Of a DNA stretch of 64,000 bases, positions 1 to 64,000 are shown in pieces (positions within the stretch are counted from its first letter, which is position 1; every line of letters starts with the position of its first letter). The position numbers were made by a program, and so were the translations under genes. The DNA is taken from NCBI RefSeq assembly GCF_024124375.1, contig NZ_JAMXRZ010000001.1, positions 1 to 64,000 on the forward strand. The letters run 5' to 3'. Origin of the DNA: Klenkia sp. PcliD-1-E. GTDB taxonomy: Bacteria > Actinomycetota > Actinomycetes > Mycobacteriales > Geodermatophilaceae. The notes under the pieces are model-generated. The model ran no database searches. It saw only the letters and a list, made by a program, of their open reading frames with translations, and had not been told where the DNA came from.

Positions 1-1
1 G

Positions 2-232
2 GTCGCCGTCGGCGCCGTCGCCCTCGGCGGCGGTGGGTTCGCCATCGGGCGGGCGACGGCACCGGGGAGCACCTCGGCCACCACCGACCAGCAGGTCCCC
101 GGCGGTGGCCAGTTCGGCACCCCGCCGGACGGCGGCCAGCTGGGCACCCCGCCCGACGGGGGCCAGCTCGGCACCCCGCCCGGGCAGGACGGCACCACCG
201 ACGGCGGGACGTCGACCGATCCCGACATCTGA
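2..232 (+). CDS. C-terminal end of a membrane protein with Gly/Pro repeats (partial)
   Basis: The window opens inside this gene; the readable frame runs from base 2 to a TGA at 230-232, giving 76 residues. A hydrophobic Ala/Gly/Val stretch (about residues 1-20) looks like a transmembrane or signal segment. It is followed by a polar, disordered tail with three 9-residue tandem repeats of the type GGQLGTPPD, matched by 27-bp DNA repeats at about 107-187. The rest of the protein lies outside the window, so no function can be given. The layout (one membrane helix plus a short extracytoplasmic Gly/Pro tail) is common in small actinobacterial membrane proteins. Confidence 0.6.
   Translation, partial: VAVGAVALGGGGFAIGRATAPGSTSATTDQQVPGGGQFGTPPDGGQLGTPPDGGQLGTPPGQDGTTDGGTSTDPDI
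107..187 (+). repeat. Three 27-bp tandem repeats coding GGQ(F/L)GTPPD
   Basis: Three consecutive in-frame 27-bp units at 107-133, 134-160 and 161-187; the last two codons of unit 3 differ. They code a Gly/Pro-rich low-complexity tail of the partial membrane protein. Confidence 0.7.
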
Positions 233-489
233 CCCGTCGCGGCCGGCGCCGGCGCGCAGCTGCCGTGGGGGGTGCGGGCGCGTGCGGTCCATGCCTACCG
301 GCTGGCCCCGTGGGGGCGCGGTCGGCGCGGGAGTGCGCGCCTACGTGGGTCTCCCGCACCGGTGCCCAGGATGGGCGCGCAGCCGCGGTGCGCTCGCGCG
401 TGGGCGCGGGCCGATGAGTTCCGGGCGGAGCGACTGCCAGACGGGGTGACGGGGCCGCGACGGCCGCCCCACGACCCGAGGAGCACCCC

Positions 490-891
490 GTGCGCATGGT
501 CTTCGTGAACCTGCCCGTGTCCGACGTCGACGCCGCGAAGGCGTTCTACGCCGGGTTGGGCTGGCAGCTGAACGAGCAGTTCTCCGACGAGTGGACGGCG
601 TCCTTCGTCGTGTCGGACACCATCACCGCGATGGTGCTCAACCGGGAGAAGTTCGCCGGCTTCCTGCCCGAGGGAACCGAGGTCGGTGATCCGGCGCGGG
701 CGGTGTCGGTGATGACCGCCCTGTCGGCGGACAGCCGGGCGGAGTGCGACGACCTGCTGGCCAAGGCGGTGGCGCACGGCGGCCGGCAGTTCAACGCACC
801 GCACGACCACGGCTCCATGTACGGCACCAGCTTCACCGACCCCAGCGGCAACGTCTGGGACGCGGTGTGGATGGACCCGTCAGCCCTGCAG
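490..891 (+). CDS. VOC (glyoxalase/bleomycin-resistance fold) family protein, no in-frame stop at its expected end
   Basis: From GTG at 490 the first ~134 residues form a complete VOC domain: N-terminal MRMVFVNLPVSDVDAAKAFY, then the typical SFTDPSGNVWD near the C-terminus, ending around MDPSALQ at 871-891. VOC proteins of this type are usually about 130 residues. The frame has no stop here. It continues through a palindromic terminator-like element and antisense across two genes on the other strand to a TGA at 2080-2082, so I give only the recognisable domain. A lost stop, an inserted palindrome or a sequencing error would all explain this. The substrate is unknown. The 257-bp stretch before it (233-489) shows no gene. 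Confidence 0.7.
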
Positions 892-901
892 GGCCGACGG
901 C

Positions 902-967
902 AGAAGGGCCCCCTCGCCCCCCGACCCGAGCAAGCTCGGGCCGGGGCCCTGCGAGGGGGCCGTTCCG
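902..967. terminator. Branched palindromic hairpin between convergent genes
   Basis: Outer stem GCCCCCTCGC (908-917) pairs with GCGAGGGGGC (951-960). An inner stem CCCGAG (925-930) pairs with CTCGGG (935-940), with GGGCCCC-type pairing between them. It sits between the VOC frame (+) and the PRC-barrel gene (-), whose stop lies just beyond it, and could end transcription from both sides. Its compound symmetry also looks like an interspersed intergenic element. Confidence 0.6.
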
Positions 968-972
968 TCAAC

Positions 973-1332
973 TCACCTGCGGGCCAGCTGGCGCTCGCCG
1001 TTGGCGCCGGTGGAGTAGGGCAGCTGGTAGTGCGCGAACACGTTCGGCTCGTCGGCGGCGGTGAGCTCGCCGTCGGTGTCGATGCTCGGCGCGGCCTTGG
1101 CCAGGTCGCGGGGGAAGGCCACCCGGACCTCGCGCGGACCGACGGTGGAGTCCTTCAGCGGGACGAACACGATGGACTTCCCGCCGATCAGCCCGCCGAC
1201 CTCGACCCCGATGAAGGACGGCTCGTCGGACACGACGTCGACGTAGATCGACTCCAGGGTGCCGATCTTGTGGCCGTCGGGGTCGACGACGTTCTCGCCG
1301 CGCCAGTCGCGGATGTTGCCAGCGGGGATCAT
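973..1332 (-). CDS. PRC-barrel domain protein
   Basis: 119 residues from ATG at 1332. The N-terminal half is a PRC-barrel: a DPDGHKIG turn, then alternating beta strands including FIGVEVGG and IVFVPL. Stand-alone PRC-barrel proteins of this size are common in actinobacteria and are thought to be stress- or RNA-associated, but the role of this one is not established. It is transcribed alone, converging on the VOC gene. The 96-bp gap behind its start (1333-1428), which separates it from the glutathione peroxidase stop, should hold its promoter. Confidence 0.8.
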   Translation of the reverse strand: MIPAGNIRDWRGENVVDPDGHKIGTLESIYVDVVSDEPSFIGVEVGGLIGGKSIVFVPLKDSTVGPREVRVAFPRDLAKAAPSIDTDGELTAADEPNVFAHYQLPYSTGANGERQLARR

Positions 1333-1428
1333 GGGAGCAGCCTCCGTGTTCGCGGGCCCCTGGTCTGGAGCCGGTCACCGCGCCCATGCCCCGGATCGAT
1401 CGCGCGCAATCGTCCGATCCGGGAGGAC

Positions 1429-1923
1429 CTAGGCCGTCAGCAGCCCCTCGATCGCCGTCCGCACCTCGGGGGCGGTGGGCTCGGTGCGCGGTCGGAACCG
1501 GGCCACCACCTCGCCGTCGGCGGAGACGAGCCACTTCTCGAAGTTCCACTGCACGTCCCCGGCCTCGCCGGCGGCGTCGGGGACCGCGGTCAACGCGCGG
1601 AACAGCGGGTCGGCGCCGTCGCCGTTGACCTCGACCTTCGCCGTCATCGGGAAGGTGACCCCGTAGGTCGCCGAGCAGAACTCCTGGATCTCCTCGGCCG
1701 TCCCGGGCTCCTGGCCGGCGAACTGGTTGCACGGCACGCCGACGACGGTGAACCCGCGGTCGCCGTACTCCTGCTGCAGCTGCTCGAGCTGGGTGTACTG
1801 CGGGGTCAACCCGCACCGGCTGGCCACGTTCACCACCAGCGCCGGACGGCGTCCGGTGAGCTCGCCGAGGGTGGTCGGCTCGCCCTGCAGCGTGGTGACG
1901 GGGACGTCGTTCAGGTCGGTCAT
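1429..1923 (-). CDS. Glutathione peroxidase family (thiol peroxidase)
   Basis: 164 residues from ATG at 1923. It shows the GPx signatures: NVASRCGLTPQY with peroxidatic Cys, GVPCNQFAGQEPG with conserved Gln and a second Cys, and WNFEKWLV. The active residue is Cys, not selenocysteine, so in bacteria without glutathione it probably uses thioredoxin to reduce hydroperoxides. It lies two bases downstream of the DUF2237 gene, with zwf upstream, so zwf-DUF2237-gpx may be one transcript linking NADPH supply to peroxide reduction. That operon is inferred from spacing. Confidence 0.88.
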   Translation of the reverse strand: MTDLNDVPVTTLQGEPTTLGELTGRRPALVVNVASRCGLTPQYTQLEQLQQEYGDRGFTVVGVPCNQFAGQEPGTAEEIQEFCSATYGVTFPMTAKVEVNGDGADPLFRALTAVPDAAGEAGDVQWNFEKWLVSADGEVVARFRPRTEPTAPEVRTAIEGLLTA

Positions 1924-1925
1924 GG

Positions 1926-2360
1926 TCAGGGCGAACCCGCGGGGGGCGGCGGCGATTCCAGCCCGGACACGTCGTCGGGGACGTCGACCGCCTGCGCCAC
2001 CAGCATCTCCAGCGGCACGACCTCCAGGGCGGCGACGTTGGTCGCGGCCAGCACCACCCCGGCCGGCACCCCGGCCTCGTAGGCCTGCCGCCAGCGGACG
2101 GCGACCACGCACCACCGGTCGCCCGGCACGAGCCCGGGGAAGCCGAACTCCGGCCGGGGCGTGGTCAGGTCGTTGCCGAGCCCGGCCTGCAGCGCCAGGA
2201 ACTCCGCCGACACCACCGTGCACACGGTGTGGCTGCCGATGTCCTCGGGCCCGGTGCAGCACCAGCCGTCGCGGTAGAACCCGGTGACCGGGTCGGTGCC
2301 GCACTGCTCGAGCGGCCCGCCGAGGACGTTGCGCTCGCCGGGCACGAACGGTCCGCTCAC
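1926..2360 (-). CDS. DUF2237 family protein
   Basis: 144 residues from GTG at 2360, whose first bases overlap the TGA of zwf (GTGA). It matches the DUF2237 pattern well: NVLGGPLEQCGTDPVTGFYRD near the N-terminus, CCTGPEDIGSHTVC in the middle and TPRPEFGFPGLVPGDRWC later. The family is widespread and has no assigned function. The conserved Cys residues could suggest metal binding or redox activity. Here it is translationally coupled to zwf and followed by a glutathione peroxidase, which hints at an oxidative-stress context. Confidence 0.85.
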   Translation of the reverse strand: MSGPFVPGERNVLGGPLEQCGTDPVTGFYRDGWCCTGPEDIGSHTVCTVVSAEFLALQAGLGNDLTTPRPEFGFPGLVPGDRWCVVAVRWRQAYEAGVPAGVVLAATNVAALEVVPLEMLVAQAVDVPDDVSGLESPPPPAGSP

Positions 2361-3700
2361 GCCGGGCCGTCCGACCCGGCGGGGTAGTCGACCATCGGGA
2401 CGTCGTCGGCGGCCCAGGCGTCCAGCACCGGCTGCACGATCCGCCAGCCCTGCTCGGCCTCGACGTCGGAGATGCTCAGCGTCGGGTCGCCGGCCAGCAT
2501 CTCGCGCAGCAGCAGGCCGTAGGCGGGCAGGTCCTGCTCCGGCGAGGCCGCGCGCAGCACCTCCCGCTCCAGGTCGAAGGGGTCCCCGGCACCGTTGAGG
2601 TTGATCTCCAGCGCGATGCCGTCGGGGGACAGCTGCAGCCGCAGCACGTCGGGCTCGGGCTGCTCGTCGGCGAAGGCCAGGTGCGGCACCGGCTCGAACC
2701 GGACGACGATCTCCTTGCGCCGGGTGCCCAGCCCCTTGCCGGTGCGCAACCGGAAGGGGACCCCGCTCCAGCGCCAGTTCTCGACGGTCACGGTGAACTC
2801 GGCGTACGTCTCGGTCATCCGCGCCGGGTCGACGCCGTCCTCGTCGACGTAGGCCGGCAGGTCGCGGTCGCCGATCCGGCCGGCGGTGTACCGCCCGCGG
2901 ACGCTCCGCGCCGGGTCGGGCCGCACCGCGCGCAGCACGTCGGCCTTGCGGGCCTGCAGGGTGGCCGCGTCCAGCGCCTGCGGCGGCTCCATCGCGACGA
3001 CGGCGAGCAGCTGCAGCAGGTGGTTCTGCAGCATGTCGCGCAGCGCGCCGGCCTTGTCGTAGTACCCGGCGCGGCCCTCCAGGCCCAGGTCCTCGTCGAA
3101 GACGACGTCCACCGACGCCACGTGCTGGGCGTTCCAGACCGGCTCGAAGATCCGGTTGGCGAACCGCAGGCCGAGCACGTTGAGCACGGTCTGCTTGGCC
3201 AGGAAGTGGTCGATGCGGAACACCGCGTGCTCGGGCACCAGGTCGTGCAGCACCTCGTTGAGCCGGCGGGCGTCCTCGATGCCGGTGCCGAAGGGCTTCT
3301 CGACCACCACCCGCGCGCCGTCGGGCAGCCCCACCTCGCGCAGGGCGGTCAGGGTGGGCAGGAAGACGGTGTTGGGCAGCGCCAGGTAGACCACGGGGAC
3401 CCCGCGCACGCGCTGCAGTGCCCGGCGCAGGTCGTCGGCGCTGGTGACGTCGCCGTGCTCGTGGCCCAGCTGCGCGACCACCCGCTCCCGGGCGTCGGCG
3501 TCGAGGCCGGCGGCGTGCGCGGTCAGCCGCTCCCTCGCCCACTCGCGGTAGCGCTCGTCGTCCCAGTCCTGCTGGCTGACCGCGAGGACCTCGACCTCCT
3601 CGTCCAGCACCCCCCGCCCGTACAGCTCGGCCAGGCTGGGCAGCAGCAGCCGCCCGGTCAGGTCACCGGAACCACCGAGCACGACGAAGGAACGCTCCAC
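2357..3700 (-). CDS. zwf: Glucose-6-phosphate dehydrogenase
   Basis: 447 residues from GTG at 3700. It oxidises glucose 6-phosphate to 6-phosphogluconolactone with NADP+. The Rossmann motif is LGGSGDLTGRLLLPSL at the N-terminus, EKPFG falls near residues 134-138 and RIDHFLAK at about 162-169. The last is the substrate-binding signature, with the usual Y/G replaced by F/A (classical RIDHYLGK). It is somewhat shorter than the ~490-residue classical enzyme and resembles the divergent actinobacterial form. It is divergent from acetoacetyl-CoA synthetase across 60 bp and coupled to the DUF2237 gene by GTGA. Confidence 0.88.
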   Translation of the reverse strand: MERSFVVLGGSGDLTGRLLLPSLAELYGRGVLDEEVEVLAVSQQDWDDERYREWARERLTAHAAGLDADARERVVAQLGHEHGDVTSADDLRRALQRVRGVPVVYLALPNTVFLPTLTALREVGLPDGARVVVEKPFGTGIEDARRLNEVLHDLVPEHAVFRIDHFLAKQTVLNVLGLRFANRIFEPVWNAQHVASVDVVFDEDLGLEGRAGYYDKAGALRDMLQNHLLQLLAVVAMEPPQALDAATLQARKADVLRAVRPDPARSVRGRYTAGRIGDRDLPAYVDEDGVDPARMTETYAEFTVTVENWRWSGVPFRLRTGKGLGTRRKEIVVRFEPVPHLAFADEQPEPDVLRLQLSPDGIALEINLNGAGDPFDLEREVLRAASPEQDLPAYGLLLREMLAGDPTLSISDVEAEQGWRIVQPVLDAWAADDVPMVDYPAGSDGPA

Positions 3701-3760
3701 GGCCCGCCCCTTCCCGGCCGAGGGCCTCCTGAACCGCCGCGACCTGGCAGGGTGCGGGGC

Positions 3761-5725
3761 GTGACGCTGTGGTCCCCGACACCCGAGTCCGCCGCCGCCT
3801 CCCAGCTGGGCCGCTTCGCCGCCTGGGTCGACGACCGCCGGGGGCTGTCCCTCGGCACCGACTACGACGCGGTCTGGTCGTGGTCGGTGCAGCACCTGGA
3901 CCAGTTCTGGGCCGACGTCGCCACCTGGTTCGACGTGTTCGGGACCCCGGTCGAGGACACCGAGGTGCTCGGCTCCCGGGCCATGCCCGGTGCGCAGTGG
4001 TTCCCCCGCCGGACGACGAACCTCGCCCGGCTGGCGCTGCGGCACGCCGCCGACGAGCGGCCGGCGATCGTCTCGGTGCGGGAGACCGCTGACGGGCTGT
4101 CGACCCCCGAGGAGCTGTCCTGGGCCGACCTGCGCGGCCAGGTCGGCGCGTTCGCCGCCACCCTGCGCCGGCTCGGCGTGCAGCGCGGTGACCGGGTCGC
4201 CGGCTACCTGCCCAACGTGCCCGAGGCCGTCGTCGCGTTCCTGGGCTGCGCCTCGATCGGCGCGGTCTGGTCGGCCTGCGCGCCCGACTTCGGCCCCCGC
4301 GCCGTCCTGGACCGGTTCGCCCAGATCGAACCCGTCGTGCTGGTCGCCGTCGACGGCTACCGGTTCGGCGGCCGCGAGCACGACCGGCGCGACGTCGTCG
4401 CCCAGCTGCGCGGTTCGCTGCCGACCGTGCGGACGACGATCGCCCTGCCCCGGCTGCGCGACGAGCTGCCCGAGGGCGCCCTCGCCTGGGCGGACGCGGT
4501 GGCCGACGTCTGCGAGCCGGCGTTCGAGGAGCTGCCCTTCGACCACCCGCTGTGGATCGTCTACTCCTCGGGCACCACCGGGCTGCCCAAGGGGATCGTG
4601 CACGGGCACGGCGGGGTGGCCCTGGAGCAGCTCAAGCAGGGCGGCCTGCACCTGGACGTCGGGCCCGGTGACCGGTTCTCCTGGTACGCCTCCACCGCCT
4701 GGATCATGTGGAACATCGCGTCCTGCTCGCTGCTCACCGGTGCGACGCTGGTGGTGCACGACGGCGCCCCGGGGTTCCCGTCCCTGGACGCGCAGTTCGC
4801 CGTCGCCGCGGCCTGCCGCACCACCTACCTGGGCACCAGCGCCGGCTACCTCACCGCCTGCGAGAAGGCCGGGCTGCGGCCGGGGTCCGCGCACGACCTG
4901 TCCGCGCTGCGGGGCATCGGGTCGACCGGGTCGCCGCTGCCCGCCTCGACGTTCGAGTGGGTCTACGACACGGTGAAGGCCGACGTGTTCCTCGGCTCGC
5001 TGTCCGGCGGCACCGACGTCGCCACCGGGTTCATCGGGTCCTCGGTGCTGCTGCCGGTGGTCGCCGGGGAGCTGCAGCGGCCGATGCTCGGGGTGGCCGC
5101 GGCGTCCTGGGACGAGGACGGGCACCCGGTGGTCGGCGAGCTCGGCGAGCTCGTGGTCACCGAGCCGATGCCGACGATGCCGCTGCGGTTCTGGGGCGAC
5201 GAGGACGGTTCGCGGTACCGGGAGGCCTACTTCGAGCCCTGGCCCGGCGTGTGGCGGCACGGCGACTGGCTGGAGATCACCCCCACCGGCAGCTGCATCA
5301 TCACCGGCCGCTCGGACTCCACGCTCAACCGCGGCGGCGTCCGTATGGGGACCGCCGACCTGTACGCGGCGGTGGAGAGCATCCCGGCCATCGCCGACTG
5401 CGTCGTCCTCGGCGTGGAGCAGCGCGACGGCGGCTACTGGATGCCGCTGTTCGTGCAGCTGGCGCCGGGGTTCGAGCTCACCGACGCCCTGGTCGCCGAG
5501 ATCCGGGAGGCGGTGCGGCGCGAGGCGAGCCCACGGCACGTGCCCGACGAGGTGGTCGTCGTCCCCGGCGTCCCGCACACCCGCACCGGCAAGCGGCTGG
5601 AGGTCCCGCTCAAGCGGCTCTTCCAGGGTGTGCCGCCGGAGAAGGCGCTGAACCTGGGTGCCGTCGACGACGCCGACGTGGTCGCGCACTACGTCCGGCT
5701 CGCGCAGCAGCGCGGCCCCCGCTGA
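3761..5725 (+). CDS. Acetoacetyl-CoA synthetase
   Basis: 654 residues, the usual length for acetoacetate-CoA ligase, which activates acetoacetate to acetoacetyl-CoA at the cost of ATP. It has the ACS-type N-terminal region (YDAVWSWSVQHLDQFWADV), the adenylation P-loop YSSGTTGLPKGIVHG at about residue 267, SGGTDVATGF, and the C-terminal GKRLEVPLKRL lysine motif. GTG at 3761 is used; an in-frame GTG at 3752 is possible. There is no clear ribosome site. It could feed ketone bodies into the thiolase and acyl-CoA enzymes found nearby. Confidence 0.9.
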   Translation: MTLWSPTPESAAASQLGRFAAWVDDRRGLSLGTDYDAVWSWSVQHLDQFWADVATWFDVFGTPVEDTEVLGSRAMPGAQWFPRRTTNLARLALRHAADERPAIVSVRETADGLSTPEELSWADLRGQVGAFAATLRRLGVQRGDRVAGYLPNVPEAVVAFLGCASIGAVWSACAPDFGPRAVLDRFAQIEPVVLVAVDGYRFGGREHDRRDVVAQLRGSLPTVRTTIALPRLRDELPEGALAWADAVADVCEPAFEELPFDHPLWIVYSSGTTGLPKGIVHGHGGVALEQLKQGGLHLDVGPGDRFSWYASTAWIMWNIASCSLLTGATLVVHDGAPGFPSLDAQFAVAAACRTTYLGTSAGYLTACEKAGLRPGSAHDLSALRGIGSTGSPLPASTFEWVYDTVKADVFLGSLSGGTDVATGFIGSSVLLPVVAGELQRPMLGVAAASWDEDGHPVVGELGELVVTEPMPTMPLRFWGDEDGSRYREAYFEPWPGVWRHGDWLEITPTGSCIITGRSDSTLNRGGVRMGTADLYAAVESIPAIADCVVLGVEQRDGGYWMPLFVQLAPGFELTDALVAEIREAVRREASPRHVPDEVVVVPGVPHTRTGKRLEVPLKRLFQGVPPEKALNLGAVDDADVVAHYVRLAQQRGPR

Positions 5726-5949
5726 CGCAGGCCCGTCGCCGGGTGAGCCGGGGTCGGGGGGACAGCTCCACCCTGGGCCCCGATGTCGGGGAACCCGGTG
5801 CCCTGGTGGGCGTGCGGGGCCCGCTGTCCCCGACACCGGGTCGACGGACGGCGCCCAGCGGGTTGTGATCCTCGGCGGAGCGGGTGCCGGGGTGGTTACC
5901 CGCCGGTAACTTGGTCCCGACCCCGCCCGACGACGTGCAGGAGACCGCA
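5726..5949. other. 224-bp intergenic region with nested inverted repeats
   Basis: No gene seen. Imperfect arms around 5749-5766 and 5821-5838 (…TCGGGGGGACAGC against GCTGTCCCCGACA…) could form a long hairpin ending the upstream transcript. The acyl-CoA dehydrogenase promoter and a dyad follow at 5895-5912. Confidence 0.4.
5895..5912 (+). promoter_or_regulatory. Dyad GTTACC-N4-GGTAAC overlapping a -10-like TAACTT
   Basis: GTTACC (5895-5900) and GGTAAC (5905-5910) are perfect inverted halves. TAACTT at 5907-5912 fits an actinobacterial -10 hexamer (TANNNT), 37 bp before the GTG at 5950. A repressor bound here would block the promoter; the TetR type is usual for such genes. The cognate regulator is not identifiable. 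Confidence 0.5.
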
Positions 5950-7206
5950 GTGACCGCGACCGAGGAGACCACCACCGGCACCGTCGAGATGGAGCCGCGC
6001 CGGCCGGACCTGCTGCCGCCGTGGCACACCCCCGAGCGCGAGGCGCTGCAGCTGCAGGCCCGGGCGTTCGCGATGGACGAGGTGCTGCCGGTCGCCGACG
6101 AGCTCGACCCGCAGAAGGGCGAGATCCCGCAGTACCTGCTCGAGCGGCTCGGCGAGCTCGGGTACTTCGGCATCACGGTCGACCGGGAGCACGGCGGCCT
6201 GGGTCTCGGCGTCTTCGAGTACTGCATGGTCAGCGAGGAGCTCGCCCGCGCCTGGATGAGCGTGGCCTCGATCCTGGCCCGTTCGCAGGGCATGGGCACC
6301 TCCGTCGCCGACGCCGGGCGCCGCGACGAGCTGCTGCGGAGGTCGGCCGCGGGCTCGTGGATCGGGGCGGTGGCGCTGAGCGAACCCGACGCCGGCTCGG
6401 ACCTGGCCAACGTGCAGACCCGCGCCGTCCGCGAGGGCGACGAGTGGGTGATCACCGGGCGCAAGCGCTGGTGCGGCAACGCGAAGGCCGCGGACTTCAT
6501 CCAGGTGCTGGTGCGCGTCGCCGACCCGGAACCGGGTGAGTCCCGCTCCCGGGGGCTGCGCAACGTGCTGCTGGCCAAGGAGCGCGGCTCGTTCCCCGAG
6601 GGGCTGTCCGGCTACCCGATCGACAAGGTCGGCTACCACGGCTTCCTGACCTGGGACCTCACCTTCGACGGCGTCCGCATCCCGGCCGACGACCTCATCG
6701 TCGGGCCCGGGGACGGCGACGGCGACGGGGGCTCGAAGGCCGGGTTCGCCGAGGCGCAGGCCTTCCTGAACACCGCCCGGGTGCACACCGCCGCCCGCGC
6801 CGTCGGCCTGGCCCGCGCCGCCGTCGAGGACTCCACCACCTACCTGCAGGAGCGCGAGCAGTTCGGCCACCCGATCGGCGACTTCCAGGCGCTGCGGTTC
6901 GCCCTGGCCGAGATGGCCGCGCAGGTGGAGGAGTCGCGGGCGTTCTACCGGCAGGTCGCGCACCTGCTCGACGTCGGCGTCCCGTGCGAGCGCGAGGCCG
7001 CGATGGTCAAGCTGCAGGCCACCGAGATGGCGGTGCGGGTGACCAACCAGGCCATGCAGCTGCACGGCGGCAACGGCTACACCACGGAGCGACAGGTCGA
7101 GCGGCACTGGCGCGACGCCCGGCTGACCACCATCTTCGAAGGCACCAGCGAGATCCAGAAGCGGATCATCAGCGACCGGATGCTCCCGCGCTCCCCCCTG
7201 ACCTGA
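5950..7206 (+). CDS. Acyl-CoA dehydrogenase
   Basis: 418 residues from GTG at 5950, preceded by CAGGAGA. It is an FAD enzyme introducing the alpha-beta double bond into acyl-CoA. It shows GITVDREHGGLGLG, ALSEPDAGSDLAN (flavin and substrate binding), and the C-terminal AMQLHGGNGYTTERQVERHW with RLTTIFEGTSEIQ, where Glu is the likely catalytic base. A run GDGDGDGGS in the middle domain is a small low-complexity insert. An upstream ATG at 5884 would add an unlikely 22-residue extension. The chain-length preference cannot be told. It is transcribed alone and ends in a shared terminator. Confidence 0.9.
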   Translation: MTATEETTTGTVEMEPRRPDLLPPWHTPEREALQLQARAFAMDEVLPVADELDPQKGEIPQYLLERLGELGYFGITVDREHGGLGLGVFEYCMVSEELARAWMSVASILARSQGMGTSVADAGRRDELLRRSAAGSWIGAVALSEPDAGSDLANVQTRAVREGDEWVITGRKRWCGNAKAADFIQVLVRVADPEPGESRSRGLRNVLLAKERGSFPEGLSGYPIDKVGYHGFLTWDLTFDGVRIPADDLIVGPGDGDGDGGSKAGFAEAQAFLNTARVHTAARAVGLARAAVEDSTTYLQEREQFGHPIGDFQALRFALAEMAAQVEESRAFYRQVAHLLDVGVPCEREAAMVKLQATEMAVRVTNQAMQLHGGNGYTTERQVERHWRDARLTTIFEGTSEIQKRIISDRMLPRSPLT

Positions 7207-7248
7207 CCCCACCCCCGGGCCGGCGAGGGGGCGGGGGTGGTGTCAGGT
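7201..7248. terminator. Bidirectional hairpin containing both stop codons
   Basis: Arms 7201-7217 and 7232-7248 (17 bp, one mismatch) around a 14-base loop. The left arm contains the TGA of the acyl-CoA dehydrogenase gene and the right arm contains the TGA (minus strand) of the next gene, so coding ends form the stem. Confidence 0.7.
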
Positions 7249-7650
7249 GAGCTGGGCGCGGAGCTGGCGGCAGCGGTGCGCGGTCTCCGCGGCGGCCTCG
7301 GCCTGCAGCCGGCAGGTGCGCCACTCCAGGTTCTGCGCGCCCAGGTGGGCGGCACGGTCCAGCGCGTGCACGGTCGTGCCGAGCACCGAGCGCCACACCG
7401 GGCTGGCGGCGGGGGTGTTGCGGGCCAGCACCCGCCGGCACACCGCGGCGAGGTCGGCGGCGTCCTGGGTGGCGGCGATGCAGGTGCGCAGCTGGGCCAC
7501 CCTCGGATCACCCATGAGCGTGGCGACGCTGGTCAGCGCCACCTGCTCGTAGCCGGCGAGCGCGTCCAGGGTGCTGGCGAGCTGGTCGGGGGCGGTGCCC
7601 AACGGGACGACGCGGGCCTCTTCGCGCAGCATCGTGGTGGTCGACTGCAT
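7243..7650 (-). CDS. Hypothetical helical protein
   Basis: 135 residues from ATG at 7650, preceded on its strand by GGGAGGACGTC, a strong ribosome site; this start is better than the in-frame GTG 11 codons upstream. It is predicted mostly alpha-helical, rich in Ala, Arg and Gln, with five Cys/Trp-containing helical stretches (for example VWRSVLG, EWRTCRLQAEAA). The helix pattern resembles small four-helix ferritin-like or Cys-containing bundle proteins. I do not recognise the family and assign no function. It is divergent from the membrane acyltransferase-like gene. Confidence 0.65.
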   Translation of the reverse strand: MQSTTTMLREEARVVPLGTAPDQLASTLDALAGYEQVALTSVATLMGDPRVAQLRTCIAATQDAADLAAVCRRVLARNTPAASPVWRSVLGTTVHALDRAAHLGAQNLEWRTCRLQAEAAAETAHRCRQLRAQLT

Positions 7651-7775
7651 GACGTCCTCCCTGAGATCGGTTGCACGGACCAACGTCGACCCCGAACCCG
7701 GGAACGGGCTGTGAAGCTGCTCCGAGGTCGCTGCCGGGGCGGTGCAGGACGCCTGTGCGCGGACACGATGGGCCG

Positions 7776-8789
7776 GTGGAGAGCACCCGGCTGCACGGGG
7801 TGGACGTCGCCCGTGGCCTCGCCGTCGTCGGCATGCTGTTCGTCGACAACCGCGGCAACGCGGAGATCGGCGAGCAGCTGGTGCACGCCCCCTGGCACGG
7901 CCTGCGCGTGGCCGACGTCGTGTTCCCGGTGTTCCTGCTGGTGGTCGGGGTGTCGATGCCGTTCTCCCGGCGCGCCGACCGGCCGCGCGCCGTCCTCACC
8001 AGGGTGCTCAAGCTGGCGCTGCTCGGCTGGTTGGTGGTCACCGCCAAGTACGGCTTCGGGGCGGTCGGCGCCGGGGTGCTCGGCCACATCGCCGGGGCGT
8101 ACCTGCTGTGCTGGCTGCTGCTGCGGCTGCCCCGTCGAGCGCAGGTGCCCGCGGCCGCGGCGGTGCTCGCCGTCCTCACCGCGGTCGCGGTCTGGGTGCC
8201 GGTACCCGGCAGCGGCCGGACGGCGGTCGACCCCGACCTGTCCTGGGCGCACTGGTTCGACCAGACCCTGGGCCTGGACTTCTCGGCCGAGGCCCCGCAC
8301 TCCTACCTGCCCAGCGCGGTGACCGTGTTCGTCGGGGTCCTCGCCGGCCGGGTGCTCGTCGAGCGCGGGGTGCGTGCCGCGCTGCCGCGGATGCTGGCCG
8401 GGGCCGCCGTCCTGCTGGTGCTCGGTCTGGCGCTGGCCCCGCTGCTGCCGGTCAACAAGCGGCTCTGGACGCCGTCGTTCGTGCTGGTCACCGGCGGGAT
8501 CGGGCTGGTGGTGCTGGCCGCGGCCCTCTGGCTGGTCGACGTGCGCGGGGTGCGCCGCCCGTTCCGGCCGGCCGAGGTGCTGGGGCTCAACGCCATCGTG
8601 GCGTTCGTGACCTCTGAGCTGGTCTTCCGGGCGGTGCTCCGGTACGACGTGCAGCCCGCCGTGGACCGCTGGCTGACCGACCTGACCAGCGCGACGGCGT
8701 CGGCCTACCTGTACGCGGCGTTCTCCGTCGTCGTGGTGTGGGCGGTGTGCCAGGTGCTGGCCCGGCGGGGGATCGTCGTCCGGGTCTGA
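7776..8789 (+). CDS. HGSNAT/DUF5009-like membrane acyltransferase
   Basis: 337 residues from GTG at 7776. The N-terminus RLHGVDVARGLAVVGMLFVDN is the hallmark of the heparan-alpha-glucosaminide N-acetyltransferase / DUF1624-DUF5009 group (usual R-x-x-SLD-x-RG with a following Met-rich helix). About nine to ten hydrophobic segments span the rest, with polar loops such as DPDLSWAHWFDQTLGLDF outside. Such proteins are thought to move acyl groups across the membrane onto sugars; the substrate here is unknown. It stands alone between two minus-strand genes. Confidence 0.75.
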   Translation: MESTRLHGVDVARGLAVVGMLFVDNRGNAEIGEQLVHAPWHGLRVADVVFPVFLLVVGVSMPFSRRADRPRAVLTRVLKLALLGWLVVTAKYGFGAVGAGVLGHIAGAYLLCWLLLRLPRRAQVPAAAAVLAVLTAVAVWVPVPGSGRTAVDPDLSWAHWFDQTLGLDFSAEAPHSYLPSAVTVFVGVLAGRVLVERGVRAALPRMLAGAAVLLVLGLALAPLLPVNKRLWTPSFVLVTGGIGLVVLAAALWLVDVRGVRRPFRPAEVLGLNAIVAFVTSELVFRAVLRYDVQPAVDRWLTDLTSATASAYLYAAFSVVVVWAVCQVLARRGIVVRV

Positions 8790-8807
8790 TCCCCCGCCGG
8801 GCACCGC

Positions 8808-9239
8808 TCACCAGGTGGACGGGGTGATCACGTCCAGCACCCAGGTGACGCCGAACCGGTCGGTCACCATGCCGTACAGCGTGGAGAACCCGGCCGGGCC
8901 CAGGTCGGCGCGCACCGTCCCGCCCTCGGCCAGACCGCGGAAGAAGCGGGTGATTTCCTCGGCGTCGTCGCCGCGCACGGAGACGAACAGGGCGTCGGTG
9001 CCCTGGTCGTACCCGCGGCCGGGCGGGACGTCGAAGGCCATGACCGAGAACCCGTTGGGCGCGGTCACCCCGCCCCAAATGATCTGGTCGTCGACCGCGC
9101 CGTCGGCCCGGTCCTGGTCGGTGCCGCCCTGGGCGAACGTGAAGGCCCGGACCTGGCCGCCGAAGACGTCGGCGTAGTGGTCCAGCGCCGCCCGGGCCTG
9201 GCCGCGGAAGTTGAGGTGGGTGGTCGTCGTGATGGTCAT
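8808..9239 (-). CDS. PhnB-like VOC family protein
   Basis: 143 residues from ATG at 9239. PhnB/3-demethylubiquinone-like glyoxalase fold: HLNFRGQARAALDHYADVFGG at the N-terminus, IIWGGVTAPNGFSVMAFDVPPG in the middle and GMVTDRFGVTWVLDV at the C-terminus. Members are often stress- or resistance-associated with unknown substrates. It is divergent from a WYL regulator gene 61 bp away, a frequent pairing, and that regulator is the obvious candidate controller. Confidence 0.85.
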   Translation of the reverse strand: MTITTTTHLNFRGQARAALDHYADVFGGQVRAFTFAQGGTDQDRADGAVDDQIIWGGVTAPNGFSVMAFDVPPGRGYDQGTDALFVSVRGDDAEEITRFFRGLAEGGTVRADLGPAGFSTLYGMVTDRFGVTWVLDVITPSTW

Positions 9240-9300
9240 GAACCCAGCCTGACGGGGGTCGCGGCCAGTTCCCGTCCTACACGTGCGTCATCCTGGTCGT

Positions 9301-10299
9301 GTGAGCGGAACCCCCGGCCGGCTGCTGGCCCTGCTGTCGCTGCTGCAGTCCCGCCGCGACTGGCCGGGCTCCCTGCTGGCCGAGCGGCTGGAGGTCAGCC
9401 CCCGCACGGTGCGCCGGGACGTCGACCGGCTCCGCGACCTGGGCTACCCGGTCCGGGCCGCGATGGGGCCGGACGGCGGCTACCGCCTCGCCGCCGGGGC
9501 CGAGCTGCCCCCGCTGCTGCTGGACGACGAGCAGGCCGTCGCGGTCGCGCTCGCGCTGCAGCTGTCCCCCGACGACGCCGCCCACCGCGCACTGGCCGTG
9601 CTGCGCCAGGTGATGCCGTCCCGGCTGCGGCACCGGGTGGACGCCGTGCAGGTCGCCGCCGTCCCGGGCCGGCCGGTGGCGGAGGTCGACCAGGACGTGC
9701 TGGTCGCGGTCACCGGCGCGGTGCGGGCCCGGCAGGAGCTCCGGTTCGACCTGGGTGACGCCGTGCGGCGCACGCAACCGCACGCCGTCCTGGCCCGGGA
9801 CGGCCGCTGGTACCTGCTGGCCTGGGACCTCGACCGCAACGACTGGCGCACCTTCCGGCTGGACCGGATCACCCCGCGCACCCCGCTCGGCGCCCGGTTC
9901 ACCCCCCGCGAGGTGCCCGGCGGTGACCCCGGAGCCTTCGTCGCCGCCCTGTTCCGGGGCTCCCGCGACCCGGACGCGGGCTGGCCGTGCCAGGGGCGGG
10001 TGGTGCTCGCCGCGCCCGCTTCGTCGGTCACCCCCTACCTGGGCGACGCGGCCGTGGAACCCCTGGACGACGACCGCTGCCGGGTGTCGGCCGGGGCATG
10101 GTCCTGGACCGGCCTCGCCGCGTCGCTGCTGCGGCTGGACGCCCGGGTCGACGAGGCGGAGCCGGCCGAGCTGGCACATGCGTTCGGCGAGCTGGCGGCC
10201 CGCTGCGCCGCGGTCAGTTCACCGGCGTCGTCGCGGGCTGGCCGCCGATCGGCTCGGGCTCGCTCATCGCCAGCAGCCGGTTCGCGCTCATCAGGGTGA
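9301..10299 (+). CDS. HTH/WYL-domain transcriptional regulator (YafY type)
   Basis: 332 residues from GTG at 9301. An N-terminal DeoR-like winged helix (RLLALLSLLQSRRDWPG … LEVSPRTVRRDVDRLRDLGYPV) is followed by a WYL domain (about residues 140-225) containing GRWYLLAWDLDRNDWRTFRLDRI. WYL domains sense nucleotide-type or other ligands in bacterial transcription factors. The start has no ribosome site and may be leaderless. The last ~28 codons run antisense over the end of the deacetylase gene and code an Arg/Ser-rich tail not typical of the family, so the natural stop may have been lost. Confidence 0.85.
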   Translation: MSGTPGRLLALLSLLQSRRDWPGSLLAERLEVSPRTVRRDVDRLRDLGYPVRAAMGPDGGYRLAAGAELPPLLLDDEQAVAVALALQLSPDDAAHRALAVLRQVMPSRLRHRVDAVQVAAVPGRPVAEVDQDVLVAVTGAVRARQELRFDLGDAVRRTQPHAVLARDGRWYLLAWDLDRNDWRTFRLDRITPRTPLGARFTPREVPGGDPGAFVAALFRGSRDPDAGWPCQGRVVLAAPASSVTPYLGDAAVEPLDDDRCRVSAGAWSWTGLAASLLRLDARVDEAEPAELAHAFGELAARCAAVSSPASSRAGRRSARARSSPAAGSRSSG

Positions 10300-11119
10300 T
10301 CCCCCGGTCGGCGATCTGCTGCAGGGCCGAGGGCAGCGCCTGCACCTCGAGCTCGCGCCGCTCCGACAGCGCCTGCGCGAAGGACGCGGTGGGGTCGAAG
10401 GTGCCCTGGCCGATCCCGTCGTGCAGGCCCAGCACGTCCCCGGCGACCACCGTCCGGCCCATGTAGTCCTGGATGTCCCGCACCTCCTTCTTGTCGCCGG
10501 GCCCGCGGGTCACCGACCAGATGTAGGTGTCGTAGCCCAGCTCCGCGGCCACCCGCAGCGCGTAGCCGGTGATCTCCCCGCGCGGGGGGCGGAAGCTGGT
10601 GAACGGCTGGTCGACCAGCGCGGCGACCTCGTCGCGGCAGCGCACCAGCTCGTCGCGGGTCTGCGCGGCGGTGAGCGTGGTGAGGTCCTTGTGCGTCCAG
10701 GTGTGGTTGCCGATCTCGTGACCGGCCGCGAGCACCTCGCGCAGCAGGTCGGGGTGCTGCACCGCGTTGTAGCCCATCACGTTGAACGTGGCAGTGACCC
10801 CGGCGGCGGCCAGCGCGTCCAGGATGCGCGGGGTGAACTCCGGGGTCGGCCCGTCGTCGAAGCTGATGCAGGCGATCGGGGACGTCACCGTGGTGTTCCA
10901 GACCACCCGGTGGGTGCCCAGCCGGGCGACGCTCTCGCCCTCGTCGGCGGCCCCGCCGGCCTCCATGAACCGGGCCTGCGCCCGCTGCCGTTCGTCCGCC
11001 CGGACCTCGTCGTCGCTGGTGGCGACCACCGTGCCGATGGTCCCGCCGGCCGCCGCGCCGACGACCAGCCCCCCGATCCCGAGCCCTGCGCGGCCCAGGA
11101 ACTGCCTCCTGCTGCTCAT
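10214..11119 (-). CDS. Polysaccharide deacetylase, Tat-exported
   Basis: 301 residues from ATG at 11119. The N-terminus SSRRQFLGRAGLGIGG followed by a hydrophobic run is a twin-arginine signal (SRRQFLG). The NodB domain (about residues 80-285) has the metal and catalytic motifs SFDDGP, HEIGNHTWTH and RPPRGE, typical of carbohydrate esterase family 4. It probably removes N- or O-acetyl groups from peptidoglycan or another wall glycan outside the membrane. Its 3' end overlaps the WYL gene by 86 bp on the opposite strand. Confidence 0.88.
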   Translation of the reverse strand: MSSRRQFLGRAGLGIGGLVVGAAAGGTIGTVVATSDDEVRADERQRAQARFMEAGGAADEGESVARLGTHRVVWNTTVTSPIACISFDDGPTPEFTPRILDALAAAGVTATFNVMGYNAVQHPDLLREVLAAGHEIGNHTWTHKDLTTLTAAQTRDELVRCRDEVAALVDQPFTSFRPPRGEITGYALRVAAELGYDTYIWSVTRGPGDKKEVRDIQDYMGRTVVAGDVLGLHDGIGQGTFDPTASFAQALSERRELEVQALPSALQQIADRGITLMSANRLLAMSEPEPIGGQPATTPVN

Positions 11120-11233
11120 GCAGCCTGTTCTACCGGCCCCGGGCTGGGAGGACGCTGCCAGTTCGGCAGCAGCGGCTGTGGGTCTGCTGGGAGCCGGGTC
11201 CGCAGGCCCCCGGGAGACCTACCGTCGCCGGAC

Positions 11234-12250
11234 GTGAGCGCAGCGGGGACGACGACGGGCCGGCGGCTGGCCGTCGCGGGCGTCGTCACGGCCGTGGTGG
11301 TCGGCGTGGCCTGGACCCAGCGGCGAGACCTGGAGGACGTCGTCCGCGGGGTGCACCTGGCCGACCCCCGCTGGCTGCTGGTGCTCGCCGCCGCGCTGCT
11401 GGGGTGGTGGGTCGCCTGGACGGCGCTGCACGCCACCGCCCTGGCCGGGGTGACCCGGGTGCGGGCCGGCGACCTCCCGGCGGTCGCCGGCGGCGCGGTC
11501 TCGGCCGTGGCGCTGAACTCCGTCGTCACCTCCGCGGGGCTCGCGGGCCTGGCCGCGATGGCCCGGGCCGGACGCCGCCGCGGGCTGCCGCGCACCGACG
11601 TGGCCACCGCCTACCTGCTGGCCGCCACGGTCACCGACCCGGGCTTCCTGCTGGTCCTGCTGGCCGGGTTCGGCGTGCTGGGCGCCCGCGGGGAGCTGAC
11701 CGGGCTGGACTGGCTGGCCGGCGGGGTGTTCACCCTGCTCACGGTCGCCCGCGTCGCCCTCACGGTGCTCGCCGTCCGCCGCCCGGCCGCCCTGCACGCG
11801 CTCGCAGTCCGGGCGGCCCGGGTGCGGGCCGCGGTCACCCGCCGCCCCGCCCGGGACCCCGACCCCGCGCGCACCCGCGAGCTGGTGGAGACCGCCGAGG
11901 TGCTCACCCGGCGCCCCGCGCGGGCCGTGCCGCCGCTGCTGGCCGCGGCCTGCGTGGACGTGGCGGGCGTGCTGATGCTCTGGGCCGCGCTGGCCGTCGT
12001 CGGCGGGCCGCACGACCTCGGGCTGGCGCTGTCGGCCTACGTGCTGGCGTCGGTGGCGGCCATCCTGGGCCCGCTGCCCGGCGGGATCGGCGCGGCCGAG
12101 CTCGGCGCCGGGGCGGCGCTGACGGTCGGAGGGGTGCCGCTGGGCGTCGCCGCCGCGGCCACCCTGCTCTTCCGGGTCGCGGAGTTCTGGGTCCCCCTCG
12201 CCGTCGGTGGCCTGGCGTGGGTCGGCCTGCGGGGAGGGGAGCCGGCATGA
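11234..12250 (+). CDS. MprF-like flippase domain membrane protein (LPG synthase TM family)
   Basis: 338 residues from GTG at 11234. About eight hydrophobic helices match the UPF0104/lysylphosphatidylglycerol synthase transmembrane family, with the characteristic end GPLPGGIGAAELGAGAAL. In MprF this membrane domain flips aminoacylated lipids. Here it is a separate gene whose TGA overlaps the ATG of the following synthase-domain gene (ATGA), so the two are translationally coupled and probably work as one module. TACCGT at 11220-11225, eight bases before the start, may be a leaderless -10. Confidence 0.82.
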   Translation: MSAAGTTTGRRLAVAGVVTAVVVGVAWTQRRDLEDVVRGVHLADPRWLLVLAAALLGWWVAWTALHATALAGVTRVRAGDLPAVAGGAVSAVALNSVVTSAGLAGLAAMARAGRRRGLPRTDVATAYLLAATVTDPGFLLVLLAGFGVLGARGELTGLDWLAGGVFTLLTVARVALTVLAVRRPAALHALAVRAARVRAAVTRRPARDPDPARTRELVETAEVLTRRPARAVPPLLAAACVDVAGVLMLWAALAVVGGPHDLGLALSAYVLASVAAILGPLPGGIGAAELGAGAALTVGGVPLGVAAAATLLFRVAEFWVPLAVGGLAWVGLRGGEPA

Positions 12251-14574
12251 ACGTGGTGGCGGTCGGGCGGTGGGTCCGGCGGGGCAGCGCGCTGGTCGCG
12301 CTCCTGGTGGGGGTGGCGGCCCTGTCGTCGGTCGCCGCGGTGCTGCCGCAGCCGCACCACCGGCCGGTGCCGGGCCTGCGGCCCCTCGACAGCGCGGTCG
12401 CGGCCATCGACGGCGGCCGCTACCTGCTGCTCGGCGCCGGTCTGGTGCTCCTGCTCGTCGTCCGGGCGCTGCTGCGGGGCCGGCGGGCCGCCTGGCTGGC
12501 CGCGGTGGCCGCGCTGGTCGCCGCCACCGCGGGCTCGCTGGTGGTGCACCGGCACGCGCCGGTGTCGGTGCTGCTGGCGCTGCTGACGACCGGTGTCGCG
12601 CTGGGTGGGCGGTCCTTCGTGGCCCGCGGGGACCCGATGCTGGTCCGCCGCGGCATCGCGGTGCTGGCCGGCGGCTCGGTCCTGGTCGGCGCCGTCGCGA
12701 CCCTCGGGCTCTACGAGCTGGACGGCCAGTTCCGCGGCGGGACGACGTTCGCCGGCTCGCTGGGGTCGGCCGGCCGGCTGCTGCTCATGCTGCCGGTGGA
12801 CGACCAGCCGCTCACCCGGCACGCGCAGTGGCTGGTGTCGGCGACCCGCGGCGCGACGCTGGCCGTCGTCCTGGTCGGCGCGGCGCTGCTGGTCGCCGCG
12901 GTCTCGGGCGGGCGGCAGCGGGAGGCCGACCGGGCCGTGGTGGCGCGGCTGCTCGCCGAGCACGCCACCACGTCGCTGGCGCACTTCCAGCTGCTGCCGG
13001 ACAAGCGGTGGCTGATCGCCCCGGACGGGCAGGCCTTCGTCGGCTACGGCCTGCGCGGCCGGACGGCGGTCGCCCTCGGCGGCCCGATCGGTGCGCCCGG
13101 GAGCCGGCGGGCGGCGGCGCAGGAGTTCCTCGAGCTGTGCCGGCGCAACGGCTGGACGGCGGGGTTCCACCAGGTCACCGGCGACGAGCTGGACGACCTG
13201 GCGCCCCTGGGCCTGCGGGCCTACAAGATCGGCGAGGAGGCCGTCGTCCCGCTGGACGCCGAGGTGCCCCCCGCCGGCCGGCCCGGGAAGTCCATCCGCT
13301 CGGCGGTCCGCCGCTGCGAGCGGGCCGGGTACCGGGTGGTCGAGCTGCAGCACCCGCTCACCGACGCCGACCTGGCCCGGCTGCAGGAGGTCTCGGACGC
13401 CTGGTCGGCCGACGGTGAGCACCGGGAGCGCACCTTCACCCTGGGCCAGTTCGACGCCGACCAGCTGCGCGCCACCCCGGTGCTCGCGGTGGTCGACGCC
13501 GAGGACCGGGTGCAGGCCTTCGCCAACACGCTGCCGCCCTACCGCGGCCGCGAGCGCAGCTTCGACCTCATGCGCCGCCGGCCCGGCTCGGTCAACGGCG
13601 TCATGGACCAGCTGTTCGTCGCGATGGCCGAGCGGTTCCGCGCCGACGGCGGCACCGGCATGAACCTCGGCCTGGCGCCCTTCACCGGCCTGGACGACCA
13701 GCCGGGCGTGCCCGCCCGGGTCATGCGGCTGCTCTACGAGCACGGCGGGGCGCTGCTGGACTACGCCGGGCTGCGGTCGTTCAAGGACAAGTGGGCCCCG
13801 CGCTGGGAGCCCCGCTACCTGGTGACGACGTCGGAGAGCGCGCTGCCCCGGGTGGCCCTCGCGGTGGCCCGCATGGGCGAGCTGCCCGACCGGCGCAACC
13901 CGCTGGTGCGGTCGGCCGGCGTGGTGCGGGAGTTCCCGGTGACGACGGCGTTCGTCGCCGTCCAGCTGTGGCTGATGCTGTCCAGCGCCTACGACCCGCA
14001 GGTGCACCGGCAGCTGATCCTGGCCGCCGGGTCGTCCTGGGACCTGCTGCTGCACGGGCAGGTGTGGCGGCTGCTCACCTCGCCGGTGGTGCAGGCCAGC
14101 CCGGGCCTGGCCTGGGTGAACATCCTGCTCATGCTGGTCGTCCCCGTCGCGGAGAAGCGGCTGGGCAGCCGCTGGACCGCGGTCGGGTTCTTCGCCGGCG
14201 ACCTGCTCGGCTCGGTGCCGGTGCTGCTGGGCACCCGGGTGGCCGCGGCCCTGGGGTTCGACCCGGCGCGCCTGCTGCTGCACGAGGTGGACGGCGGGAC
14301 GTCGGCCGGCAGCTGGGCGCTGATCGCGGCGCTGGTGGTCACCATGCCGGCCGGCCGGTGGCGGCGCTGGGCCGGGGCGGCGCTGGCGGTGTGCATGGTC
14401 GGGGGGCTGGTGCTGGACCGGGGCATCGCCGACGTCCAGCACGCCGCGTCGGTGCTCGGCGTCGTCCTGGTGCTCACCGTCGGCCGCCGCGTCCTGGAGG
14501 CCCGGCGTGGATCAGGTGGGACGACCGACGTGCATCCTCAGCCGCCGACGCCGGTGGCGGAGGTTGCACGGTGA
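12247..14574 (+). CDS. DUF2156 phosphatidylglycerol lysyltransferase-like protein with C-terminal rhomboid-like domain
   Basis: 775 residues. Residues 1-220 hold about six membrane helices. Residues ~225-535 are the soluble DUF2156/GNAT-type aminoacyl-transferase domain of MprF (FQLLPDKRWLIAPDGQ, VGYGLRGRTAVALGGPIG, RSFKDKWAPRWEPRYLV). Residues ~565-750 form a further membrane domain with rhomboid-like marks: Ser686 in GTSAGSW and His732 in QHAASVLG. Known MprF proteins transfer Lys or Ala from tRNA to phosphatidylglycerol, changing surface charge. Whether the C-terminal part is an active rhomboid protease or a scaffold is unknown. It abuts the LysE gene tail to tail with no spacer. Confidence 0.82.
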   Translation: MNVVAVGRWVRRGSALVALLVGVAALSSVAAVLPQPHHRPVPGLRPLDSAVAAIDGGRYLLLGAGLVLLLVVRALLRGRRAAWLAAVAALVAATAGSLVVHRHAPVSVLLALLTTGVALGGRSFVARGDPMLVRRGIAVLAGGSVLVGAVATLGLYELDGQFRGGTTFAGSLGSAGRLLLMLPVDDQPLTRHAQWLVSATRGATLAVVLVGAALLVAAVSGGRQREADRAVVARLLAEHATTSLAHFQLLPDKRWLIAPDGQAFVGYGLRGRTAVALGGPIGAPGSRRAAAQEFLELCRRNGWTAGFHQVTGDELDDLAPLGLRAYKIGEEAVVPLDAEVPPAGRPGKSIRSAVRRCERAGYRVVELQHPLTDADLARLQEVSDAWSADGEHRERTFTLGQFDADQLRATPVLAVVDAEDRVQAFANTLPPYRGRERSFDLMRRRPGSVNGVMDQLFVAMAERFRADGGTGMNLGLAPFTGLDDQPGVPARVMRLLYEHGGALLDYAGLRSFKDKWAPRWEPRYLVTTSESALPRVALAVARMGELPDRRNPLVRSAGVVREFPVTTAFVAVQLWLMLSSAYDPQVHRQLILAAGSSWDLLLHGQVWRLLTSPVVQASPGLAWVNILLMLVVPVAEKRLGSRWTAVGFFAGDLLGSVPVLLGTRVAAALGFDPARLLLHEVDGGTSAGSWALIAALVVTMPAGRWRRWAGAALAVCMVGGLVLDRGIADVQHAASVLGVVLVLTVGRRVLEARRGSGGTTDVHPQPPTPVAEVAR

Positions 14575-15192
14575 TCAGCTGAGCTGATCCACGCCGAGCA
14601 GGAGGGAGACGGCGAGGGTGGCCATGACGGCGGCGATGACCCCGTCGAGCACCCGCCAGGCCGTGGGCCGGGCGAACACCGGCCGCAGCGCCCGGGCGCC
14701 GGAGCCCAGGCCGGTGAACCACAGCAGGCTGGCGGCGCACGCGCCGGCGGCGAACCACCACCGGTCCTCGCCGTGCGTCCCCGCGACGGTGCCCAGCAGC
14801 AGCACGGTGTCCAGGTAGACGTGCGGGTTGAGCCAGGTCAGCGCCAGCGCGGTGCCCACCACCGCGCCCAGCGCCGCCCGGGAGCCCCCGGCGTCGGTGG
14901 CCAGCACCGCGGGCCGCAGCGCCCGTCGGGCAGCCAGCACGGCGTACCCGCCCAGGAACAGGGCGCCGGCCACCCGGACGACGTCGACCAGCCACGGCAC
15001 CCGGGTCAGCACCGCCCCGGTGCCGGCCACCCCGGCCAGGATCAGCACCACGTCGGAGGCCGTGCAGACGGCCACGACGGCGGCCACGTGCTCCCGGCGC
15101 AGACCCTGGCGGAGCACGAAGGCGTTCTGCGCGCCGATGGCGACGATCAGCGACAGCCCCAGGCCCAGCCCGGCGAGCACAGCGGTTCCCAC
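14575..15192 (-). CDS. LysE/ArgO family basic amino acid exporter
   Basis: 205 residues from GTG at 15192. Six-helix LysE fold beginning LGLGLSLIVAIGAQNAFVLRQGL, the family signature, with ALALTWLNPHVYLDTVLLLG in the middle. It exports lysine or arginine from the cytoplasm. An in-frame start at 15246 would extend into the intergenic region; the later GTG gives the usual length. It is divergent from a LysR regulator gene, exactly as in lysE/lysG of Corynebacterium, so the regulator probably activates it when basic amino acids accumulate. Confidence 0.9.
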   Translation of the reverse strand: MGTAVLAGLGLGLSLIVAIGAQNAFVLRQGLRREHVAAVVAVCTASDVVLILAGVAGTGAVLTRVPWLVDVVRVAGALFLGGYAVLAARRALRPAVLATDAGGSRAALGAVVGTALALTWLNPHVYLDTVLLLGTVAGTHGEDRWWFAAGACAASLLWFTGLGSGARALRPVFARPTAWRVLDGVIAAVMATLAVSLLLGVDQLS

Positions 15193-15263
15193 CGGTCGGA
15201 CGCTAGGCGCCGCCCGACGACAGCACCATGCGCGGTTCTGCTGCACCGTAAGCTGCGCTGTCG

Positions 15264-16130
15264 ATGGACCTGGCCCAGCTGCAGGCGCTCGCCGCCGCCG
15301 TCGAGGCGGGCACGCTCGACGGCGCCGCCCGGCTGCTGCACGTCACGCCGTCCGCGGTCAGCCAGCGGTTGCGGGCCCTCGAGTCGGCCACGGGCCAGGT
15401 CCTGCTGGTCCGCAGCCGGCCCGTCGTCCCCACCGAGGCCGGTGCCGCGGTGCTGCGGCTGGCCCGGCAGGTGCAGCTGCTCGTCGACGACACCACCGCG
15501 CAGCTGACCGGCGATGCGGCACCCGGGCCGACGGCGGTGCCGGTCGCGGTCAACGCGGACTCCCTGGCCACCTGGTTCCTGCCGGCGGTCGCGCCGCTGG
15601 CCGACCGGGTGCAGCTCGACGTGCGGGTGGCCGACCAGAGCCTCACCAGCGCACTGCTGCGCGACGGCACGGTGATGGCCGCGGTCACCGCCGACCCCGT
15701 CGCGGTCCCCGGGTGCTCGGTCACCCGGCTGGGGGCGATGACCTACCGGCCGATGGCCACCGCCGGCTTCGCCCGCAGCTGGTTCGCCGAGGGTGCGACC
15801 CCCGCCGAGCTGCGTCGGGCCCCGGTGGTGGTCTTCGACCGGACCGACGACCTGCAGGCGGCCTACCTGCGCCGTCGCACCCACGACCGGCCCGCCCCGC
15901 CGGTGCACTTCGTGCCGGCCAGCGCGGACCACCTGCTCGCGGTCCGGCTGGGCCTGGGCTGGGGGATGGTGCCCGACCTGCAGACCGGACCGGACGACGG
16001 CCTGGTGGAGGTGGACCCGGACGGCGCCGTCGACGTCGTGCTGTGGTGGCAGCAGTGGAAGCTGCGCTCGCCCGGCCTGGACGCCCTCGCCGGCGCCGTC
16101 CGCGGCGCGGCTCGCGCCGCCCTGGTCTGA
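15264..16130 (+). CDS. lysG: LysR family regulator, LysG/ArgP type
   Basis: 288 residues from ATG at 15264. N-terminal winged HTH MDLAQLQALAAAVEAGTLDG … VTPSAVSQRLRALES, then a periplasmic-binding-like effector domain with WFLPAVAPLADRV. Its length, the divergent lysE neighbour and the HTH sequence place it in the ArgP/LysG group, which activates lysine/arginine export. The 71-bp space holds both promoters. TAAGCT at 15249-15254, nine bases before ATG, could be a leaderless -10 for this gene. Confidence 0.88.
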   Translation: MDLAQLQALAAAVEAGTLDGAARLLHVTPSAVSQRLRALESATGQVLLVRSRPVVPTEAGAAVLRLARQVQLLVDDTTAQLTGDAAPGPTAVPVAVNADSLATWFLPAVAPLADRVQLDVRVADQSLTSALLRDGTVMAAVTADPVAVPGCSVTRLGAMTYRPMATAGFARSWFAEGATPAELRRAPVVVFDRTDDLQAAYLRRRTHDRPAPPVHFVPASADHLLAVRLGLGWGMVPDLQTGPDDGLVEVDPDGAVDVVLWWQQWKLRSPGLDALAGAVRGAARAALV

Positions 16131-16135
16131 GCCGG

Positions 16136-17023
16136 TCAGATGCCGGTGTTCAGGGGGGGGTCCGTGCCGTCGTCCTCGGTGGGCGGCGGGAGGTGGTGCG
16201 CGCCGGTCTCCAGCATCGTCTGCAGCCGGTCCAGCAGGCTCTCCAGCGACTCCTCGAACTCGGTGAGCGTCTCGTCGAGGGACAGCAATGGCTGTAGCTC
16301 GGAGATCAGCGGGTACTCCACCAGGTCCAGCTTCGTCGCCGTCGGCTTGCCGTCGGGGTCGTCCTCGGGGTGCACCGACACCCCGCGCTGGGCGACCTCG
16401 AGCAGCAGGTGCCCGAGCAGGAAGCTGGTGTAGGCGCGGTAGGCCACCACCGCCTGCACGCTGCTGAACCCGTGCTCGTGCAGGGCCCGCAGAAGGGACT
16501 CCACCCACTTCAGGCTGCGCAGCGGCGGGCGCACCCACGGGGCGGCCGGCGGGCGGGTGGCCACCAGCGGGAACAGCGCCGGGTGGGCCAGCGCGATGCG
16601 CCGGACCCCGTGCGCCAGCCGCTGCAGGTAGTCCTGCCAGCCGAACCTCGGCTCGAAGAGCACCTCCTCGTCGCGGAAGAGCTCGTCGACCACCGTGTCC
16701 ACCACGCCGTCGAGCAGGTCGTCGCGCCCGGGCACGTAGCGGTACAGGCTCATCGCCTCGACACCGAGGGCGGCCCCGAGCCGGCGCATGGTCAGCAGCG
16801 GCAGCCCGTGGGCGTCGATGTAGTCGATGGCGGCGGAGATGATCCGCTCGCGGTCCAGTGGGACGCGGGTGCCCAGCGACGGCGGACCGGTGACGTCCTC
16901 GGCCGCGGGGCGACCCCGGTTCTCGGGCAGGTCGGGGTCGTCCGGGTGGTCGGGCGGTTCGAGCCCGCCCTCCTGGATCGCACCCGCGTCCGTGCCCGGC
17001 TGGTCGTCCCCGGGGGTCGTCAC
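16136..17023 (-). CDS. TetR family regulator with TetR_C_1-type ligand domain
   Basis: 295 residues from GTG at 17023, chosen for the AAGGTGG ribosome site just upstream on its strand. A disordered acidic/Pro N-terminus (~55 residues) precedes the HTH (RERIISAAIDYIDAHGLPLLTMRRLGAALGVEAMSLYRYVPGRDDLL). The C-terminal domain resembles TetR_C_1 (all-helical), with a further acidic tail. An alternative ATG at 17116 would add a Cys-rich leader (MCGTDHSPGCSTCAEPVCG) but has no ribosome site. It converges on lysG with a 5-bp gap and is divergent from csbD, with palindromes between them. Confidence 0.85.
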   Translation of the reverse strand: MTTPGDDQPGTDAGAIQEGGLEPPDHPDDPDLPENRGRPAAEDVTGPPSLGTRVPLDRERIISAAIDYIDAHGLPLLTMRRLGAALGVEAMSLYRYVPGRDDLLDGVVDTVVDELFRDEEVLFEPRFGWQDYLQRLAHGVRRIALAHPALFPLVATRPPAAPWVRPPLRSLKWVESLLRALHEHGFSSVQAVVAYRAYTSFLLGHLLLEVAQRGVSVHPEDDPDGKPTATKLDLVEYPLISELQPLLSLDETLTEFEESLESLLDRLQTMLETGAHHLPPPTEDDGTDPPLNTGI

Positions 17024-17121
17024 TGGTCCACCTTCCGCCGTCGTCCCGTCGAGGTTGGCACCGCACACCGGCTCCGCGCACGTCGAGCACCCGGGAGAGT
17101 GATCCGTCCCGCACATGTTTG

Positions 17122-17174
17122 GCGTACGCGCTTACGGCGTAATGAACCGTTGTCCGCAAGGCACTTACGACGTA
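17122..17174. promoter_or_regulatory. Cluster of three short palindromes, candidate TetR operators
   Basis: GCGTACGC at 17122-17129, TACGGCGTA at 17132-17140 and TACGACGTA at 17166-17174. The last two lie in the related repeats CTTACGGCGTA and CTTACGACGTA, which start exactly 33 bp apart (three helical turns). They lie between the divergent tetR and csbD genes. Confidence 0.5.
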
Positions 17175-17287
17175 GGAAGCGTTGCGGACGATCCGGTTGC
17201 GGGCCTGTCCGTCCGCCCGGGCCCGGCGAGGCGACCGCCCCGCCGCAACCGGCACCACCCTGGTGCCCGACCCACGGGAGCAACGCC

Positions 17288-17458
17288 ATGAGCGGTCTCG
17301 ACAAGATCAAGAACAAGGCCGAGGAGCTGGTCGGCGACGCGAAGGAGGCCATCGGGAAGGCCACCGACAACGAGAAGCTGCAGGCCGAGGGCAAGAGCGA
17401 CCAGGCGTCCGCCAACACCAAGCAGGCCGGCGAGAACGTGAAGGACATCTTCAAGTAG
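17288..17458 (+). CDS. CsbD family stress protein
   Basis: 56 residues from ATG at 17288. Lys/Glu/Ala/Asn-rich amphipathic helices starting MSGLDKIKNKAEELVGDAKEAIG are the CsbD signature. CsbD-like proteins are small, soluble and induced by general stress in many bacteria; the molecular role is not known. The gene is followed by a strong hairpin and a membrane protein gene. Upstream palindromes shared with the tetR gene suggest its regulator. Confidence 0.92.
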   Translation: MSGLDKIKNKAEELVGDAKEAIGKATDNEKLQAEGKSDQASANTKQAGENVKDIFK

Positions 17459-17467
17459 GCCGCCTGC

Positions 17468-17495
17468 GGGGCCGGGTGCACGAGCGCCCGGCCCC
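17468..17495 (+). terminator. Hairpin after csbD
   Basis: GGGGCCGGG (17468-17476) pairs perfectly with CCCGGCCCC (17487-17495) across a 10-base loop, ten bases after the csbD stop. There is no U-tract, as is usual in this GC range. Confidence 0.65.
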
Positions 17496-17566
17496 GGCAC
17501 CTCGCCCCACCGCCCCCCGTCCCCCGTCCCCCGCCCTCGATGCGGGAGCCCACCCCAGGAGTGACC

Positions 17567-18235
17567 GTGTCCATCGACCCGAACCCGCGCCCCGCCACCA
17601 CCCCCGGTGCCCACGCGGCGGACGACACCACCGTCGCCGCCACCCCGGTCGCCGCCGCCCCCGCCACCCCCTCGCGCCGCGACGTGCTCGCCGCCGAGAA
17701 GGATCGCGCGGGCGGTGTGAAGATCGGGTCCGCCTTCTTCGGCTGGCTGACCGCCACCGGCATGGCCGTGCTGCTGACCGCGCTGGTCGCCGCCGCCGGT
17801 GCCGCCGTCGGCCTGGCCACCGACACCTCGCTGTCCCAGGCCGCCCAGGACGCCACGAACAACCCGCAGGCCGTCGGCTGGGCGGGTGGCGTCGCCCTGC
17901 TGGTCATCCTGTTCCTCTCCTACTACTCCGGTGGGTACGTGGCCGGCCGGATGGCCCGCTTCCACGGCGCCCGCCAGGGCATCGCGGTGTGGGTCTGGGC
18001 GGTCGTCGTGGCCGTCGTCGTCGCCGTCCTCGCCGCGGTGGCCGGCAACCAGTACGACGTGCTGGGCCAGCTGAACGTCTTCCCCCGCCTGCCGATCAAC
18101 GAGGGTGACCTGAGCACCACCGCGATCGTCGTGGCGCTGGTCGTCGCCGGCGTCGCCCTGGTCGGGTCGATCCTCGGGGGTCTGGCCGGCATGCGGTTCC
18201 ACCGCAAGGTCGACCGCGTCGGCCTCGGCGACTGA
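17567..18235 (+). CDS. Four-helix membrane protein, YrzE/TIGR04086-like
   Basis: 222 residues from GTG at 17567 with AGGAG at 17557-17561; GTG at 17561 or ATG at 17540 are possible. A Pro/Ala-rich cytoplasmic N-terminus of ~50 residues is followed by four hydrophobic helices, with the conserved SYYSGGYVAGRMARF after the second. That GGYVAGRMA motif occurs in TIGR04086/YrzE-type membrane proteins. The function is unknown. Its position after csbD suggests an envelope-stress role, but a hairpin separates them. Confidence 0.72.
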   Translation: MSIDPNPRPATTPGAHAADDTTVAATPVAAAPATPSRRDVLAAEKDRAGGVKIGSAFFGWLTATGMAVLLTALVAAAGAAVGLATDTSLSQAAQDATNNPQAVGWAGGVALLVILFLSYYSGGYVAGRMARFHGARQGIAVWVWAVVVAVVVAVLAAVAGNQYDVLGQLNVFPRLPINEGDLSTTAIVVALVVAGVALVGSILGGLAGMRFHRKVDRVGLGD

Positions 18236-18243
18236 TCCACCGG

Positions 18244-18280
18244 CTCCGGCCCGGTCCCCGCACGGGGGGCCGGGCCGGAG
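18244..18280. terminator. Strong hairpin between convergent genes
   Basis: CTCCGGCCCGG (from 18244) pairs with CCGGGCCGGAG (ending 18280), extended by CCCC/GGGG inside. It lies in the 51-bp gap between the membrane protein (+) and the oxygenase gene (-) and can serve both. Confidence 0.72.
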
Positions 18281-18286
18281 GTGTGC

Positions 18287-19279
18287 TCAGGGCCGGAAGT
18301 TGGCCTGGATGCGGCGCAGCAGGAACTCCCCCGCCGTGATCGGCTCCTCGGCCGGGGCCTCGATCACCGCGCCCTTGTCGGCCTGCGCGAAGTAGGCGAT
18401 CGAGAACCGCGGGTCCCTCGACTGCCCCGGGCCCGGTGCGGCCACCCGGTGGAAGTTCGACGGCAGCCGCCCGCCCGACCAGCGCTCGAGCATGTCCCCG
18501 ATGTTGCAGGTGATGGCGTCGTCGGTGGCCGGGACCGGCGTCCAGGCGTAGCCGTCTGCGGTCGGCCGGGCCGCCTCGGCGCCGGGCAGCACCTGCAGGC
18601 CGTCCTGGCCGGCCCGCTGGAAGAGCAGGGTCAGGCAGTCGAAGTCGGTGTGCGCACCGGCCCGCCACGTGCCGGGGACGCCGACCAGCTCGGCCGGGAA
18701 CGCCATGTAGTGGATCAACCGCAGGCACGACTGGTGCTGCGGGTCGGCCGGGTCGTGCACCGCGGCGAAGAAGTCCCGGGGCATGCCGAGGACGTCGGCG
18801 AAGCAGGACAGCACGGTCATCGCCACCTGGTGGCAGTGCGCCTCGAAGGCCAGCACCGTGGCACGGAACCCCGCCACCTCGTCCTCGGACGGCCACAGCC
18901 CGGCCATGTGCGGGCGGGTCAGCTGCCAGGACTCCTTCTGGTCCGGCGTGCCGACCGACGGCCGGACCTGCGACTTGTGCTCGTAGCCGGCGTTGAGGCC
19001 CTTCTTCAGCGGGTAGCGGGCCTTGACCTCGGCGGGCAGGGCGAAGAAGGCCTGCGACGCCGCGAACGCTGCGTCGACCTCGGCCGGGGCGATCCCGTGG
19101 TCGACCAGCTGGAAGAAACCGATGTCGGTCGCCGCCGACCACAGCTGCTCGGTGACCTCGGCCCGGCGGGCGTCGAGGTCGGCGAGGGAGACGCGGCGGA
19201 CCTCGCGGTCGGTCGTCAGGGTGCCGGGTGCACCCATCCGGGACTCGCGGGCCAGCTCGGACAAGGTGGGCGTGCTCAT
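18287..19279 (-). CDS. 2-oxoglutarate/Fe(II) dioxygenase, isopenicillin N synthase-like family
   Basis: 330 residues from ATG at 19279. N-terminal DIOX_N region with ATDIGFFQLVDHGI. The jelly-roll core carries the Fe ligands His/Asp in AGAHTDFDCLTLLFQ and His in SNFHRV, and RFSIAYF provides the Arg-x-Ser that binds 2-oxoglutarate. All facial-triad residues are present, so it should be an active hydroxylase or oxidase; the substrate is unknown. No biosynthetic cluster surrounds it. It is divergent from an FKBP gene. Confidence 0.87.
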   Translation of the reverse strand: MSTPTLSELARESRMGAPGTLTTDREVRRVSLADLDARRAEVTEQLWSAATDIGFFQLVDHGIAPAEVDAAFAASQAFFALPAEVKARYPLKKGLNAGYEHKSQVRPSVGTPDQKESWQLTRPHMAGLWPSEDEVAGFRATVLAFEAHCHQVAMTVLSCFADVLGMPRDFFAAVHDPADPQHQSCLRLIHYMAFPAELVGVPGTWRAGAHTDFDCLTLLFQRAGQDGLQVLPGAEAARPTADGYAWTPVPATDDAITCNIGDMLERWSGGRLPSNFHRVAAPGPGQSRDPRFSIAYFAQADKGAVIEAPAEEPITAGEFLLRRIQANFRP

Positions 19280-19465
19280 GGTGGGGACCCCCGAGGGGTG
19301 GCCGCACGGCAGCTGCCGCGGCTCTGCACCCATTCGAGCCGGGGTCCACGGGCCGGGGCAAGCCCCCGGGCCAGACGTAACGCAGGCTTCACACCGGGCG
19401 CTCTGGTTGGGTGGGGCGAGACCGCCGGGGACCACCCCCGGTACCGCGACCCCGAGGAGACCTGC

Positions 19466-19843
19466 GTGGCCGAGCCGACCCGCCCCGACGTCGAGCCCCC
19501 GACCGGGCCCGCCCCCGACGACCTCGTCATCGAGGACATCACCGTCGGCGACGGCGCCGAGGCCACCGCCGGCAGCCTGGTGTCCGCGCACTACGTCGGC
19601 GTCACCCACGACGGCGGCGAGCAGTTCGACGCCTCCTGGGACCGCGGCGACCCGCTGGAGTTCCGGCTCGGGGTCGGCATGGTCATCGCCGGCTGGGACG
19701 AGGGCATCGCCGGCATGAAGGTCGGCGGGCGTCGCCGGCTGACCATCCCGCCGCACAAGGCCTACGGCGACCGCGGCGCCGGCGGGGTCATCAAGCCCGG
19801 CGCCACCCTGGTCTTCGTCGTCGACCTGGTCGGCGTGCGCTGA
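19466..19843 (+). CDS. FKBP-type peptidyl-prolyl isomerase
   Basis: 125 residues from GTG at 19466 with GAGGAGA upstream. Compact FKBP domain: SAHYVGVTHDGGEQFDASWDRGDPLEFRLGVGMVIAGWDEGI, then GGRRRLTIPPHKAYGDRGAGGVIKPGATLVFVVDLVGV. It carries the conserved Tyr, Phe, Asp, Val-Ile and Trp pocket residues. There is no signal peptide, so it is a cytoplasmic folding catalyst that accelerates prolyl cis-trans isomerisation. A perfect hairpin follows its stop. Confidence 0.92.
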   Translation: MAEPTRPDVEPPTGPAPDDLVIEDITVGDGAEATAGSLVSAHYVGVTHDGGEQFDASWDRGDPLEFRLGVGMVIAGWDEGIAGMKVGGRRRLTIPPHKAYGDRGAGGVIKPGATLVFVVDLVGVR

Positions 19844-19850
19844 CCCGCCG

Positions 19851-19879
19851 GGACCCGCCCGGGAACACCGGGCGGGTCC
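19851..19879 (+). terminator. Perfect 12-bp hairpin after FKBP gene
   Basis: GGACCCGCCCGG (19851-19862) and CCGGGCGGGTCC (19868-19879) are exact inverted copies around the 5-base loop GAACA, eight bases after the FKBP stop. Confidence 0.8.
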
Positions 19880-19896
19880 GGCCTGTTGGGCCGCCC

Positions 19897-20589
19897 GTGA
19901 AGGTGGAGATCTGGTCCGACGTCGTCTGTCCGTGGTGCTACATCGGCAAGCGCCGGTTCGAGACCGCGCTGTCCCGGTTCGAGCACGCCGACGCCGTCGA
20001 GGTGGTCTGGCGCAGCTTCCAGCTCGACCCCTCGGTCGCCGAGGGCGACGTGCACCCCACGCTGCCCGCGCTGGCCCGCAAGTACGGCCGCAGCGAGGAC
20101 GAGATGCGCGAGCAGATGACCTCCCTCGACGCGCTGGCTCTGCGCGAGGGCCTGCACTACGACCTGGCCAACGGCGTCAGCGGCAACACCCTGCTCGCCC
20201 ACCAGCTCATCCACCTGGCCGCCGAGCACGGCACGCAGGACGCCATGAAGGAGCGCCTGCTGCACGCGCACTTCGAGGAGCGGACGTCGGTCTTCGAGCT
20301 GGACGCCCTGGTGCAGCTGGGCACCGAGGTCGGCCTGGACGCCGACGAGGTGCGCGCCGCGCTGACCGACCGCCGGTACCTGGCCGCGGTCCGCGAGGAC
20401 ATCGCCACCGCGCAGGCCCTCGGCGCCACCGGCGTGCCCTTCTTCGTCGTCGACCGCACCTACGGCGCGGCCGGCGCGCAGGACCCGTCGGTGCTGCTCC
20501 AGCTGCTGGAGCGGGCCTGGGCCGACGCCCACCCGCTGGCGACCGTGCCCCCGGCCGCCGGCTGCGAGGGCGACAGCTGCGCCGTGTGA
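19897..20589 (+). CDS. DsbA family oxidoreductase, FrnE-like
   Basis: 230 residues from GTG at 19897. Thioredoxin fold with active site CPWC at residues 11-14 (VKVEIWSDVVCPWCYIGKRR), the long helical insert and ATGVPFFVVDRTYGAAGAQ with the cis-Pro loop. The C-terminus ends CEGDSCAV, a second Cys pair seen in FrnE-type proteins. There is no signal peptide, so it is probably a cytoplasmic thiol-disulphide isomerase; FrnE homologues are linked to stress and secondary metabolism. It lies 14 bp before the DUF1707 gene. Confidence 0.9.
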   Translation: MKVEIWSDVVCPWCYIGKRRFETALSRFEHADAVEVVWRSFQLDPSVAEGDVHPTLPALARKYGRSEDEMREQMTSLDALALREGLHYDLANGVSGNTLLAHQLIHLAAEHGTQDAMKERLLHAHFEERTSVFELDALVQLGTEVGLDADEVRAALTDRRYLAAVREDIATAQALGATGVPFFVVDRTYGAAGAQDPSVLLQLLERAWADAHPLATVPPAAGCEGDSCAV

Positions 20590-20603
20590 CCTAGGGTCGC
20601 GGC

Positions 20604-21218
20604 ATGGAGGGGACGCCGCGGATCCGGATCTCCGACGCCGACCGCGAGCGAGCGGCCCAGCGGCTGCACACCGCGATGGCCGAGGGCCGCATCACCTTCG
20701 CCGAGCTCGACGAGCGGTTGGCCGTCGTCTACGCCGCCCGGTTCGCCGAGGACCTGCACCTGCCGCTGGCCGACCTGCCCCCCGAGCACCCGGTCGCAGC
20801 GTCGGGGCCGCCGACCACGGTGCCGACGGTCTGGCAGCCGGCGCCCCCGGCCGGGCCGGCGCCGGTCGTGCTGAAGTCCGGCATGGGCGACATCAAGCGG
20901 AACGGGGCCTGGCAGGTCCCGCCGGTGCTCGAGGTGCAGAGCACGATGGGTGACGTCGTCCTGGACCTCACCCGGGCGGTGCTGCCCCAGCAGGTGGTCG
21001 AGGTCCGGGTCAAGCTCGGCGCCGGCACCGCGAAGTTCATCCTCCCGGCCGGCGCCACCGCCGACGTCGACGGCGTCTCGGCCGGGATGGGCGGCGTGAA
21101 GAGCAAGGTGCCGGGCGGGCCGGTGCACGGCCGGCTGCACCTGGTGGTCCGCGGCAAGGTCTCCATGGGCGACGTCGTCGTCCGCTACCCCTACGAGGTC
21201 GGCCGCTTCCGGTTCTGA
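20604..21218 (+). CDS. DUF1707 (SHOCT-like) domain protein
   Basis: 204 residues from ATG at 20604. The N-terminal DUF1707 domain RIRISDADRERAAQRLHTAMAEGRITFAELDERL is followed by a Pro linker and a beta-rich domain with repeated SGMGDIK, STMGDVVLDL and SMGDVVVRY motifs, like the cell-wall-active antibiotic response (LiaF-type) C-terminal fold. No membrane helix is seen. TAGGGT at 20592-20597, six bases before ATG, and no ribosome site point to a leaderless transcript. The role is unknown. Confidence 0.85.
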   Translation: MEGTPRIRISDADRERAAQRLHTAMAEGRITFAELDERLAVVYAARFAEDLHLPLADLPPEHPVAASGPPTTVPTVWQPAPPAGPAPVVLKSGMGDIKRNGAWQVPPVLEVQSTMGDVVLDLTRAVLPQQVVEVRVKLGAGTAKFILPAGATADVDGVSAGMGGVKSKVPGGPVHGRLHLVVRGKVSMGDVVVRYPYEVGRFRF

Positions 21219-21238
21219 TCGCGGGGTAGGGGAGCGCC

Positions 21239-22006
21239 GTGCTGAACCGTGCCGACCCCTTCCCCGACCGGCCCGGCCCGGTCGTCGTCCTGCTGCCCGC
21301 CTTCCCGCTGGACCACCGGCTCTGGGACGACGTCGCCGCCCTGCTGCCGGCGCCGCTGCGGCCGGTCGCCGTGGACCTGCCCGGCCTGGGCTCCCCGACC
21401 GGTGGCGAGCCGACGCTGGAGCGCGCGGTGGACGGCGTGCTCGGACTGCTCGACGACCTCGGCGCCGACCGCGCGGTGGTCGTCGGGTTGTCCACCGGCG
21501 GCTACGTCGCGGCGATGCTGGCCGGCCGCGCCCCGGAGCGGGTGGCGGCGCTGGCGCTGTGCGACACCACGACCGGGGTCGGCCCGCCCGACGTCCCGGC
21601 CGACCGGCTGGTCGCCGCCGACGACCTGGAGCAGCACGGCATCGAGGTGGTCATGGACTCCGTCGCCGAGGGCCTGGGTCCGCACGCCGGCCCCGAGCTG
21701 GCCGAACGGGTGACCACGATGATCCGCTCGCAGGACCCGGCCGGGGTGGCATGGGTGTGCCGGGCGCTGGCCGCGCGACCGGACACCTCCGCCGCCGTCC
21801 GGGACCTCGGGGCACCGGTGCTGCTGCTGTTCGGCGAGCACGACGGGCCGACCCCGCCGGACGAGCGGCTGGTCCAGCTGCAGCAGCTGCGGCCGGACGC
21901 GGTCGCCGTCGTCGTCCCCGGGGCGGGCCACCTGACCGCGCTGGAGGCCCCGGAGGAGGTCGCCGCGGCGCTGGCGGACCTGGCGGTCAGGGTAGAAGAC
22001 GTCTGA
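21239..22006 (+). CDS. Alpha/beta-fold hydrolase
   Basis: 255 residues from GTG at 21239. Classical fold: oxyanion region VVLLPAFPLDHRLWDDV, nucleophile elbow VVGLSTGGYVA with Ser, acid in LLLFGEHDGPTPP and the catalytic His in GAGHLTALEAPEEV. It probably hydrolyses an ester, lactone or similar small substrate in the cytoplasm. The last codons and TGA lie inside the first of two dyads that precede pckG, so a pckG regulator might also touch the end of this gene. Confidence 0.88.
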   Translation: MLNRADPFPDRPGPVVVLLPAFPLDHRLWDDVAALLPAPLRPVAVDLPGLGSPTGGEPTLERAVDGVLGLLDDLGADRAVVVGLSTGGYVAAMLAGRAPERVAALALCDTTTGVGPPDVPADRLVAADDLEQHGIEVVMDSVAEGLGPHAGPELAERVTTMIRSQDPAGVAWVCRALAARPDTSAAVRDLGAPVLLLFGEHDGPTPPDERLVQLQQLRPDAVAVVVPGAGHLTALEAPEEVAAALADLAVRVEDV

Positions 22007-22041
22007 TACGTCTGGTCCACAGGTAGACGTCAGATACGTCT
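21997..22041 (+). promoter_or_regulatory. Two identical dyads AGACGT-N5-ACGTCT upstream of pckG
   Basis: Perfect inverted repeats at 21997-22013 and 22025-22041, 28 bp apart. Both carry the half GATACGTCT. A weak promoter lies downstream (TGTCCG 22055-22060, 17-bp spacer, TAGCCT 22078-22083), so the dyads sit at about -57 and -85 if that is the promoter, a position fitting an activator. Confidence 0.55.
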
Positions 22042-22131
22042 CACCCGTTTCACCTGTCCGCGGCGCGGCTCCGGCGCTAGCCTCGTCCGATCGCACCACC
22101 GCCGGCGCGAGCTCCGCGCGGCGATCGATGG

Positions 22132-23958
22132 ATGGAGACGCCTGTGACGTCCGTGGCCACCCCCGGTCTGGAGAACGCCCCCACCACCCACGCGCGCCTG
22201 CTGGCCTGGGTGGCCGAGATGGCGGAGCTGACCACCCCGGACCAGGTGGTGTGGGTGGACGGCAGCGACGAGGAGTGGACCCGCCTCACCGAGCAGCTGG
22301 TCGCCGCCGGCACCTTCACCCGGCTGGCCGCCAAGCCCAACTCCTTCCTGGCCCAGTCCGACCCCAGCGACGTCGCCCGGGTCGAGGACCGCACCTACAT
22401 CTGCTCGGTCGACGAGGCCGACGCCGGGCCCACCAACAACTGGATGGACCCGGTCGAGATGAAGTCGGTCATGACCGGGCTGTACCGCGGCTGCATGCGC
22501 GGCCGCACGATGTACGTCATCCCGTTCTGCATGGGCCCCATCGACGCCGAGTCGCCGATGTTCGGCGTCGAGCTCACCGACTCCGAGTACGTCGTGGTCT
22601 CCATGCGGGTCATGGCGCGCATCGGCACGCCGGCCCTGGAGGCCCTCGGCACCGACCGGCCCTTCGTGCCGGCCATGCACTCCCTCGGCGCCCCGCTGGA
22701 GCCCGGCCAGGACGACGTGCCGTGGCCGTGCAGCAGCACCAAGTACATCGTCCAGTTCCCCGAGGAGCGGATGATCTGGTCCTACGGGTCCGGCTACGGC
22801 GGCAACGCCCTGCTCGGGAAGAAGTGCTACTCGCTGCGCATCGCCTCGGTCATGGCCCGCGACGAGGGCTGGCTCGCCGAGCACATGCTGATCCTCAAGC
22901 TGACCAACCCCGAGGGCGCGGTGCACTACATCGCCGCCGCCTTCCCCAGCGCCTGCGGCAAGACCAACCTGGCCATGCTCGAGCCCACCATCCCGGGGTG
23001 GGAGGTCGAGACCCTGGGTGACGACATCGCCTGGATGCGGTTCGGCGAGGACGGCCGGCTCTACGCCCTCAACCCCGAGTTCGGCCTGTTCGGCGTCGCG
23101 CCGGGCACCGGCTGGGACACCAACCCGAACGCCATGCGCACCATCGAGCAGGGCAACTCGGTGTTCACCAACGTCGCGCTCACCGACGACGGCGACGTCT
23201 GGTGGGAGGGCATGACCGACGAGCCCCCGGCCCACCTCACCGACTGGAAGGGCCGTGACTGGACGCCGGGTTCCGACGAGCCCTCCAGCCACCCCAACAG
23301 CCGGTTCTGCACCCCGATCACCCAGTGCCCGATCCTGGCGCCGGAGTGGGACGACCCGAAGGGTGTGCCGATCTCGGCCATCCTGTTCGGCGGTCGCCGC
23401 AAGACCACCATTCCCCTGGTCACCCAGGCCCGGGACTGGAACCACGGTGTGTTCATGGGCGCGACGCTGTCCTCGGAGACGACCGCGGCGGCCACCGGCG
23501 CGGTCGGCGTCATCCGCCGCGACCCGTTCGCCATGCTGCCCTTCATCGGCTACAACGCCGGTGACTACTTCAACCACTGGGTGGAGACCGGCAAGTCCGC
23601 CGACGCCACCAAGCTGCCGGCGATCTTCTACGTCAACTGGTTCCGCCGGGACGCCGACGGCGGCTTCCTGTGGCCGGGCTTCGGTGAGAACTCCCGGGTG
23701 CTCAAGTGGGTCGTGGAACGGCTGGAGGGCACCGCCTCGGCCACCGAGACCCCGGTCGGCCACGTGCCCACCGCCGACTCGCTGGACGTCGAGGGCCTGG
23801 GCATGACCGCCGAGCAGGTCGAGGCCGCGCTCGCGGTGCGCCCGGAGGAGTGGCGCGAGGAGATCCCGCAGATCACCGAGTGGTTCGAGAAGTTCGGCGA
23901 CAAGCTGCCCACGACGATGTGGGACGAGCTGGAGATCCTCAAGAGCCGCCTCGCCTGA
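22132..23958 (+). CDS. pckG: Phosphoenolpyruvate carboxykinase (GTP)
   Basis: 608 residues from ATG at 22132, the standard length of the GTP-dependent enzyme that converts oxaloacetate to phosphoenolpyruvate and starts gluconeogenesis. Signatures include [20 protein letters not shown], the GTP P-loop [12 protein letters not shown] with the reactive Cys, and the nucleotide-site region [12 protein letters not shown]. In actinobacteria it also serves anaplerosis. Two dyads upstream suggest specific transcription control. It fits with the acetoacetate and fatty-acid genes in the window, which produce acetyl-CoA and need gluconeogenesis. Confidence 0.96.
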
Positions 23959-23985
23959 CGGGCACGGTCCCGATACGGTCCGTGC

Positions 23986-24510
23986 ATGCGGCACCTGGTC
24001 GGGATCGTGCTCGGTGCGGTCCTCGTCGCGGTCGCCTCCGCCGTCCTGCTGTTCGGGGTCGGCGAGGTGGCCGGGCGGGGCGGCGCGACGAGCACCACCG
24101 GCCTGGCGCTCGTCTGCGCGGCCGGTGTGCTGTTCGGCCTGCTCGCCGCACTTCGCCGGCTGTCCCCGCTCGCCCCCCTGGTCGGCGGTCTGGCGCTGCT
24201 GGCGGCCGGCATCGGCGCCTGGGTGCGGCCGGCGTTCTACACCGGGGTCGACACCGGCGTCGACCAGCTGCAGGTGGGGCTGCCCGCCGTCCTGCAGGGC
24301 GGCACGGCCCTGCTGCTCGGCGCCCTGCTCGTCGTCGTCGGCCTGCTGCCCGGCGGCCGTCGTCGCCCCCGGCGGGACGAGGACGAGGACGACGACGGCT
24401 TCACCGCGGTGCCCGACGGCGCGCCGCAGGCCTGGCGCTCGCCCGAGAACAGCACGAACGCCTACCCGCGCGCCGAGCCCTACCAGCGCCCGCCGCTGCC
24501 GCCGTCCTGA
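23986..24510 (+). CDS. Hypothetical four-helix membrane protein
   Basis: 174 residues from ATG at 23986. Four hydrophobic segments lie between residues 1 and 125, followed by a basic stretch and a charged DEDEDDD run, then a Pro-rich tail. TACGGT at 23974-23979, six bases before ATG, suggests a leaderless start. I do not recognise the family. Confidence 0.72.
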   Translation: MRHLVGIVLGAVLVAVASAVLLFGVGEVAGRGGATSTTGLALVCAAGVLFGLLAALRRLSPLAPLVGGLALLAAGIGAWVRPAFYTGVDTGVDQLQVGLPAVLQGGTALLLGALLVVVGLLPGGRRRPRRDEDEDDDGFTAVPDGAPQAWRSPENSTNAYPRAEPYQRPPLPPS

Positions 24511-24589
24511 CCCTCCTGCGGGCACCGGCCCCGCACGGCGGTTAGCGTCAGGACCCGCACCCCTCGACGCCGCCGGAGGCCACCTCCCC

Positions 24590-25804
24590 GTGCCCAACCC
24601 GTACCTGCACGTGCTGCGCACGCCGCACGTGCTGCCGATGGTGGCGGCGGCCTTCATCGGGCGCCTGCCGCTGTCGATGGTCGGGCTGGGCAGCGTGCTG
24701 CTGGTGCAGGACTACACCGGCTCCTACGCGCTGGGCGGCGGGGTCGCCGCGGCCGGCGCGGTGGCCACCGCGATCAGCGGGCCGGTGCTCGGCCGGCTCG
24801 CCGACACCCTCGGCCAGCGCCGGGTGCTGCTGCCGGTCCTCGCGGTGTTCGTGCTGGCCGGCTTCGGGTTCCTGTTCTCCGTCCGGGAGGGCTGGCCGCT
24901 GTGGACCGTGTTCGCGACCGGCGCCCTGGCGGGGGCCTGCATCCCGCCGGTCGGGTCGATGATCCGGGTCCGCTGGACCCACCTGCTGCGCGGGACGCCC
25001 CGCCTGCCGACGGCGCTGGCCATGGAGTCCGTGGTCGACGAGTTCGTCTTCATCGTCGGCCCCGTGCTGGTCACCTTCCTGTCCACCACCGGGCACACGA
25101 CCTCCGGCGTGGTCACCGCCTTCACCCTCGCGGTCGTGGGCAGCCTCGCCTTCGCCGCGCAGGGCCGCACCGAGCCGCCGGCGCACGGGCACGAGGCCCG
25201 GCAGGGTCCCTCGGCGATGCGCACGCCCGGGTTGCGGGTGCTGTTCGTGGTGGGGCTCGCGGTCGGCACGATGCTGGGGACGCTGGAGATCGCGCTGGTC
25301 GCCTTCGCCGACCAGGTGGGCGCCAAGCCCTACTCCGGCGTGCTCATCGCCGCGCTGGCCGTCGGTTCGATGGTGTCGGGCATCGGCTGGGGCACGGTGC
25401 ACTTCCGCTCGCCGGTCCGGCGCCGGCTGCTGGCGGTGCTCTGCCTGTTCGTGCTCACCAGCCTGCCGCTGGTCCTGGTCGGCGGGCTGTGGCTGATGAT
25501 CCCGTTCACCGTGCTCGCCGGGCTGGCCGTCTCGCCGTCGCTGATCAGCGCCTTCACCCTCGCCGAGGTGCTGGTCCCTCGGGCGGTGGTGACCGAGGCC
25601 TTCACCTGGATCGGCACCGCGCTGGCCATGGGGGTCGCCCTGGGCGCGTCGCTGTCGGGCAAGGTCGTGGACGCGGTCGGCGCCAACGCGGCGTTCCTGG
25701 TGGCGACCTGCGCGGCCGCCGCGGCGGGTGTGGTGGTGGCGGTGTTCCAGCGGCTGCTGGTCGTCCCCGCCGAGCACGCCGGGGACCCCGCCCTCGCCCG
25801 CTGA
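24590..25804 (+). CDS. MFS transporter
   Basis: 404 residues from GTG at 24590. About twelve membrane helices, with the motif-A-like loop GRLADTLGQRRVLLPVL between helices 2 and 3. The two halves are separated by the hydrophilic loop RTEPPAHGHEARQGPSAMRTP. It is similar in layout to drug/sugar efflux permeases of actinobacteria. The substrate is not predictable, and its neighbours give no clear partner. Confidence 0.85.
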   Translation: MPNPYLHVLRTPHVLPMVAAAFIGRLPLSMVGLGSVLLVQDYTGSYALGGGVAAAGAVATAISGPVLGRLADTLGQRRVLLPVLAVFVLAGFGFLFSVREGWPLWTVFATGALAGACIPPVGSMIRVRWTHLLRGTPRLPTALAMESVVDEFVFIVGPVLVTFLSTTGHTTSGVVTAFTLAVVGSLAFAAQGRTEPPAHGHEARQGPSAMRTPGLRVLFVVGLAVGTMLGTLEIALVAFADQVGAKPYSGVLIAALAVGSMVSGIGWGTVHFRSPVRRRLLAVLCLFVLTSLPLVLVGGLWLMIPFTVLAGLAVSPSLISAFTLAEVLVPRAVVTEAFTWIGTALAMGVALGASLSGKVVDAVGANAAFLVATCAAAAAGVVVAVFQRLLVVPAEHAGDPALAR

Positions 25805-25810
25805 GGCAAT

Positions 25811-25829
25811 CCGCACCGATCCGGTGTGG
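25811..25829. other. Short hairpin after MFS gene and before the leader peptide
   Basis: CCGCACCG (25811-25818) and CGGTGTGG (25822-25829) pair with one G-T around ATC. It could weakly terminate the MFS transcript or act as an operator for the cysteine-gene transcript. Confidence 0.35.
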
Positions 25830-25869
25830 TTGGTTGCACCGGGGGCCCGGGTGTGGTGTCCTCTCCGCC

Positions 25870-25950
25870 GTGACGTACTCGCTCGCGCTGCACCGGAGGT
25901 CCGCCGTCGACCTCCTGCGCGTCGCCAGCGCGCTGTGTCCGGGCTGCTGA
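25870..25950 (+). CDS. Short cysteine-ended leader peptide (putative attenuator)
   Basis: 26-residue ORF from GTG at 25870 to TGA at 25948-25950. It reads VTYSLALHRRSAVDLLRVA and then SALCPGC. The RRxxVDLLRV core with Cys at the end is the pattern of actinobacterial leader peptides found before sulphur-metabolism genes, where ribosome stalling at Cys codons controls downstream expression. Two of its last four codons are Cys (TGT, TGC). It ends 67 bp before the cysteine dioxygenase start. The family resemblance is from memory, and function here is inferred. Confidence 0.75.
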   Translation: MTYSLALHRRSAVDLLRVASALCPGC

Positions 25951-26017
25951 CCCCCAGCCCCCGTCACCCCGCCGCGGACCGTCGCGTCCCGCCGCGCCCC
26001 CACCCGGAGACACCCCT

Positions 26018-26587
26018 GTGCCCAGCACCGTGCTGCCCACTGCCCTGACCACCTCCCCGACCGCTGCCCCGTCGGTCCCGGCCGACGCCCCCGCCGGGGC
26101 CGCTGCCCTGGCCGTCGCCCTCGCCATCCGCACCGACCTGTGGGCCGACCGGGTCGAGTACCGGGAGGCCTCCCGCTGGACCTCGCTGCTCGACCCCGCC
26201 GACGTCGCGCCGGCCCTGGACCCCTCGCTGCACGCCGAACTGCACGACGCGCAGGTCTGGCTGCTGTCCTGGCTGCCCGGCCAGGGCACCCCGCTGCACG
26301 ACCACGGCGCCTCCGCCGGTGCCTTCGCCGTCGCCCGGGGGACCCTGACCGAGCGGGTCGTCGCCCGCGGGACCGGTCGCCCGGCCCGGCAGAGCACCAC
26401 CGACCTGGGTGCCGGGCGGGTCCGCTTCTTCGGCGCGCACTACGTGCACCAGGTGGTCAACACGCTGCACGAGGCGGCGGTGAGCGTGCACGTCTACGCG
26501 CCCCGGCTGACCCTCATGAACACCTACCGCGTCGACGGCGGCCAGCTGGTCCGCACCGGCACCGAGCGCGCCGGGGTGGACTGGTGA
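26018..26587 (+). CDS. Cysteine dioxygenase
   Basis: 189 residues from GTG at 26018. Cupin fold: His94 and His96 in TPLHDHGASAGAFAV and His145 in GAHYVHQVVN form the 3-His iron site. It oxidises L-cysteine to cysteine sulphinate, removing excess cysteine. The N-terminal ~35 residues are Ala/Pro/Thr-rich and probably disordered. Its TGA overlaps the GTG of the rhodanese gene (GTGA), and a cysteine-type leader peptide precedes it, so the pair forms a cysteine-catabolism operon. Confidence 0.92.
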   Translation: MPSTVLPTALTTSPTAAPSVPADAPAGAAALAVALAIRTDLWADRVEYREASRWTSLLDPADVAPALDPSLHAELHDAQVWLLSWLPGQGTPLHDHGASAGAFAVARGTLTERVVARGTGRPARQSTTDLGAGRVRFFGAHYVHQVVNTLHEAAVSVHVYAPRLTLMNTYRVDGGQLVRTGTERAGVDW

Positions 26588-27018
26588 CCGCCCTCCTCGA
26601 GCCCGTCCGCGCCCGCCCGGCCGGGGCGGTGTCGGTCGACGAGCTGCTCGCCGCCGCGCGCTCCCGCATCCAGCGCGTCACCCCGCTGGAGGCCGCCGCC
26701 CGGGTCGCCGCCGGTGGGTTGCTGGTCGACATCCGCCCGGCCGCGCAGCGGTACCGGGAGGGCTGGGTGGCCGGCGCCCTGGTGGTGGAGCGCAACGTGC
26801 TGGAGTGGCGGTTCGACCCGGCCAGCGGTGCCCGGCTGCCCGAGGCCACCGGCTACGACGTCGACGTCGTGGTGCTGTGCTCGGAGGGCTACACCTCCAG
26901 CCTGGCCGCCGACGCGCTGCGGGCGATCGGGCTGTCCACCGCCACCGACGTGGTCGGCGGCTTCCACGCCTGGGTGGCGGCAGGACTGCCACACGTGCGC
27001 GGGCACGGGGTGTCCTGA
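26584..27018 (+). CDS. Rhodanese-like domain protein
   Basis: 144 residues from GTG at 26584, overlapping the cysteine dioxygenase stop. Single rhodanese domain: LLVDIRPAAQRYREG, then active-site Cys99 in VVLCSEGYTSSLAA and GGFHAWVAAGLP at the end. The loop CSEGYTSS carries the catalytic Cys, so sulphur transfer (or sulphite handling after cysteine oxidation) is plausible. Coupling to cysteine dioxygenase is common in actinobacteria. Confidence 0.9.
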   Translation: MTALLEPVRARPAGAVSVDELLAAARSRIQRVTPLEAAARVAAGGLLVDIRPAAQRYREGWVAGALVVERNVLEWRFDPASGARLPEATGYDVDVVVLCSEGYTSSLAADALRAIGLSTATDVVGGFHAWVAAGLPHVRGHGVS

Positions 27019-27103
27019 CCCACCGTGGCCGCATGACCCCCCGTGCGGGGGAGACTGCGGTTTCAGGCTGCAGTTACGGACGACGGCGTTCGAGAATGCG
27101 TCC

Positions 27104-27919
27104 GTGACGACCTCGAACCTGGTGGGTGACCTGCGCGGCGCCCTCGCAGGTGTGCCCGGGGCCGGGTCGTTGGAGGTCCACTTCCAGCCGGTGGTCGGCA
27201 TCGCCCACGGCGACCCGCTGGGGGCCGAGGCGCTGGTGCGCTGGTGCCACCCCCGGCTGGGCCTGCTGCCCCCGGACGCCTTCGTGCCGGTGGCCGAGCG
27301 CGTGGGCCTCGGCCTGCGCCTGGACGCCGCCGTGCTCGGGCTGGCCCTGCGCCAGCTCGCCGTGTGGGACACCGAGGGCATCCGGGTGCACCGGGTGGGG
27401 GTCAACCTCGGCCGCACCAGCCTGCACTCGCCGGAGCTGGTCGGCGTCGTGCACCAGGCGTGCGACACCACCGGGGTGCTGCCCGACCGGTTGATGCTCG
27501 AGGTCGTGGAGCACGACGAGCTGACCCTGACCCCCGCCCGGCTGGCCGCGGTGCAGTCCCTGGCCGACGCCGACGTGACCCTCGCCGTGGACGACTTCGG
27601 CGCCGGCCACGCGGGGGTGGGCCTGCTCGGCCGCGTGCCCTTCGGCGTGCTCAAGGCCGACCGGTCGCTGCTGCCCGGCCCGCACCGGGTCGCGGCCGCC
27701 CACGCCCCCGACGCCCGCCGGGTGCTGGCCGGGGTCCTCGCGCTGGCCGCCGCGGTCGGCGTCGAGGTCACCGCCGAGGGGGTGGAGACCCCCGCGCACC
27801 GGGAGCTGCTCGCCGACCTCGGCGTCCCGCACGCCCAGGGCTGGCTCTACTCCCGCGCCCTGCCCGCGCCCGCGTTCGCCGCGTGGTGGCGGCAACGGGT
27901 GGCCGCGCTCACCGCCTGA
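27104..27919 (+). CDS. EAL-domain protein (c-di-GMP phosphodiesterase-like)
   Basis: 271 residues from GTG at 27104; an EAL domain with no sensory or GGDEF part. Glu42-Ala43-Leu44 lie in GAEALVRW; DDFGAG and VTAEGVET, with metal and catalytic residues, are also present. Some positions depart from the active consensus (KADRSLL for KIDxSF; EVVEHDEL for E-x-TE). It may cleave c-di-GMP or only bind it. The start is not preceded by a good ribosome site. It stands alone. Confidence 0.85.
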   Translation: MTTSNLVGDLRGALAGVPGAGSLEVHFQPVVGIAHGDPLGAEALVRWCHPRLGLLPPDAFVPVAERVGLGLRLDAAVLGLALRQLAVWDTEGIRVHRVGVNLGRTSLHSPELVGVVHQACDTTGVLPDRLMLEVVEHDELTLTPARLAAVQSLADADVTLAVDDFGAGHAGVGLLGRVPFGVLKADRSLLPGPHRVAAAHAPDARRVLAGVLALAAAVGVEVTAEGVETPAHRELLADLGVPHAQGWLYSRALPAPAFAAWWRQRVAALTA

Positions 27920-27938
27920 CCCTGGCAGGGTGGGCCCG

Positions 27939-28604
27939 GTGACCCGGTCCCGGCCCGCTGCCGGGGGCGGCCGGCTGGTGCTGGTGCCCCCCGCCCGCCT
28001 CGAGCGCTGGCTGGACAACGCCGCCGGCCGGCACGGCGCCTTCGCCGACGTCCGCCCGGACGACGAGGGCGTCACCGTGACCTGCGCGGACGGTGCGGTG
28101 TTGCGCCTGGTGCCGCCCTTCGGCTGGGACGGCCCCGGACCGGCGGCGCTGACCCGGTTGGGCACCGCGGCGCGCTCGGCCCACCGCGTCGCGGTGCTGC
28201 TGGTCCGCCGCGGACGGTGGGCGGTGGGTGTGTTCGACGGCGGGGACCTCGTGGTGTCCAAGGTCGACGCGCGCCAGGTGCAGGGCCGCACGGCCGCCGG
28301 CGGCTGGTCGCAGCAGCGCTTCGCCCGGCGACGGGGCAACCAGACCGACGCGGTGGTCGACCACGCGGTGGGGACCGCCGTCCGGGTGCTGCTGCCGCAC
28401 GCCGGTTCCTGCGCCGCCCTGGCCACCGGCGGGGACCGGGGTCTGGTGGACGACGTGCTGGCCGACCGGCGGCTCGCCCCGCTGGCGGCCCTGCACCGGC
28501 TGGACCCGGTCGAGGTCGGCGACCCCACCAAGCAGGAGCTGCTGGCCACCCCCGACCGGTTCCGCGCCGTCCGGGTGCGCGTCCTCGACCCCGACGACTC
28601 CTAG
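27939..28604 (+). CDS. acVLRF1-type peptidyl-tRNA hydrolase/release factor (Vms1-like)
   Basis: 221 residues from GTG at 27939 (GTG at 27930 possible). The eRF1/Vms1-like core holds GGWSQQRFARRRGNQ at residues 121-135, the signature in which a Gln replaces GGQ for hydrolysis of peptidyl-tRNA. Actinobacterial VLRF1 proteins are thought to rescue nascent chains stuck on large ribosomal subunits. The N-terminal part is a short alpha-beta domain. There is no signal peptide. It is transcribed after the EAL gene but probably separately. Confidence 0.85.
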   Translation: MTRSRPAAGGGRLVLVPPARLERWLDNAAGRHGAFADVRPDDEGVTVTCADGAVLRLVPPFGWDGPGPAALTRLGTAARSAHRVAVLLVRRGRWAVGVFDGGDLVVSKVDARQVQGRTAAGGWSQQRFARRRGNQTDAVVDHAVGTAVRVLLPHAGSCAALATGGDRGLVDDVLADRRLAPLAALHRLDPVEVGDPTKQELLATPDRFRAVRVRVLDPDDS

Positions 28605-28623
28605 GGCCGAGGACGCGCCGGGG

Positions 28624-29766
28624 TCAGAGCAGCTCGAGGATGGTGGCGTTGGCCTGCCCGCCGCCCTCGCACATGGTCTGCAGGCCGTAGCGGATCCCGT
28701 TGTCGCGCATGTGGTGGACCATCGTGGTCATGATCCGGGCGCCCGAGGCGCCCAGCGGGTGACCGAGGGCGATGGCCCCGCCGACCGGGTTGAGCACCTT
28801 CTCGTCCGCGCCGATCTCGGCCAGCCAGGCCAGCGGCACCGAGGCGAAGGCCTCGTTGACCTCGAACACGCCGATCTCGTCCAGCCGCAGCCCGGAGCGG
28901 TCGAGCACCTTCTTCGTGGCCGGGATGGGTGCGGTGAGCATGATGACCGGGTCGTCGGCGGCCAGCGCGACGCTGTGCACCCGGGCGATCGGGGTCATGC
29001 CCAGCTCGGTGGCCTTCTCGCTGGTCATCATGAGCAGGGCGGCCGAGCCGTCGGAGATCTGGCTGGCGTTGCCGGCGCTGACCACCCCGTCGGCCTGGAA
29101 CGGGGTCTTCAATCCGGCGAGGGCCTCGACGGTGCCGCCGCGGCGGACGCCCTCGTCGGCGGCCACCCGGCCCTCGGGGGCGTCGACGGGGGCGAGCTGG
29201 GCGTCGAAGCGTCCCTCGTCCTGGGCGGCCGCGGCGCGCTCGTGGGAGCGCAGCGCGAACTCGTCGAGCTGGGTGCGGGACAGGCCCCAGCGTTGGGCGA
29301 TCATCTCGGCACCGATGCCCTGGTTGGGGGAGACCCCGTCGTAGCGCTCCATGAACCGCGGGCCCATCGGGTCACGGTCGCCGCGGGAGGAGCCCATGGG
29401 CACCCGGGACATCGACTCGATGCCGCCGGCGACGACGACGTCGTAGTGCCCGGCGACCAGCCCGGCGGCGGCGAAGTGCACGGCCTGCTGGGAGGAGCCG
29501 CACTGCCGGTCGACGGTGGTGCCGGGCACCGACTCGGGCCAGCCGGCAGCGAGCACGGCGGTGCGGGCGATGTCGAAGGTCTGCTCGCCGCTCTGCGAGA
29601 CGCAGCCCCAGACCACGTCGTCGACCAGGGCGGGGTCCAGGCCCGCGCGGCCGACGAGGCTCTGCAGCACGTGGGCGGACAGGTCGGCCGGGTGGACGCC
29701 GGACAGGCCGCCGTTCCGCTTCCCGACCGGGGTGCGCACGGCCTCGACGATGACTGCGTCGCGCAT
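28624..29766 (-). CDS. Acetyl-CoA acetyltransferase (thiolase)
   Basis: 380 residues from ATG at 29766 with GAGGAG upstream. Nucleophilic Cys89 is in TVDRQCGSSQQAVHFAA, the conserved His in NPVGGAIALGHPLGASGARI and the second Cys in MCEGGGQANATI. It either cleaves 3-ketoacyl-CoA in beta-oxidation or condenses acetyl-CoA. The sequence fits the FadA-type group acting with acyl-CoA dehydrogenase and hydroxyacyl-CoA dehydrogenase, both found elsewhere in the window. Its leader carries a hairpin and a dyad. It is a single gene downstream of vapC. Confidence 0.92.
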   Translation of the reverse strand: MRDAVIVEAVRTPVGKRNGGLSGVHPADLSAHVLQSLVGRAGLDPALVDDVVWGCVSQSGEQTFDIARTAVLAAGWPESVPGTTVDRQCGSSQQAVHFAAAGLVAGHYDVVVAGGIESMSRVPMGSSRGDRDPMGPRFMERYDGVSPNQGIGAEMIAQRWGLSRTQLDEFALRSHERAAAAQDEGRFDAQLAPVDAPEGRVAADEGVRRGGTVEALAGLKTPFQADGVVSAGNASQISDGSAALLMMTSEKATELGMTPIARVHSVALAADDPVIMLTAPIPATKKVLDRSGLRLDEIGVFEVNEAFASVPLAWLAEIGADEKVLNPVGGAIALGHPLGASGARIMTTMVHHMRDNGIRYGLQTMCEGGGQANATILELL

Positions 29767-29785
29767 CCGGCGACTCCTCTCGTGG

Positions 29786-29831
29786 AGCGCCGGCTCCGCT
29801 GCCGGCGCTGGAACGGTCAGCACTGACTGTA
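29786..29831 (-). promoter_or_regulatory. Thiolase promoter with dyad and 5' leader hairpin
   Basis: On the minus strand TACAGT (29831-29826) is a possible -10. GTCAG-CA-CTGAC (29816-29827) is a perfect palindrome touching it. Further along the leader AGCGCCGGC (29786-29794) and GCCGGCGCT (29801-29809) form a 9-bp stem before the ribosome site. Confidence 0.45.
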
Positions 29832-29890
29832 GCGCGGTCGAGCCGATCGGTGGAGGGGTGCGCGAGCGCAGCACCCTGCCCTGGTCGTGC

Positions 29891-30292
29891 TCAGCCGAGC
29901 CGTCGCTGGTCGAGCGGGCTCACCCGGGCCAGGACGTCGAAGTCCCGGTCGCGGTGGACGACCTGGGCGCCGTGCCGGATGGCCACGGCGGCGATCAGGC
30001 AGTCGACGAGGCTGCGGACGGTGGCGCCCTCGGACCGGGCGGCCTGGTACAGCCCGGCAGCGGCGCGGAAGTCCAGGGTGGCCCGCAGGCCGGCGACGGG
30101 CAGGCCGCCGACGATCCGGTCGACGCGGGCCAGCTCGCCGCCGCGCGCGCCGGCGAGCAGTTCCATCACCACGGGCTCGCAGAGGTGGACCTCGAGGAAC
30201 CGGTCGTCGAGCAGTCGCTGGACGTCATCGGCGACCGGGCGGGGACGGTCGCGCAGGTAGGCGATCCAGGCGGAGCTGTCGAGCAGGATCAC
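29891..30292 (-). CDS. vapC: PIN-domain toxin VapC
   Basis: 133 residues from GTG at 30292, overlapping the vapB stop (GTGA). PIN fold: [15 protein letters not shown] with the first Asp, [10 protein letters not shown] with Glu, and [29 protein letters not shown] with the two later Asp residues. All four acidic metal-binding residues of PIN ribonucleases are present. It should be an RNase toxin held by VapB. The locus lies at the end of a run of minus-strand genes starting with icmF. Confidence 0.9.
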
Positions 30293-30498
30293 GTGCGGGG
30301 CGCTGTTCCGTCCCGCATGGCCTCCAGGTCACCCGACCAGCCCGAACCTCGCAGGTCCCGCAGCGTGTCAGCGGTGACCGGGCTGCCGACCAGGCGGCGC
30401 AGGGCCAGGTCGACGGCGTCCTTCTTCGTCGACACGTCGAACCGGCGCATCACCTCGGCGACCAGGGCGTCGTCCAGGTCGATGTTCGTGCGACTCAT
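30289..30498 (-). CDS. vapB: Antitoxin VapB (ribbon-helix-helix)
   Basis: 69 residues from ATG at 30498; the in-frame upstream GTG at 30513 adds only MYRWC and is less likely. N-terminal [20 protein letters not shown] is the VapB-type ribbon-helix-helix that binds DNA as a dimer, followed by [14 protein letters not shown]. The C-terminal tail would bind VapC. It starts 16 bp after the upstream gene, and a palindrome lies in that space. Confidence 0.9.
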
Positions 30499-30508
30499 GC
30501 ACCAACGA

Positions 30509-30525
30509 TACACATCAGAGGTGTA
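30509..30525 (-). promoter_or_regulatory. Candidate vapBC operator TACAC-N7-GTGTA
   Basis: Perfect 5-bp halves at 30509-30513 and 30521-30525 directly before vapB, overlapping the stop of the upstream gene. On the minus strand TATCGT just after it could be a -10. VapB-VapC complexes usually repress their own promoter at such sites. Confidence 0.45.
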
Positions 30526-31282
30526 CGGAAGCCAGCAGATCGTCGCGGGCGGTGGTCAGGGAGGGGCCGTACCAGGTGAGCTGCCGGCCGCTGACCAGCG
30601 CGGTCACCCGCCCGGGGAAGGCCTCGGGACCGTCGTCGGCGGTGAAGACGTAGGGCTCGTCGGGCAGCAGCACCACCTCGGCGTCGACCTCCTCCGGGTC
30701 GGCCTTCGGGTAGCGCTCGGTGGTGACGGCGTTGGTGCAGCCCAGCCGGGCCAGCAGGTCGCCGGTGAAGGTGCGGGCGCCCACCCACATCCACGGGTCG
30801 CGCCAGATGGCCACCGCCACCCGCGGGCCGGGTTCCGGCGCCGGTGCCCACGCCCCTTCGGCCTCCACCAGCCAGTCCGGGGCGCCGGCCCGCAGGACGT
30901 CGCCGAACAACCGTCGCATCGAGGCGAAGGCGTCGTCCAGGGTCTCGATCCGGGTGACCCACACCGGGACGCCGGCCTCCCGGAGCCGGCGTACGTCGAG
31001 CTCCCGGTTCTCCTCCTGGTTGGCGACCACCAGGTCCGGGGCCAGGTCCCCGATCGCGGCGAGCGAGGGGTTCTTGGTGCCGCGCACCCGGGGGACGTCG
31101 AGGCCGGCCGGGTGCGTGCACCAGTCGGTGGCGCCCACCAGCCTGTCGGGGACCGTGACCGCCAGCGCCTCGGTCAGCGACGGGACCAGGGAGACGATGC
31201 GGGCGGGCGCCGTCGGGAGGGCGACGGGGTGCCCCAGGTCGTCGGCGAGTGGCACCTCGGCGCGGGTGCGGGCGCCGGACAT
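30515..31282 (-). CDS. BtuF-like helical-backbone metal receptor without signal peptide
   Basis: 255 residues from ATG at 31282 (a TTG one codon earlier also fits). It has the fold of periplasmic cobalamin/iron-complex binding proteins: [59 protein letters not shown]. No signal peptide or lipobox is present, so it is predicted cytoplasmic. It shares the operon-like run with icmF, whose product needs adenosylcobalamin, which suggests cobalamin handling; that is inference. No transporter genes accompany it. Confidence 0.8.
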
Positions 31283-31295
31283 CAACGGTGGGCCG

Positions 31296-31784
31296 TCACT
31301 CGAGGTCCCCGGCGTCGGCGCGCAGCTCGCGGAGCACGTCGACGAGGTCCTGCACCCGGTCGGGGGCCAGGCCCGGCCTGGTGAAGACCTCGGCGTTGAG
31401 GGCGTCGGTGGCCTTGGCCGCCACCCGCCGTCCCTCGTCGGTGATCGACACGACCACCACCCGGCCGTCGGTCGGCGACGGCCGGCGCACCACCAGCTCG
31501 GCCGCCTCCAGCCGCTGCGCCGCGTTCGTGACCGACGCCGGGTGGACCTGCAGCAGCGCGCCCGCCCGGGTCATGGGCAACGAGCCCTCGCGGGTGAAGG
31601 ACAGCAGCTGCAGCAGCTCGTAGCGGGCGAAGGTCAGCCCGAGGGGGCGCAGCACGGCGTCCACCCGGGCCTGCACGATCGCCTGCGCCCGCATCAGCGA
31701 GGTGACCGCCAGCATCCCGGGGGTGGCATCACCCCACCCGCGGGCCGTCCACTGCCGCCCCGCCTCCTCGATGGGATCAGACAT
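31296..31784 (-). CDS. MarR family regulator
   Basis: 162 residues from ATG at 31784, overlapping the icmF stop by 8 bp. Winged helix: LTFARYELLQLLSFTREGSLPMTRAGALLQVHPASVTNAAQRLEAAELV, then RRPSPTDGRVVVVSITDEGRR wing. It is translated with icmF and may control it, for example through the inverted repeat upstream of icmF, in response to an acyl-CoA. That link is a hypothesis from position. Confidence 0.88.
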   Translation of the reverse strand: MSDPIEEAGRQWTARGWGDATPGMLAVTSLMRAQAIVQARVDAVLRPLGLTFARYELLQLLSFTREGSLPMTRAGALLQVHPASVTNAAQRLEAAELVVRRPSPTDGRVVVVSITDEGRRVAAKATDALNAEVFTRPGLAPDRVQDLVDVLRELRADAGDLE

Positions 31785-34700
31785 TGCGCCGGTACTGGCC
31801 GCCGACCTCGAAGAAGGCGTCGCTGATCTGGCCCAGCGAGCAGACCCGGACGGCGTCCATCAGTGCGGCGAAGACGTTCCCGCCGTGCATGGCCGCGTCC
31901 TGCAGCGCCGCGAGGGCCGCGGGGGCCTCCGAGGCGTGCCGGGCGTGGAAGTCGGTGAGCCGCCGCAGCTGCGACTGCTTCTCCTCCTCCGTGGCCCGGG
32001 CCAGCTCGACGGTCTGCGGCGCCTCCTCGGCCGCGTGCGGGTCGAGGAAGGTGTTCACCCCGACGATGGGCAGCGAGCCGTCGTGCTTGCGGTGCTCGTA
32101 GAGCATCGACTCGTCCTGGATGCGGCCGCGCTGGTAGCCGGTCTCCATCGCGCCCAGCACGCCGCCGCGCTCGGCGATCCGGTCGAACTCGGCGAGCACG
32201 GCCTCCTCGACCAGGTCGGTGAGCTCGTCGACGACGAACGAGCCCTGCAGCGGGTTCTCGTTCATCGCCAGGCCCCACTCCTGGTCGATGATCATCTGGA
32301 TGGCCAGCGCCCGGCGGACCGAGTGCGCCGACGGCGTGGTGACCGCCTCGTCGTAGGCGTTGGTGTGCAGGGAGTTGGCGTTGTCGTAGATCGCGCACAG
32401 CGCCTGCAGCGAGGTGCGGATGTCGTTGAAGTCCATCTCCTGCGCGTGCAGTGACCGGCCCGAGGTCTGCACGTGGTACTTCAGCTGCTGCGCGCGGGGG
32501 TTGGCGCCGTAGCGCTCCTTCATCGCCACCGCCCAGATCCGGCGGGCGACCCGGCCGATGACGGTGTACTCGGCATCCATGCCGTTGGAGAAGAAGAAGC
32601 TCAGGTTGGGCGCGAAGTCGTCGATGTGCATGCCGCGGGCCAGGTAGGCCTCGACGTAGGTGAACCCGTTGGCCAGGGTGAAGGCGAGCTGGCTGATGGG
32701 GTTCGCCCCGGCCTCGGCGATGTGGTAGCCGGAGATCGAGACCGAGTAGAAGTTGCGGACCTTCTCGGCGATGAACCACTCCTGGATGTCGGCCATGCAC
32801 CGCAGGGCGAACTCCGTGGAGAAGATGCAGGTGTTCTGGCCCTGGTCCTCCTTGAGGATGTCGGCCTGCACCGTGCCGCGGACGTTGGCCAGCACCCACG
32901 CGCGGACCTCGGCCGGGTCCTCCTCGGGGTGGGCGGCCAGCCGCTGGTCGATCGCGGTGTTCAGGAACATCGCCAGGATCGCCGGCGCGGGACCGTTGAT
33001 GGTCATCGACACCGAGGTGGTCGGCGAGCACAGGTCGAACCCGTCGTAGAGCACCTGCATGTCCTCCAGCGTCGCGATGGAGACGCCGGAGGTGCCGACC
33101 TTGCCGTAGACGTCGGGGCGCGGGTCGGGGTCGCGGCCGTAGAGGGTGACCGAGTCGAACGCGGTCGAGAGCCGGGTCGCCGGCTGGCCCTCGCTCAGCA
33201 GCTGGAACCGGCGGTTGGTCCGGAACGCGTCGCCCTCGCCGGCGAACATGCGGGCCGGGGCCTCGCCGTCGCGCTTGAAGGGGAAGACGCCGGCGGTGTA
33301 GGGGAACCGGCCGGGCACGTTCTCGCTGCGCAGCCAGCCGACGAGCTGGCCGTGGTCGTCGGTGCGCGGCAGCGACACCCGCCGCACCTGGTTCCCGCTC
33401 AGGGTCTCCCGGGTCAGCGGGACGGCGATCTCCTTGCCCCGGACGGTGTAGGTGTAGGTGTCCCCGGAGTAGTCCTCGACGAGCTGCGGCCAGTCCTCGA
33501 GCAGGTGCACGGTGTCGGGCAGCAGGTCGATCTGCTCCGCGCGCGCCCGGGCGGCCTCGGCCGCGTCGCCGTCCAGCAGCTGTGCCGCCGTCCCCAGGTG
33601 CTGCCTGTCCCGGGCGGCCGCGGCCTGCTCGGCCGTCGTCCGGTGGTAGCCGCGCACCGTCTCGGCGACGTCGGCCAGGTACCGGGCCCGGGAGGACGGG
33701 ACGACGCTGGTCAGCCCGGTGGAGGCCATGACGTCGACGGTCGGCAGCACCCCGGTGGCCAGCGACAGGCCCTTCGCGCCGAGCAGCTTCTTCAGCTCCT
33801 GGAACAGCGCGGTGACGCCGTCGTCGTTGAACCGGGCGGCGCTGGTCCCGAAGACCGGCATGGTCTCCCAGCTCTGGCCGAACGCCTCGCGGTTGCGCAC
33901 CAGCTGGCGCGCGACGTCGCGGCGGGCGTCCTCGGCCCCGCGGCGCTCGTACTTGTTGACGGCGACGACGTCGGCGAAGTCGAGCATGTCGATCTTCTCC
34001 AGCTGCGACGCGGCGCCGAACTCCGGCGTCATCACGTACAGCGAGACGTCGGAGAACGGCAGGATCGCCGCGTCGCCCTGGCCGATGCCCGGGGTCTCCA
34101 CGACGACGAGGTCGAAGCCCGCGGCCTTGGTCGCGGCGATGACGTGGTCGAGGTGCTCGGGGACCTGGGCGCCGGCGGTGCGGGTGGCCAGCGAACGGAA
34201 GAAGGTGGAGCCGCGGTCGCCGGTCTCCAGGGCGTTCATCCGGATCCGGTCGCCGAGGAGCGCACCGCCACCGCGGCGGCGGGACGGGTCGACGGCGAGG
34301 ACGGCGATCCGCAGCTTGTCCTCCTGGTCCAGCCGCAGCCGGCGCAGCAGCTCGTCGGTGAGCGAGGACTTGCCCGACCCGCCGGTGCCGGTGATGCCCA
34401 GGACGGGGACGTGCCGCTGCGCCGCCTCCCGGGTCACCCGCTCGGCGAGCTCGGGGTCGGCGCCGGCCTCCAGCACCGTGATGGCGCGGGCGAGGGCGGC
34501 GGGGTCGCCGGTGAGGAGGGCCTCGACGTCCGGGCCGTCGGTGGTGAGGTCCACGTCGCAGGCGGCGATCAGCTCGTTGATCATGCCGGGCAGGCCGAGG
34601 CGCTGGCCGTCCTCGGGGGCGAAGATGCGCACCCCGCGGGAGCGCAGCAGCGCGATCTCCTCGGGGACGATGACGCCGCCGCCCCCGCCGAAGACCTGCA

Positions 34701-34977
34701 CGTGGCCGGCGCCGTGCCGCTCCAGCTCCTCCTTGAGGTAGCTGAAGTACTCGACGTGCCCGCCCTGGTAGGAGCTCAGCGCGATGCCCTGCGCGTCCTC
34801 CTCCAGCGCCGCCCGGACGACGGTGGCCACGCTGCGGTCGTGGCCGAGGTGCACCACCTCCGCGCCCTGGCTCTGCAGCAGCCGCCGCATGACGTTGATC
34901 GCGGCGTCGTGGCCGTCGAACAGGCTGGCGGCGGTGACGAAGCGGACGGGGTTCACGGGCACGTGCAGGTCGGCCAC
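31777..34977 (-). CDS. icmF: Fused isobutyryl-CoA mutase IcmF
   Basis: 1066 residues from GTG at 34977 with AGGAGG upstream. Three parts in order: B12-binding domain with DGHDAAINVM (His23); a MeaI-type GTPase with P-loop GITGTGGSGKSS (194-205); and a C-terminal mutase barrel (about 540-1060) with YGKVGTSGVSIATLEDMQ and GPAPAILAMFLNTAIDQ. It interconverts isobutyryl-CoA and n-butyryl-CoA with adenosylcobalamin, and the GTPase domain handles cofactor loading. This joins valine breakdown to butyrate and beta-oxidation. MarR is coupled behind it. Confidence 0.95.
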   Translation of the reverse strand: MADLHVPVNPVRFVTAASLFDGHDAAINVMRRLLQSQGAEVVHLGHDRSVATVVRAALEEDAQGIALSSYQGGHVEYFSYLKEELERHGAGHVQVFGGGGGVIVPEEIALLRSRGVRIFAPEDGQRLGLPGMINELIAACDVDLTTDGPDVEALLTGDPAALARAITVLEAGADPELAERVTREAAQRHVPVLGITGTGGSGKSSLTDELLRRLRLDQEDKLRIAVLAVDPSRRRGGGALLGDRIRMNALETGDRGSTFFRSLATRTAGAQVPEHLDHVIAATKAAGFDLVVVETPGIGQGDAAILPFSDVSLYVMTPEFGAASQLEKIDMLDFADVVAVNKYERRGAEDARRDVARQLVRNREAFGQSWETMPVFGTSAARFNDDGVTALFQELKKLLGAKGLSLATGVLPTVDVMASTGLTSVVPSSRARYLADVAETVRGYHRTTAEQAAAARDRQHLGTAAQLLDGDAAEAARARAEQIDLLPDTVHLLEDWPQLVEDYSGDTYTYTVRGKEIAVPLTRETLSGNQVRRVSLPRTDDHGQLVGWLRSENVPGRFPYTAGVFPFKRDGEAPARMFAGEGDAFRTNRRFQLLSEGQPATRLSTAFDSVTLYGRDPDPRPDVYGKVGTSGVSIATLEDMQVLYDGFDLCSPTTSVSMTINGPAPAILAMFLNTAIDQRLAAHPEEDPAEVRAWVLANVRGTVQADILKEDQGQNTCIFSTEFALRCMADIQEWFIAEKVRNFYSVSISGYHIAEAGANPISQLAFTLANGFTYVEAYLARGMHIDDFAPNLSFFFSNGMDAEYTVIGRVARRIWAVAMKERYGANPRAQQLKYHVQTSGRSLHAQEMDFNDIRTSLQALCAIYDNANSLHTNAYDEAVTTPSAHSVRRALAIQMIIDQEWGLAMNENPLQGSFVVDELTDLVEEAVLAEFDRIAERGGVLGAMETGYQRGRIQDESMLYEHRKHDGSLPIVGVNTFLDPHAAEEAPQTVELARATEEEKQSQLRRLTDFHARHASEAPAALAALQDAAMHGGNVFAALMDAVRVCSLGQISDAFFEVGGQYRRNV

Positions 34978-34999
34978 GGGTCCTCCTGGCGCAGATGCA

Positions 35000-35041
35000 T
35001 GGACGTCCAAGCAACCTACGCGCCGGTTGCTTGGACGTCCA
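35000..35041 (-). promoter_or_regulatory. 17-bp perfect inverted repeat over the probable icmF promoter
   Basis: Arms 35000-35016 and 35025-35041 are exact inverted copies around TACGCGCC. Each arm holds the palindrome TGGACGTCCA, the two copies starting 32 bp apart. On the minus strand TGGACG, a 17-base spacer and TAGGTT resemble -35 and -10 boxes inside the repeat. It can be an operator for icmF or a terminator hairpin for the gene ending at 35047. Confidence 0.6.
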
Positions 35042-35046
35042 CACAC

Positions 35047-35544
35047 CTAGGACCCGACAACCTGCGCGGCGAACGCGGCCGACCGGGCCCGCAGCGCCTC
35101 GATGCGCTCGGCGACGACCTGGTCGGCGACCGCCTCGATGCCGTCGCCGGCCTCGCTGCTCGTCGGGGGCCGCCGCACGTTGGTCGAGCAGGCCAGGTCG
35201 TCGCACAGCAGCACGCCGAGGGTGTTGCCGGCCCGACCCGACGCCCCGCCCCGGCGGGCGACGAACAGCCCCGCCCGCACGGTGAGCAGGTCCCGGCACC
35301 AGGTGCACAGGGCCTTCTTCCGCCGTCCGCCCGGCTCGGGGGTGCGCAGCAGGATGCCGACGGGTCCGTGGTCGAGCTCCAGCACGACGTAGGCGCGCAG
35401 CGGGGCCTTGGGGTCGCGCCAGCCCAGCAGGTCGAGGGAGTCCCACGGCTGGGTGGCGAGGTCGGGCAGGACGGCGTCGGCGGCCTCGCGGCGGGAGGCG
35501 TTGACGAAGGAGGAACGGATCTGCTTCTCGGTGAGGACGTGCAC
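35047..35544 (-). CDS. FBP-domain (EF-G-binding C-terminal treble-clef) protein
   Basis: 165 residues from GTG at 35544. N-terminal helical part (LTEKQIRSSFVNASRREA), then a Cys4 zinc-finger-like region CTWCRD … LCDDLACSTNVR. This matches FBP-type proteins similar to the zinc-binding end of FusB, which rescues EF-G from fusidic acid. A ribosome-related role is therefore plausible but not shown. An inverted repeat lies between it and icmF. Confidence 0.82.
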   Translation of the reverse strand: MHVLTEKQIRSSFVNASRREAADAVLPDLATQPWDSLDLLGWRDPKAPLRAYVVLELDHGPVGILLRTPEPGGRRKKALCTWCRDLLTVRAGLFVARRGGASGRAGNTLGVLLCDDLACSTNVRRPPTSSEAGDGIEAVADQVVAERIEALRARSAAFAAQVVGS

Positions 35545-35842
35545 GGCTGGCTCCGGTGCGGGAGGAGGGGTGGGGGTCGTCGTCCCGCCCCGGGCACGCT
35601 GCCGCACCGGCCCGCTCGGGGGCCGTCGATCGTGCGGGTCAGCGGAGCCGGACGCGGGTCCGGCTCGGGGTCGACCAGGCCATCGCGGCCACCTGCCTCC
35701 CCGCGGGTCCCCCCGCACACGTGCTCGTCCCGGACAGTCTCGACGCTACGCCCGCTGTCCACCCGGTTCCGATGATCACCCCGGGTGGGGCGCTGCCCCG
35801 TCGTCGCGCAGGTCGCATCTGAGCCGGGGTGATCATGGGTCG
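35545..35842. other. 298-bp intergenic region with palindromic copies
   Basis: No gene recognised. It should hold the FBP gene promoter. ATGATCACCCCGG at 35772-35784 and its exact inverse at 35824-35836 form a dyad with a 39-base centre. Confidence 0.5.
35772..35836. repeat. Inverted 13-bp arms of a TGATCACCCCGG element
   Basis: Perfect arms at 35772-35784 and 35824-35836, just before a small hypothetical gene. A third related palindrome lies beyond that gene at 36222-36238. Confidence 0.6.
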
Positions 35843-36205
35843 GTGCGCATCGACGTACCCGTCGTCCCGGACATCGGCTTGAGCTCGGCGACCCGACCAC
35901 CGGTGTCGGCTCGGCGGCTCTCGCAGAAGGTGATGCTGGTTCTGCTGTCGGGTCGCATGTGGGTACGCGACGGCGACGGGGCCCGCCGTGGCATCACCGG
36001 GCCGACCTGGGTCGTCTGGTACGTCGGCGAGGCCCTGGAGTACGGCACGGACGGTGACACCGTGCACTGGGTGGTCGGCCAGCGGACGGGGAGGCCCCCG
36101 GCCGGCCTGCCGCGCCCCGGTTCGCTGGTGCGGGTGGTGGACAGCGGCGGGGACGTCGTCCCCGCCGCGCTGATCCACCCGGGCCAGGTGCTGCCTCCGG
36201 GGTGA
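35843..36205 (+). CDS. Hypothetical protein
   Basis: 120 residues from GTG at 35843. Soluble, with predicted beta strands (KVMLVLLSGRMWVRDG, TWVVWYVGEALEYG, TVHWVVGQRTG, GSLVRVVDSGGDVVPAAL) and conserved-looking Trp residues. There is no signal or membrane segment. I recognise no family. It is flanked on both sides by copies of a GGGTGATCA-containing palindrome. Codon usage is GC3-rich like its neighbours, and no competing gene lies opposite. Confidence 0.55.
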   Translation: MRIDVPVVPDIGLSSATRPPVSARRLSQKVMLVLLSGRMWVRDGDGARRGITGPTWVVWYVGEALEYGTDGDTVHWVVGQRTGRPPAGLPRPGSLVRVVDSGGDVVPAALIHPGQVLPPG

Positions 36206-36221
36206 CATGACCGCGCTGGAC

Positions 36222-36238
36222 CCGGGGTGATCACCCGG
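36222..36238. repeat. Third copy of the TGATCA palindrome
   Basis: CCGGGGTGATCACCCGG, with GGGTGATCACCC fully palindromic, lies 16 bp after the hypothetical gene and 44 bp before the 3-hydroxyacyl-CoA dehydrogenase start. Confidence 0.6.
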
Positions 36239-36281
36239 GCGTGTGGCACGGTGGGCGGTACACGTCGAGCGAGGAGTGCCA

Positions 36282-37133
36282 GTGCAGCGGATCGCGGTCA
36301 TCGGTGGTGGGCAGATGGGGGCCGGCATCGCCGAGGTCAGCGCCCGGGCGGGGTGCGACGTCGTCGTCGTCGAGGCCGACGAGGCCGGGGCCGAGCGGTT
36401 CCGCGCCCGGTTGGAGAAGTCGCTGGCACGCGCGGCGAAGTCCGGCCGGCTGAGCACCGAGGACGCCGACGCCGCGCTGGCCCGGGTCGACGTCGCCACC
36501 TCGCTCGAGGGGGCCGTGCACGCCGAGCTGGTCATCGAGGCCGCGCCCGAGGTCGAGGCGCTCAAGCTGGACCTGTTCCGCGAGCTCGACGAGCTGCTGC
36601 CGCCGGAGGCGGTCCTGGCGTCGAACACCTCGTCGATCCCGCTGGTGAAGATGGCCAGCGTCACCAAGCGGCCGGACAAGGTCGTGGGCGTCCACTTCTT
36701 CAACCCCGCACCGGTGCTGCCGCTGGTGGAGGTCGTGGCCAGCCTGCTGACCAGCGACGCGACCCTCGCCGCGGTGACCGCGTTCGCCGAGGACCAGCTG
36801 GGCAAGACCACCATCCGGTCCAAGGACCGGGCGGGGTTCATCGTCAACGCGCTGCTCATCCCCTACCTGCTGAGCGCGATCCGGATGATGGAGAGCGGCT
36901 TCGCCTCCGCCGAGGACATCGACGCCGGCATGGTGCAGGGCTGCGCCCACCCGCAGGGCCCGCTCGCCCTGGCCGACCTCATCGGCCTGGACACCACGGC
37001 CGCGGTCGCGCAGTCGATGTACGAGGAGTTCAAGGAGCCCCTCTACGCCCCGCCGCCGCTGCTGCTGCGCATGGTCGACGCCGGCCTGCTCGGCCGCAAG
37101 ACCGGCCGCGGGTTCTTCCCTTACGAGCGGTAG
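36282..37133 (+). CDS. 3-hydroxybutyryl-CoA dehydrogenase
   Basis: 283 residues from GTG at 36282 with GAGGAG nearby. Rossmann start VQRIAVIGGGQMGAGIAEV (GxGxxG). The catalytic region includes SNTSSIPLVKMA and VGVHFFNPAPVLPLVEVV with the His-Glu pair, and the C-terminal domain ends GRKTGRGFFPYER. It oxidises 3-hydroxyacyl-CoA with NAD(P), working between hydratase and thiolase in butyrate/beta-oxidation. Its last 13 bp overlap the end of the pabBC gene on the other strand. Confidence 0.92.
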   Translation: MQRIAVIGGGQMGAGIAEVSARAGCDVVVVEADEAGAERFRARLEKSLARAAKSGRLSTEDADAALARVDVATSLEGAVHAELVIEAAPEVEALKLDLFRELDELLPPEAVLASNTSSIPLVKMASVTKRPDKVVGVHFFNPAPVLPLVEVVASLLTSDATLAAVTAFAEDQLGKTTIRSKDRAGFIVNALLIPYLLSAIRMMESGFASAEDIDAGMVQGCAHPQGPLALADLIGLDTTAAVAQSMYEEFKEPLYAPPPLLLRMVDAGLLGRKTGRGFFPYER

Positions 37134-38827
37134 ACCGCCGGCAGCCAGCCCCGCAGCGAGCTGACCAGCGCGATCTCCGCCCCGGGCAGGTCGGCCGGGG
37201 TGATCCGGCCCTCGACGAGGGTGCCGTCGGCGACCAGCCGGGCCCGCTCGACGCCGGGCAGGCACCCGCTGCCCAGCGGCGGGGTCACCCACGCACCGCC
37301 CCGCCGGACGGCGAGGTTGGCGCGGCAGCTCTCGGTGACCTCGCCGGCGGTGTTGACCAGCAGGACGTCGTCGGCGCCGGGGTGGCGGGCCAGCCGGGTG
37401 TCGTAGGGCGCCCGCAGGGTGGTCTTGTGGTGCGGCCACGGCGCGTGCTCGTCGACCGGTTCCTCGTCCAGCTCCAGCCGCACCGGGCCCGCGTACGGCG
37501 CGGGGAGCGGGAAGGTCTCGACGGTGGGCGTGCCGTCGCGGGCCACCGTCAGCCGGACCCGCCGGTCGCCGTCCAGGTCCGCCAGGGCCCGCTCCACCCT
37601 GGCCGGGTCGACGTCGAAGCCGAAGTGCGCGGCGGAGTCCAGCAGCCGGGCCCGGTGGCCGGGCCAGTGGTGCAGGCCCGCGGCGGTGTGCCGCATCGTC
37701 TCCAGGAGGGCGAACTCCGGGGGTGCTGCGGTGAGCACCCGGGTCTTGGTCAGGAGTTCGGCGTGCTCGGCGGCGGGGTCGGACGACCACGTGATGCCCC
37801 CGCCGGCGCCGTAGGCCGCCGTCCGGGTGTCCCGGTCGACGACCAGCGTGCGGATGGCGACGGAGAACCGGGCCTCGCCCGGGCCCACGAAGCCTACGGC
37901 GCCGCAGTAGACCCCGCGGGGTGCGGTCTCCAGCTCGGCGATGACCGCCATGGACGACGCCTTGGGCGCGCCGGTGACCGATCCGCAGGGGAACAGCGCG
38001 GTGACCAGGTCGACCAGTCCGGTGCCCGGCCGCAGGGTGGCCCGGACGTCGCTGGTCAGCTGGTGCACCGTCGGGTACCGCTCGGCGGCCAGCAGCCGGG
38101 TGACCTGGACGCTGCCGGTGACCGCGACGCGGGCCAGGTCGTTGCGCACCAGGTCGACGATCATCACGTTCTCGGCGCGGTCCTTGGTGCTGGCCAGCAG
38201 CGCGTCGCGGGCGGCGGCGTCCTCGGCGGTGGTGCGCCCGCGGGCCGCCGTCCCCTTCATCGGGCGCACGAGCACGTGGTCGCCGGTGCGGTGCAGGAAC
38301 AGCTCCGGGCTGGCGCTGGCGACGACGGCGGTGCCGGCGTCGAGGTAGCCGTTCCAGGCGCCGCGCTGGGCCAGGGCCAGGTGGGCGTAGGCGGCGAGGG
38401 GGTCGGCCGGGGCCGGTCCGCGCAGCCGGGTGGTCAGGTTGACCTGGTAGGTGTCCCCGGCGGCGATCCGCTCGCGGACGGCGGCCACCGCGGCGGCGTG
38501 CTGCTCCGGCGTCCAGTCGGGCACCCACGGGCCGGGCGGGGGAGTGCCCGCGGCCACCGGCGGGACGGCGCGGGGCGGGCCCTCGGTGATGCCGAACCAG
38601 AGCAGGTGGCCGTCCGGGTCGCGCGTGGTCAGGACCGGGTCCAGGCCGGGGGCGGCCTCGTAGGCGAGGAACCCCGCCGCCCAGCGGCCGGCGGCGGTGT
38701 GCGCCTCGACCTCGCGCAGCGCCGGGCCGACCTCGGCGGGTGTGCGGGCGACGACGACCGCGACCGGCGGGTCGAAGGCCAGGGCCGTGCCGGCGACGAG
38801 GTCGTCGAACCGCGCCCAGGTGCCCAC
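37121..38827 (-). CDS. Aminodeoxychorismate synthase component I fused to lyase (PabB-PabC)
   Basis: 568 residues from GTG at 38827. Residues ~1-350 are the chorismate-binding PabB domain (GDTYQVNLTTRL, ASPELFL, RPMKGTAARG, DRAENVMIVDLVRNDLARV, FPCGSVTGAPK). Residues ~355-568 are a class IV aminotransferase-type lyase (LLETMR, LARHPGADDVLLVNTAGEVTESCRANLAV). Together they turn chorismate plus ammonia into p-aminobenzoate and pyruvate for folate. The glutamine amidotransferase partner PabA is not in the window. Confidence 0.9.
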   Translation of the reverse strand: MGTWARFDDLVAGTALAFDPPVAVVVARTPAEVGPALREVEAHTAAGRWAAGFLAYEAAPGLDPVLTTRDPDGHLLWFGITEGPPRAVPPVAAGTPPPGPWVPDWTPEQHAAAVAAVRERIAAGDTYQVNLTTRLRGPAPADPLAAYAHLALAQRGAWNGYLDAGTAVVASASPELFLHRTGDHVLVRPMKGTAARGRTTAEDAAARDALLASTKDRAENVMIVDLVRNDLARVAVTGSVQVTRLLAAERYPTVHQLTSDVRATLRPGTGLVDLVTALFPCGSVTGAPKASSMAVIAELETAPRGVYCGAVGFVGPGEARFSVAIRTLVVDRDTRTAAYGAGGGITWSSDPAAEHAELLTKTRVLTAAPPEFALLETMRHTAAGLHHWPGHRARLLDSAAHFGFDVDPARVERALADLDGDRRVRLTVARDGTPTVETFPLPAPYAGPVRLELDEEPVDEHAPWPHHKTTLRAPYDTRLARHPGADDVLLVNTAGEVTESCRANLAVRRGGAWVTPPLGSGCLPGVERARLVADGTLVEGRITPADLPGAEIALVSSLRGWLPAVYRS

Positions 38828-38963
38828 CCGCTCATCGTCGCCGACGGGGTCCTAGAGCCGCGGCCGGGGGCGGCGCAGTGGCCAGCGGAACGGCGGTGTG
38901 CCCGGGCCTGCGGGCGGTACGGGGACGGGACGGCGTGGCGTGGTCATACCGCCACGGTCTCAC

Positions 38964-38985
38964 ACTTGCTTGTTCGCATGCAAGT
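38964..38985 (+). promoter_or_regulatory. Dyad ACTTGC-N10-GCAAGT before the tetR gene
   Basis: Perfect 6-bp inverted halves at 38964-38969 and 38980-38985, 24 bp before the GTG at 39009. Spacing and position fit a TetR autorepression operator. The divergent pabBC gene starts 137 bp away. Confidence 0.5.
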
Positions 38986-39008
38986 AACCACGATGCGACA
39001 CTGCGCGG

Positions 39009-39623
39009 GTGGTCGAGCAGGTCCGCCGGACTCAGCAGCAGCGCCGCGCCGAGACCGAGCGCCGGGTGGTGGACGCCGCCATCGCGCTGATCGCCGAGCG
39101 GGGATCGCGCGCGGTCACGCTCGCCGAGGTGGGGCAGGCCGCCGGGTACAGCCGCGGGATCGTGCACGCGCACTTCGGCAGCCGGGACCAGCTGCTGGCC
39201 GCCGTCGTCCGGGACGCGCAGCGCTTCGACGTCCCCGAGGTCGACGGGACCGGGCTGGACCGGCTGGCCGCCCTGGTCCGGGCCTACCTGCAGAACGTGG
39301 CGCTGCGCCGGCCGGCCATCGGGGCGTTCCTGCTGATGTGGGCGGAGTCGCGGGCCTCGGACCCGGTGCTCGGCCCGCTGTTCGCCGAGCGGGACCGGTC
39401 CTTCCGCGCCGACCTCGCCGCCGTCGTCCGGGACGGTGTGCAGGACGGGTCGGTGCGCCGCGACGCCGACCCGGAAGCGGTCGCCGTCCTGCTGCTCGGC
39501 GCGCTGCGGGGCATCGGCATGCAGCAGGCCGGGTCGGCCGGTGCCGTGGCCGGGGACGGGATGGTCGAGCAGACGGTCGCGGTGCTGGTGCAGGGCCTGG
39601 GCTCCGGGCCGCAACCGGCGTAA
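39009..39623 (+). CDS. TetR/AcrR family regulator
   Basis: 204 residues from GTG at 39009. N-terminal HTH AETERRVVDAAIALIAERGSRAVTLAEVGQAAGYSRGIVHAHFGSRDQLLAAVV, then a helical ligand domain with FLLMWAESRASDPVLGPLFAERD. A dyad lies upstream. Its TAA is part of the hexamer TAACGT that precedes the helicase gene by nine bases. The ligand is unknown; the nearest candidate targets are itself, pabBC and the helicase gene. Confidence 0.88.
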   Translation: MVEQVRRTQQQRRAETERRVVDAAIALIAERGSRAVTLAEVGQAAGYSRGIVHAHFGSRDQLLAAVVRDAQRFDVPEVDGTGLDRLAALVRAYLQNVALRRPAIGAFLLMWAESRASDPVLGPLFAERDRSFRADLAAVVRDGVQDGSVRRDADPEAVAVLLLGALRGIGMQQAGSAGAVAGDGMVEQTVAVLVQGLGSGPQPA

Positions 39624-39635
39624 CGTCCTCCGACC

Positions 39636-41591
39636 GTGTCCGACGCCGTCCTCGAAGCCGAACGTGCACACCTCGACCTCGCCGCCGCCTGCCTGACCGA
39701 CATGCGCGCGGCCACCGTGGCCACCGCCGACGCCGGCGTCGACGCCTGGGCCTCCGAACGGCTGGGCGCCGCCCGCGCCGAGCGCCTGCGCAGCCTGGCC
39801 GCCGACCCCGGTGCGCCGCCGTTCTTCGGCCGCACCGACACCCCCGCCGAGACCTTCCACATCGGCCGCCGGCATGTGCGCGACGCCGCCGGCGACCCGG
39901 TGGTCATCGACTGGCGGGCGCCGATGAGCCGGCCGTTCTACCAGGCCAGCGCCGCCGACCCGCAGGGTCTGACCCGCCGCCGCAGGTTCGGCTTCGCCGA
40001 CGGCGAGCTGACCTCCTACGAGGACGAGTCGCTGTCGGCGGACGATGGGCCGTCGACGCTGCTGCGGGAGGAGATCGAGCGGCCGCGGTCGGGCCCGATG
40101 CGCGACATCGTGGCCACCATCCAGCCCGACCAGGACGACATCGTGCGCGCGCCGCTGGCCGAGTCGATCTGCGTGCAGGGTGCCCCCGGCACCGGCAAGA
40201 CCGCCGTCGGGCTGCACCGCGCGGCCTACCTGCTGTACACGCACGGCGAACAGCTCTCCCGCACCGGCGTGCTCGTCGTCGGGCCGAACCGGGCCTTCCT
40301 GCGCTACATCGAGCAGGTGCTGCCCGCCCTCGGCGAGGTGGAGGTCGACCAGGCCACCGTCGCCGACCTGACCGGCCGGGTGCCGGTGCGGGCCGAGGAC
40401 CCCGACGACGTCGCCGTGCTCAAGGGCGACGCCCGGCTGGCCGAGGTGCTGCACCGCGCGCTGTGGCGCCGGGTGACCAAGCCGCGCGACTCGGTGCAGG
40501 TGCCGCTGTCGGGCCGGAGGTACCGGGTCCCGGAGGAGCGGCTCAAGCGCTACGTCGACGACCTGCGGCGGGCCGGCATCTCCTACGGCGCGGGCCGGGA
40601 GCGGCTGGCGCTGTCGCTGGCCGAGGACGCCCGCCGGCAGAAGGAGGAGGTCGGCGGCAGCCCCACGGACGCCGAGACGCGACGGTGCGCCCGCTCGGCC
40701 GAGGTCCGCGCGTTCTGCGACGAGCACTGGCCGGCCGTGGACGCCGCCGCGCTGGTCGCCGAGGTCCTCGCCGACCCGTCGGTGGGCGGTTCCGTGCTGG
40801 ACCCGGCCGAGCAGGACCTCCTGCGGCGGGCACCCGCGCGGTCGGTGCGGGCCACCCGCTGGACGGCGGCCGACGCCGTCCTGGTCGACGAGGTGGCCGG
40901 GCTGCTGGAGCGGACGCCGGGCTACGGGCACGTGGTGGTCGACGAGGCGCAGGACCTCTCCCCGATGCAGTGCCGGGCCGTGGCGCGACGGCTGGCCGCC
41001 GGGTCGCTGACCGTGCTGGGCGACCTGGCGCAGGCCACCAGCCCGTGGTCGGTGGCCGACTGGTCGGCCACGCTGGAGGCGCTGGGCCGGCCGGGTACGC
41101 AGGTGCGGCCGCTGACCACCGGCTACCGGGTGCCCGCCGAGGTGCTGGAGTTCGCCAACCGGCTGCTGCCGGTGCTGGTGCCCGGGCTCGCCCCGGCCAC
41201 CGCGGTGCGGTCGGAGCCGGGGTCCCTGCAGGTCCGGCCGGTGCCGGTGCTCGCTCCGGTGCTCGCCGAGGTGGTGCGGTCGGCCGGTGCGGGGTCGGTG
41301 GGGATCGTGTGCGCGGACGCGGCCGTGGCGGAGCTGGTGGCGGCGCTGGACTCCGAGGGGATCGAGGCCGCTGCCCTGGCCGACGACGGCAGCGAGCCGG
41401 CCCCGGTCGCCGTCGTCCCGGCGACGCTGGTCAAGGGCCTGGAGTTCGACCACGTGGTGGTCGTGGAGCCCGCCGCGATCGTGGCGGCCGAGCCGCGAGG
41501 GCTGCACCGGCTCTACGTCGCGCTGACCCGGGCGGTGAGCAGCCTGGTGGTGCTGCACCGCGGCGAGCTGCCGGACCTGCTGGCCGCGTGA
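39636..41591 (+). CDS. HelD/HelR-like RNA-polymerase-associated superfamily 1 helicase
   Basis: 651 residues from GTG at 39636. UvrD/Rep-like NTPase: Walker A QGAPGTGKTA (181-190), Walker B VVVDEAQDLSPMQ, GDLAQATSPW, and C-terminal VKGLEFDHVVVVEP and LYVALTRAVSSLVV. The N-terminal helical arm (ERAHLDLAAACLTDM) and FHIGRRHVRD … VVIDWRAPMSRPFY are characteristic of HelD proteins, which remove stalled RNA polymerase. Actinobacterial HelR relatives protect against rifamycin. No inverted repeat of the rifamycin-associated type was seen upstream. Confidence 0.86.
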   Translation: MSDAVLEAERAHLDLAAACLTDMRAATVATADAGVDAWASERLGAARAERLRSLAADPGAPPFFGRTDTPAETFHIGRRHVRDAAGDPVVIDWRAPMSRPFYQASAADPQGLTRRRRFGFADGELTSYEDESLSADDGPSTLLREEIERPRSGPMRDIVATIQPDQDDIVRAPLAESICVQGAPGTGKTAVGLHRAAYLLYTHGEQLSRTGVLVVGPNRAFLRYIEQVLPALGEVEVDQATVADLTGRVPVRAEDPDDVAVLKGDARLAEVLHRALWRRVTKPRDSVQVPLSGRRYRVPEERLKRYVDDLRRAGISYGAGRERLALSLAEDARRQKEEVGGSPTDAETRRCARSAEVRAFCDEHWPAVDAAALVAEVLADPSVGGSVLDPAEQDLLRRAPARSVRATRWTAADAVLVDEVAGLLERTPGYGHVVVDEAQDLSPMQCRAVARRLAAGSLTVLGDLAQATSPWSVADWSATLEALGRPGTQVRPLTTGYRVPAEVLEFANRLLPVLVPGLAPATAVRSEPGSLQVRPVPVLAPVLAEVVRSAGAGSVGIVCADAAVAELVAALDSEGIEAAALADDGSEPAPVAVVPATLVKGLEFDHVVVVEPAAIVAAEPRGLHRLYVALTRAVSSLVVLHRGELPDLLAA

Positions 41592-41612
41592 GCCCTCACT
41601 AGGGTTCCGATC

Positions 41613-42467
41613 ATGGCCAAGAAGACGGTGTCCGTGCGCGAGGTCCTGCGAGCACCGGCCGGCACGGTGACCCTGGCCGACATCGACCCCCGGGACACCC
41701 CGTCCGCCCCGGGCGACAAGGACACGACCAAGGCGCAGTTGCTCGCCGACGGCGCCGAGCTCGCCGTCCTGCAGGAGAAGCTCTACGCCGAGGGCGCCAC
41801 CGGCGGCACCCGGCGGGTGCTGCTGGTGCTGCAGGGCATGGACACCAGCGGCAAGGGCGGCGTGATCGAGCACGTCGCCGGGGCGGTGAACCCGCAGGGC
41901 CTGGCCATCACCAGCTTCAAGAAGCCCACGCCCGAGGAGCTCAAGCACGGGTTCCTCTGGCGGGTCCGGCGGGCGGTGCCGGTGCCCGGGCTGATCGGCG
42001 TCTTCGACCGGTCGCACTACGAGGACGTGCTCATCGGCCGGGTCCGCGAGCTGGCCACCCCGGCGGTCATCGAGCGGCGGTACAAGGAGATCGTCCGGTT
42101 CGAGGACCAGCTCGTCGAGGCCGGCGTGACGATCGTGAAGTGCATGCTGCACGTGTCGAAGTGGGAGCAGAAGCAGCGGCTGCTGGCCCGCCTGGACGAC
42201 TCGACCAAGCGCTGGAAGTTCAACCCCGGCGACATCGACGAGCGCGGCCTGTGGGAGGACTACCAGCGCGCCTACGAGGTCGCCCTCGAGCGCACCTCCA
42301 CGCAGACCAACCCCTGGTACGTCGTGCCGTCGGACCGCAAGTGGTACCGCAACTGGGCCATCGGCCGGCTGCTGCTGGAGGCCGTGCAGGACCTCGACCC
42401 GCGCTTCCCCGCCCCCGACTACGACGTCGCCGCCCAGCGCGACCGCCTCATCGACGAGACCGACTGA
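41613..42467 (+). CDS. ppk2: Polyphosphate kinase 2 family
   Basis: 284 residues from ATG at 41613. PPK2 core: Walker A GMDTSGKGG (75-83), lid-type region, and Walker B FDRSHYEDVL (131-140), with NPWYVVPSDRKWYRNWAI near the end. It transfers phosphate between polyphosphate and nucleotides, in this class probably phosphorylating NDP or NMP. TAGGGT at 41600-41605, seven bases before ATG, suggests a leaderless transcript. A long inverted repeat follows. Confidence 0.92.
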   Translation: MAKKTVSVREVLRAPAGTVTLADIDPRDTPSAPGDKDTTKAQLLADGAELAVLQEKLYAEGATGGTRRVLLVLQGMDTSGKGGVIEHVAGAVNPQGLAITSFKKPTPEELKHGFLWRVRRAVPVPGLIGVFDRSHYEDVLIGRVRELATPAVIERRYKEIVRFEDQLVEAGVTIVKCMLHVSKWEQKQRLLARLDDSTKRWKFNPGDIDERGLWEDYQRAYEVALERTSTQTNPWYVVPSDRKWYRNWAIGRLLLEAVQDLDPRFPAPDYDVAAQRDRLIDETD

Positions 42468-42486
42468 CTCCGGCGCCCCGCCCCCC

Positions 42487-42561
42487 CGTTGACCTTGCAG
42501 AACCACAACGCCGACACGCCGCCCACCGGCGTGGCGGCGTTGCCGTTCTGCACGATCAACG
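42487..42561. repeat. 34-bp-arm inverted repeat element between convergent genes
   Basis: Left arm 42487-42520, seven-base centre, right arm 42528-42561; the arms match at 29 of 34 positions. They begin CGTTGACCTTGCAGAAC and, read inversely, CGTTGATCGTGCAGAAC. It fills most of the gap between ppk2 (+) and guaD (-). Its size and compensating differences resemble a bacterial interspersed palindromic element that also serves as a terminator. Confidence 0.7.
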
Positions 42562-42579
42562 CGACATGAGCGCGGCCGG

Positions 42580-43827
42580 TCAGCTGCGGATGCGGGTGCC
42601 GTCCACCCACACGCCGGCGACGTCCGCGGGGCCGCCCAGGGCGAAGACCTTGGCCAGCGCGTCGTCGGGGCCGGCGGCCGAGCGCAGGACGACGTCCAGG
42701 GTCGAGCCGGACGGCGGTCGCAGCCAGACGGCGTCGAAGCGCATGCCGACCGACAGGTGGCCGACCTGGTCGGCCAGCCCGAGCGCGTCGGCGCCGGCGA
42801 CCGTGGCCAGGTGCAGCAGGTCCGCCGGGGTGAGCGGCACGCCCTCGGGGCCGAGCAGCTGCTGGGCGAAGTAGGCCTGCAGGCCCTCCTTGAGCAGCGA
42901 GAACCCGGTCCCGGCCCCGACGTCGGAACCCAGCGCCACCCGGACCCCGGCGTCTGCGTGCCGGCGCAGCGGGAACAGGCCGCTGCCGAGTGCGGCGTTC
43001 GAGGTCGGGCAGTGCGCCACCGCCGTCCCCCGCGCGGCCAGGACGGCGAGCTCGGCGTCGGTGGGGTGCACGTCGTGGGCCAGCACCGACGCCGGGCCCA
43101 GCAGGCCGTACCGGTCGTAGCTGTCCACGTAGCCGCCGTGCAGGTCGGCCACCGCGGCCACCTCGGCCGGGTTCTCGTTCACGTGCGAGGTGAACAGGGC
43201 GTCGTCCAGCGACCCCAGCAGGTCGGCACTGGCCTCCAGCAGCGCCGGCGAGCAGGAGAGCGAGAAGCGCGGCGTCACCGCGTAGCGGGACCGGCCGACG
43301 CCGTGCCAGCGCCCGGCCAACGCGAGGCCCTCCTCGAAGGACCGTGCGGGCGAGGTGTGCAGGTCGGCGGGAAGCAGCAGGTCGCTGACCACCAGCCCCG
43401 ACGTCACCCGCAGCCCGACCCGCGCGGCCTCGGTGAACAGCGCGTCCACGGCCGTCGCGAAGTGCGAGCCGAACACCAGCGCGGTCGTCGTCCCCGCCCG
43501 GACCAGGCCGTCGACGAACTCCGACGCCACCGCGGCGGCGTAGTCGGGGGCGGCCAGCTCGCACTCCTCGGGCAGGGCGCAGCGGTCCAGCCAGTCCAGC
43601 AGCGGCATGCCCAGCCCGCCGATCGCCCGGACCTGCGGGTAGTGCACGTGCGTGTCCACCAGCCCGGGCAGCACCACGCCGCCGCGCAGGTCGACGTCCG
43701 GCGCGGGGAAGTCGGACGCCGGTCCTCGAGCCGTGACGACGCCGTCCTCGACCTGCACGACCCCGTCGAGGGTGCGCAGCTCCCCGGCGACCGGGGTGTC
43801 GAGGAAGGTGCCGCGGACCAGCGTCAC
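42580..43827 (-). CDS. guaD: Guanine deaminase
   Basis: 415 residues from GTG at 43827, overlapping the xdhC stop (GTGA). Amidohydrolase barrel: metal site VDTHVHYPQVRAIGGLGMPLLDWL, then FTSHVNENPAEV, HDVHPTDAEL and VALGSDVGAGT with the Zn-binding His and Asp residues. CLPEECEL and the long catalytic-loop pattern fit GuaD. It converts guanine to xanthine, the substrate of the upstream xanthine dehydrogenase, so the four-gene operon covers guanine to urate. Confidence 0.92.
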   Translation of the reverse strand: MTLVRGTFLDTPVAGELRTLDGVVQVEDGVVTARGPASDFPAPDVDLRGGVVLPGLVDTHVHYPQVRAIGGLGMPLLDWLDRCALPEECELAAPDYAAAVASEFVDGLVRAGTTTALVFGSHFATAVDALFTEAARVGLRVTSGLVVSDLLLPADLHTSPARSFEEGLALAGRWHGVGRSRYAVTPRFSLSCSPALLEASADLLGSLDDALFTSHVNENPAEVAAVADLHGGYVDSYDRYGLLGPASVLAHDVHPTDAELAVLAARGTAVAHCPTSNAALGSGLFPLRRHADAGVRVALGSDVGAGTGFSLLKEGLQAYFAQQLLGPEGVPLTPADLLHLATVAGADALGLADQVGHLSVGMRFDAVWLRPPSGSTLDVVLRSAAGPDDALAKVFALGGPADVAGVWVDGTRIRS

Positions 43828-44621
43828 GACGGGACGCGCGCGACCGCGCCGAGCAGCGCCGCCGCCACGCCCACCGCGATCACGGCGGGGTCCTTGCCGG
43901 CCAGCTCCGGGAGACCGATGGGGCAGGTGATCCGGTCCGGGTCGGGGGCGCCGTCGGCGAGCAGGGTGCGGCGGAACCGGGCCCACTTGCCGGCCGACCC
44001 GATGAGCCCGATCGAGGCCAGGCCCGGCGTGCGCAGGGCGGCGTCGCAGAGGGCGGCGTCCTCGGCGTGGTCGTGCGTCATGACCAGCACGTGGCTGCCC
44101 GCGGGCAGCTCGGCGAGCACCAGCTCGGGCAGCACCGGCACCTGGTGCACGTGCACCTCGGCGACGGCGTCGTCGAGCACGGCCAGCCGCTCCGGGGCCA
44201 GCTGACCGGGCCGGCTGTCGACCAGGTGCAGGTCGAGGTCGTGCCGGGCGAGGATCCGCGCCAGCTCGAGCCCGACGTGGCCGATCCCGAACACCGCCAC
44301 CGACGGGACGACGGGCAGCGGCTCCAGCAGTAGCCCGACCTCGCCGCCGCAGCACTGCACGCCGTGCTGGTAGGGCGCCTTGTCCGACAGCGCGACCTCC
44401 ACGACCAGGGTGCCGCCGTCCGAGCCGAGCAGTTCCCGGGCGCGCTCGACGGCGACGGCCTCCAGGTTGCCGCCGCCGACGGTGCCGTGCTGCCCGGCCG
44501 CGGTGACCACCATCTTGGCGCCGGCCTCGCGCGGCGAGTGCCCGCGCACGGTCGCGACGGTGACCAGGACGCCGGCCTCCCGGCGCTCGCGCAGCGCCCG
44601 GACGGCGCGGTCCCAGCGCAT
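43824..44621 (-). CDS. xdhC: Xanthine dehydrogenase accessory protein XdhC
   Basis: 265 residues from ATG at 44621. N-terminal XdhC/CoxI domain with VATVRGHSPREAGAKMVVTAAGQHGTVGGGNLE, then QHGVQCCGGEVGLLLEPL; C-terminal Rossmann XdhC domain with VAVFGIGHVGLELARIL and IGLIGSAGKWARF. It inserts the sulphurated molybdenum cofactor into the dehydrogenase. ATGA overlaps link it to xdhB before and guaD after. Confidence 0.93.
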   Translation of the reverse strand: MRWDRAVRALRERREAGVLVTVATVRGHSPREAGAKMVVTAAGQHGTVGGGNLEAVAVERARELLGSDGGTLVVEVALSDKAPYQHGVQCCGGEVGLLLEPLPVVPSVAVFGIGHVGLELARILARHDLDLHLVDSRPGQLAPERLAVLDDAVAEVHVHQVPVLPELVLAELPAGSHVLVMTHDHAEDAALCDAALRTPGLASIGLIGSAGKWARFRRTLLADGAPDPDRITCPIGLPELAGKDPAVIAVGVAAALLGAVARVPS

Positions 44622-47035
44622 CAGGTCTGGCCCAGGACGCGCTCGGAGGTGGGCCGGATCGGTGGCCCGTCGGGCTGCGGGGGAGCCGAACCGCCGTCGC
44701 GCACGTGCGCACCCTCGGCGGAGCGGGCCGCCTCGACCGCCCAGAACACCGCCTCCGGGGTGGCCGGGGAAGCCAGGTCCACGCTCGTCCCGGGCGGCCC
44801 GAACGCTGCGGCGGCCTGGCGGATCGCCTCCCGCACGGAGAACGCCAGCATCAGCGGCGGCTCGCCGACCGCCTTGGAGCCGTAGACCGCGCCGTCCTCG
44901 TGCGCGGCGTCCAGCAGGGACACCCGGAAGTCCTCGGGCATCTCGGAGAAGCTGGGCAGCTTGTAGGTGGACGCCGACGAGGTCAGCACGCGACCGGTGG
45001 TGGCGTCCCAGCGGAGGTCCTCCAGGGTCAGCCATCCCAAGCCCTGCACGAAGCCGCCCTCGACCTGGCCGAGGTCGACCAGCGGGGACAGCGAGTCGCC
45101 GACGTCGTGCACGATGTCCACCCGCCGCACCCGGTAGGCGCCGGTGAACCCGTCGACCTCGACCTCGGCCGCGGCCACCCCGTAGGCGAAGTACTTGAAC
45201 GGCTCGCCGCGCATCGCCGCGGAGTCCCAGTGCAGGCCCTCGGTCCGGTAGAAGCCGGCCGCCCACAGCTGCACCCGCGAGAAGTACGCCAGCCTGACGA
45301 CGTCCTCCCACGCCACCGAGGGCCCGGCGGCGTCCAGGCCGCGCACCCGGCCCTCGACGAACCGGACGTCGGCCGCCGGCACGTGCAGCTCCTCGGCGGC
45401 GACCTGCGCCAGCCGGCCCAGGATCTGCTCGCAGGCGTTCTTCACCGCGCCGCCGTTGAGGTCCGCGCCGGAGCTCGCCGCGGTCGCGGAGGTGTTGGGC
45501 ACCTTGTCGGTGCGGGTGGGGGCCAGCCGCACCCGGGACAGCGGGACGCCGAGGGCGGTGGCCGCGACCTGCAGCATCTTGGTGTGCAGGCCCTGGCCCA
45601 TCTCGGTGCCGCCGTGCGTGATGAGCACGGAGCCGTCCTTGTAGACGTGCACCAGCGCGCCGCCCTGGTTGAAGGCGGTGAAGTTGAACGAGATCCCGAA
45701 CTTGACCGGGGTGATCGCCAGACCCCGTTTCACGTGGATCGACCCGGCGTTGAACTGCTCGACCTGCGCGGTCCGGTCGTGGAAGTCCGAGGAGTCCAGC
45801 ACCTGCTGCCAGGCCTTCTGCAGCCGGTCGGCGTGGCGGACCGGCTGGCCGTAGGGGGTGTCCTGGCCCGACGCGTAGAAGTTGCGGCGGCGCAGCTCCT
45901 CGGCGGTGAACCCGAGGGTGGGGGCGCAGCGGCCCAGCACGTCCTCGATGACCAGCATGCCCTGCGGCCCGCCGAACCCGCGGAACGCCGTCTGCGAGGT
46001 CTTGTTGGTCTTCGCGATCCGGCCGTTCACCCGGACGGCGGGGATCCAGTAGGCGTTGTCGACGTGGCACAGCGCCCGGGCCAGCACCGGCTCGGACAGG
46101 TCCAGGCTCCAGCCGCCGTCCGAGGTCAGCGTCGCGTCCAGCGCGGTGAGCCGGCCGGCGTCGTCGAACCCGACCCGCCACTGGGCCAGGAACCCGTGCC
46201 GCTTGCCGGTCATCGTGATGTCCTGCGCGCGGTTCAGGCGCAGCCGCACCGGCCGGCCGGTCAGGCGGGCACCGAGCGCGGCGACCGCGGCCAGGCCGTG
46301 CGGCTGCATCTCCTTGCCGCCGAACCCGCCGCCCATCCGCAGGCACTGCACGGTGACCTCGCTGCTGGCCAGGCCCAGCACGTGCGCGACGATCTCCTGC
46401 GTCTCGGTGGGGTGCTGGGTGCTGGACTGGATGAACACCTGGCCGTTCTCGTCGACCTGGGCCAGCGCGCAGTGCGTCTCCAGGTAGAAGTGCTCCTGGC
46501 CGGCGAACTCGAACTCGCCGCTGAACACGTGCGCAGACCCGGCGAGTGCCTCCTCGACGTCCGGGCCGCGCAGCAGCGTCGGCTGCCCGCCCTGGAAGGA
46601 GCCGGCGGCGACCGCGTCGCGCACCGTGACGAGGGCGGGCAGCTCCTCGACGTCCACCTCGACGGCGACCGCGCCGAGCCGGGCGGCCTCCAGCGTCTCG
46701 CCGAGCACCCAGGCCACCGCGTGGCCGTGGAACATGACCTCGTCGGGGAACAGCGGCTCGTCCTGCTTCACCCCGGCGTCGTTCACACCGGGGACGTCGG
46801 CCGCGGTGAGCACCCGGACCACCCCGGGGACGGCGGTCGCGGCCTCGGTGCGGACGGCGGTGACCCGCGCGTGCGCGGCGAGCACCTGCACCGGCCACGC
46901 GTGCAGCACGCCCTTGGTGCGGCCGACCAGGTCGTCGGTGTACAACGCCTGCCCGGTGACGTGCAGCGCCGCGGCCTCGTGCGGGACGGGGGCGCCGACG
47001 ACGGCGCCGAGGGGACGTTCGGACAACGCGCTCAT
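44621..47035 (-). CDS. xdhB: Xanthine dehydrogenase molybdopterin-binding subunit XdhB
   Basis: 804 residues from ATG at 47035. Aldehyde oxidase/xanthine dehydrogenase a/b hammerhead (VTGQALYTDDL) and Moco-binding domains: GQEHFYLETHCALA with conserved Glu/His, MGGGFGGKE, TAFRGFGGPQGM, NQGGALVHVYKDGSVLITHGGTEMGQGLHTKMLQ and near the C-terminus VGEPPLMLAFSVREAI with the catalytic Glu. It hydroxylates xanthine at the Mo centre, passing electrons to XdhA. Coupled by ATGA on both sides. Confidence 0.95.
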   Translation of the reverse strand: MSALSERPLGAVVGAPVPHEAAALHVTGQALYTDDLVGRTKGVLHAWPVQVLAAHARVTAVRTEAATAVPGVVRVLTAADVPGVNDAGVKQDEPLFPDEVMFHGHAVAWVLGETLEAARLGAVAVEVDVEELPALVTVRDAVAAGSFQGGQPTLLRGPDVEEALAGSAHVFSGEFEFAGQEHFYLETHCALAQVDENGQVFIQSSTQHPTETQEIVAHVLGLASSEVTVQCLRMGGGFGGKEMQPHGLAAVAALGARLTGRPVRLRLNRAQDITMTGKRHGFLAQWRVGFDDAGRLTALDATLTSDGGWSLDLSEPVLARALCHVDNAYWIPAVRVNGRIAKTNKTSQTAFRGFGGPQGMLVIEDVLGRCAPTLGFTAEELRRRNFYASGQDTPYGQPVRHADRLQKAWQQVLDSSDFHDRTAQVEQFNAGSIHVKRGLAITPVKFGISFNFTAFNQGGALVHVYKDGSVLITHGGTEMGQGLHTKMLQVAATALGVPLSRVRLAPTRTDKVPNTSATAASSGADLNGGAVKNACEQILGRLAQVAAEELHVPAADVRFVEGRVRGLDAAGPSVAWEDVVRLAYFSRVQLWAAGFYRTEGLHWDSAAMRGEPFKYFAYGVAAAEVEVDGFTGAYRVRRVDIVHDVGDSLSPLVDLGQVEGGFVQGLGWLTLEDLRWDATTGRVLTSSASTYKLPSFSEMPEDFRVSLLDAAHEDGAVYGSKAVGEPPLMLAFSVREAIRQAAAAFGPPGTSVDLASPATPEAVFWAVEAARSAEGAHVRDGGSAPPQPDGPPIRPTSERVLGQT

Positions 47036-48447
47036 GCCGGCACCTCCGACGCAGCGATCCTGAGCAGGGACTGCCGGAGCATCGCCCTCCGGTAGGCGGC
47101 GCTGGCCCGGTGGTCGTCCAGCGGGGTGCCCTCGGTGGCCAGCACGTCGGCGGCCGCGGCGACGTCCGGCCAGCGGGCGCCGACCAGGGCCTCCTCGGTC
47201 GCGCGGGCGCGGATCGGGGTGGCGGCCACCCCGCCGAGCCCGATCCGGGCCTTCACGACCTCGCCGTCGACCACGTCGAGGCCGACGGCGACGGCGACGC
47301 TGGAGATGTCGTCGAACCGCCGCTTGGCGATCTTGGTGAACCCGACCAGCCCGGGTTGCGGCTGGGGGATGCGGACGGCGCGGATCAGCTCGCCCGCGGT
47401 GCGCACGCTGCGGCGGTAGCCGGTGAAGTAGTCGGCCAGGGCGACCTCGCGCTCGCCGTCCGCGGAGACCAGCACCAGCGAGGCGTCCAGGGCGAGCAGG
47501 ACGGGGGCGGTGTCGCCGATGGGGGAGCCGGTGCCCAGGTTGCCGCCCAGCGTGGCGCCGTTGCGGATCAGCACGGAGGCGAACTGCGGCAGCAGCAGGT
47601 CCAGCAGGGGGACGGCGCCGTCCAGCCGGGTGGCCACCTCGGACAGCGTGACCGCGGCGCCGATCTCGACCACCTCGTCGGTGACCGTCACCCCGCGCAG
47701 CTCGGGCAGCCGGTCGATGGCGACGACGTGCGGGGCGCGCAGGCCGCGCAGGTTGACCTCGACGCCGTGGTCGGTGGAGCCGGCGACGACCACCGCGTCG
47801 GGGTGCTCGGCCAGCAGGGCGAGCGCTGCGGGCAGGTCGGGCGGGCGGGTGAACCCGGGGACGTCGGTCGGGGCTGCTGCCGGGGCGGGCTCGTGCAGCC
47901 GGCCGGCCAGCGCGTCGTCGGTGCCCGGCCCGGCGAGGGCGTAGGCGGCGTCCCGGATCGGCCGGTAGCCGGTGCAGCGGCACAGGTTGCCCGACAGGGC
48001 GTGCAGGTCGAAGCCGTTGGCCCCGTGCTCCGGGGTGGGCTCGCCCGGGGCCTCGATCGGGACTCTGTCGGGCCGGTAGAACTCCGCGGCCATGGAGCAG
48101 ACGAAGCCCGGCGTGCAGTAGCCGCACTGCGAGCCGCCGCGCACCGCCATCTCGTGCTGCACCGGGTGCAGGTCGTCGGGGGTGCCCAGGCCCTCGGCGG
48201 TCACGACCTCCTGGCCATCGAGCGCCAGCACCGGGACCAGGCAGGCGTTGAGCGCCGTCCAGCGCGTGGGCGTCGTCGTCCCCGGGCGGGCGACCAGCAC
48301 CGAGCAGGCCCCGCACTCGCCCTCGGCGCAGCCCTCCTTGGCGCCCACCAGACCCGACTCCCGCAACCAGTCCAGCGCGGTGGTGTGCGCGGGGACGCCG
48401 TCCAGGGGGACGGTGCGCCCGTTCACGGTCAGGTCGGGGGACGGCAT
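47032..48447 (-). CDS. xdhA: Xanthine dehydrogenase small subunit XdhA (2Fe-2S and FAD domains)
   Basis: 471 residues from ATG at 48447 with GAGGAG upstream. Residues ~1-80 are a plant-type ferredoxin domain (CAEGECGACSVL); ~85-165 a second 2Fe-2S domain (CGYCTPGF … NLCRCTGYRPI); ~195-470 an FAD-binding domain (VAGSTDHGVEVN, IRNGATLGGNLGTGSPIGDTAPVLLALDA). It carries electrons from XdhB to NAD+. It starts the operon; its promoter lies in the 140-bp gap to the divergent penicillin-binding protein gene. Confidence 0.95.
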   Translation of the reverse strand: MPSPDLTVNGRTVPLDGVPAHTTALDWLRESGLVGAKEGCAEGECGACSVLVARPGTTTPTRWTALNACLVPVLALDGQEVVTAEGLGTPDDLHPVQHEMAVRGGSQCGYCTPGFVCSMAAEFYRPDRVPIEAPGEPTPEHGANGFDLHALSGNLCRCTGYRPIRDAAYALAGPGTDDALAGRLHEPAPAAAPTDVPGFTRPPDLPAALALLAEHPDAVVVAGSTDHGVEVNLRGLRAPHVVAIDRLPELRGVTVTDEVVEIGAAVTLSEVATRLDGAVPLLDLLLPQFASVLIRNGATLGGNLGTGSPIGDTAPVLLALDASLVLVSADGEREVALADYFTGYRRSVRTAGELIRAVRIPQPQPGLVGFTKIAKRRFDDISSVAVAVGLDVVDGEVVKARIGLGGVAATPIRARATEEALVGARWPDVAAAADVLATEGTPLDDHRASAAYRRAMLRQSLLRIAASEVPA

Positions 48448-48587
48448 GGACCAGGCTCCTCGGGGTCGGTGCGGGGTTCCAGGGTGCACTGTGCAGGTTG
48501 CATCCAGGTCTCGGCGGGTCCCAGGGCCGTTGTGGAACGGCTGTGCCCCGGGTTCTATGGGCCCCTGACCTGCAGGGAGGCACGTCG

Positions 48588-50918
48588 ATGAGCGCGGCCC
48601 GACGGATCGGCACGGTGGTCCAGCTGCTGGGCGCCCTCGTGCTGGCCGGGGTGCTGGTGGCCGCCGTCCTGTTCCCGGTCGTCGGCGGGCTGGGGGTGAC
48701 CGCCAGGAACTCGGCCTCCCTGCTCGACGCGCTGCCGGTCGAGCTCACCGACCGCACCCCGCCGGGCAACACCGTGGTGCTGGCCGCCGACGGCGAGGTG
48801 ATCACCGGGTTCTACGAGGAGAACCGCGCCCCGGTGGCGCCCGAGCTCATCGCGCCGGTGATGAAGCAGGCGATGGTCGCCATCGAGGACGCCCGCTTCT
48901 ACTCCCACCACGGCCTGGACGTGCAGGGCACGCTGCGCGCCGCGGTGACGAACCTGGTCGCCGGCGACGTGCAGGAGGGCGGGTCGACGCTGACCCAGCA
49001 GCTGGTCAAGCAGACCCTGCTGCAGACCGCGGAGACGCCCGAGGAGGCGGCCGCGGCCACCGAGCAGACGCTGCAGCGCAAGCTGCGCGAGGCCCGGCTC
49101 GCCCTGGCGCTGGAGGAGACCTACTCCAAGGACGAGATCCTCACCCGCTACCTGAACATCGTCTACTTCGGGCAGAACGCCTACGGCGTGCAGGCCGCCG
49201 CCCGCATCTACTTCTCCGTCGACGCCGTCGACCTCACCCTGCCGCAGGCGGCGATGCTGGCCGGGCTGGCGCAGAGCCCCACCAACGACGACCCCACGGT
49301 CAACCCGGACGCCGCCACCACCCGGCGCAACCAGGTGCTGGACCGGATGGCCGCGCAGGGCATGGTCACCTCTGCCGACGCCGCCGCGGCGCAGGCCGCC
49401 CCGCTGGGCCTGGTGCTCGGCGCCGCCCCGCCGCGCGGCTGCGTGCAGGCCTCGGTCGGCGCGTTCGTCTGCGACTTCGTGCAGCGCTACCTGACCCAGA
49501 CCCTGGGCATCAGCCAGGAGCAGCTCGAGCACGACGGGCTGACCATCCAGACCACGCTGGACCCCGACCTGCAGCGGGCCGGCGACGCCGCGGTGCTGCA
49601 GACCCTGCCCATGGGCGACTCGCTGGCCGGCATGTTCACCGCCGTCCAGCCCGGCACCGGTCACCTGCTGGCGATGAGCGTCAACCGGGTCTTCGGCTAC
49701 GACCAGACCGACCCGGCGCAGGAGTCCTACAACCTCAACGTCGCGGCCAGCCAGGGCTCCGGGTCGACGTACAAGGTGTTCACCGCCGCCGCGGCGCTGG
49801 CCCGGCAGTACTCGCAGTACTACACGCTGACGACGTCGGACCCCTACGTCTCCCGCGTCTACCGCGACGGCAGCGAGCCCTACGACGTGGAGAACGCCGG
49901 CCGGTACTCACCCACCCTCGACCTGTCGACGGCGCTGTACCAGTCCTCCAACACCTACTTCCTGGCGCTGGAGGACGCGCTGGGCAGCGTCGAGGAGCCG
50001 GTGCGGATGGCCGAGGCGGCGGGCCTGTTCCAGTTCAGCGACCCCGGCCTGCCACAGCAGATCATCGACGAGAACCGCGGGTCGTTCACCTTCGGCGCGG
50101 AGGCGACCAGCCCCCTCGCGCTGGCCAGCGCCTACTCCACCTTCGCCGCCAGCGGCACCCGCTGCCTGGTCACCCCGGTGACCGCCGTCCTCGACCGCAC
50201 CGGTGCCCCGCTGACCGGGGACGACGGCGCCCCCGTCGTCCGCGGCGACCAGTGCACGCCCGGGGCGATCAACCCGGGGGTGGCCACCACCCTGAACCAG
50301 ATCCTGCGCCGCGACGTCGAGCCCGGGAACCCCGGCCAGACCGGGTCGCGCGCCTACGTCGCCGGCCACCAGATCGCCGGCAAGACCGGGACGTCGCAGG
50401 ACAACTTCTCCGCCGCCTTCGTCGGCTACACCCCGGAGATCACCGCCAGCGTCATGGTCCTCAACCCCAAGCAGAACCAGGACGTCGGCGGCTTCGGCGG
50501 CAACAAACCGGCCACCATCTGGCGCGCGGCGATGGCGCCGATCCTGGATGCCCGGGGCAGCGGCGAGTTCCCGCCCGCCGACCCGGTCGTGGTCAACGGC
50601 AACACCCGGCCGGTGCCCGGCTGCGGGTCGGTGTCCTCGTGCCGGGCCGCGCTCGCCTCGGCCGGGTTCGTCGCGCAGACCGTGACGGTGAACGGGAGCA
50701 GCCCGGCCGGGTCGCTGCTGGGCACCAGCCCGCCCGCCGGGGGCCGCGCCGTCGTCGGCCAGGTGGTCACCATCCGGGTCAGCAACGGCGCCTCGTACAG
50801 GCCGCCCGCCCCCGCACCGGTGCCGGTGCCGGCCCCGGTGCCGGCCCCGGGGCCGGCACCCCCGCCGGGGCAGCCGGTCCCGGGACCGCCGGCCATCCCG
50901 GGGCTCCCGACGAACTAG
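48588..50918 (+). CDS. Class A penicillin-binding protein (glycosyltransferase/transpeptidase) with PASTA-like end
   Basis: 776 residues from ATG at 48588 with GGGAGG upstream. One N-terminal membrane helix; GT51 domain with Glu100 in VAIEDARFYSHHGLD and EGGSTLTQQLVKQ (130-142); transpeptidase with STYK (393-396), SSN (453-455) and KTGTS (599-603). A PASTA-like segment (about 650-725) and a Pro-rich tail of Pro/Ala/Val repeats follow. It builds and cross-links peptidoglycan outside the membrane. Its TAG shares the bases CTAG with the stop of the convergent gene. Confidence 0.94.
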   Translation: MSAARRIGTVVQLLGALVLAGVLVAAVLFPVVGGLGVTARNSASLLDALPVELTDRTPPGNTVVLAADGEVITGFYEENRAPVAPELIAPVMKQAMVAIEDARFYSHHGLDVQGTLRAAVTNLVAGDVQEGGSTLTQQLVKQTLLQTAETPEEAAAATEQTLQRKLREARLALALEETYSKDEILTRYLNIVYFGQNAYGVQAAARIYFSVDAVDLTLPQAAMLAGLAQSPTNDDPTVNPDAATTRRNQVLDRMAAQGMVTSADAAAAQAAPLGLVLGAAPPRGCVQASVGAFVCDFVQRYLTQTLGISQEQLEHDGLTIQTTLDPDLQRAGDAAVLQTLPMGDSLAGMFTAVQPGTGHLLAMSVNRVFGYDQTDPAQESYNLNVAASQGSGSTYKVFTAAAALARQYSQYYTLTTSDPYVSRVYRDGSEPYDVENAGRYSPTLDLSTALYQSSNTYFLALEDALGSVEEPVRMAEAAGLFQFSDPGLPQQIIDENRGSFTFGAEATSPLALASAYSTFAASGTRCLVTPVTAVLDRTGAPLTGDDGAPVVRGDQCTPGAINPGVATTLNQILRRDVEPGNPGQTGSRAYVAGHQIAGKTGTSQDNFSAAFVGYTPEITASVMVLNPKQNQDVGGFGGNKPATIWRAAMAPILDARGSGEFPPADPVVVNGNTRPVPGCGSVSSCRAALASAGFVAQTVTVNGSSPAGSLLGTSPPAGGRAVVGQVVTIRVSNGASYRPPAPAPVPVPAPVPAPGPAPPPGQPVPGPPAIPGLPTN

Positions 50919-52729
50919 CTCGTGTGGTGCACGGGCGCCGGCTCGCTCACCGGCGTCGGGATGCCTTCGTACCGGGCCTTGAGCTGCAGGGCCAGGTAGA
51001 GGGAGTAGTGCCGGGACTGGTGCAGGTTGCCGCCGTGCATCCACAGGTGCGGGACGGCGGTGGGCTTCCACATGTTCCGCTGCTCGCCCTCCCACGGCCC
51101 GGGGTCCTTGGTGGTGTCCGACCCCAGGCCCCAGACCTTGCCCAGCCGGTCGGCCGTCCCCTGGTCGACCAGGTCGGCGACCCAGCCGTTCATCGAGTCG
51201 TAGCCGGTGGCGTAGACGACCAGGTCGGCCGGCAGCTCGGTGCCGTCCTCCAGCACGACGGCGTCCTCGGTCAGCTCCCGCACCTGGCCGCCGACCAGCT
51301 TCACCGACCCGTTCGCGATGAGCTCGGAGGCGCCGACGTCGATGTAGTAGCCCGAGCCCCGGCGCAGGTACTTCAGGAACAGCCCCGAGTCGTCGTCGCC
51401 GAAGTCGAGCTGGAACCCGGCCTTCTCCAGCCGGGCGTAGAACTCGGCGTCGTCGATGCGGATCTGGTCGTAGAGCGGCTTCTGGAACTCGCCCATGATC
51501 CGGTAGGGCAGCGAGGCGAAGGTCAGGTCCGCCTTCTCCGTGGTCATCCCGCCCGCCAGGGCGCTCTCGGAGTACAGGCCCTCCATCGTGCCCATCAGCG
51601 AGGCGCTGGTGACGATGTGCGTGGAGCTGCGCTGGACCATCGTGACGTCGGCGCCGTGCTCCCACAGCGCCGCGCAGATGTCGTGCGCGGAGTTGTTCGA
51701 CCCCACCACCACGACCTTCTTGTCGCGGTACTCCTCCGGCCCCGGGTGCTGGGAGGAGTGCTGCTGCTCGCCGCGGAAGCGGTCCGTCCCCGGGAACCGA
51801 GGCATCCGCGGCTTGCCGCTCATGCCGGTGGCGAAGACCAGCTCGGTCGGGTGCAGGGTCAGCCGCTCGCCGTCGCGGGTGAGCTCGACGGTCCAGGTGC
51901 CGGCGTCCTCGTCGAAGTGCGCGGACTGCACGGTGGTGGAGCTCCAGTAGTCCAGCTCCATGACCTTGGTGTACATCTCCAGCCAGTCGCCGATCTTGTC
52001 CTTCGGCGCGAAGACCGGCCAGTTCGGCGGGAACGGCAGGTAGGGCAGGTGGTCGTACCAGACCGGGTCGTGCAGGCAGAGGGACTTGTAGCGGCTGCGC
52101 CACTGGTCGCCGGGTCGCGCGTGCTTGTCGACGACGATGGTGGGGACGTCGAGCTGGCGCAGCCGGGCGCCCAGGGCGATGCCGCCCTGCCCGCCGCCGA
52201 TGACCAGCACGTGGGGCTGGCGGGTGTACCCGAGCTCGGCGGCCTCGGCCTCGCGGCGCTCCAGCCAGGTCTGCCGGTCCTTGTTCGCCCCGTGCTCGGC
52301 GCCCATCGGCCGGTCCCGGCCGGCCTTCTCCTCGTGCCCCTTCAGCTCGTACAGCGTGGTCAGCAAGGTCCACGCCTTGCCGTCCTGCAGCCGGAGGTGG
52401 CCCCGCCCCCGCCCGACCGAGGTCTCGAAGTGGATCCACGCCTCGTCGACGCCGTCCGCGCCGGTGGGCTCCTCGCCCTCGGTCACCCGGAAGCCGGTCG
52501 GGTGGACCCGGTCCAGCACCTCGGTGAGCCGGGCGCGGACGGCGTCCTGGCCCTCGGCGGTGGTGATGTTCCAGGTGAAAGCGACCAGGTCGCGCCAGAA
52601 GCACGTCGGGGCGAACAGCTCGACGGCTGCGTCCACGTCCCGGGCGGTCAGTGCGGCCTGGAAGTCGGCCAGCCAGGACTCGACGCGGCCGGCCGGGGTG
52701 TCGGTGGCCCGTTCCAGGGTCTGGGTCAT
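50915..52729 (-). CDS. Flavin-dependent monooxygenase with N-terminal SnoaL-like domain
   Basis: 604 residues from ATG at 52729. N-terminal ~130 residues form a SnoaL/NTF2-like domain (ESWLADFQAALTARDVDAAVELFAP). Then FAD motif HVLVIGGGQGGIALGARL, a fingerprint-like FRGEQQHSSQHP, the NADPH motif KKVVVVGSNNSAHDICAAL and LVVYATGYDSMNGWV. It should hydroxylate or oxygenate an organic substrate with NADPH and O2. It is divergent from a GAF regulator gene, a typical activator-monooxygenase pair. Confidence 0.88.
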   Translation of the reverse strand: MTQTLERATDTPAGRVESWLADFQAALTARDVDAAVELFAPTCFWRDLVAFTWNITTAEGQDAVRARLTEVLDRVHPTGFRVTEGEEPTGADGVDEAWIHFETSVGRGRGHLRLQDGKAWTLLTTLYELKGHEEKAGRDRPMGAEHGANKDRQTWLERREAEAAELGYTRQPHVLVIGGGQGGIALGARLRQLDVPTIVVDKHARPGDQWRSRYKSLCLHDPVWYDHLPYLPFPPNWPVFAPKDKIGDWLEMYTKVMELDYWSSTTVQSAHFDEDAGTWTVELTRDGERLTLHPTELVFATGMSGKPRMPRFPGTDRFRGEQQHSSQHPGPEEYRDKKVVVVGSNNSAHDICAALWEHGADVTMVQRSSTHIVTSASLMGTMEGLYSESALAGGMTTEKADLTFASLPYRIMGEFQKPLYDQIRIDDAEFYARLEKAGFQLDFGDDDSGLFLKYLRRGSGYYIDVGASELIANGSVKLVGGQVRELTEDAVVLEDGTELPADLVVYATGYDSMNGWVADLVDQGTADRLGKVWGLGSDTTKDPGPWEGEQRNMWKPTAVPHLWMHGGNLHQSRHYSLYLALQLKARYEGIPTPVSEPAPVHHTS

Positions 52730-52805
52730 GCGGGTGCCTCCTCGTCGCCGACGGCCTCGTCGCCGTCCGCGGCCCCATGCCACACCCGGCGCGGACGTCG
52801 CGGCA

Positions 52806-52822
52806 GGGTTGCAGGGGGTTGC
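52806..52822. promoter_or_regulatory. Direct repeats GGGTTGC in the divergent monooxygenase/GAF promoter region
   Basis: GGGTTGC at 52806-52812 and 52816-52822, exactly one helical turn apart, in the 125-bp gap between the monooxygenase and the regulator. They are candidates for regulator binding. Confidence 0.35.
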
Positions 52823-52854
52823 GTCCTCGGTGGCCCGGGTCACACCCTGGGTGC

Positions 52855-54021
52855 GTGCCGCGCCCGCTGATCGACGCCTCCTGGCGCCGGGTCGCCGCCG
52901 CCGGGGTCGACCCGGGCGGCGGCGCCGGGAAGGCCGTGCTGCCCGACGCCGAGGTCTCCCGGCGGGTGGTCACCGGGCCGCTGGCGCCGATGCTGCCGGT
53001 GCTGCGCGACCGGTTGGAGCCCGTGGCCCGGGCCTGCGGGCAGCTGGTGGTGGTCACCGGCACCGACGGCCGGGTGCTGTGGCAGGGCGGGGCGCCCGAG
53101 GTGCGCCGGCGGGCCGACGGCCTGGGCTTCGTGCCCGGCGCGGCCTGGGACGAACCGACGGTGGGCACCAACGCCATCGGCACCTGCCTGGTCGTGGGCG
53201 CGCCGGTCGGGGTGCACGGCGGGGAGCACTACGTCGACGGCCACCAGCAGTGGACCTGCGCGGCCGCGCCGCTGCGCGACCCCGTCGGCGGCGGGTTGCT
53301 GGGCGTGGTCGACCTCTCCGGGCCGGCCCGCACCGCGCACCCCGGCGCCCTGGCCCTGGTGTCGGCGGTCGCCGCGCTGGCCGAGCACGAGGTGCGGGCC
53401 GCCCACGACCGTGCGCTGGACCAGCTGCGCCGGGTGGCCGGGCCGCTGCTGGCCCGGGTCGAGGGCCGGGCGCTGGTGCTGGCCCCCGACGGTGTCACCG
53501 CGGCGGCCACCGGGTTCGCCGGGCCGGCGCGGGTGGTGCTGCCGGCGGCGCTGGACGGCGGGCCGGTGGTGCTGCCCGGGCTGGGGTCCTGCCGGGTGGC
53601 GCCGCTGCCCGGCGGCTGGCTGGTGCGGCTGGACGACGTCCAGCCGGGGTGCGCGACCGACGTGGTCCTGGACCTCTCCGGCGACCGGCCGGTGCTCCGG
53701 GTGACCGCGCCGACCGGCTCCTGGACCGACGTGCTCGGGCTGCGGCACGCGGAGATCCTGCTGGCCCTCGCCTCGGCGCCCGGGGGGCGCAGCGCCGGCG
53801 AGCTGGCCGACGACCTGTTCGCCGACCCCACCCGCACGGTCACGGTGCGGGCCGAGGTGTCCCGGCTGCGCCGGGCGGTCGGCCCGCTGCTGGCGACCCG
53901 GCCCTACCGCTTCGCCGAGGGGGTCACGGTGCAGGTGCGCCGTCCGGCCGGTCGGCTGCTGCCGGGGTCGGTCGCGCCGGTGGTGCTCCGCGCGCGAGCC
54001 GCTCGTCCAGCGCCTGGGTGA
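52855..54021 (+). CDS. GAF-domain transcriptional regulator (AcoR-like N-terminus)
   Basis: 388 residues from GTG at 52855. The N-terminal region RPLIDASWRRVAAAGVDPGG and the GAF domain (VVVTGTDGRVLWQGG, GAAWDEPTVGTNAIGTCLVVGAPVGVHGGEHYVDGHQQWTCAAAPLRDP) match actinobacterial AcoR-type regulators. The C-terminal DNA-binding part (residues ~295-370) includes LGLRHAEILLALASAPGGRSAGELADDLF, a winged helix. There is no sigma-54 AAA domain. It probably controls the divergent monooxygenase. Its last 98 bp overlap the YihY gene on the other strand. Confidence 0.84.
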   Translation: MPRPLIDASWRRVAAAGVDPGGGAGKAVLPDAEVSRRVVTGPLAPMLPVLRDRLEPVARACGQLVVVTGTDGRVLWQGGAPEVRRRADGLGFVPGAAWDEPTVGTNAIGTCLVVGAPVGVHGGEHYVDGHQQWTCAAAPLRDPVGGGLLGVVDLSGPARTAHPGALALVSAVAALAEHEVRAAHDRALDQLRRVAGPLLARVEGRALVLAPDGVTAAATGFAGPARVVLPAALDGGPVVLPGLGSCRVAPLPGGWLVRLDDVQPGCATDVVLDLSGDRPVLRVTAPTGSWTDVLGLRHAEILLALASAPGGRSAGELADDLFADPTRTVTVRAEVSRLRRAVGPLLATRPYRFAEGVTVQVRRPAGRLLPGSVAPVVLRARAARPAPG

Positions 54022-54811
54022 GCAGCCAGCCGGCGATCACCACCAGGTGCAGCAGGAACAGCCACAGGCCGAGGGCCACGACCCCGCCGACCACCTCGAG
54101 CCCGCCGAACGGGGCGCCGATCGACAGCGGCAGACGCAGGAAGAGCATGAACCCCTGCAGGAACCCGGCCAGCGAGGCCGCGGTGAAGAACGCCCCGGTG
54201 CCGATCGCCCGCCAGCGCAGCATCCCCGCCGCGACCACCCGGAACCCCCAGACCAGCGGGCCGACCAACGCGAAGAGCACCGCGTAGAAGCCCACGGCGA
54301 CCTCGGCCACCCGCGACCCGGTCCCGCCGGTCTGCAGGTCGGCCAGCACCGGGACGACCAGCAGCACCGGGTACAGCAGCAACGGCGAGACGAGCAGCAG
54401 CGGGACGACGGCCAGCCGGCCCCGCCACCCGGTGTAGGTGTCCCGCTCGTCGGTGAACCGCAGCAGGGCCCGCCGCAGCCCCTCGCCGTAGAACGTCATG
54501 GGGAGCAGCGCCAGGACCCCGCCCAGCCAGGTCAGCGTGGTGCCCGCCTCGGCGAGGGCGGCCAGCGCGTCGGGCGCACCGAGCTCGTCGGGCAGCACCC
54601 CGCCCAGGGTGTCCAGGTACCTGCGCACGGCCTCCGGGGAGGTGAGCAGCGAGGTGAGCGCGACGGCCAGCAGCAGCAGCGGGACCACGGAGATCCCCGC
54701 GTAGAACGTCAGCCCCGCCGCGATCAGCGACAGGTCCCGCCCGCGCAGACCCCGGCGCACCGATCCCATGAGGAACCGCACCTCGGCACGCCAACGGATC
54801 ACCGCACCCAC
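53924..54811 (-). CDS. YihY/BrkB family membrane protein
   Basis: 295 residues from GTG at 54811 (MGAVIRWRAEVRFLMG). Six membrane helices with the family's GRDLSLIAAGLTFYAGISVVPLLLLAV near the start and LGLWLFLLHLVVIAGWLLTQALDER at the end. The family is widely distributed; members were once called RNase BN but are membrane proteins of unknown transport role. The C-terminal tail is Pro/Ala-rich and is encoded opposite the regulator's 3' end. Confidence 0.85.
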   Translation of the reverse strand: MGAVIRWRAEVRFLMGSVRRGLRGRDLSLIAAGLTFYAGISVVPLLLLAVALTSLLTSPEAVRRYLDTLGGVLPDELGAPDALAALAEAGTTLTWLGGVLALLPMTFYGEGLRRALLRFTDERDTYTGWRGRLAVVPLLLVSPLLLYPVLLVVPVLADLQTGGTGSRVAEVAVGFYAVLFALVGPLVWGFRVVAAGMLRWRAIGTGAFFTAASLAGFLQGFMLFLRLPLSIGAPFGGLEVVGGVVALGLWLFLLHLVVIAGWLLTQALDERLARGAPPARPTPAAADRPDGAPAP

Positions 54812-54845
54812 TCCACCACCCCGCGCGCGGCGCCGCCCGGTCAGC

Positions 54846-55961
54846 TCAGTCGGCGTGCACCAGCAGGCCGCGGATCGTCTCGCCGGCGGCCTGGTCGGCG
54901 AATCCCTGGTGCAGCTGGTCCAGGGAGTACCGCCGGGTGACCAGGCGGTCGAGCTCGAGCTTCCCCTCCTCGGCCAGCCGCAGCAGCATCGGGACGTCGC
55001 GGTGGGCGTTGCAGCTGCCGAACAGCGCGCCCTGGATGCGGTGCTCGTAGGCGGTCACGCCGTTGCCCTGCAGCGAGAGCGTGACGTCGGTGGCGACGTC
55101 GGCCAGCGCGGTGAGCACCAGCGTGCCGCCCTTGCCCAGGCAGCGGGCGGCCAGCCGGGTGCTCTCGGCGTCGGTCGAGCCCAGGGTGAGGACGACGACG
55201 TCGGCGCCGTTGCCCCAGGTCAGCTCACGGGCCAGCGCCGCGGCGTCCCGGGAGCTCTCCACCGCGTGGGTGGCCCCGACGGTGAGCGCGAACTCCCGCC
55301 GGAAGGCCACCGGGTCCACCGCGACGACGTGCGAGGCCCCGGCGTGCACGGCGCCCTGCACCGCGTTGGCGCCCACCCCGCCGCAGCCGACGACCACGAC
55401 GGTGTCGCCGGGCCGGGTGCCGCCGGCGTAGACCGCCGAGCCCCAGCCGGTGGGCACGCTGCAGGCCATCAGCGCCGCGGTGTCCAGCGGCAGCCACGGG
55501 TGGATCCTGATCACCGACGCCTCGTGCAGCAGCGAGTGCCGGGCGAACGCGCCCACCATGCAGAACCCGCCCAGCTCGGCGCCGTCCAGCCGGAACGGCC
55601 AGGTGCCGGTGGGCAGCTGCCCGGTGCCGATGGTGGCACCCAGGTTGCACAGGTTGGACCGGCCCGACGCGCACCACCGACAGGTGCCGCAGGCGGGCAG
55701 GAAGCTGGCCACCACGTGGTCGCCGGGCGCGACCCGGCTGACCCCGGGGCCGACCGCCAGCACCCGCCCGGAGCCCTCGTGGCCGCCGACGATCGGGTAC
55801 CGGCCGCCGGCGTTGGAGTGCCGCAGGTGCTCGTCGGAGTGGCACAGCCCGGCGTAGGCCATCTCCACGAGCACCTCGCCGGGGCCGGGGTCGCCGACCT
55901 CCAGCGTCACCAGCTCGTACTGACCACCCTGGCTGCGCAGCACTGCACCGGTCGTCTCCAC
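54846..55961 (-). CDS. Zinc-dependent alcohol dehydrogenase (NDMA-type)
   Basis: 371 residues from GTG at 55961. Catalytic zinc ligands lie in GLCHSDEHLRHS and VGGHEGSGRVLAVGPGV; structural zinc Cys in CGTCRWCASGRSNLC; Rossmann VVVVGCGGVGANAVQGA. It resembles the class III/NDMA-dependent group of actinobacteria, oxidising alcohols with a tightly bound or free NAD. Its start lies 4 bp after the FAD oxidoreductase stop, so the two form an operon. Confidence 0.9.
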   Translation of the reverse strand: METTGAVLRSQGGQYELVTLEVGDPGPGEVLVEMAYAGLCHSDEHLRHSNAGGRYPIVGGHEGSGRVLAVGPGVSRVAPGDHVVASFLPACGTCRWCASGRSNLCNLGATIGTGQLPTGTWPFRLDGAELGGFCMVGAFARHSLLHEASVIRIHPWLPLDTAALMACSVPTGWGSAVYAGGTRPGDTVVVVGCGGVGANAVQGAVHAGASHVVAVDPVAFRREFALTVGATHAVESSRDAAALARELTWGNGADVVVLTLGSTDAESTRLAARCLGKGGTLVLTALADVATDVTLSLQGNGVTAYEHRIQGALFGSCNAHRDVPMLLRLAEEGKLELDRLVTRRYSLDQLHQGFADQAAGETIRGLLVHAD

Positions 55962-55965
55962 CGGC

Positions 55966-57489
55966 TCATCCCAGCAGATGACGGGCCGCGGCGTACCCGC
56001 CCAGCCCGCTGACCGCCCCGCCGCGCACCGTCCCGCCGCTGGACGCCGACACCACCCGCGGGTGGTCGGTGGCGGCACCCCAGCTGCCGGCCGGGTGCGC
56101 CTCGTCGGCGACCGGCCAGGCCAGGTCGCCGTGGAAGATGTGCCCGCCCGGCATGGCCAGCGAGGCCTCGACGTCCAGCGGGGACGCCGCCTGCAGGCAC
56201 GGCCGGCCCTCGGCGTCGGTGGCCAGGCAGTCGGCCAGCGGCTCCTCCAGCTGCGCGTCCAGCTGGGCCACCACCCGGCGCACCGCCTCCTCGCGGGTGC
56301 CCACCGGGTCGGCGGCGAACAGCCGGGCGGGGGTGTGCAGGCCGAACAGGGTCAGCGTGTGCAGGCCGGTGTCGCCGGTGATCGACGGGTCCGTCAGCGA
56401 GTGGCAGTACACCTCGAACGGGATGGTCGCGGGCAGCCGCCCCGCCGCGGCGTCGGCGTGTGCGGCGTCGATCTGGGAGACGGCCTCGTCGACGTGGCAG
56501 GTGCCGCCGAACGCGACCGCGGGGTCCAGGCCCGAGCGGGGCCTCGGCAGCCGGGTCAGCACCATGTTGACCTTGAGCTGGGCGCCTTCCGGGCGCGGCC
56601 CGGGGACGGCGCCGGTCAGCTCGTCGAGGACGGCGGGGGCACAGCCGGCCACCACGTATCCGGCGTCCACGGCGTGCCCCGTCCCGTCGTCGTCGGTCCA
56701 GTGCACGGTGACGCCGTCCGCGCGGGTCTCGAGGGCGGTGACGGTGGCCCGGGTCCGCAGGTCGGCACCGGCGCGCCGGGCGGCGTCGGCCATCGCGCCG
56801 CTGACCGCGCCCATGCCGCCCACCGGCACCCGCCACAGCCCCGTGCCGTTGCCCACCAGGTGGTAGAGGAAGCAGCGGCCGGCCAGCCCATCGGCGGCGT
56901 GCACGTCGGCGAAGGTGCCGATCAGCCCGTCGGTGAGGGCCACGCCGCGCGCGACGTCGGAGTGCAGGTGGTCGGCCACCACGTCGGCGAGCGGGCGTTC
57001 GACCAGGTCGCGGTACAGCTGCGGGTCGCGCAGCCGCCGCTCCAGCTCGCCCCGGGTCGGCAGCGGCTCCACCAGGGTGGGGGAGAGGTCCTCGGCCAGG
57101 GTGGCCAGCCGGCCGTAGAACCGCTGCCAGCCCGCCCACTCGGCGTCCGACCCGGTCAGCGCCCGGAACGAGGCCTCGGTCGCCGGGCCGGGGTCCCGCT
57201 CCACCAGCAGGGCCCGGTCGCCCAGCAGGGTCGCCGAGCTGACCGCGCGGTCGGCCAGCTCGATGCCCAGGTCCAGGTCGGTGACCACCCGGTCGGGCAG
57301 CAGGCTGACCAGGTAGGAGTAGGCCGAGAGCCGGACGTCGACGCCGGGGAACACCCGCTCGCTGACCGCCGCCCCGCCGAGGCCCGCCCGGCGCTCCAGG
57401 ACCAGCACCGAGCGTCCTGCCCGGGCCAGGTACGCCGCCGCGACGAGCCCGTTGTGCCCCCCGCCGACCACCACCACGTCGTGCCGCAT
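55966..57489 (-). CDS. FAD-dependent oxidoreductase, phytoene desaturase/PYROXD2-like
   Basis: 507 residues from ATG at 57489 (an in-frame start at 57522 is possible). N-terminal dinucleotide motif HDVVVVGGGHNGLVAAAYLARAG, LERRAGLGGAAVSERVFPG, and C-terminal MPGGHIFHGDLAW … GGTVRGGAVSGLGGYAAARHLL typical of CrtI-like/PYROXD2 enzymes. No carotenoid genes are nearby, so it probably is not a true phytoene desaturase. It is cotranscribed with the alcohol dehydrogenase. Confidence 0.86.
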   Translation of the reverse strand: MRHDVVVVGGGHNGLVAAAYLARAGRSVLVLERRAGLGGAAVSERVFPGVDVRLSAYSYLVSLLPDRVVTDLDLGIELADRAVSSATLLGDRALLVERDPGPATEASFRALTGSDAEWAGWQRFYGRLATLAEDLSPTLVEPLPTRGELERRLRDPQLYRDLVERPLADVVADHLHSDVARGVALTDGLIGTFADVHAADGLAGRCFLYHLVGNGTGLWRVPVGGMGAVSGAMADAARRAGADLRTRATVTALETRADGVTVHWTDDDGTGHAVDAGYVVAGCAPAVLDELTGAVPGPRPEGAQLKVNMVLTRLPRPRSGLDPAVAFGGTCHVDEAVSQIDAAHADAAAGRLPATIPFEVYCHSLTDPSITGDTGLHTLTLFGLHTPARLFAADPVGTREEAVRRVVAQLDAQLEEPLADCLATDAEGRPCLQAASPLDVEASLAMPGGHIFHGDLAWPVADEAHPAGSWGAATDHPRVVSASSGGTVRGGAVSGLGGYAAARHLLG

Positions 57490-57604
57490 CCCGGCATCCT
57501 GTCCCACCCGCAACAGGTGCAACGAGACGGTGACACGTTGTGAGCGTGCTCATGGCGTGTCCTGGGCGGGAGCGTGCGGAAGTCCACAAACGGAGGGGGG
57601 TGGG

Positions 57605-57634
57605 TTGTCATGAGTCCGTAATACGGCCTAGCTT
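57605..57634 (+). promoter_or_regulatory. Promoter for the riboswitch-NlpC/P60 transcript
   Basis: TTGTCA (57605-57610), 18-base spacer, TAGCTT (57629-57634). Transcription would start near 57641, just before the riboswitch. Confidence 0.5.
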
Positions 57635-57639
57635 GGCCG

Positions 57640-57857
57640 GGTCCGGACGGATCGTTCCGCCACCTCCCCTGGGTGGCACCGGCCGGACGCCGCCGAACCA
57701 CAGCCGCCCCCCAGCACCACGAGCACCACCGGGGAGCGGCAGGACCGGGGACCCACCGAAGCACTGGGGTGAAGCACCGACGGCCCGCCAGGGCCCGACG
57801 TGCCGGGCGACCTTCCCGCCCGAATCCGTCAGCTAACCCGGTAGGCGGCTCGATGGA
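57640..57857 (+). ncRNA. Cyclic di-AMP riboswitch (ydaO-yuaA type)
   Basis: The region contains the conserved blocks of the ydaO/yuaA class: GGATCGTTCCGCCACC (57650-57665), GGGGTGAA about 57766, and CCGGGCGACCTTCCCGCCCGA followed by ATCCGTCAGCTAACCCGGTA up to 57843. The first and last parts pair (GATCG…CCGCC with GGCGG…CGAT at 57845-57854) as stem P1. In actinobacteria this riboswitch lies before cell-wall hydrolase genes, as here, and c-di-AMP binding turns expression off. The assignment rests on remembered consensus, not a covariance search. Confidence 0.88.
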
Positions 57858-57878
57858 AGAAAGGACCACCCGCCGCAC

Positions 57879-59018
57879 ATGGCGAGTTCCAGCACGGCCG
57901 CGCGCCGCCCTGCCCTCCTCCGGGGGCGTCGCGCAGCGATCACCCTCCTCGCCGCCGCCGGGGTCCTCGTGACCACGGCCCCCGCGCAGGCCGCCCCCGG
58001 CGACACCGCCGAACCCACCACCGCCGCCGAGGCCGCCCAGCTGGTCGCCGACCGCGGCCACCAGCTCGAGGTGCTCACCGAGCAGTTCAACGACGCGCGG
58101 GTCGCGCTGGAGGCCGACCAGGCCGCGCAGACCCAGGCCGTCGCCGACGCCCAGGCGGCCCAGGCCGGCTTCGAGGCCGCCCGCAGCTCGGTCACCAGCG
58201 TCGCGCGCACCGCCTACCAGGGCGGCAGCCAGCTCGTGGGCCTGCAGACCTTCCTGAGCGCCAGCTCGGCCGGCGAGTTCGTCGAGCAGGCGGCCACCCT
58301 GGACCTGCTCTCCGCGCACAGCACCGAGGTGCTCACCCAGGCGCAGCAGGCCAACGACGCCGCGACCGCCGCGCAGCAGGAGGCCGAGCAGGCCACCGCC
58401 CAGGCGCAGGCCCAGCTCGACACGGTCACCGCGCAGCAGGACCAGCTCAACGCCGAGATCGCCGAGTACCAGGCCCAGTACGAGCGGCTCTCCGCCGCCG
58501 AGCGGGCCGCGGCCGAGGCCGCTGCCGCCCAGGCCGCCGAGCGTGCCGGTTCGGTCAGCCGGTCCTCCAGGGACGACGGGTCGTCCGGCTCGGCCAGCTC
58601 CAGCTCGAGCGGGTCCAGCGCTGCGCCGGCTCCCTCGGCGGGCGTCGTGTCCGGTGGCTCCGCCGCCGCGCAGACCGCCGTGCAGACCGCGCTGGCCCAG
58701 CAGGGCGACCCCTACGTGTGGGCCGCCGCCGGGCCGAACAGCTTCGACTGCTCGGGTCTGGTGCAGTACGCCTACGCCGCCGCCGGCATCTCGCTGCCGC
58801 ACTCCAGCCGGTCCCAGGCCGCCATGGGCCAGGCCGTCTCCCGCAGCCAGCTGCAGCCCGGTGACCTGGTCGCCTTCTACTCCCCGGTCAGCCACATCGG
58901 CATCTACATCGGCAACGGCCAGATGGTCCACGCGCCGACGTCCGGCGACGTGGTGAAGGTCGCCAGCATCGACGCGATGGGCTCCGCGCCCACGGCCTAC
59001 CGCCGCATCGCGGGCTGA
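57879..59018 (+). CDS. Secreted NlpC/P60 peptidoglycan hydrolase
   Basis: 379 residues from ATG at 57879; GAAAGGA lies at 57859-57865. Signal peptide ending APAQA-AP at about 38. A long Ala/Gln coiled-coil region (45-225) resembles RipC/RipA-type N-termini. A Ser-rich linker (226-250) is followed by the NlpC/P60 domain (262-379) with Cys291 in SFDCSGLVQYAY, His339 in VSHIGIYIG and His351. It cuts the peptide stem of peptidoglycan outside the cell. It is controlled by the c-di-AMP riboswitch directly upstream. Confidence 0.94.
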   Translation: MASSSTAARRPALLRGRRAAITLLAAAGVLVTTAPAQAAPGDTAEPTTAAEAAQLVADRGHQLEVLTEQFNDARVALEADQAAQTQAVADAQAAQAGFEAARSSVTSVARTAYQGGSQLVGLQTFLSASSAGEFVEQAATLDLLSAHSTEVLTQAQQANDAATAAQQEAEQATAQAQAQLDTVTAQQDQLNAEIAEYQAQYERLSAAERAAAEAAAAQAAERAGSVSRSSRDDGSSGSASSSSSGSSAAPAPSAGVVSGGSAAAQTAVQTALAQQGDPYVWAAAGPNSFDCSGLVQYAYAAAGISLPHSSRSQAAMGQAVSRSQLQPGDLVAFYSPVSHIGIYIGNGQMVHAPTSGDVVKVASIDAMGSAPTAYRRIAG

Positions 59019-59030
59019 CGCAGCCGTCCC

Positions 59031-59065
59031 GGAGCCCCGGTCGCCCTCGCGGTGACCGGGGCTCC
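59031..59065 (+). terminator. Perfect 12-bp hairpin after the NlpC/P60 gene
   Basis: GGAGCCCCGGTC (59031-59042) and GACCGGGGCTCC (59054-59065) are exact inverted copies, twelve bases after the stop. Confidence 0.82.
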
Positions 59066-59127
59066 GTGCTGTGCGGGGTCGGTCACACCCGGGGACACCG
59101 GCGTGGCCCGCGCCGTTGGACCAGGTC

Positions 59128-59466
59128 GTGGCCACCCTGCTCGAGCCCCGCACCGTCGCCCGCGCCTTCCGTGTCGTCGCCCTCGCCGAGGCGCTGAGCT
59201 GGGCGCTCCTGCTGGCCGGCATGTTCGTGAAGTGGGTGCTGCGCACCTCCGAGCTGGGCGTGCAGGTCGCCGGGCCGATCCACGGCGGGGTCTTCGTCGG
59301 CTACGTGGTCCTCGCCGTCGTCGCGTGGCGGGTGCTCCGCTGGGACACGCAGACGCTGGTGGTCGCCCTCGTCGCCTCGGTCCCGCCGTTCGCCACCGTG
59401 TGGTTCGAGCGCAGGGCGGTGCGCGACGGTCGGCTGCCGGTCGATCGTCCGGTCACCACCCCCTAG
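59128..59466 (+). CDS. DUF3817 membrane protein
   Basis: 112 residues from GTG at 59128; TTG at 59116 is an alternative. It shows the DUF3817 pattern: RAFRVVALAEALSWALLLAGMFVKWVLRTSELGVQVAGPIHGGVFVGYVVLAVVAW, three membrane helices with conserved Glu, Lys and His-Gly. A basic C-terminus follows. The family is actinobacterial with no known function, though often found near MDMPI or transport genes. No clear ribosome site. Confidence 0.8.
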   Translation: MATLLEPRTVARAFRVVALAEALSWALLLAGMFVKWVLRTSELGVQVAGPIHGGVFVGYVVLAVVAWRVLRWDTQTLVVALVASVPPFATVWFERRAVRDGRLPVDRPVTTP

Positions 59467-59476
59467 CCTGCGGGGC

Positions 59477-60811
59477 ATGCCCGACCCCGCCCCCGCCCCC
59501 GTCGCCGCCACCACCGCCCGCACGCTGCTCGCCCGCACCGCCCGGGTGCAGCGCGAGGGCCGGGCGCCGAGCCTGGTCGCCGGGGTGGTGCGCGACGGCG
59601 GGCTGGCCTGGTCGGCCGGCCGCGGCGACGTCCCCGAGCCGCACGCCGACGTGCAGTTCCGGCTGGGGTCGATCAGCAAGACCGTCACCGCGGTCGCCGT
59701 CATGCGGCTGCGCGACGAGGGCCGGGTGCACCTGGACGACCCGCTGGAGCGGCACGTCCCGGGCACCCCGCTGGGCGGCCGCACCGTCGGCCAGCTGCTC
59801 TCCCACCTGGCGGGGGCGTCGAGCGAGAGCCCGGGCGGCTGGTGGGAGCGTGTCCCCGGCGGCACGCTCGAGGAGCTGCAGCTGGGACCGGAGCACGTCG
59901 TGCTCGGCGCGGCGCGCCGCTTCCACTACTCCAACCTCGGCTTCGGGTTGCTCGGCGAGCTGGTCGCCCGGCACCGCGGACGCCCGTGGTCCGAGGTCGT
60001 CGCCGGCGAGGTGCTGCACCCCCTCGGCATGAGCCGGACGACCCCGCGGCCCACCGGCCGGGCGGCGCGCGGCACCGCCGTCCACCCCTGGGCCGACGTC
60101 GTGCTGCCCGAGCCCGAGCACGACGCCGGCGTGATGGACGCCGCCGGCCAGCTGTGGGCCACGCTCACCGACCTGGGCCATTTCGCCGCCTTCCTGCTCG
60201 GCGACACCGGGGACGTGCTCGCCCCGGCGACGCTGGCGGAGATGACCGTGCCCGCGGGGGTGGACTCCTCGGCCGCCGGCTGGTCGGCCTACGGGCTGGG
60301 CGTGCAGGTCATGCGGGTCGACGGCACCACCCTGGTCGGGCACGGCGGCTCGATGCCCGGCTTCCTCGCCGGGGTCTTCGTCGACCGCGCCCAGCAGGCC
60401 GGGGCGGTGATGCTGGCCAACACCACCAGCGGTCTGGACCCGCTGGTGCCCGGGCTGCTGGCCGACCTGCGCGCCGCCGAGCCGTGGGTGGGCCCGGCCT
60501 GGTCGCCGTCCCCGCCGCCGGTGCCGCTGGAGGTCCTCGGCGTCTACTACTGGGGGCCTGCCCCTCAGGTGCTGCGCGCCCAGGCCGGCGGGCTGCTGCA
60601 CCTCGGCCCGCTCCCCGGCCGTCCCGGGCGGGCCAGCCGTTTCCTCCGGCGGGAGGACGGCAGCTGGGTCGGCCTGGACGGCTACTACGCCGGGGAGACC
60701 CTGCGCATCGCGCAGGACCACCTGGACCTGGCCACGTTCACCTTCACCCGGCAGCCCTACGACCCGGCCGCGCCGGTCCCCGGCGGCGTCGACCCGGCCG
60801 GGTGGCGCTGA
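59477..60811 (+). CDS. Beta-lactamase-family serine hydrolase
   Basis: 444 residues from ATG at 59477. Class C-like fold: SISK (Ser65-Lys68) in FRLGSISKTVTAVAVMRL, Tyr151 in FHYSNLGFGLLGEL, and HGGSMPGFLAGVF near the third motif. The C-terminal ~110 residues (DUF3471-like, YYWGPAPQVLRAQ) are an added beta domain. No signal peptide, so it is a cytoplasmic esterase or peptidase rather than a secreted lactamase. TAGCCT at 59464-59469, seven bases before ATG, suggests a leaderless start. Confidence 0.87.
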   Translation: MPDPAPAPVAATTARTLLARTARVQREGRAPSLVAGVVRDGGLAWSAGRGDVPEPHADVQFRLGSISKTVTAVAVMRLRDEGRVHLDDPLERHVPGTPLGGRTVGQLLSHLAGASSESPGGWWERVPGGTLEELQLGPEHVVLGAARRFHYSNLGFGLLGELVARHRGRPWSEVVAGEVLHPLGMSRTTPRPTGRAARGTAVHPWADVVLPEPEHDAGVMDAAGQLWATLTDLGHFAAFLLGDTGDVLAPATLAEMTVPAGVDSSAAGWSAYGLGVQVMRVDGTTLVGHGGSMPGFLAGVFVDRAQQAGAVMLANTTSGLDPLVPGLLADLRAAEPWVGPAWSPSPPPVPLEVLGVYYWGPAPQVLRAQAGGLLHLGPLPGRPGRASRFLRREDGSWVGLDGYYAGETLRIAQDHLDLATFTFTRQPYDPAAPVPGGVDPAGWR

Positions 60812-60817
60812 GCTGCC

Positions 60818-61336
60818 TCAGGCGCGGTCGAGCGCGGCCAGGGTCGCGTGCGTGGCGAAGCCGTAGGCCAGGTGCGGGACCACGTCGCTGGCCCAGTCGG
60901 TGGCCGACCAGGTCCGGGGGTCGCTGATGCCGAGGGCGGCCATGGGGCCGTTCGCGCCGACGAGGGCGCCGGCGGTGGCGACGAGGCCGCCGACGACGGC
61001 GTTCGGCCGGAAGCCCGCCGCCCGGGCGAGGCCGGCGAGCACACCGACACCCACCCCGGCGGCGATGCCGGTCAGCGGCCCCAGGCCGGAGACCCGGTTG
61101 TCGCGGGTGTCGCCCTCGCCGGGGATGTCGACGTGCGCCTTGCGGGCCAGTGCCTCGACCGTCTGCTGCGGGGTGTCGCTGGTGCCGCGTCCGCGCACCG
61201 CCATGTCCAGGTAGGTCACGGTGTTCAGCACGGTCGTGCCCGCGGCGCCGGCGGCCGCTCCGCGCAGCACCCACCCGCCCGTCGAGATGCCGCGCCTGCC
61301 CTTGCCGAATGCACCCACGGGGGTCCTCGAAGCCAT
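60818..61336 (-). CDS. Hypothetical membrane-associated protein
   Basis: 172 residues from ATG at 61336. An N-terminal Gly/Lys-rich stretch precedes hydrophobic segments GWVLRGAAAGAAGTTVLNTVTYLDMAVRG, LGPLTGIAAGVGVGVLAGLARAAG and VVGGLVATAGALVGANGPMAALG; TYLDMAVRGRGTSDTPQQTVEALA and WASDVVPHLAYGFATHATL lie between and after. I recognise no family with known function. It is convergent with the serine hydrolase (6-bp gap). Confidence 0.75.
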   Translation of the reverse strand: MASRTPVGAFGKGRRGISTGGWVLRGAAAGAAGTTVLNTVTYLDMAVRGRGTSDTPQQTVEALARKAHVDIPGEGDTRDNRVSGLGPLTGIAAGVGVGVLAGLARAAGFRPNAVVGGLVATAGALVGANGPMAALGISDPRTWSATDWASDVVPHLAYGFATHATLAALDRA

Positions 61337-61434
61337 GGAGCGGCCGCTACCCCCGGGTGGAGGGGCCGGAAACCGTGCTCAGGGTCGGCCAGTGGACCGC
61401 ACCCCGCACGGAACGCGGCCAGGATGACCTGCGC

Positions 61435-61905
61435 CTAGCCCTGCGCGGCGCGCTGCAGCAGCGGGGCCATCCGGTGGTCGACGAACCGGCGCAGCGCCAG
61501 GTTGGTGTCGGTGCGCTGCACCCCGGGGATGGCCAGCACCTGCTCGCTGATGCGCCACAGGTCGTCGGCGTCGACCGCGACCACCTGGACCAGCAGGTCG
61601 GCGACACCGGACAGGCCGATGACCTCGAGCACCTCGGGGATGTCGGCCAGGCCCGCGCTGACCTCGGCCAGCGAGGTCTGCACCACCGTCACCGTGATGT
61701 AGGCGCTCAGCCGGTAGCCCAGCGCCTCGGGTCGCAGCCGGCGCTCGAAGGGGTCCAGCGCCCCACCGGACTCCAGCCGGGCGAGCCGGGCCTGCACGGT
61801 GTTGCGGGCCAGGCCGAGGGTCTGCGAGAGGGCCATGACGGTGGCCCGGGGGTCCGCCGACAGGGCGAGCAGCAACCGGGCGTCGGTGGCGTCGATGCCG
61901 GGCAC
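61435..61905 (-). CDS. Lrp/AsnC family regulator
   Basis: 156 residues from GTG at 61905. HTH IDATDARLLLALSADPRATVMALSQTLGLARNTVQARLARLESGGALDPFERRL, then the RAM/AsnC ligand domain (ITVTVVQTSLAEVSAGLADIPEVLEVIGLSGVADLLVQVVAVDADDLW). It is divergent from the 2-oxoacid dehydrogenase E1 genes with a 130-bp gap. This arrangement resembles BkdR and branched-chain keto-acid dehydrogenase, so branched-chain amino acids or keto acids are likely effectors. Confidence 0.9.
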   Translation of the reverse strand: MPGIDATDARLLLALSADPRATVMALSQTLGLARNTVQARLARLESGGALDPFERRLRPEALGYRLSAYITVTVVQTSLAEVSAGLADIPEVLEVIGLSGVADLLVQVVAVDADDLWRISEQVLAIPGVQRTDTNLALRRFVDHRMAPLLQRAAQG

Positions 61906-62035
61906 GCTGCTCAGTGTGCCACGCCACACCAGTAGCCCGCTGAACAATCTGCTTCCCTCTCGCTGCCCGCCTTGCGCATCCCGACGCGGGAGTGATGTGC
62001 TGCACAAGCAGTTCTGCGACGTGAGGAGGACGACG

Positions 62036-63184
62036 GTGACCGCCGTGCGAGAGATGGTCGACCCGGTACCCGGGGCCGCTGCGCCCCACCTGCCGGCCCA
62101 GCCCGATCTGGTGCAGCTGCTGACGCCGGAGGGCGAGCGGGTCGAGCACCCCGAGTACTCCCTGGAGATCTCCGACGAGGAGCTGCGCTCCCTCTACCGC
62201 GACCTGGCGCTGGTCCGCCGGTGGGACGTCGAGGCCACCGCCCTGCAGCGGCAGGGCGAACTGGGCATCTGGGCCTCGCTGCAGGGCCAGGAGGCCGCGC
62301 AGATCGGCGCCGGCCGGGCGCTGGGCGCCGACGACATGGCCTTCCCGACCTACCGCGAGCACGGCGTCGCCTGGACCCGCGGCGTCGACCCGCTCGACGT
62401 CATCAGCCTGTTCCGCGGCAACGACCTCGGCGGCTGGGACCCGGTGGCCACCGGGTTCAACCTCTACACCGTCGTCATCGGCGCGCAGTGCCTGCACGCC
62501 ACCGGCTACGCGATGGGCATCCAGCGCGATGGGCGGGTGGGGGAGGACGGAGCCGCCGCGATCGCCTTCCTCGGCGACGGCGCCACCAGCCAGGGCGAGG
62601 TCAACGAGGCGATGATCTGGGCGGCCACCTTCGACGCCCCGGTCGTCTTCTTCTGCCAGAACAACCAGTACGCCATCTCGGTGCCGATCGAGCGGCAGTC
62701 CAAGGTGCCGCTGTTCCAGCGCGCGGCCGGCTTCGGCTTCCCCGGCGTCCGGGTCGACGGCAACGACGTCCTGGCCGTCCTGGCGGTGACCCGCGCGGCG
62801 CTCGCCCGGGCGCGCGAGGGTTCCGGGCCCACCTTCGTCGAGGCCTTCACCTACCGGATGGGCGCGCACACGACCTCCGACGACCCCACCCGCTACCGGC
62901 TGGCCGACGAGCTGGAGGAGTGGAAGCTGCGCGACCCGGTCGCCCGGCTCAAGGCGCACCTGTCCCGGTCCGGCAAGGCCGACGCGGAGTTCTTCGCGGG
63001 CGTCGACGCCGAGGGCGACGAGCTCGCCGCCCGCATCCGGAAGGGCACCCTGGAGATGCCCGACCCGGCCGGCACCGAGATGTTCGACCACGTCTACGCC
63101 GAGCAGACCGAGGAGATCGCCGCGCAGCGCGCCGCGTTCCTCGCCTACCAGGCTGGATTCGACCCGGAGGGCTTCGAGAAGTGA
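62036..63184 (+). CDS. 2-oxoacid dehydrogenase E1 component alpha subunit (branched-chain or pyruvate)
   Basis: 382 residues from GTG at 62036 with GAGGAGGA upstream. Thiamine diphosphate motif GDGATSQGEVNEAMIWAATFDAPVVFFCQNN (GDG…NN), YREHGVAWTRG and FTYRMGAHTTSDDPTRYR with the phosphorylation-loop-like region. It decarboxylates a 2-oxoacid and starts acyl transfer to E2. The Lrp neighbour suggests the branched-chain enzyme, but sequence alone does not separate it from pyruvate dehydrogenase. TGA overlaps the GTG of the beta gene. Confidence 0.92.
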   Translation: MTAVREMVDPVPGAAAPHLPAQPDLVQLLTPEGERVEHPEYSLEISDEELRSLYRDLALVRRWDVEATALQRQGELGIWASLQGQEAAQIGAGRALGADDMAFPTYREHGVAWTRGVDPLDVISLFRGNDLGGWDPVATGFNLYTVVIGAQCLHATGYAMGIQRDGRVGEDGAAAIAFLGDGATSQGEVNEAMIWAATFDAPVVFFCQNNQYAISVPIERQSKVPLFQRAAGFGFPGVRVDGNDVLAVLAVTRAALARAREGSGPTFVEAFTYRMGAHTTSDDPTRYRLADELEEWKLRDPVARLKAHLSRSGKADAEFFAGVDAEGDELAARIRKGTLEMPDPAGTEMFDHVYAEQTEEIAAQRAAFLAYQAGFDPEGFEK

Positions 63185-64000
63185 GCACCCTGACCCTGGG
63201 CAAGGCCCTCAACACCGGGCTGCGCAAGGCCATGGAGGACGACCCGAAGGTCGTGCTCATGGGAGAGGACATCGGCAAGCTCGGCGGGGTCTTCCGGATC
63301 ACCGACGGCCTGCAGAAGGACTTCGGCGAGGCCCGCGTCGTGGACACCCCGCTGGCCGAGGCCGGCATCGTGGGCACCGCGGTCGGCCTGGCCATGCGCG
63401 GCTACAAGCCGGTGGTGGAGATCCAGTTCGACGGGTTCGTCTTCCCCGCCTACAACCAGATCGTCACCCAGGTCGCCAAGATCCACGCCCGCTCCCGCGG
63501 CAAGGTGCCGATGCCGATCACCATCCGCATCCCCTTCGGCGGCGGCATCGGCGCGGTCGAGCACCACAGCGAGAGCCCCGAGGCCTACTTCGCCCACACC
63601 ACCGGCCTGAAGGTCGTCGCGGTGTCCAACCCGGCCGACGCCTACTGGATGCTGCAGCAGGCCATCGCCTGCCCCGACCCGGTGGTGTTCTTCGAGCCCA
63701 AGCGCCGGTACTGGGACAAGGCCGAGGTCGACCTCGAGGCCGCCCCGCCGCCGCTGTTCAGCTCCCGGGTGGTGCGGGCCGGCGACGACGTCACGCTGCT
63801 GGCCTACGGGCCGATGGTGAAGACCGCGCTGCAGGCCGCCGAGGCGGCGCAGGGCGAGGGCCGCTCGCTGGAGGTCGTCGACCTGCGCACGCTCTCCCCG
63901 CTGGACCTGGCACCCGTGGAGGAGTCGGTCCGCCGCACCGGGCGCTGCGTGGTGGTGCACGAGGCGCAGACCACGCTGGGCATGGGCGCCGAGATCGCCG
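63181..64000 (+). CDS. 2-oxoacid dehydrogenase E1 component beta subunit (partial)
   Basis: Starts GTG at 63181 (GTGA with the alpha subunit) and continues beyond the window; 273 residues are visible of a usual ~325. It has VVLMGEDIGKLGGVF, DTPLAEAGIVGTAVGLAMRGYKPVVEIQFDGFVFPAYNQI and YGPMVKTALQAAE; the C-terminal transketolase domain is cut. It forms the alpha2beta2 E1 with the preceding gene; an E2 lipoyl gene is expected just beyond. Confidence 0.94.
   Translation, partial: MSTLTLGKALNTGLRKAMEDDPKVVLMGEDIGKLGGVFRITDGLQKDFGEARVVDTPLAEAGIVGTAVGLAMRGYKPVVEIQFDGFVFPAYNQIVTQVAKIHARSRGKVPMPITIRIPFGGGIGAVEHHSESPEAYFAHTTGLKVVAVSNPADAYWMLQQAIACPDPVVFFEPKRRYWDKAEVDLEAAPPPLFSSRVVRAGDDVTLLAYGPMVKTALQAAEAAQGEGRSLEVVDLRTLSPLDLAPVEESVRRTGRCVVVHEAQTTLGMGAEIA

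Follow-up and report, generated by a model that had tools for sequence, protein, structure and literature searches.

A probable cysteine-responsive leader peptide upstream of a thiol dioxygenase/rhodanese operon in Klenkia and other Geodermatophilaceae

INTRODUCTION

Leaderless poly-cysteine short ORFs of mycobacteria were reportedly described in M. smegmatis by Canestrari et al. in 2020. That work is cited in the available parts of two later papers, PMC13236596 and PMC9094748. According to the available text of the former, stalling in the upstream ORF (uORF) unmasks a downstream Shine-Dalgarno sequence, so that low cysteine turns the mycobacterial genes on; the accessible part of the latter notes that the G/C skew of such short ORFs is lowered by their Cys codons. 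Conserved Cys-rich uORFs of mycobacteria, one of them before cysA2, also appear in the accessible portion of PMC4633059. For Rhodobacterales, ribosome-mediated attenuation at a cysS uORF (uORFC-8-2) has been proposed to sense Cys-tRNA(Cys) (PMC8632094, available part); that uORF has tandem Cys codons, predominantly UGC, and an intrinsic terminator, whereas UGU is the codon of the actinobacterial family treated here, and we saw no terminator at the present locus. Eight S. lividans leader peptides are listed in PMC8079986, and none is named cysteine-dependent in the part of that paper available. The profile NF042934 (cis_reg_atten, "putative leader peptide", Actinobacteria) shares its core with the peptide studied here and likewise has a sulfur-metabolism operon behind it, the score being marginal in our case.

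Here we analyse a leader ORF in the first 64,000 nt of a contig of Klenkia sp. PcliD-1-E (the window). It resembles the mycobacterial poly-Cys short ORFs in being a short ORF on a probably leaderless message, with Cys codons near its 3' end and sulfur genes as neighbours. It differs from them in having no poly-Cys tract (one Cys conserved in 51/51 relatives, and one variable Cys) and in preceding a dioxygenase gene. The locus most likely belongs to the known attenuator class, extended to an ergothioneine-dioxygenase-like/rhodanese operon in Geodermatophilaceae. In the literature searched, which took in few subscription papers, we found no paper on a leader before a cysteine dioxygenase gene, no description of an NF042934-type leader ahead of an ergothioneine-dioxygenase-like gene, and no report of the UGU codon rule set out below.

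RESULTS AND DISCUSSION

The Leader ORF and Its Family

An earlier note on this DNA had placed a GTG-initiated ORF of 26 codons 67 nt ahead of the dioxygenase gene, and the sequence bears this out (Table 1): the gap runs from the leader stop codon to the dioxygenase GTG at 26018. The ORF carries two Cys codons, the first TGT and the last TGC (25945-25947). TGT is indeed uncommon, as had been remarked: in a set of 27 window ORFs, selected on length and codon composition, 115 Cys codons are TGC and 7 are TGT. The 26-aa peptide matched NF042934 with 27.4 bits (E 1.8e-6; NCBIfam cut-off 27), and a search of all six frames of the genome gave 25.7 bits (E 7.6e-5) at the leader, slightly below the cut-off, so that membership is marginal by score. 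The 19-position core of the profile is aligned end to end over residues 5-23, with the conserved Cys as its last position. The family's position upstream of a sulfur-metabolism operon is found here too, with CDO_I and Rhodanese domains encoded downstream, in agreement with the suggestion that the peptide belongs to an actinobacterial leader family ahead of sulfur operons. The likeness to NF042933 (Ms5788A family Cys-rich leader peptide) is partial, with 21.9 bits over residues 2-23, far below the cut-off of 45. The NF042934 match and the recurrence before dioxygenase genes show that the short ORF is real and rule out a chance ORF.

Table 1. Features of the leader peptide locus in the window
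Feature	Position	Strand	Remarks
Putative weak promoter	25834-25862	+	-35-like TTGCAC (25834-25839) and -10-like TGTCCT (25857-25862); found by eye
Leader peptide ORF VTYSLALHRRSAVDLLRVASALCPGC	25870-25950	+	26 codons; GTG start, TGA stop (25948-25950); NF042934
Core GCC AGC GCG CTG TGT CCG	25924-25941	+	Strongest codon conservation; putative approximate footprint of a ribosome stalled on TGT
Putative sensor codon TGT, conserved Cys	25936-25938	+	TGT in 51/51 relatives and in 112/114 family members among the matches listed
C-rich, G-poor spacer	25951-26005	+	Holds GGAC (25976-25979), GTCC (25986-25989) and CGCGC (25993-25997)
Shine-Dalgarno GGAG of the dioxygenase gene	26006-26009	+	
Thiol dioxygenase gene	26018-26587	+	Pfam CDO_I, 56.9 bits (cut-off 23); GTG start
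Rhodanese-domain gene	26584-27018	+	37.7 bits (cut-off 22.2); GTG start; 4-nt overlap with the dioxygenase stop

Conservation of the Leader

The dioxygenase is present in 53 of 112 Geodermatophilaceae genomes. Fifty-four dioxygenase loci were fetched, and one at a contig end (L009) was left out, which gave 53 loci with upstream sequence. The conservation search that the earlier note had called for found the leader ahead of the dioxygenase gene in 51 of the 53. The two loci without it (L062 and L063), counted as misses here and excluded from the codon counts, encode remote homologs with 33-35% identity. The leader C-terminus reads SALCPxx in 45 cases and ends otherwise in six. These six (L018, L042, L043, L056, L060, and L061), which come from some Geodermatophilus-like genomes, form a second leader type with mostly SAACR ends and the same enzyme downstream; in the last three the dioxygenase start is unclear or the gene looks truncated and degenerate, with the leader retained.

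The peptide had been described as cysteine-ended, and this does not hold as a feature: the final residue of the 45 SALCPxx-type leaders is Cys in just nine, Arg being the most frequent (15/45). Stalling at two Cys codons, as proposed earlier, is likewise unsupported, because conservation is restricted to the first Cys.

We also looked at 42 dioxygenase loci further afield (L160-L179, L336-L355, L122, and L141). An adjoining leader was present in 10 of them, namely in eight of the 22 loci of family f15 and in L176 and L141. We found no adjoining leader in f16 (six loci), f13 (five), f2 (three), f5 (two), or f11 (one). A leader-like ORF 890 nt upstream of the L122 dioxygenase gene was not scored as adjacent, and a pattern match in L173 that lacked the motif was not counted. 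The leader-like peptide of L176 (genome G352, family f8) contains five Cys, all encoded by TGT, and lies about 250 nt upstream of the His motif of the dioxygenase; the enzyme behind it retains the Tyr-x-Arg motif considered below.

Conservation of the peptide reaches far past the Cys, and NF042934 models 19 residues with no Cys tract. An RRxxVDL motif would be needless for presenting a Cys codon alone, and these observations raise the thought of nascent-peptide arrest, in which RRxxVDLLRVASAL would act in the exit tunnel and something besides, or together with, Cys-tRNA would be sensed. We consider this unlikely: a pure peptide signal leaves the UGU requirement described next unexplained, and the adjacent codons point to an RNA or codon constraint as well. 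In the 45 leaders the positions near TGT are nearly fixed at the codon level, with AGC in 44/45 (0.28 in window genes), GCG in 41/45 (0.32), and CCG in 45/45 (0.56); codons further upstream are more variable.

A Near-Invariant UGU Codon

The conserved Cys is encoded by TGT in all 51 Geodermatophilaceae leaders, and the variable Cys in these leaders by TGC, both at the last residue (9/9) and near the start (7/7). The wider family was surveyed by searching 119 genomes of the phylum and 296 genomes of the class with NF042934. The codons were read in 114 distinct leaders, the stronger-scoring among the matches listed, from 88 genomes and 26 families; the low-scoring L035-L039, the partial L187, the window's own leader, and two rows of identical DNA (116 reduced to 114) were left out. 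Since NF042934 is a protein profile, codon choice played no part in the selection. Among the matches listed, the conserved Cys was TGT in 112 leaders and TGC in two (L186 and L274), and TGT was used throughout in 24 of the 26 families. Where the matched stretch held just one Cys, its codon was TGT in 29 of 30 leaders, again among the matches listed. In the same listed peptides a second Cys, seven codons upstream, was TGC in 57 and TGT in three, and the ORFs downstream of these leaders contained 177 TGC and 18 TGT codons. Fisher tests of the TGT bias among the matches listed gave about 1e-39 and 1e-61, values that ignore relatedness. At other Cys positions among the matches listed, partly in poly-Cys tracts, TGT was found in 17/64 before the conserved Cys and in 29/74 after it; UGU is thus above background there as well, and the rule is not restricted to one codon.

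The near-constant TGT at the one conserved Cys suggests a sensor to which the codon itself contributes. The genome has a single tRNA(Cys), with anticodon GCA, among 45 tRNA hits; it would read UGU by G-U wobble, which may make UGU more sensitive than UGC to a shortage of charged tRNA. Most simply read, the codon data make UGU, decoded by wobble, the sensor codon, as we infer from sequence comparison. A ribosome might pass an early UGC and pause at UGU owing to the G-U wobble, perhaps worsened by falling thiolation of tRNA(Cys) in sulfur starvation. As a tentative proposal, a little short of an even chance in our judgement, the sensor of actinobacterial cysteine attenuators may be UGU and not Cys codons generally, with one synonymous base setting the sensitivity of the sulfur regulon through G-U wobble.

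TGT could instead be kept solely for base pairing with a downstream RNA partner, decoding playing no role. Ten of the 48 dioxygenase loci have a complement of GTGTC/CTGTC downstream, against 4.1 ± 1.8 expected. Family-wide, among the matches listed, exact 5-base complements over TGT were found in 4 to 10 of 113 loci (3.5 to 4.7 expected), a weak signal at most, and the codons on either side of TGT vary widely. Given these variable flanks and rare complements, a fixed RNA partner fails to account for the TGT, and we set it aside as very doubtful.

Promoter and Spacer RNA

In the window TTGCAC sits 36 nt before the leader start codon and, together with TGTCCT, would put the transcript start at or beside the GTG. 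Of the 47 loci with an ATG or GTG start, 36 carry a TTGACA-like box, TTGAC(A/G) with at least 5/6 matches, at -35/-36 relative to that codon; among 765 shifted positions the rate is 0.4%. We found no Shine-Dalgarno sequence before the assumed leader start in any of the 51 loci. This box placement in the relatives and the missing Shine-Dalgarno sequence point to a leaderless message, so the leader ORF of the window is probably translated from one too, with a degenerate -35 of its own: the window and its nearest relatives L002-L004 and L006 (four of the five nearest in the set) match the box at 3/6 positions only.

The spacer between leader and dioxygenase gene was examined for a conserved switch. 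The earlier note had singled out a GGAC/GTCC stem; both arms are present in the spacer, and this particular stem is not kept in the relatives. Across loci, GC-rich hairpins are a recurring feature ahead of the Shine-Dalgarno sequence, and co-evolution tests, none of them significant, gave p = 0.069 for the spacer hairpin, p = 0.46 for pairing of leader and 3' arm, and p = 0.19 for leader and spacer. On 13 sequences RNAalifold predicted 12 pairs, none of them compensatory, and on five groups it returned group-specific folds only. Neither a local hairpin starting from the Cys codon (mean z -0.35; below -1 in 11/48 loci and above 1 in 4/48) nor one between the stop codon and the Shine-Dalgarno sequence (mean z -0.60) was retained as a general feature. 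In the window RNA the Shine-Dalgarno sequence is predicted to be 0.72 paired, 80% of this with the leader core. This predicted pairing is strong in the window alone, and with a mean pairing of 0.03 the 48 loci lend no support to a conserved masking of the Shine-Dalgarno sequence by the leader. A 7-bp perfect stem in the window leader (GGAGGTC/GACCTCC) depends on the codons preferred in Klenkia and does not recur generally among the leader codons compared. In 30/48 loci the leader GCGCG has a complement no more than 40 nt away from the dioxygenase start (11.7 ± 2.9 expected from dinucleotide shuffles), and CGCGC lies 23-27 nt ahead of the start codon in 26/48 (25 nt in the window). Both counts fit a helix between leader and ribosome site that a paused ribosome would break; the CGCGC block is also used by GC-rich local hairpins.

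Since no U-run follows the spacer hairpins, an intrinsic terminator is unlikely. Base composition makes Rho-dependent attenuation a live alternative: the spacers are C-rich in 48 loci (C 0.57, G 0.25) compared with 12 control upstream regions (C 0.38, G 0.34), C exceeds twice G in 31/48 spacers against 2/12 controls, and the window spacer is at C 0.65 and G 0.24. Completing the leader would then expose the C-rich spacer and recruit Rho, and pausing would alter this, with cysteine still the signal. The control set is small, however, a Rho site is not defined by base composition alone, and with a ribosome halted four codons short of the stop codon the greater part of the spacer would still lie open. 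We therefore rate termination by Rho as possible yet somewhat unlikely.

The Dioxygenase and the Sign of the Response

Of the 30 loci L001-L030, 28 have a rhodanese gene beside the dioxygenase gene, as have 35 of the 42 loci in a partly overlapping set (L080-L121); loci with no rhodanese match by the dioxygenase are L018, L019, L097, L105, L107, L115, L116, L117, and L119. The predicted structure of the dioxygenase (mean pLDDT 87.8, from an alignment of 26 sequences) is nearest to solved ergothioneine dioxygenase structures, with Z 17.3-19.3 and 27-28% identity, an identity too low to assign ergothioneine as the substrate; cysteine dioxygenases rank behind (Z about 15-16, mostly 19-20% identity). 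Sequence searches also put ergothioneine dioxygenase nearest. The nearest structure, the Thermocatellispora tengchongensis enzyme (PDB 8qfl to 8qfr), likewise lacks Tyr-x-Arg; here the partner gene encodes a rhodanese. The CDO_I domain, the metal-binding His residues, and the Ser-His-Tyr residues (SVHVY) expected of a cysteine dioxygenase are all present in the target.

By sequence alignment the Tyr-x-Arg motif is replaced, with RWTxLL in the family versus RWYxRL in the f16 and f13 enzymes. The motif contains the substrate-binding Arg, which we take to be Arg60 of rat cysteine dioxygenase. In the readable f15 enzymes the Arg is absent in 16/16, with a leader present at eight of these and none found for the other half. 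The 16 loci that keep the Arg (six of f16, L122, three of f2, five of f13, and L176) have an adjacent leader in one case only, L176. This association of Arg loss with the leader is confounded by descent. The target is apparently a thiol dioxygenase nearest to ergothioneine dioxygenase and without the cysteine-binding Arg.

The earlier note had reasoned that the target degrades cysteine, so that low cysteine would stall the ribosome, turn the operon off, and spare cysteine from destruction. In favour of that sign are the Pfam name CDO_I (56.9 bits), the superfamily residues of SVHVY, and two leader-bearing outgroup enzymes that sit uneasily with the pattern of a missing Arg, L176 with RWYTRL and L141 with RWWAQL. 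Against it, the mycobacterial mechanism as described in the available part of PMC13236596 has the opposite sign, the nearest solved relative is an ergothioneine dioxygenase, and the genes behind the other leaders of the genome are of the sulfur-assimilation type. These three further leaders, each with TGT, precede a TauE/SafE gene, a DUF4395/rhodanese pair, and a nitrite/sulfite reductase gene. A sulfur-salvage role switched on at low cysteine fits this set of genes better than cysteine destruction does. The premise that cysteine is the substrate thus loses its footing, and switching on at low cysteine makes sense for a target nearest to ergothioneine dioxygenase that apparently lacks the cysteine-binding Arg. 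Sign and metabolic logic are probably the reverse of those proposed earlier, and we regard the off-switch as improbable.

Proposed Attenuation

The attenuator reading itself is sound on the strength of leader-family membership and conservation before the operon. We concluded that the 26-codon ORF, on a probably leaderless message, is likely to be a cysteine-responsive leader-peptide attenuator of the thiol dioxygenase/rhodanese operon that turns it on at low cysteine. When Cys-tRNA(Cys) is scarce, the ribosome would pause with UGU in its A site and cover AGCGCGCTGTGTCCG, which would alter a downstream RNA fold or termination. The operon would come on jointly with the sulfur genes behind the genome's other leaders, and the enzyme would probably scavenge sulfur from a thiol, possibly ergothioneine, so that cysteine is not wasted.

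The locus suggests that some actinobacterial "cysteine dioxygenase" annotations may denote sulfur-salvage enzymes under cysteine-starvation control. The wider point is the UGU rule: the leaders make up a natural data set in which one synonymous position, UGU versus UGC read by the same tRNA, is strongly selected, and the effect of codon identity on the sensitivity of ribosome-based amino-acid sensing becomes directly testable. If the rule is true, a single synonymous base would tune a whole sulfur regulon, here including a salvage operon of the ergothioneine type.

Other Elements of the Window

Rfam gave no element at gathering scores at the leader locus. Its sole match in the window is a c-di-AMP riboswitch (RF00379, 47.5 bits) at 57744-57842 (+), and the ORF right after it (57879-59018) looks by eye like a cell-wall hydrolase gene. 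Closer to the operon, at 29891-30513 (-), lies a type II toxin-antitoxin module of a VapB antitoxin (PF09957) and a PIN-domain protein (PF01850).
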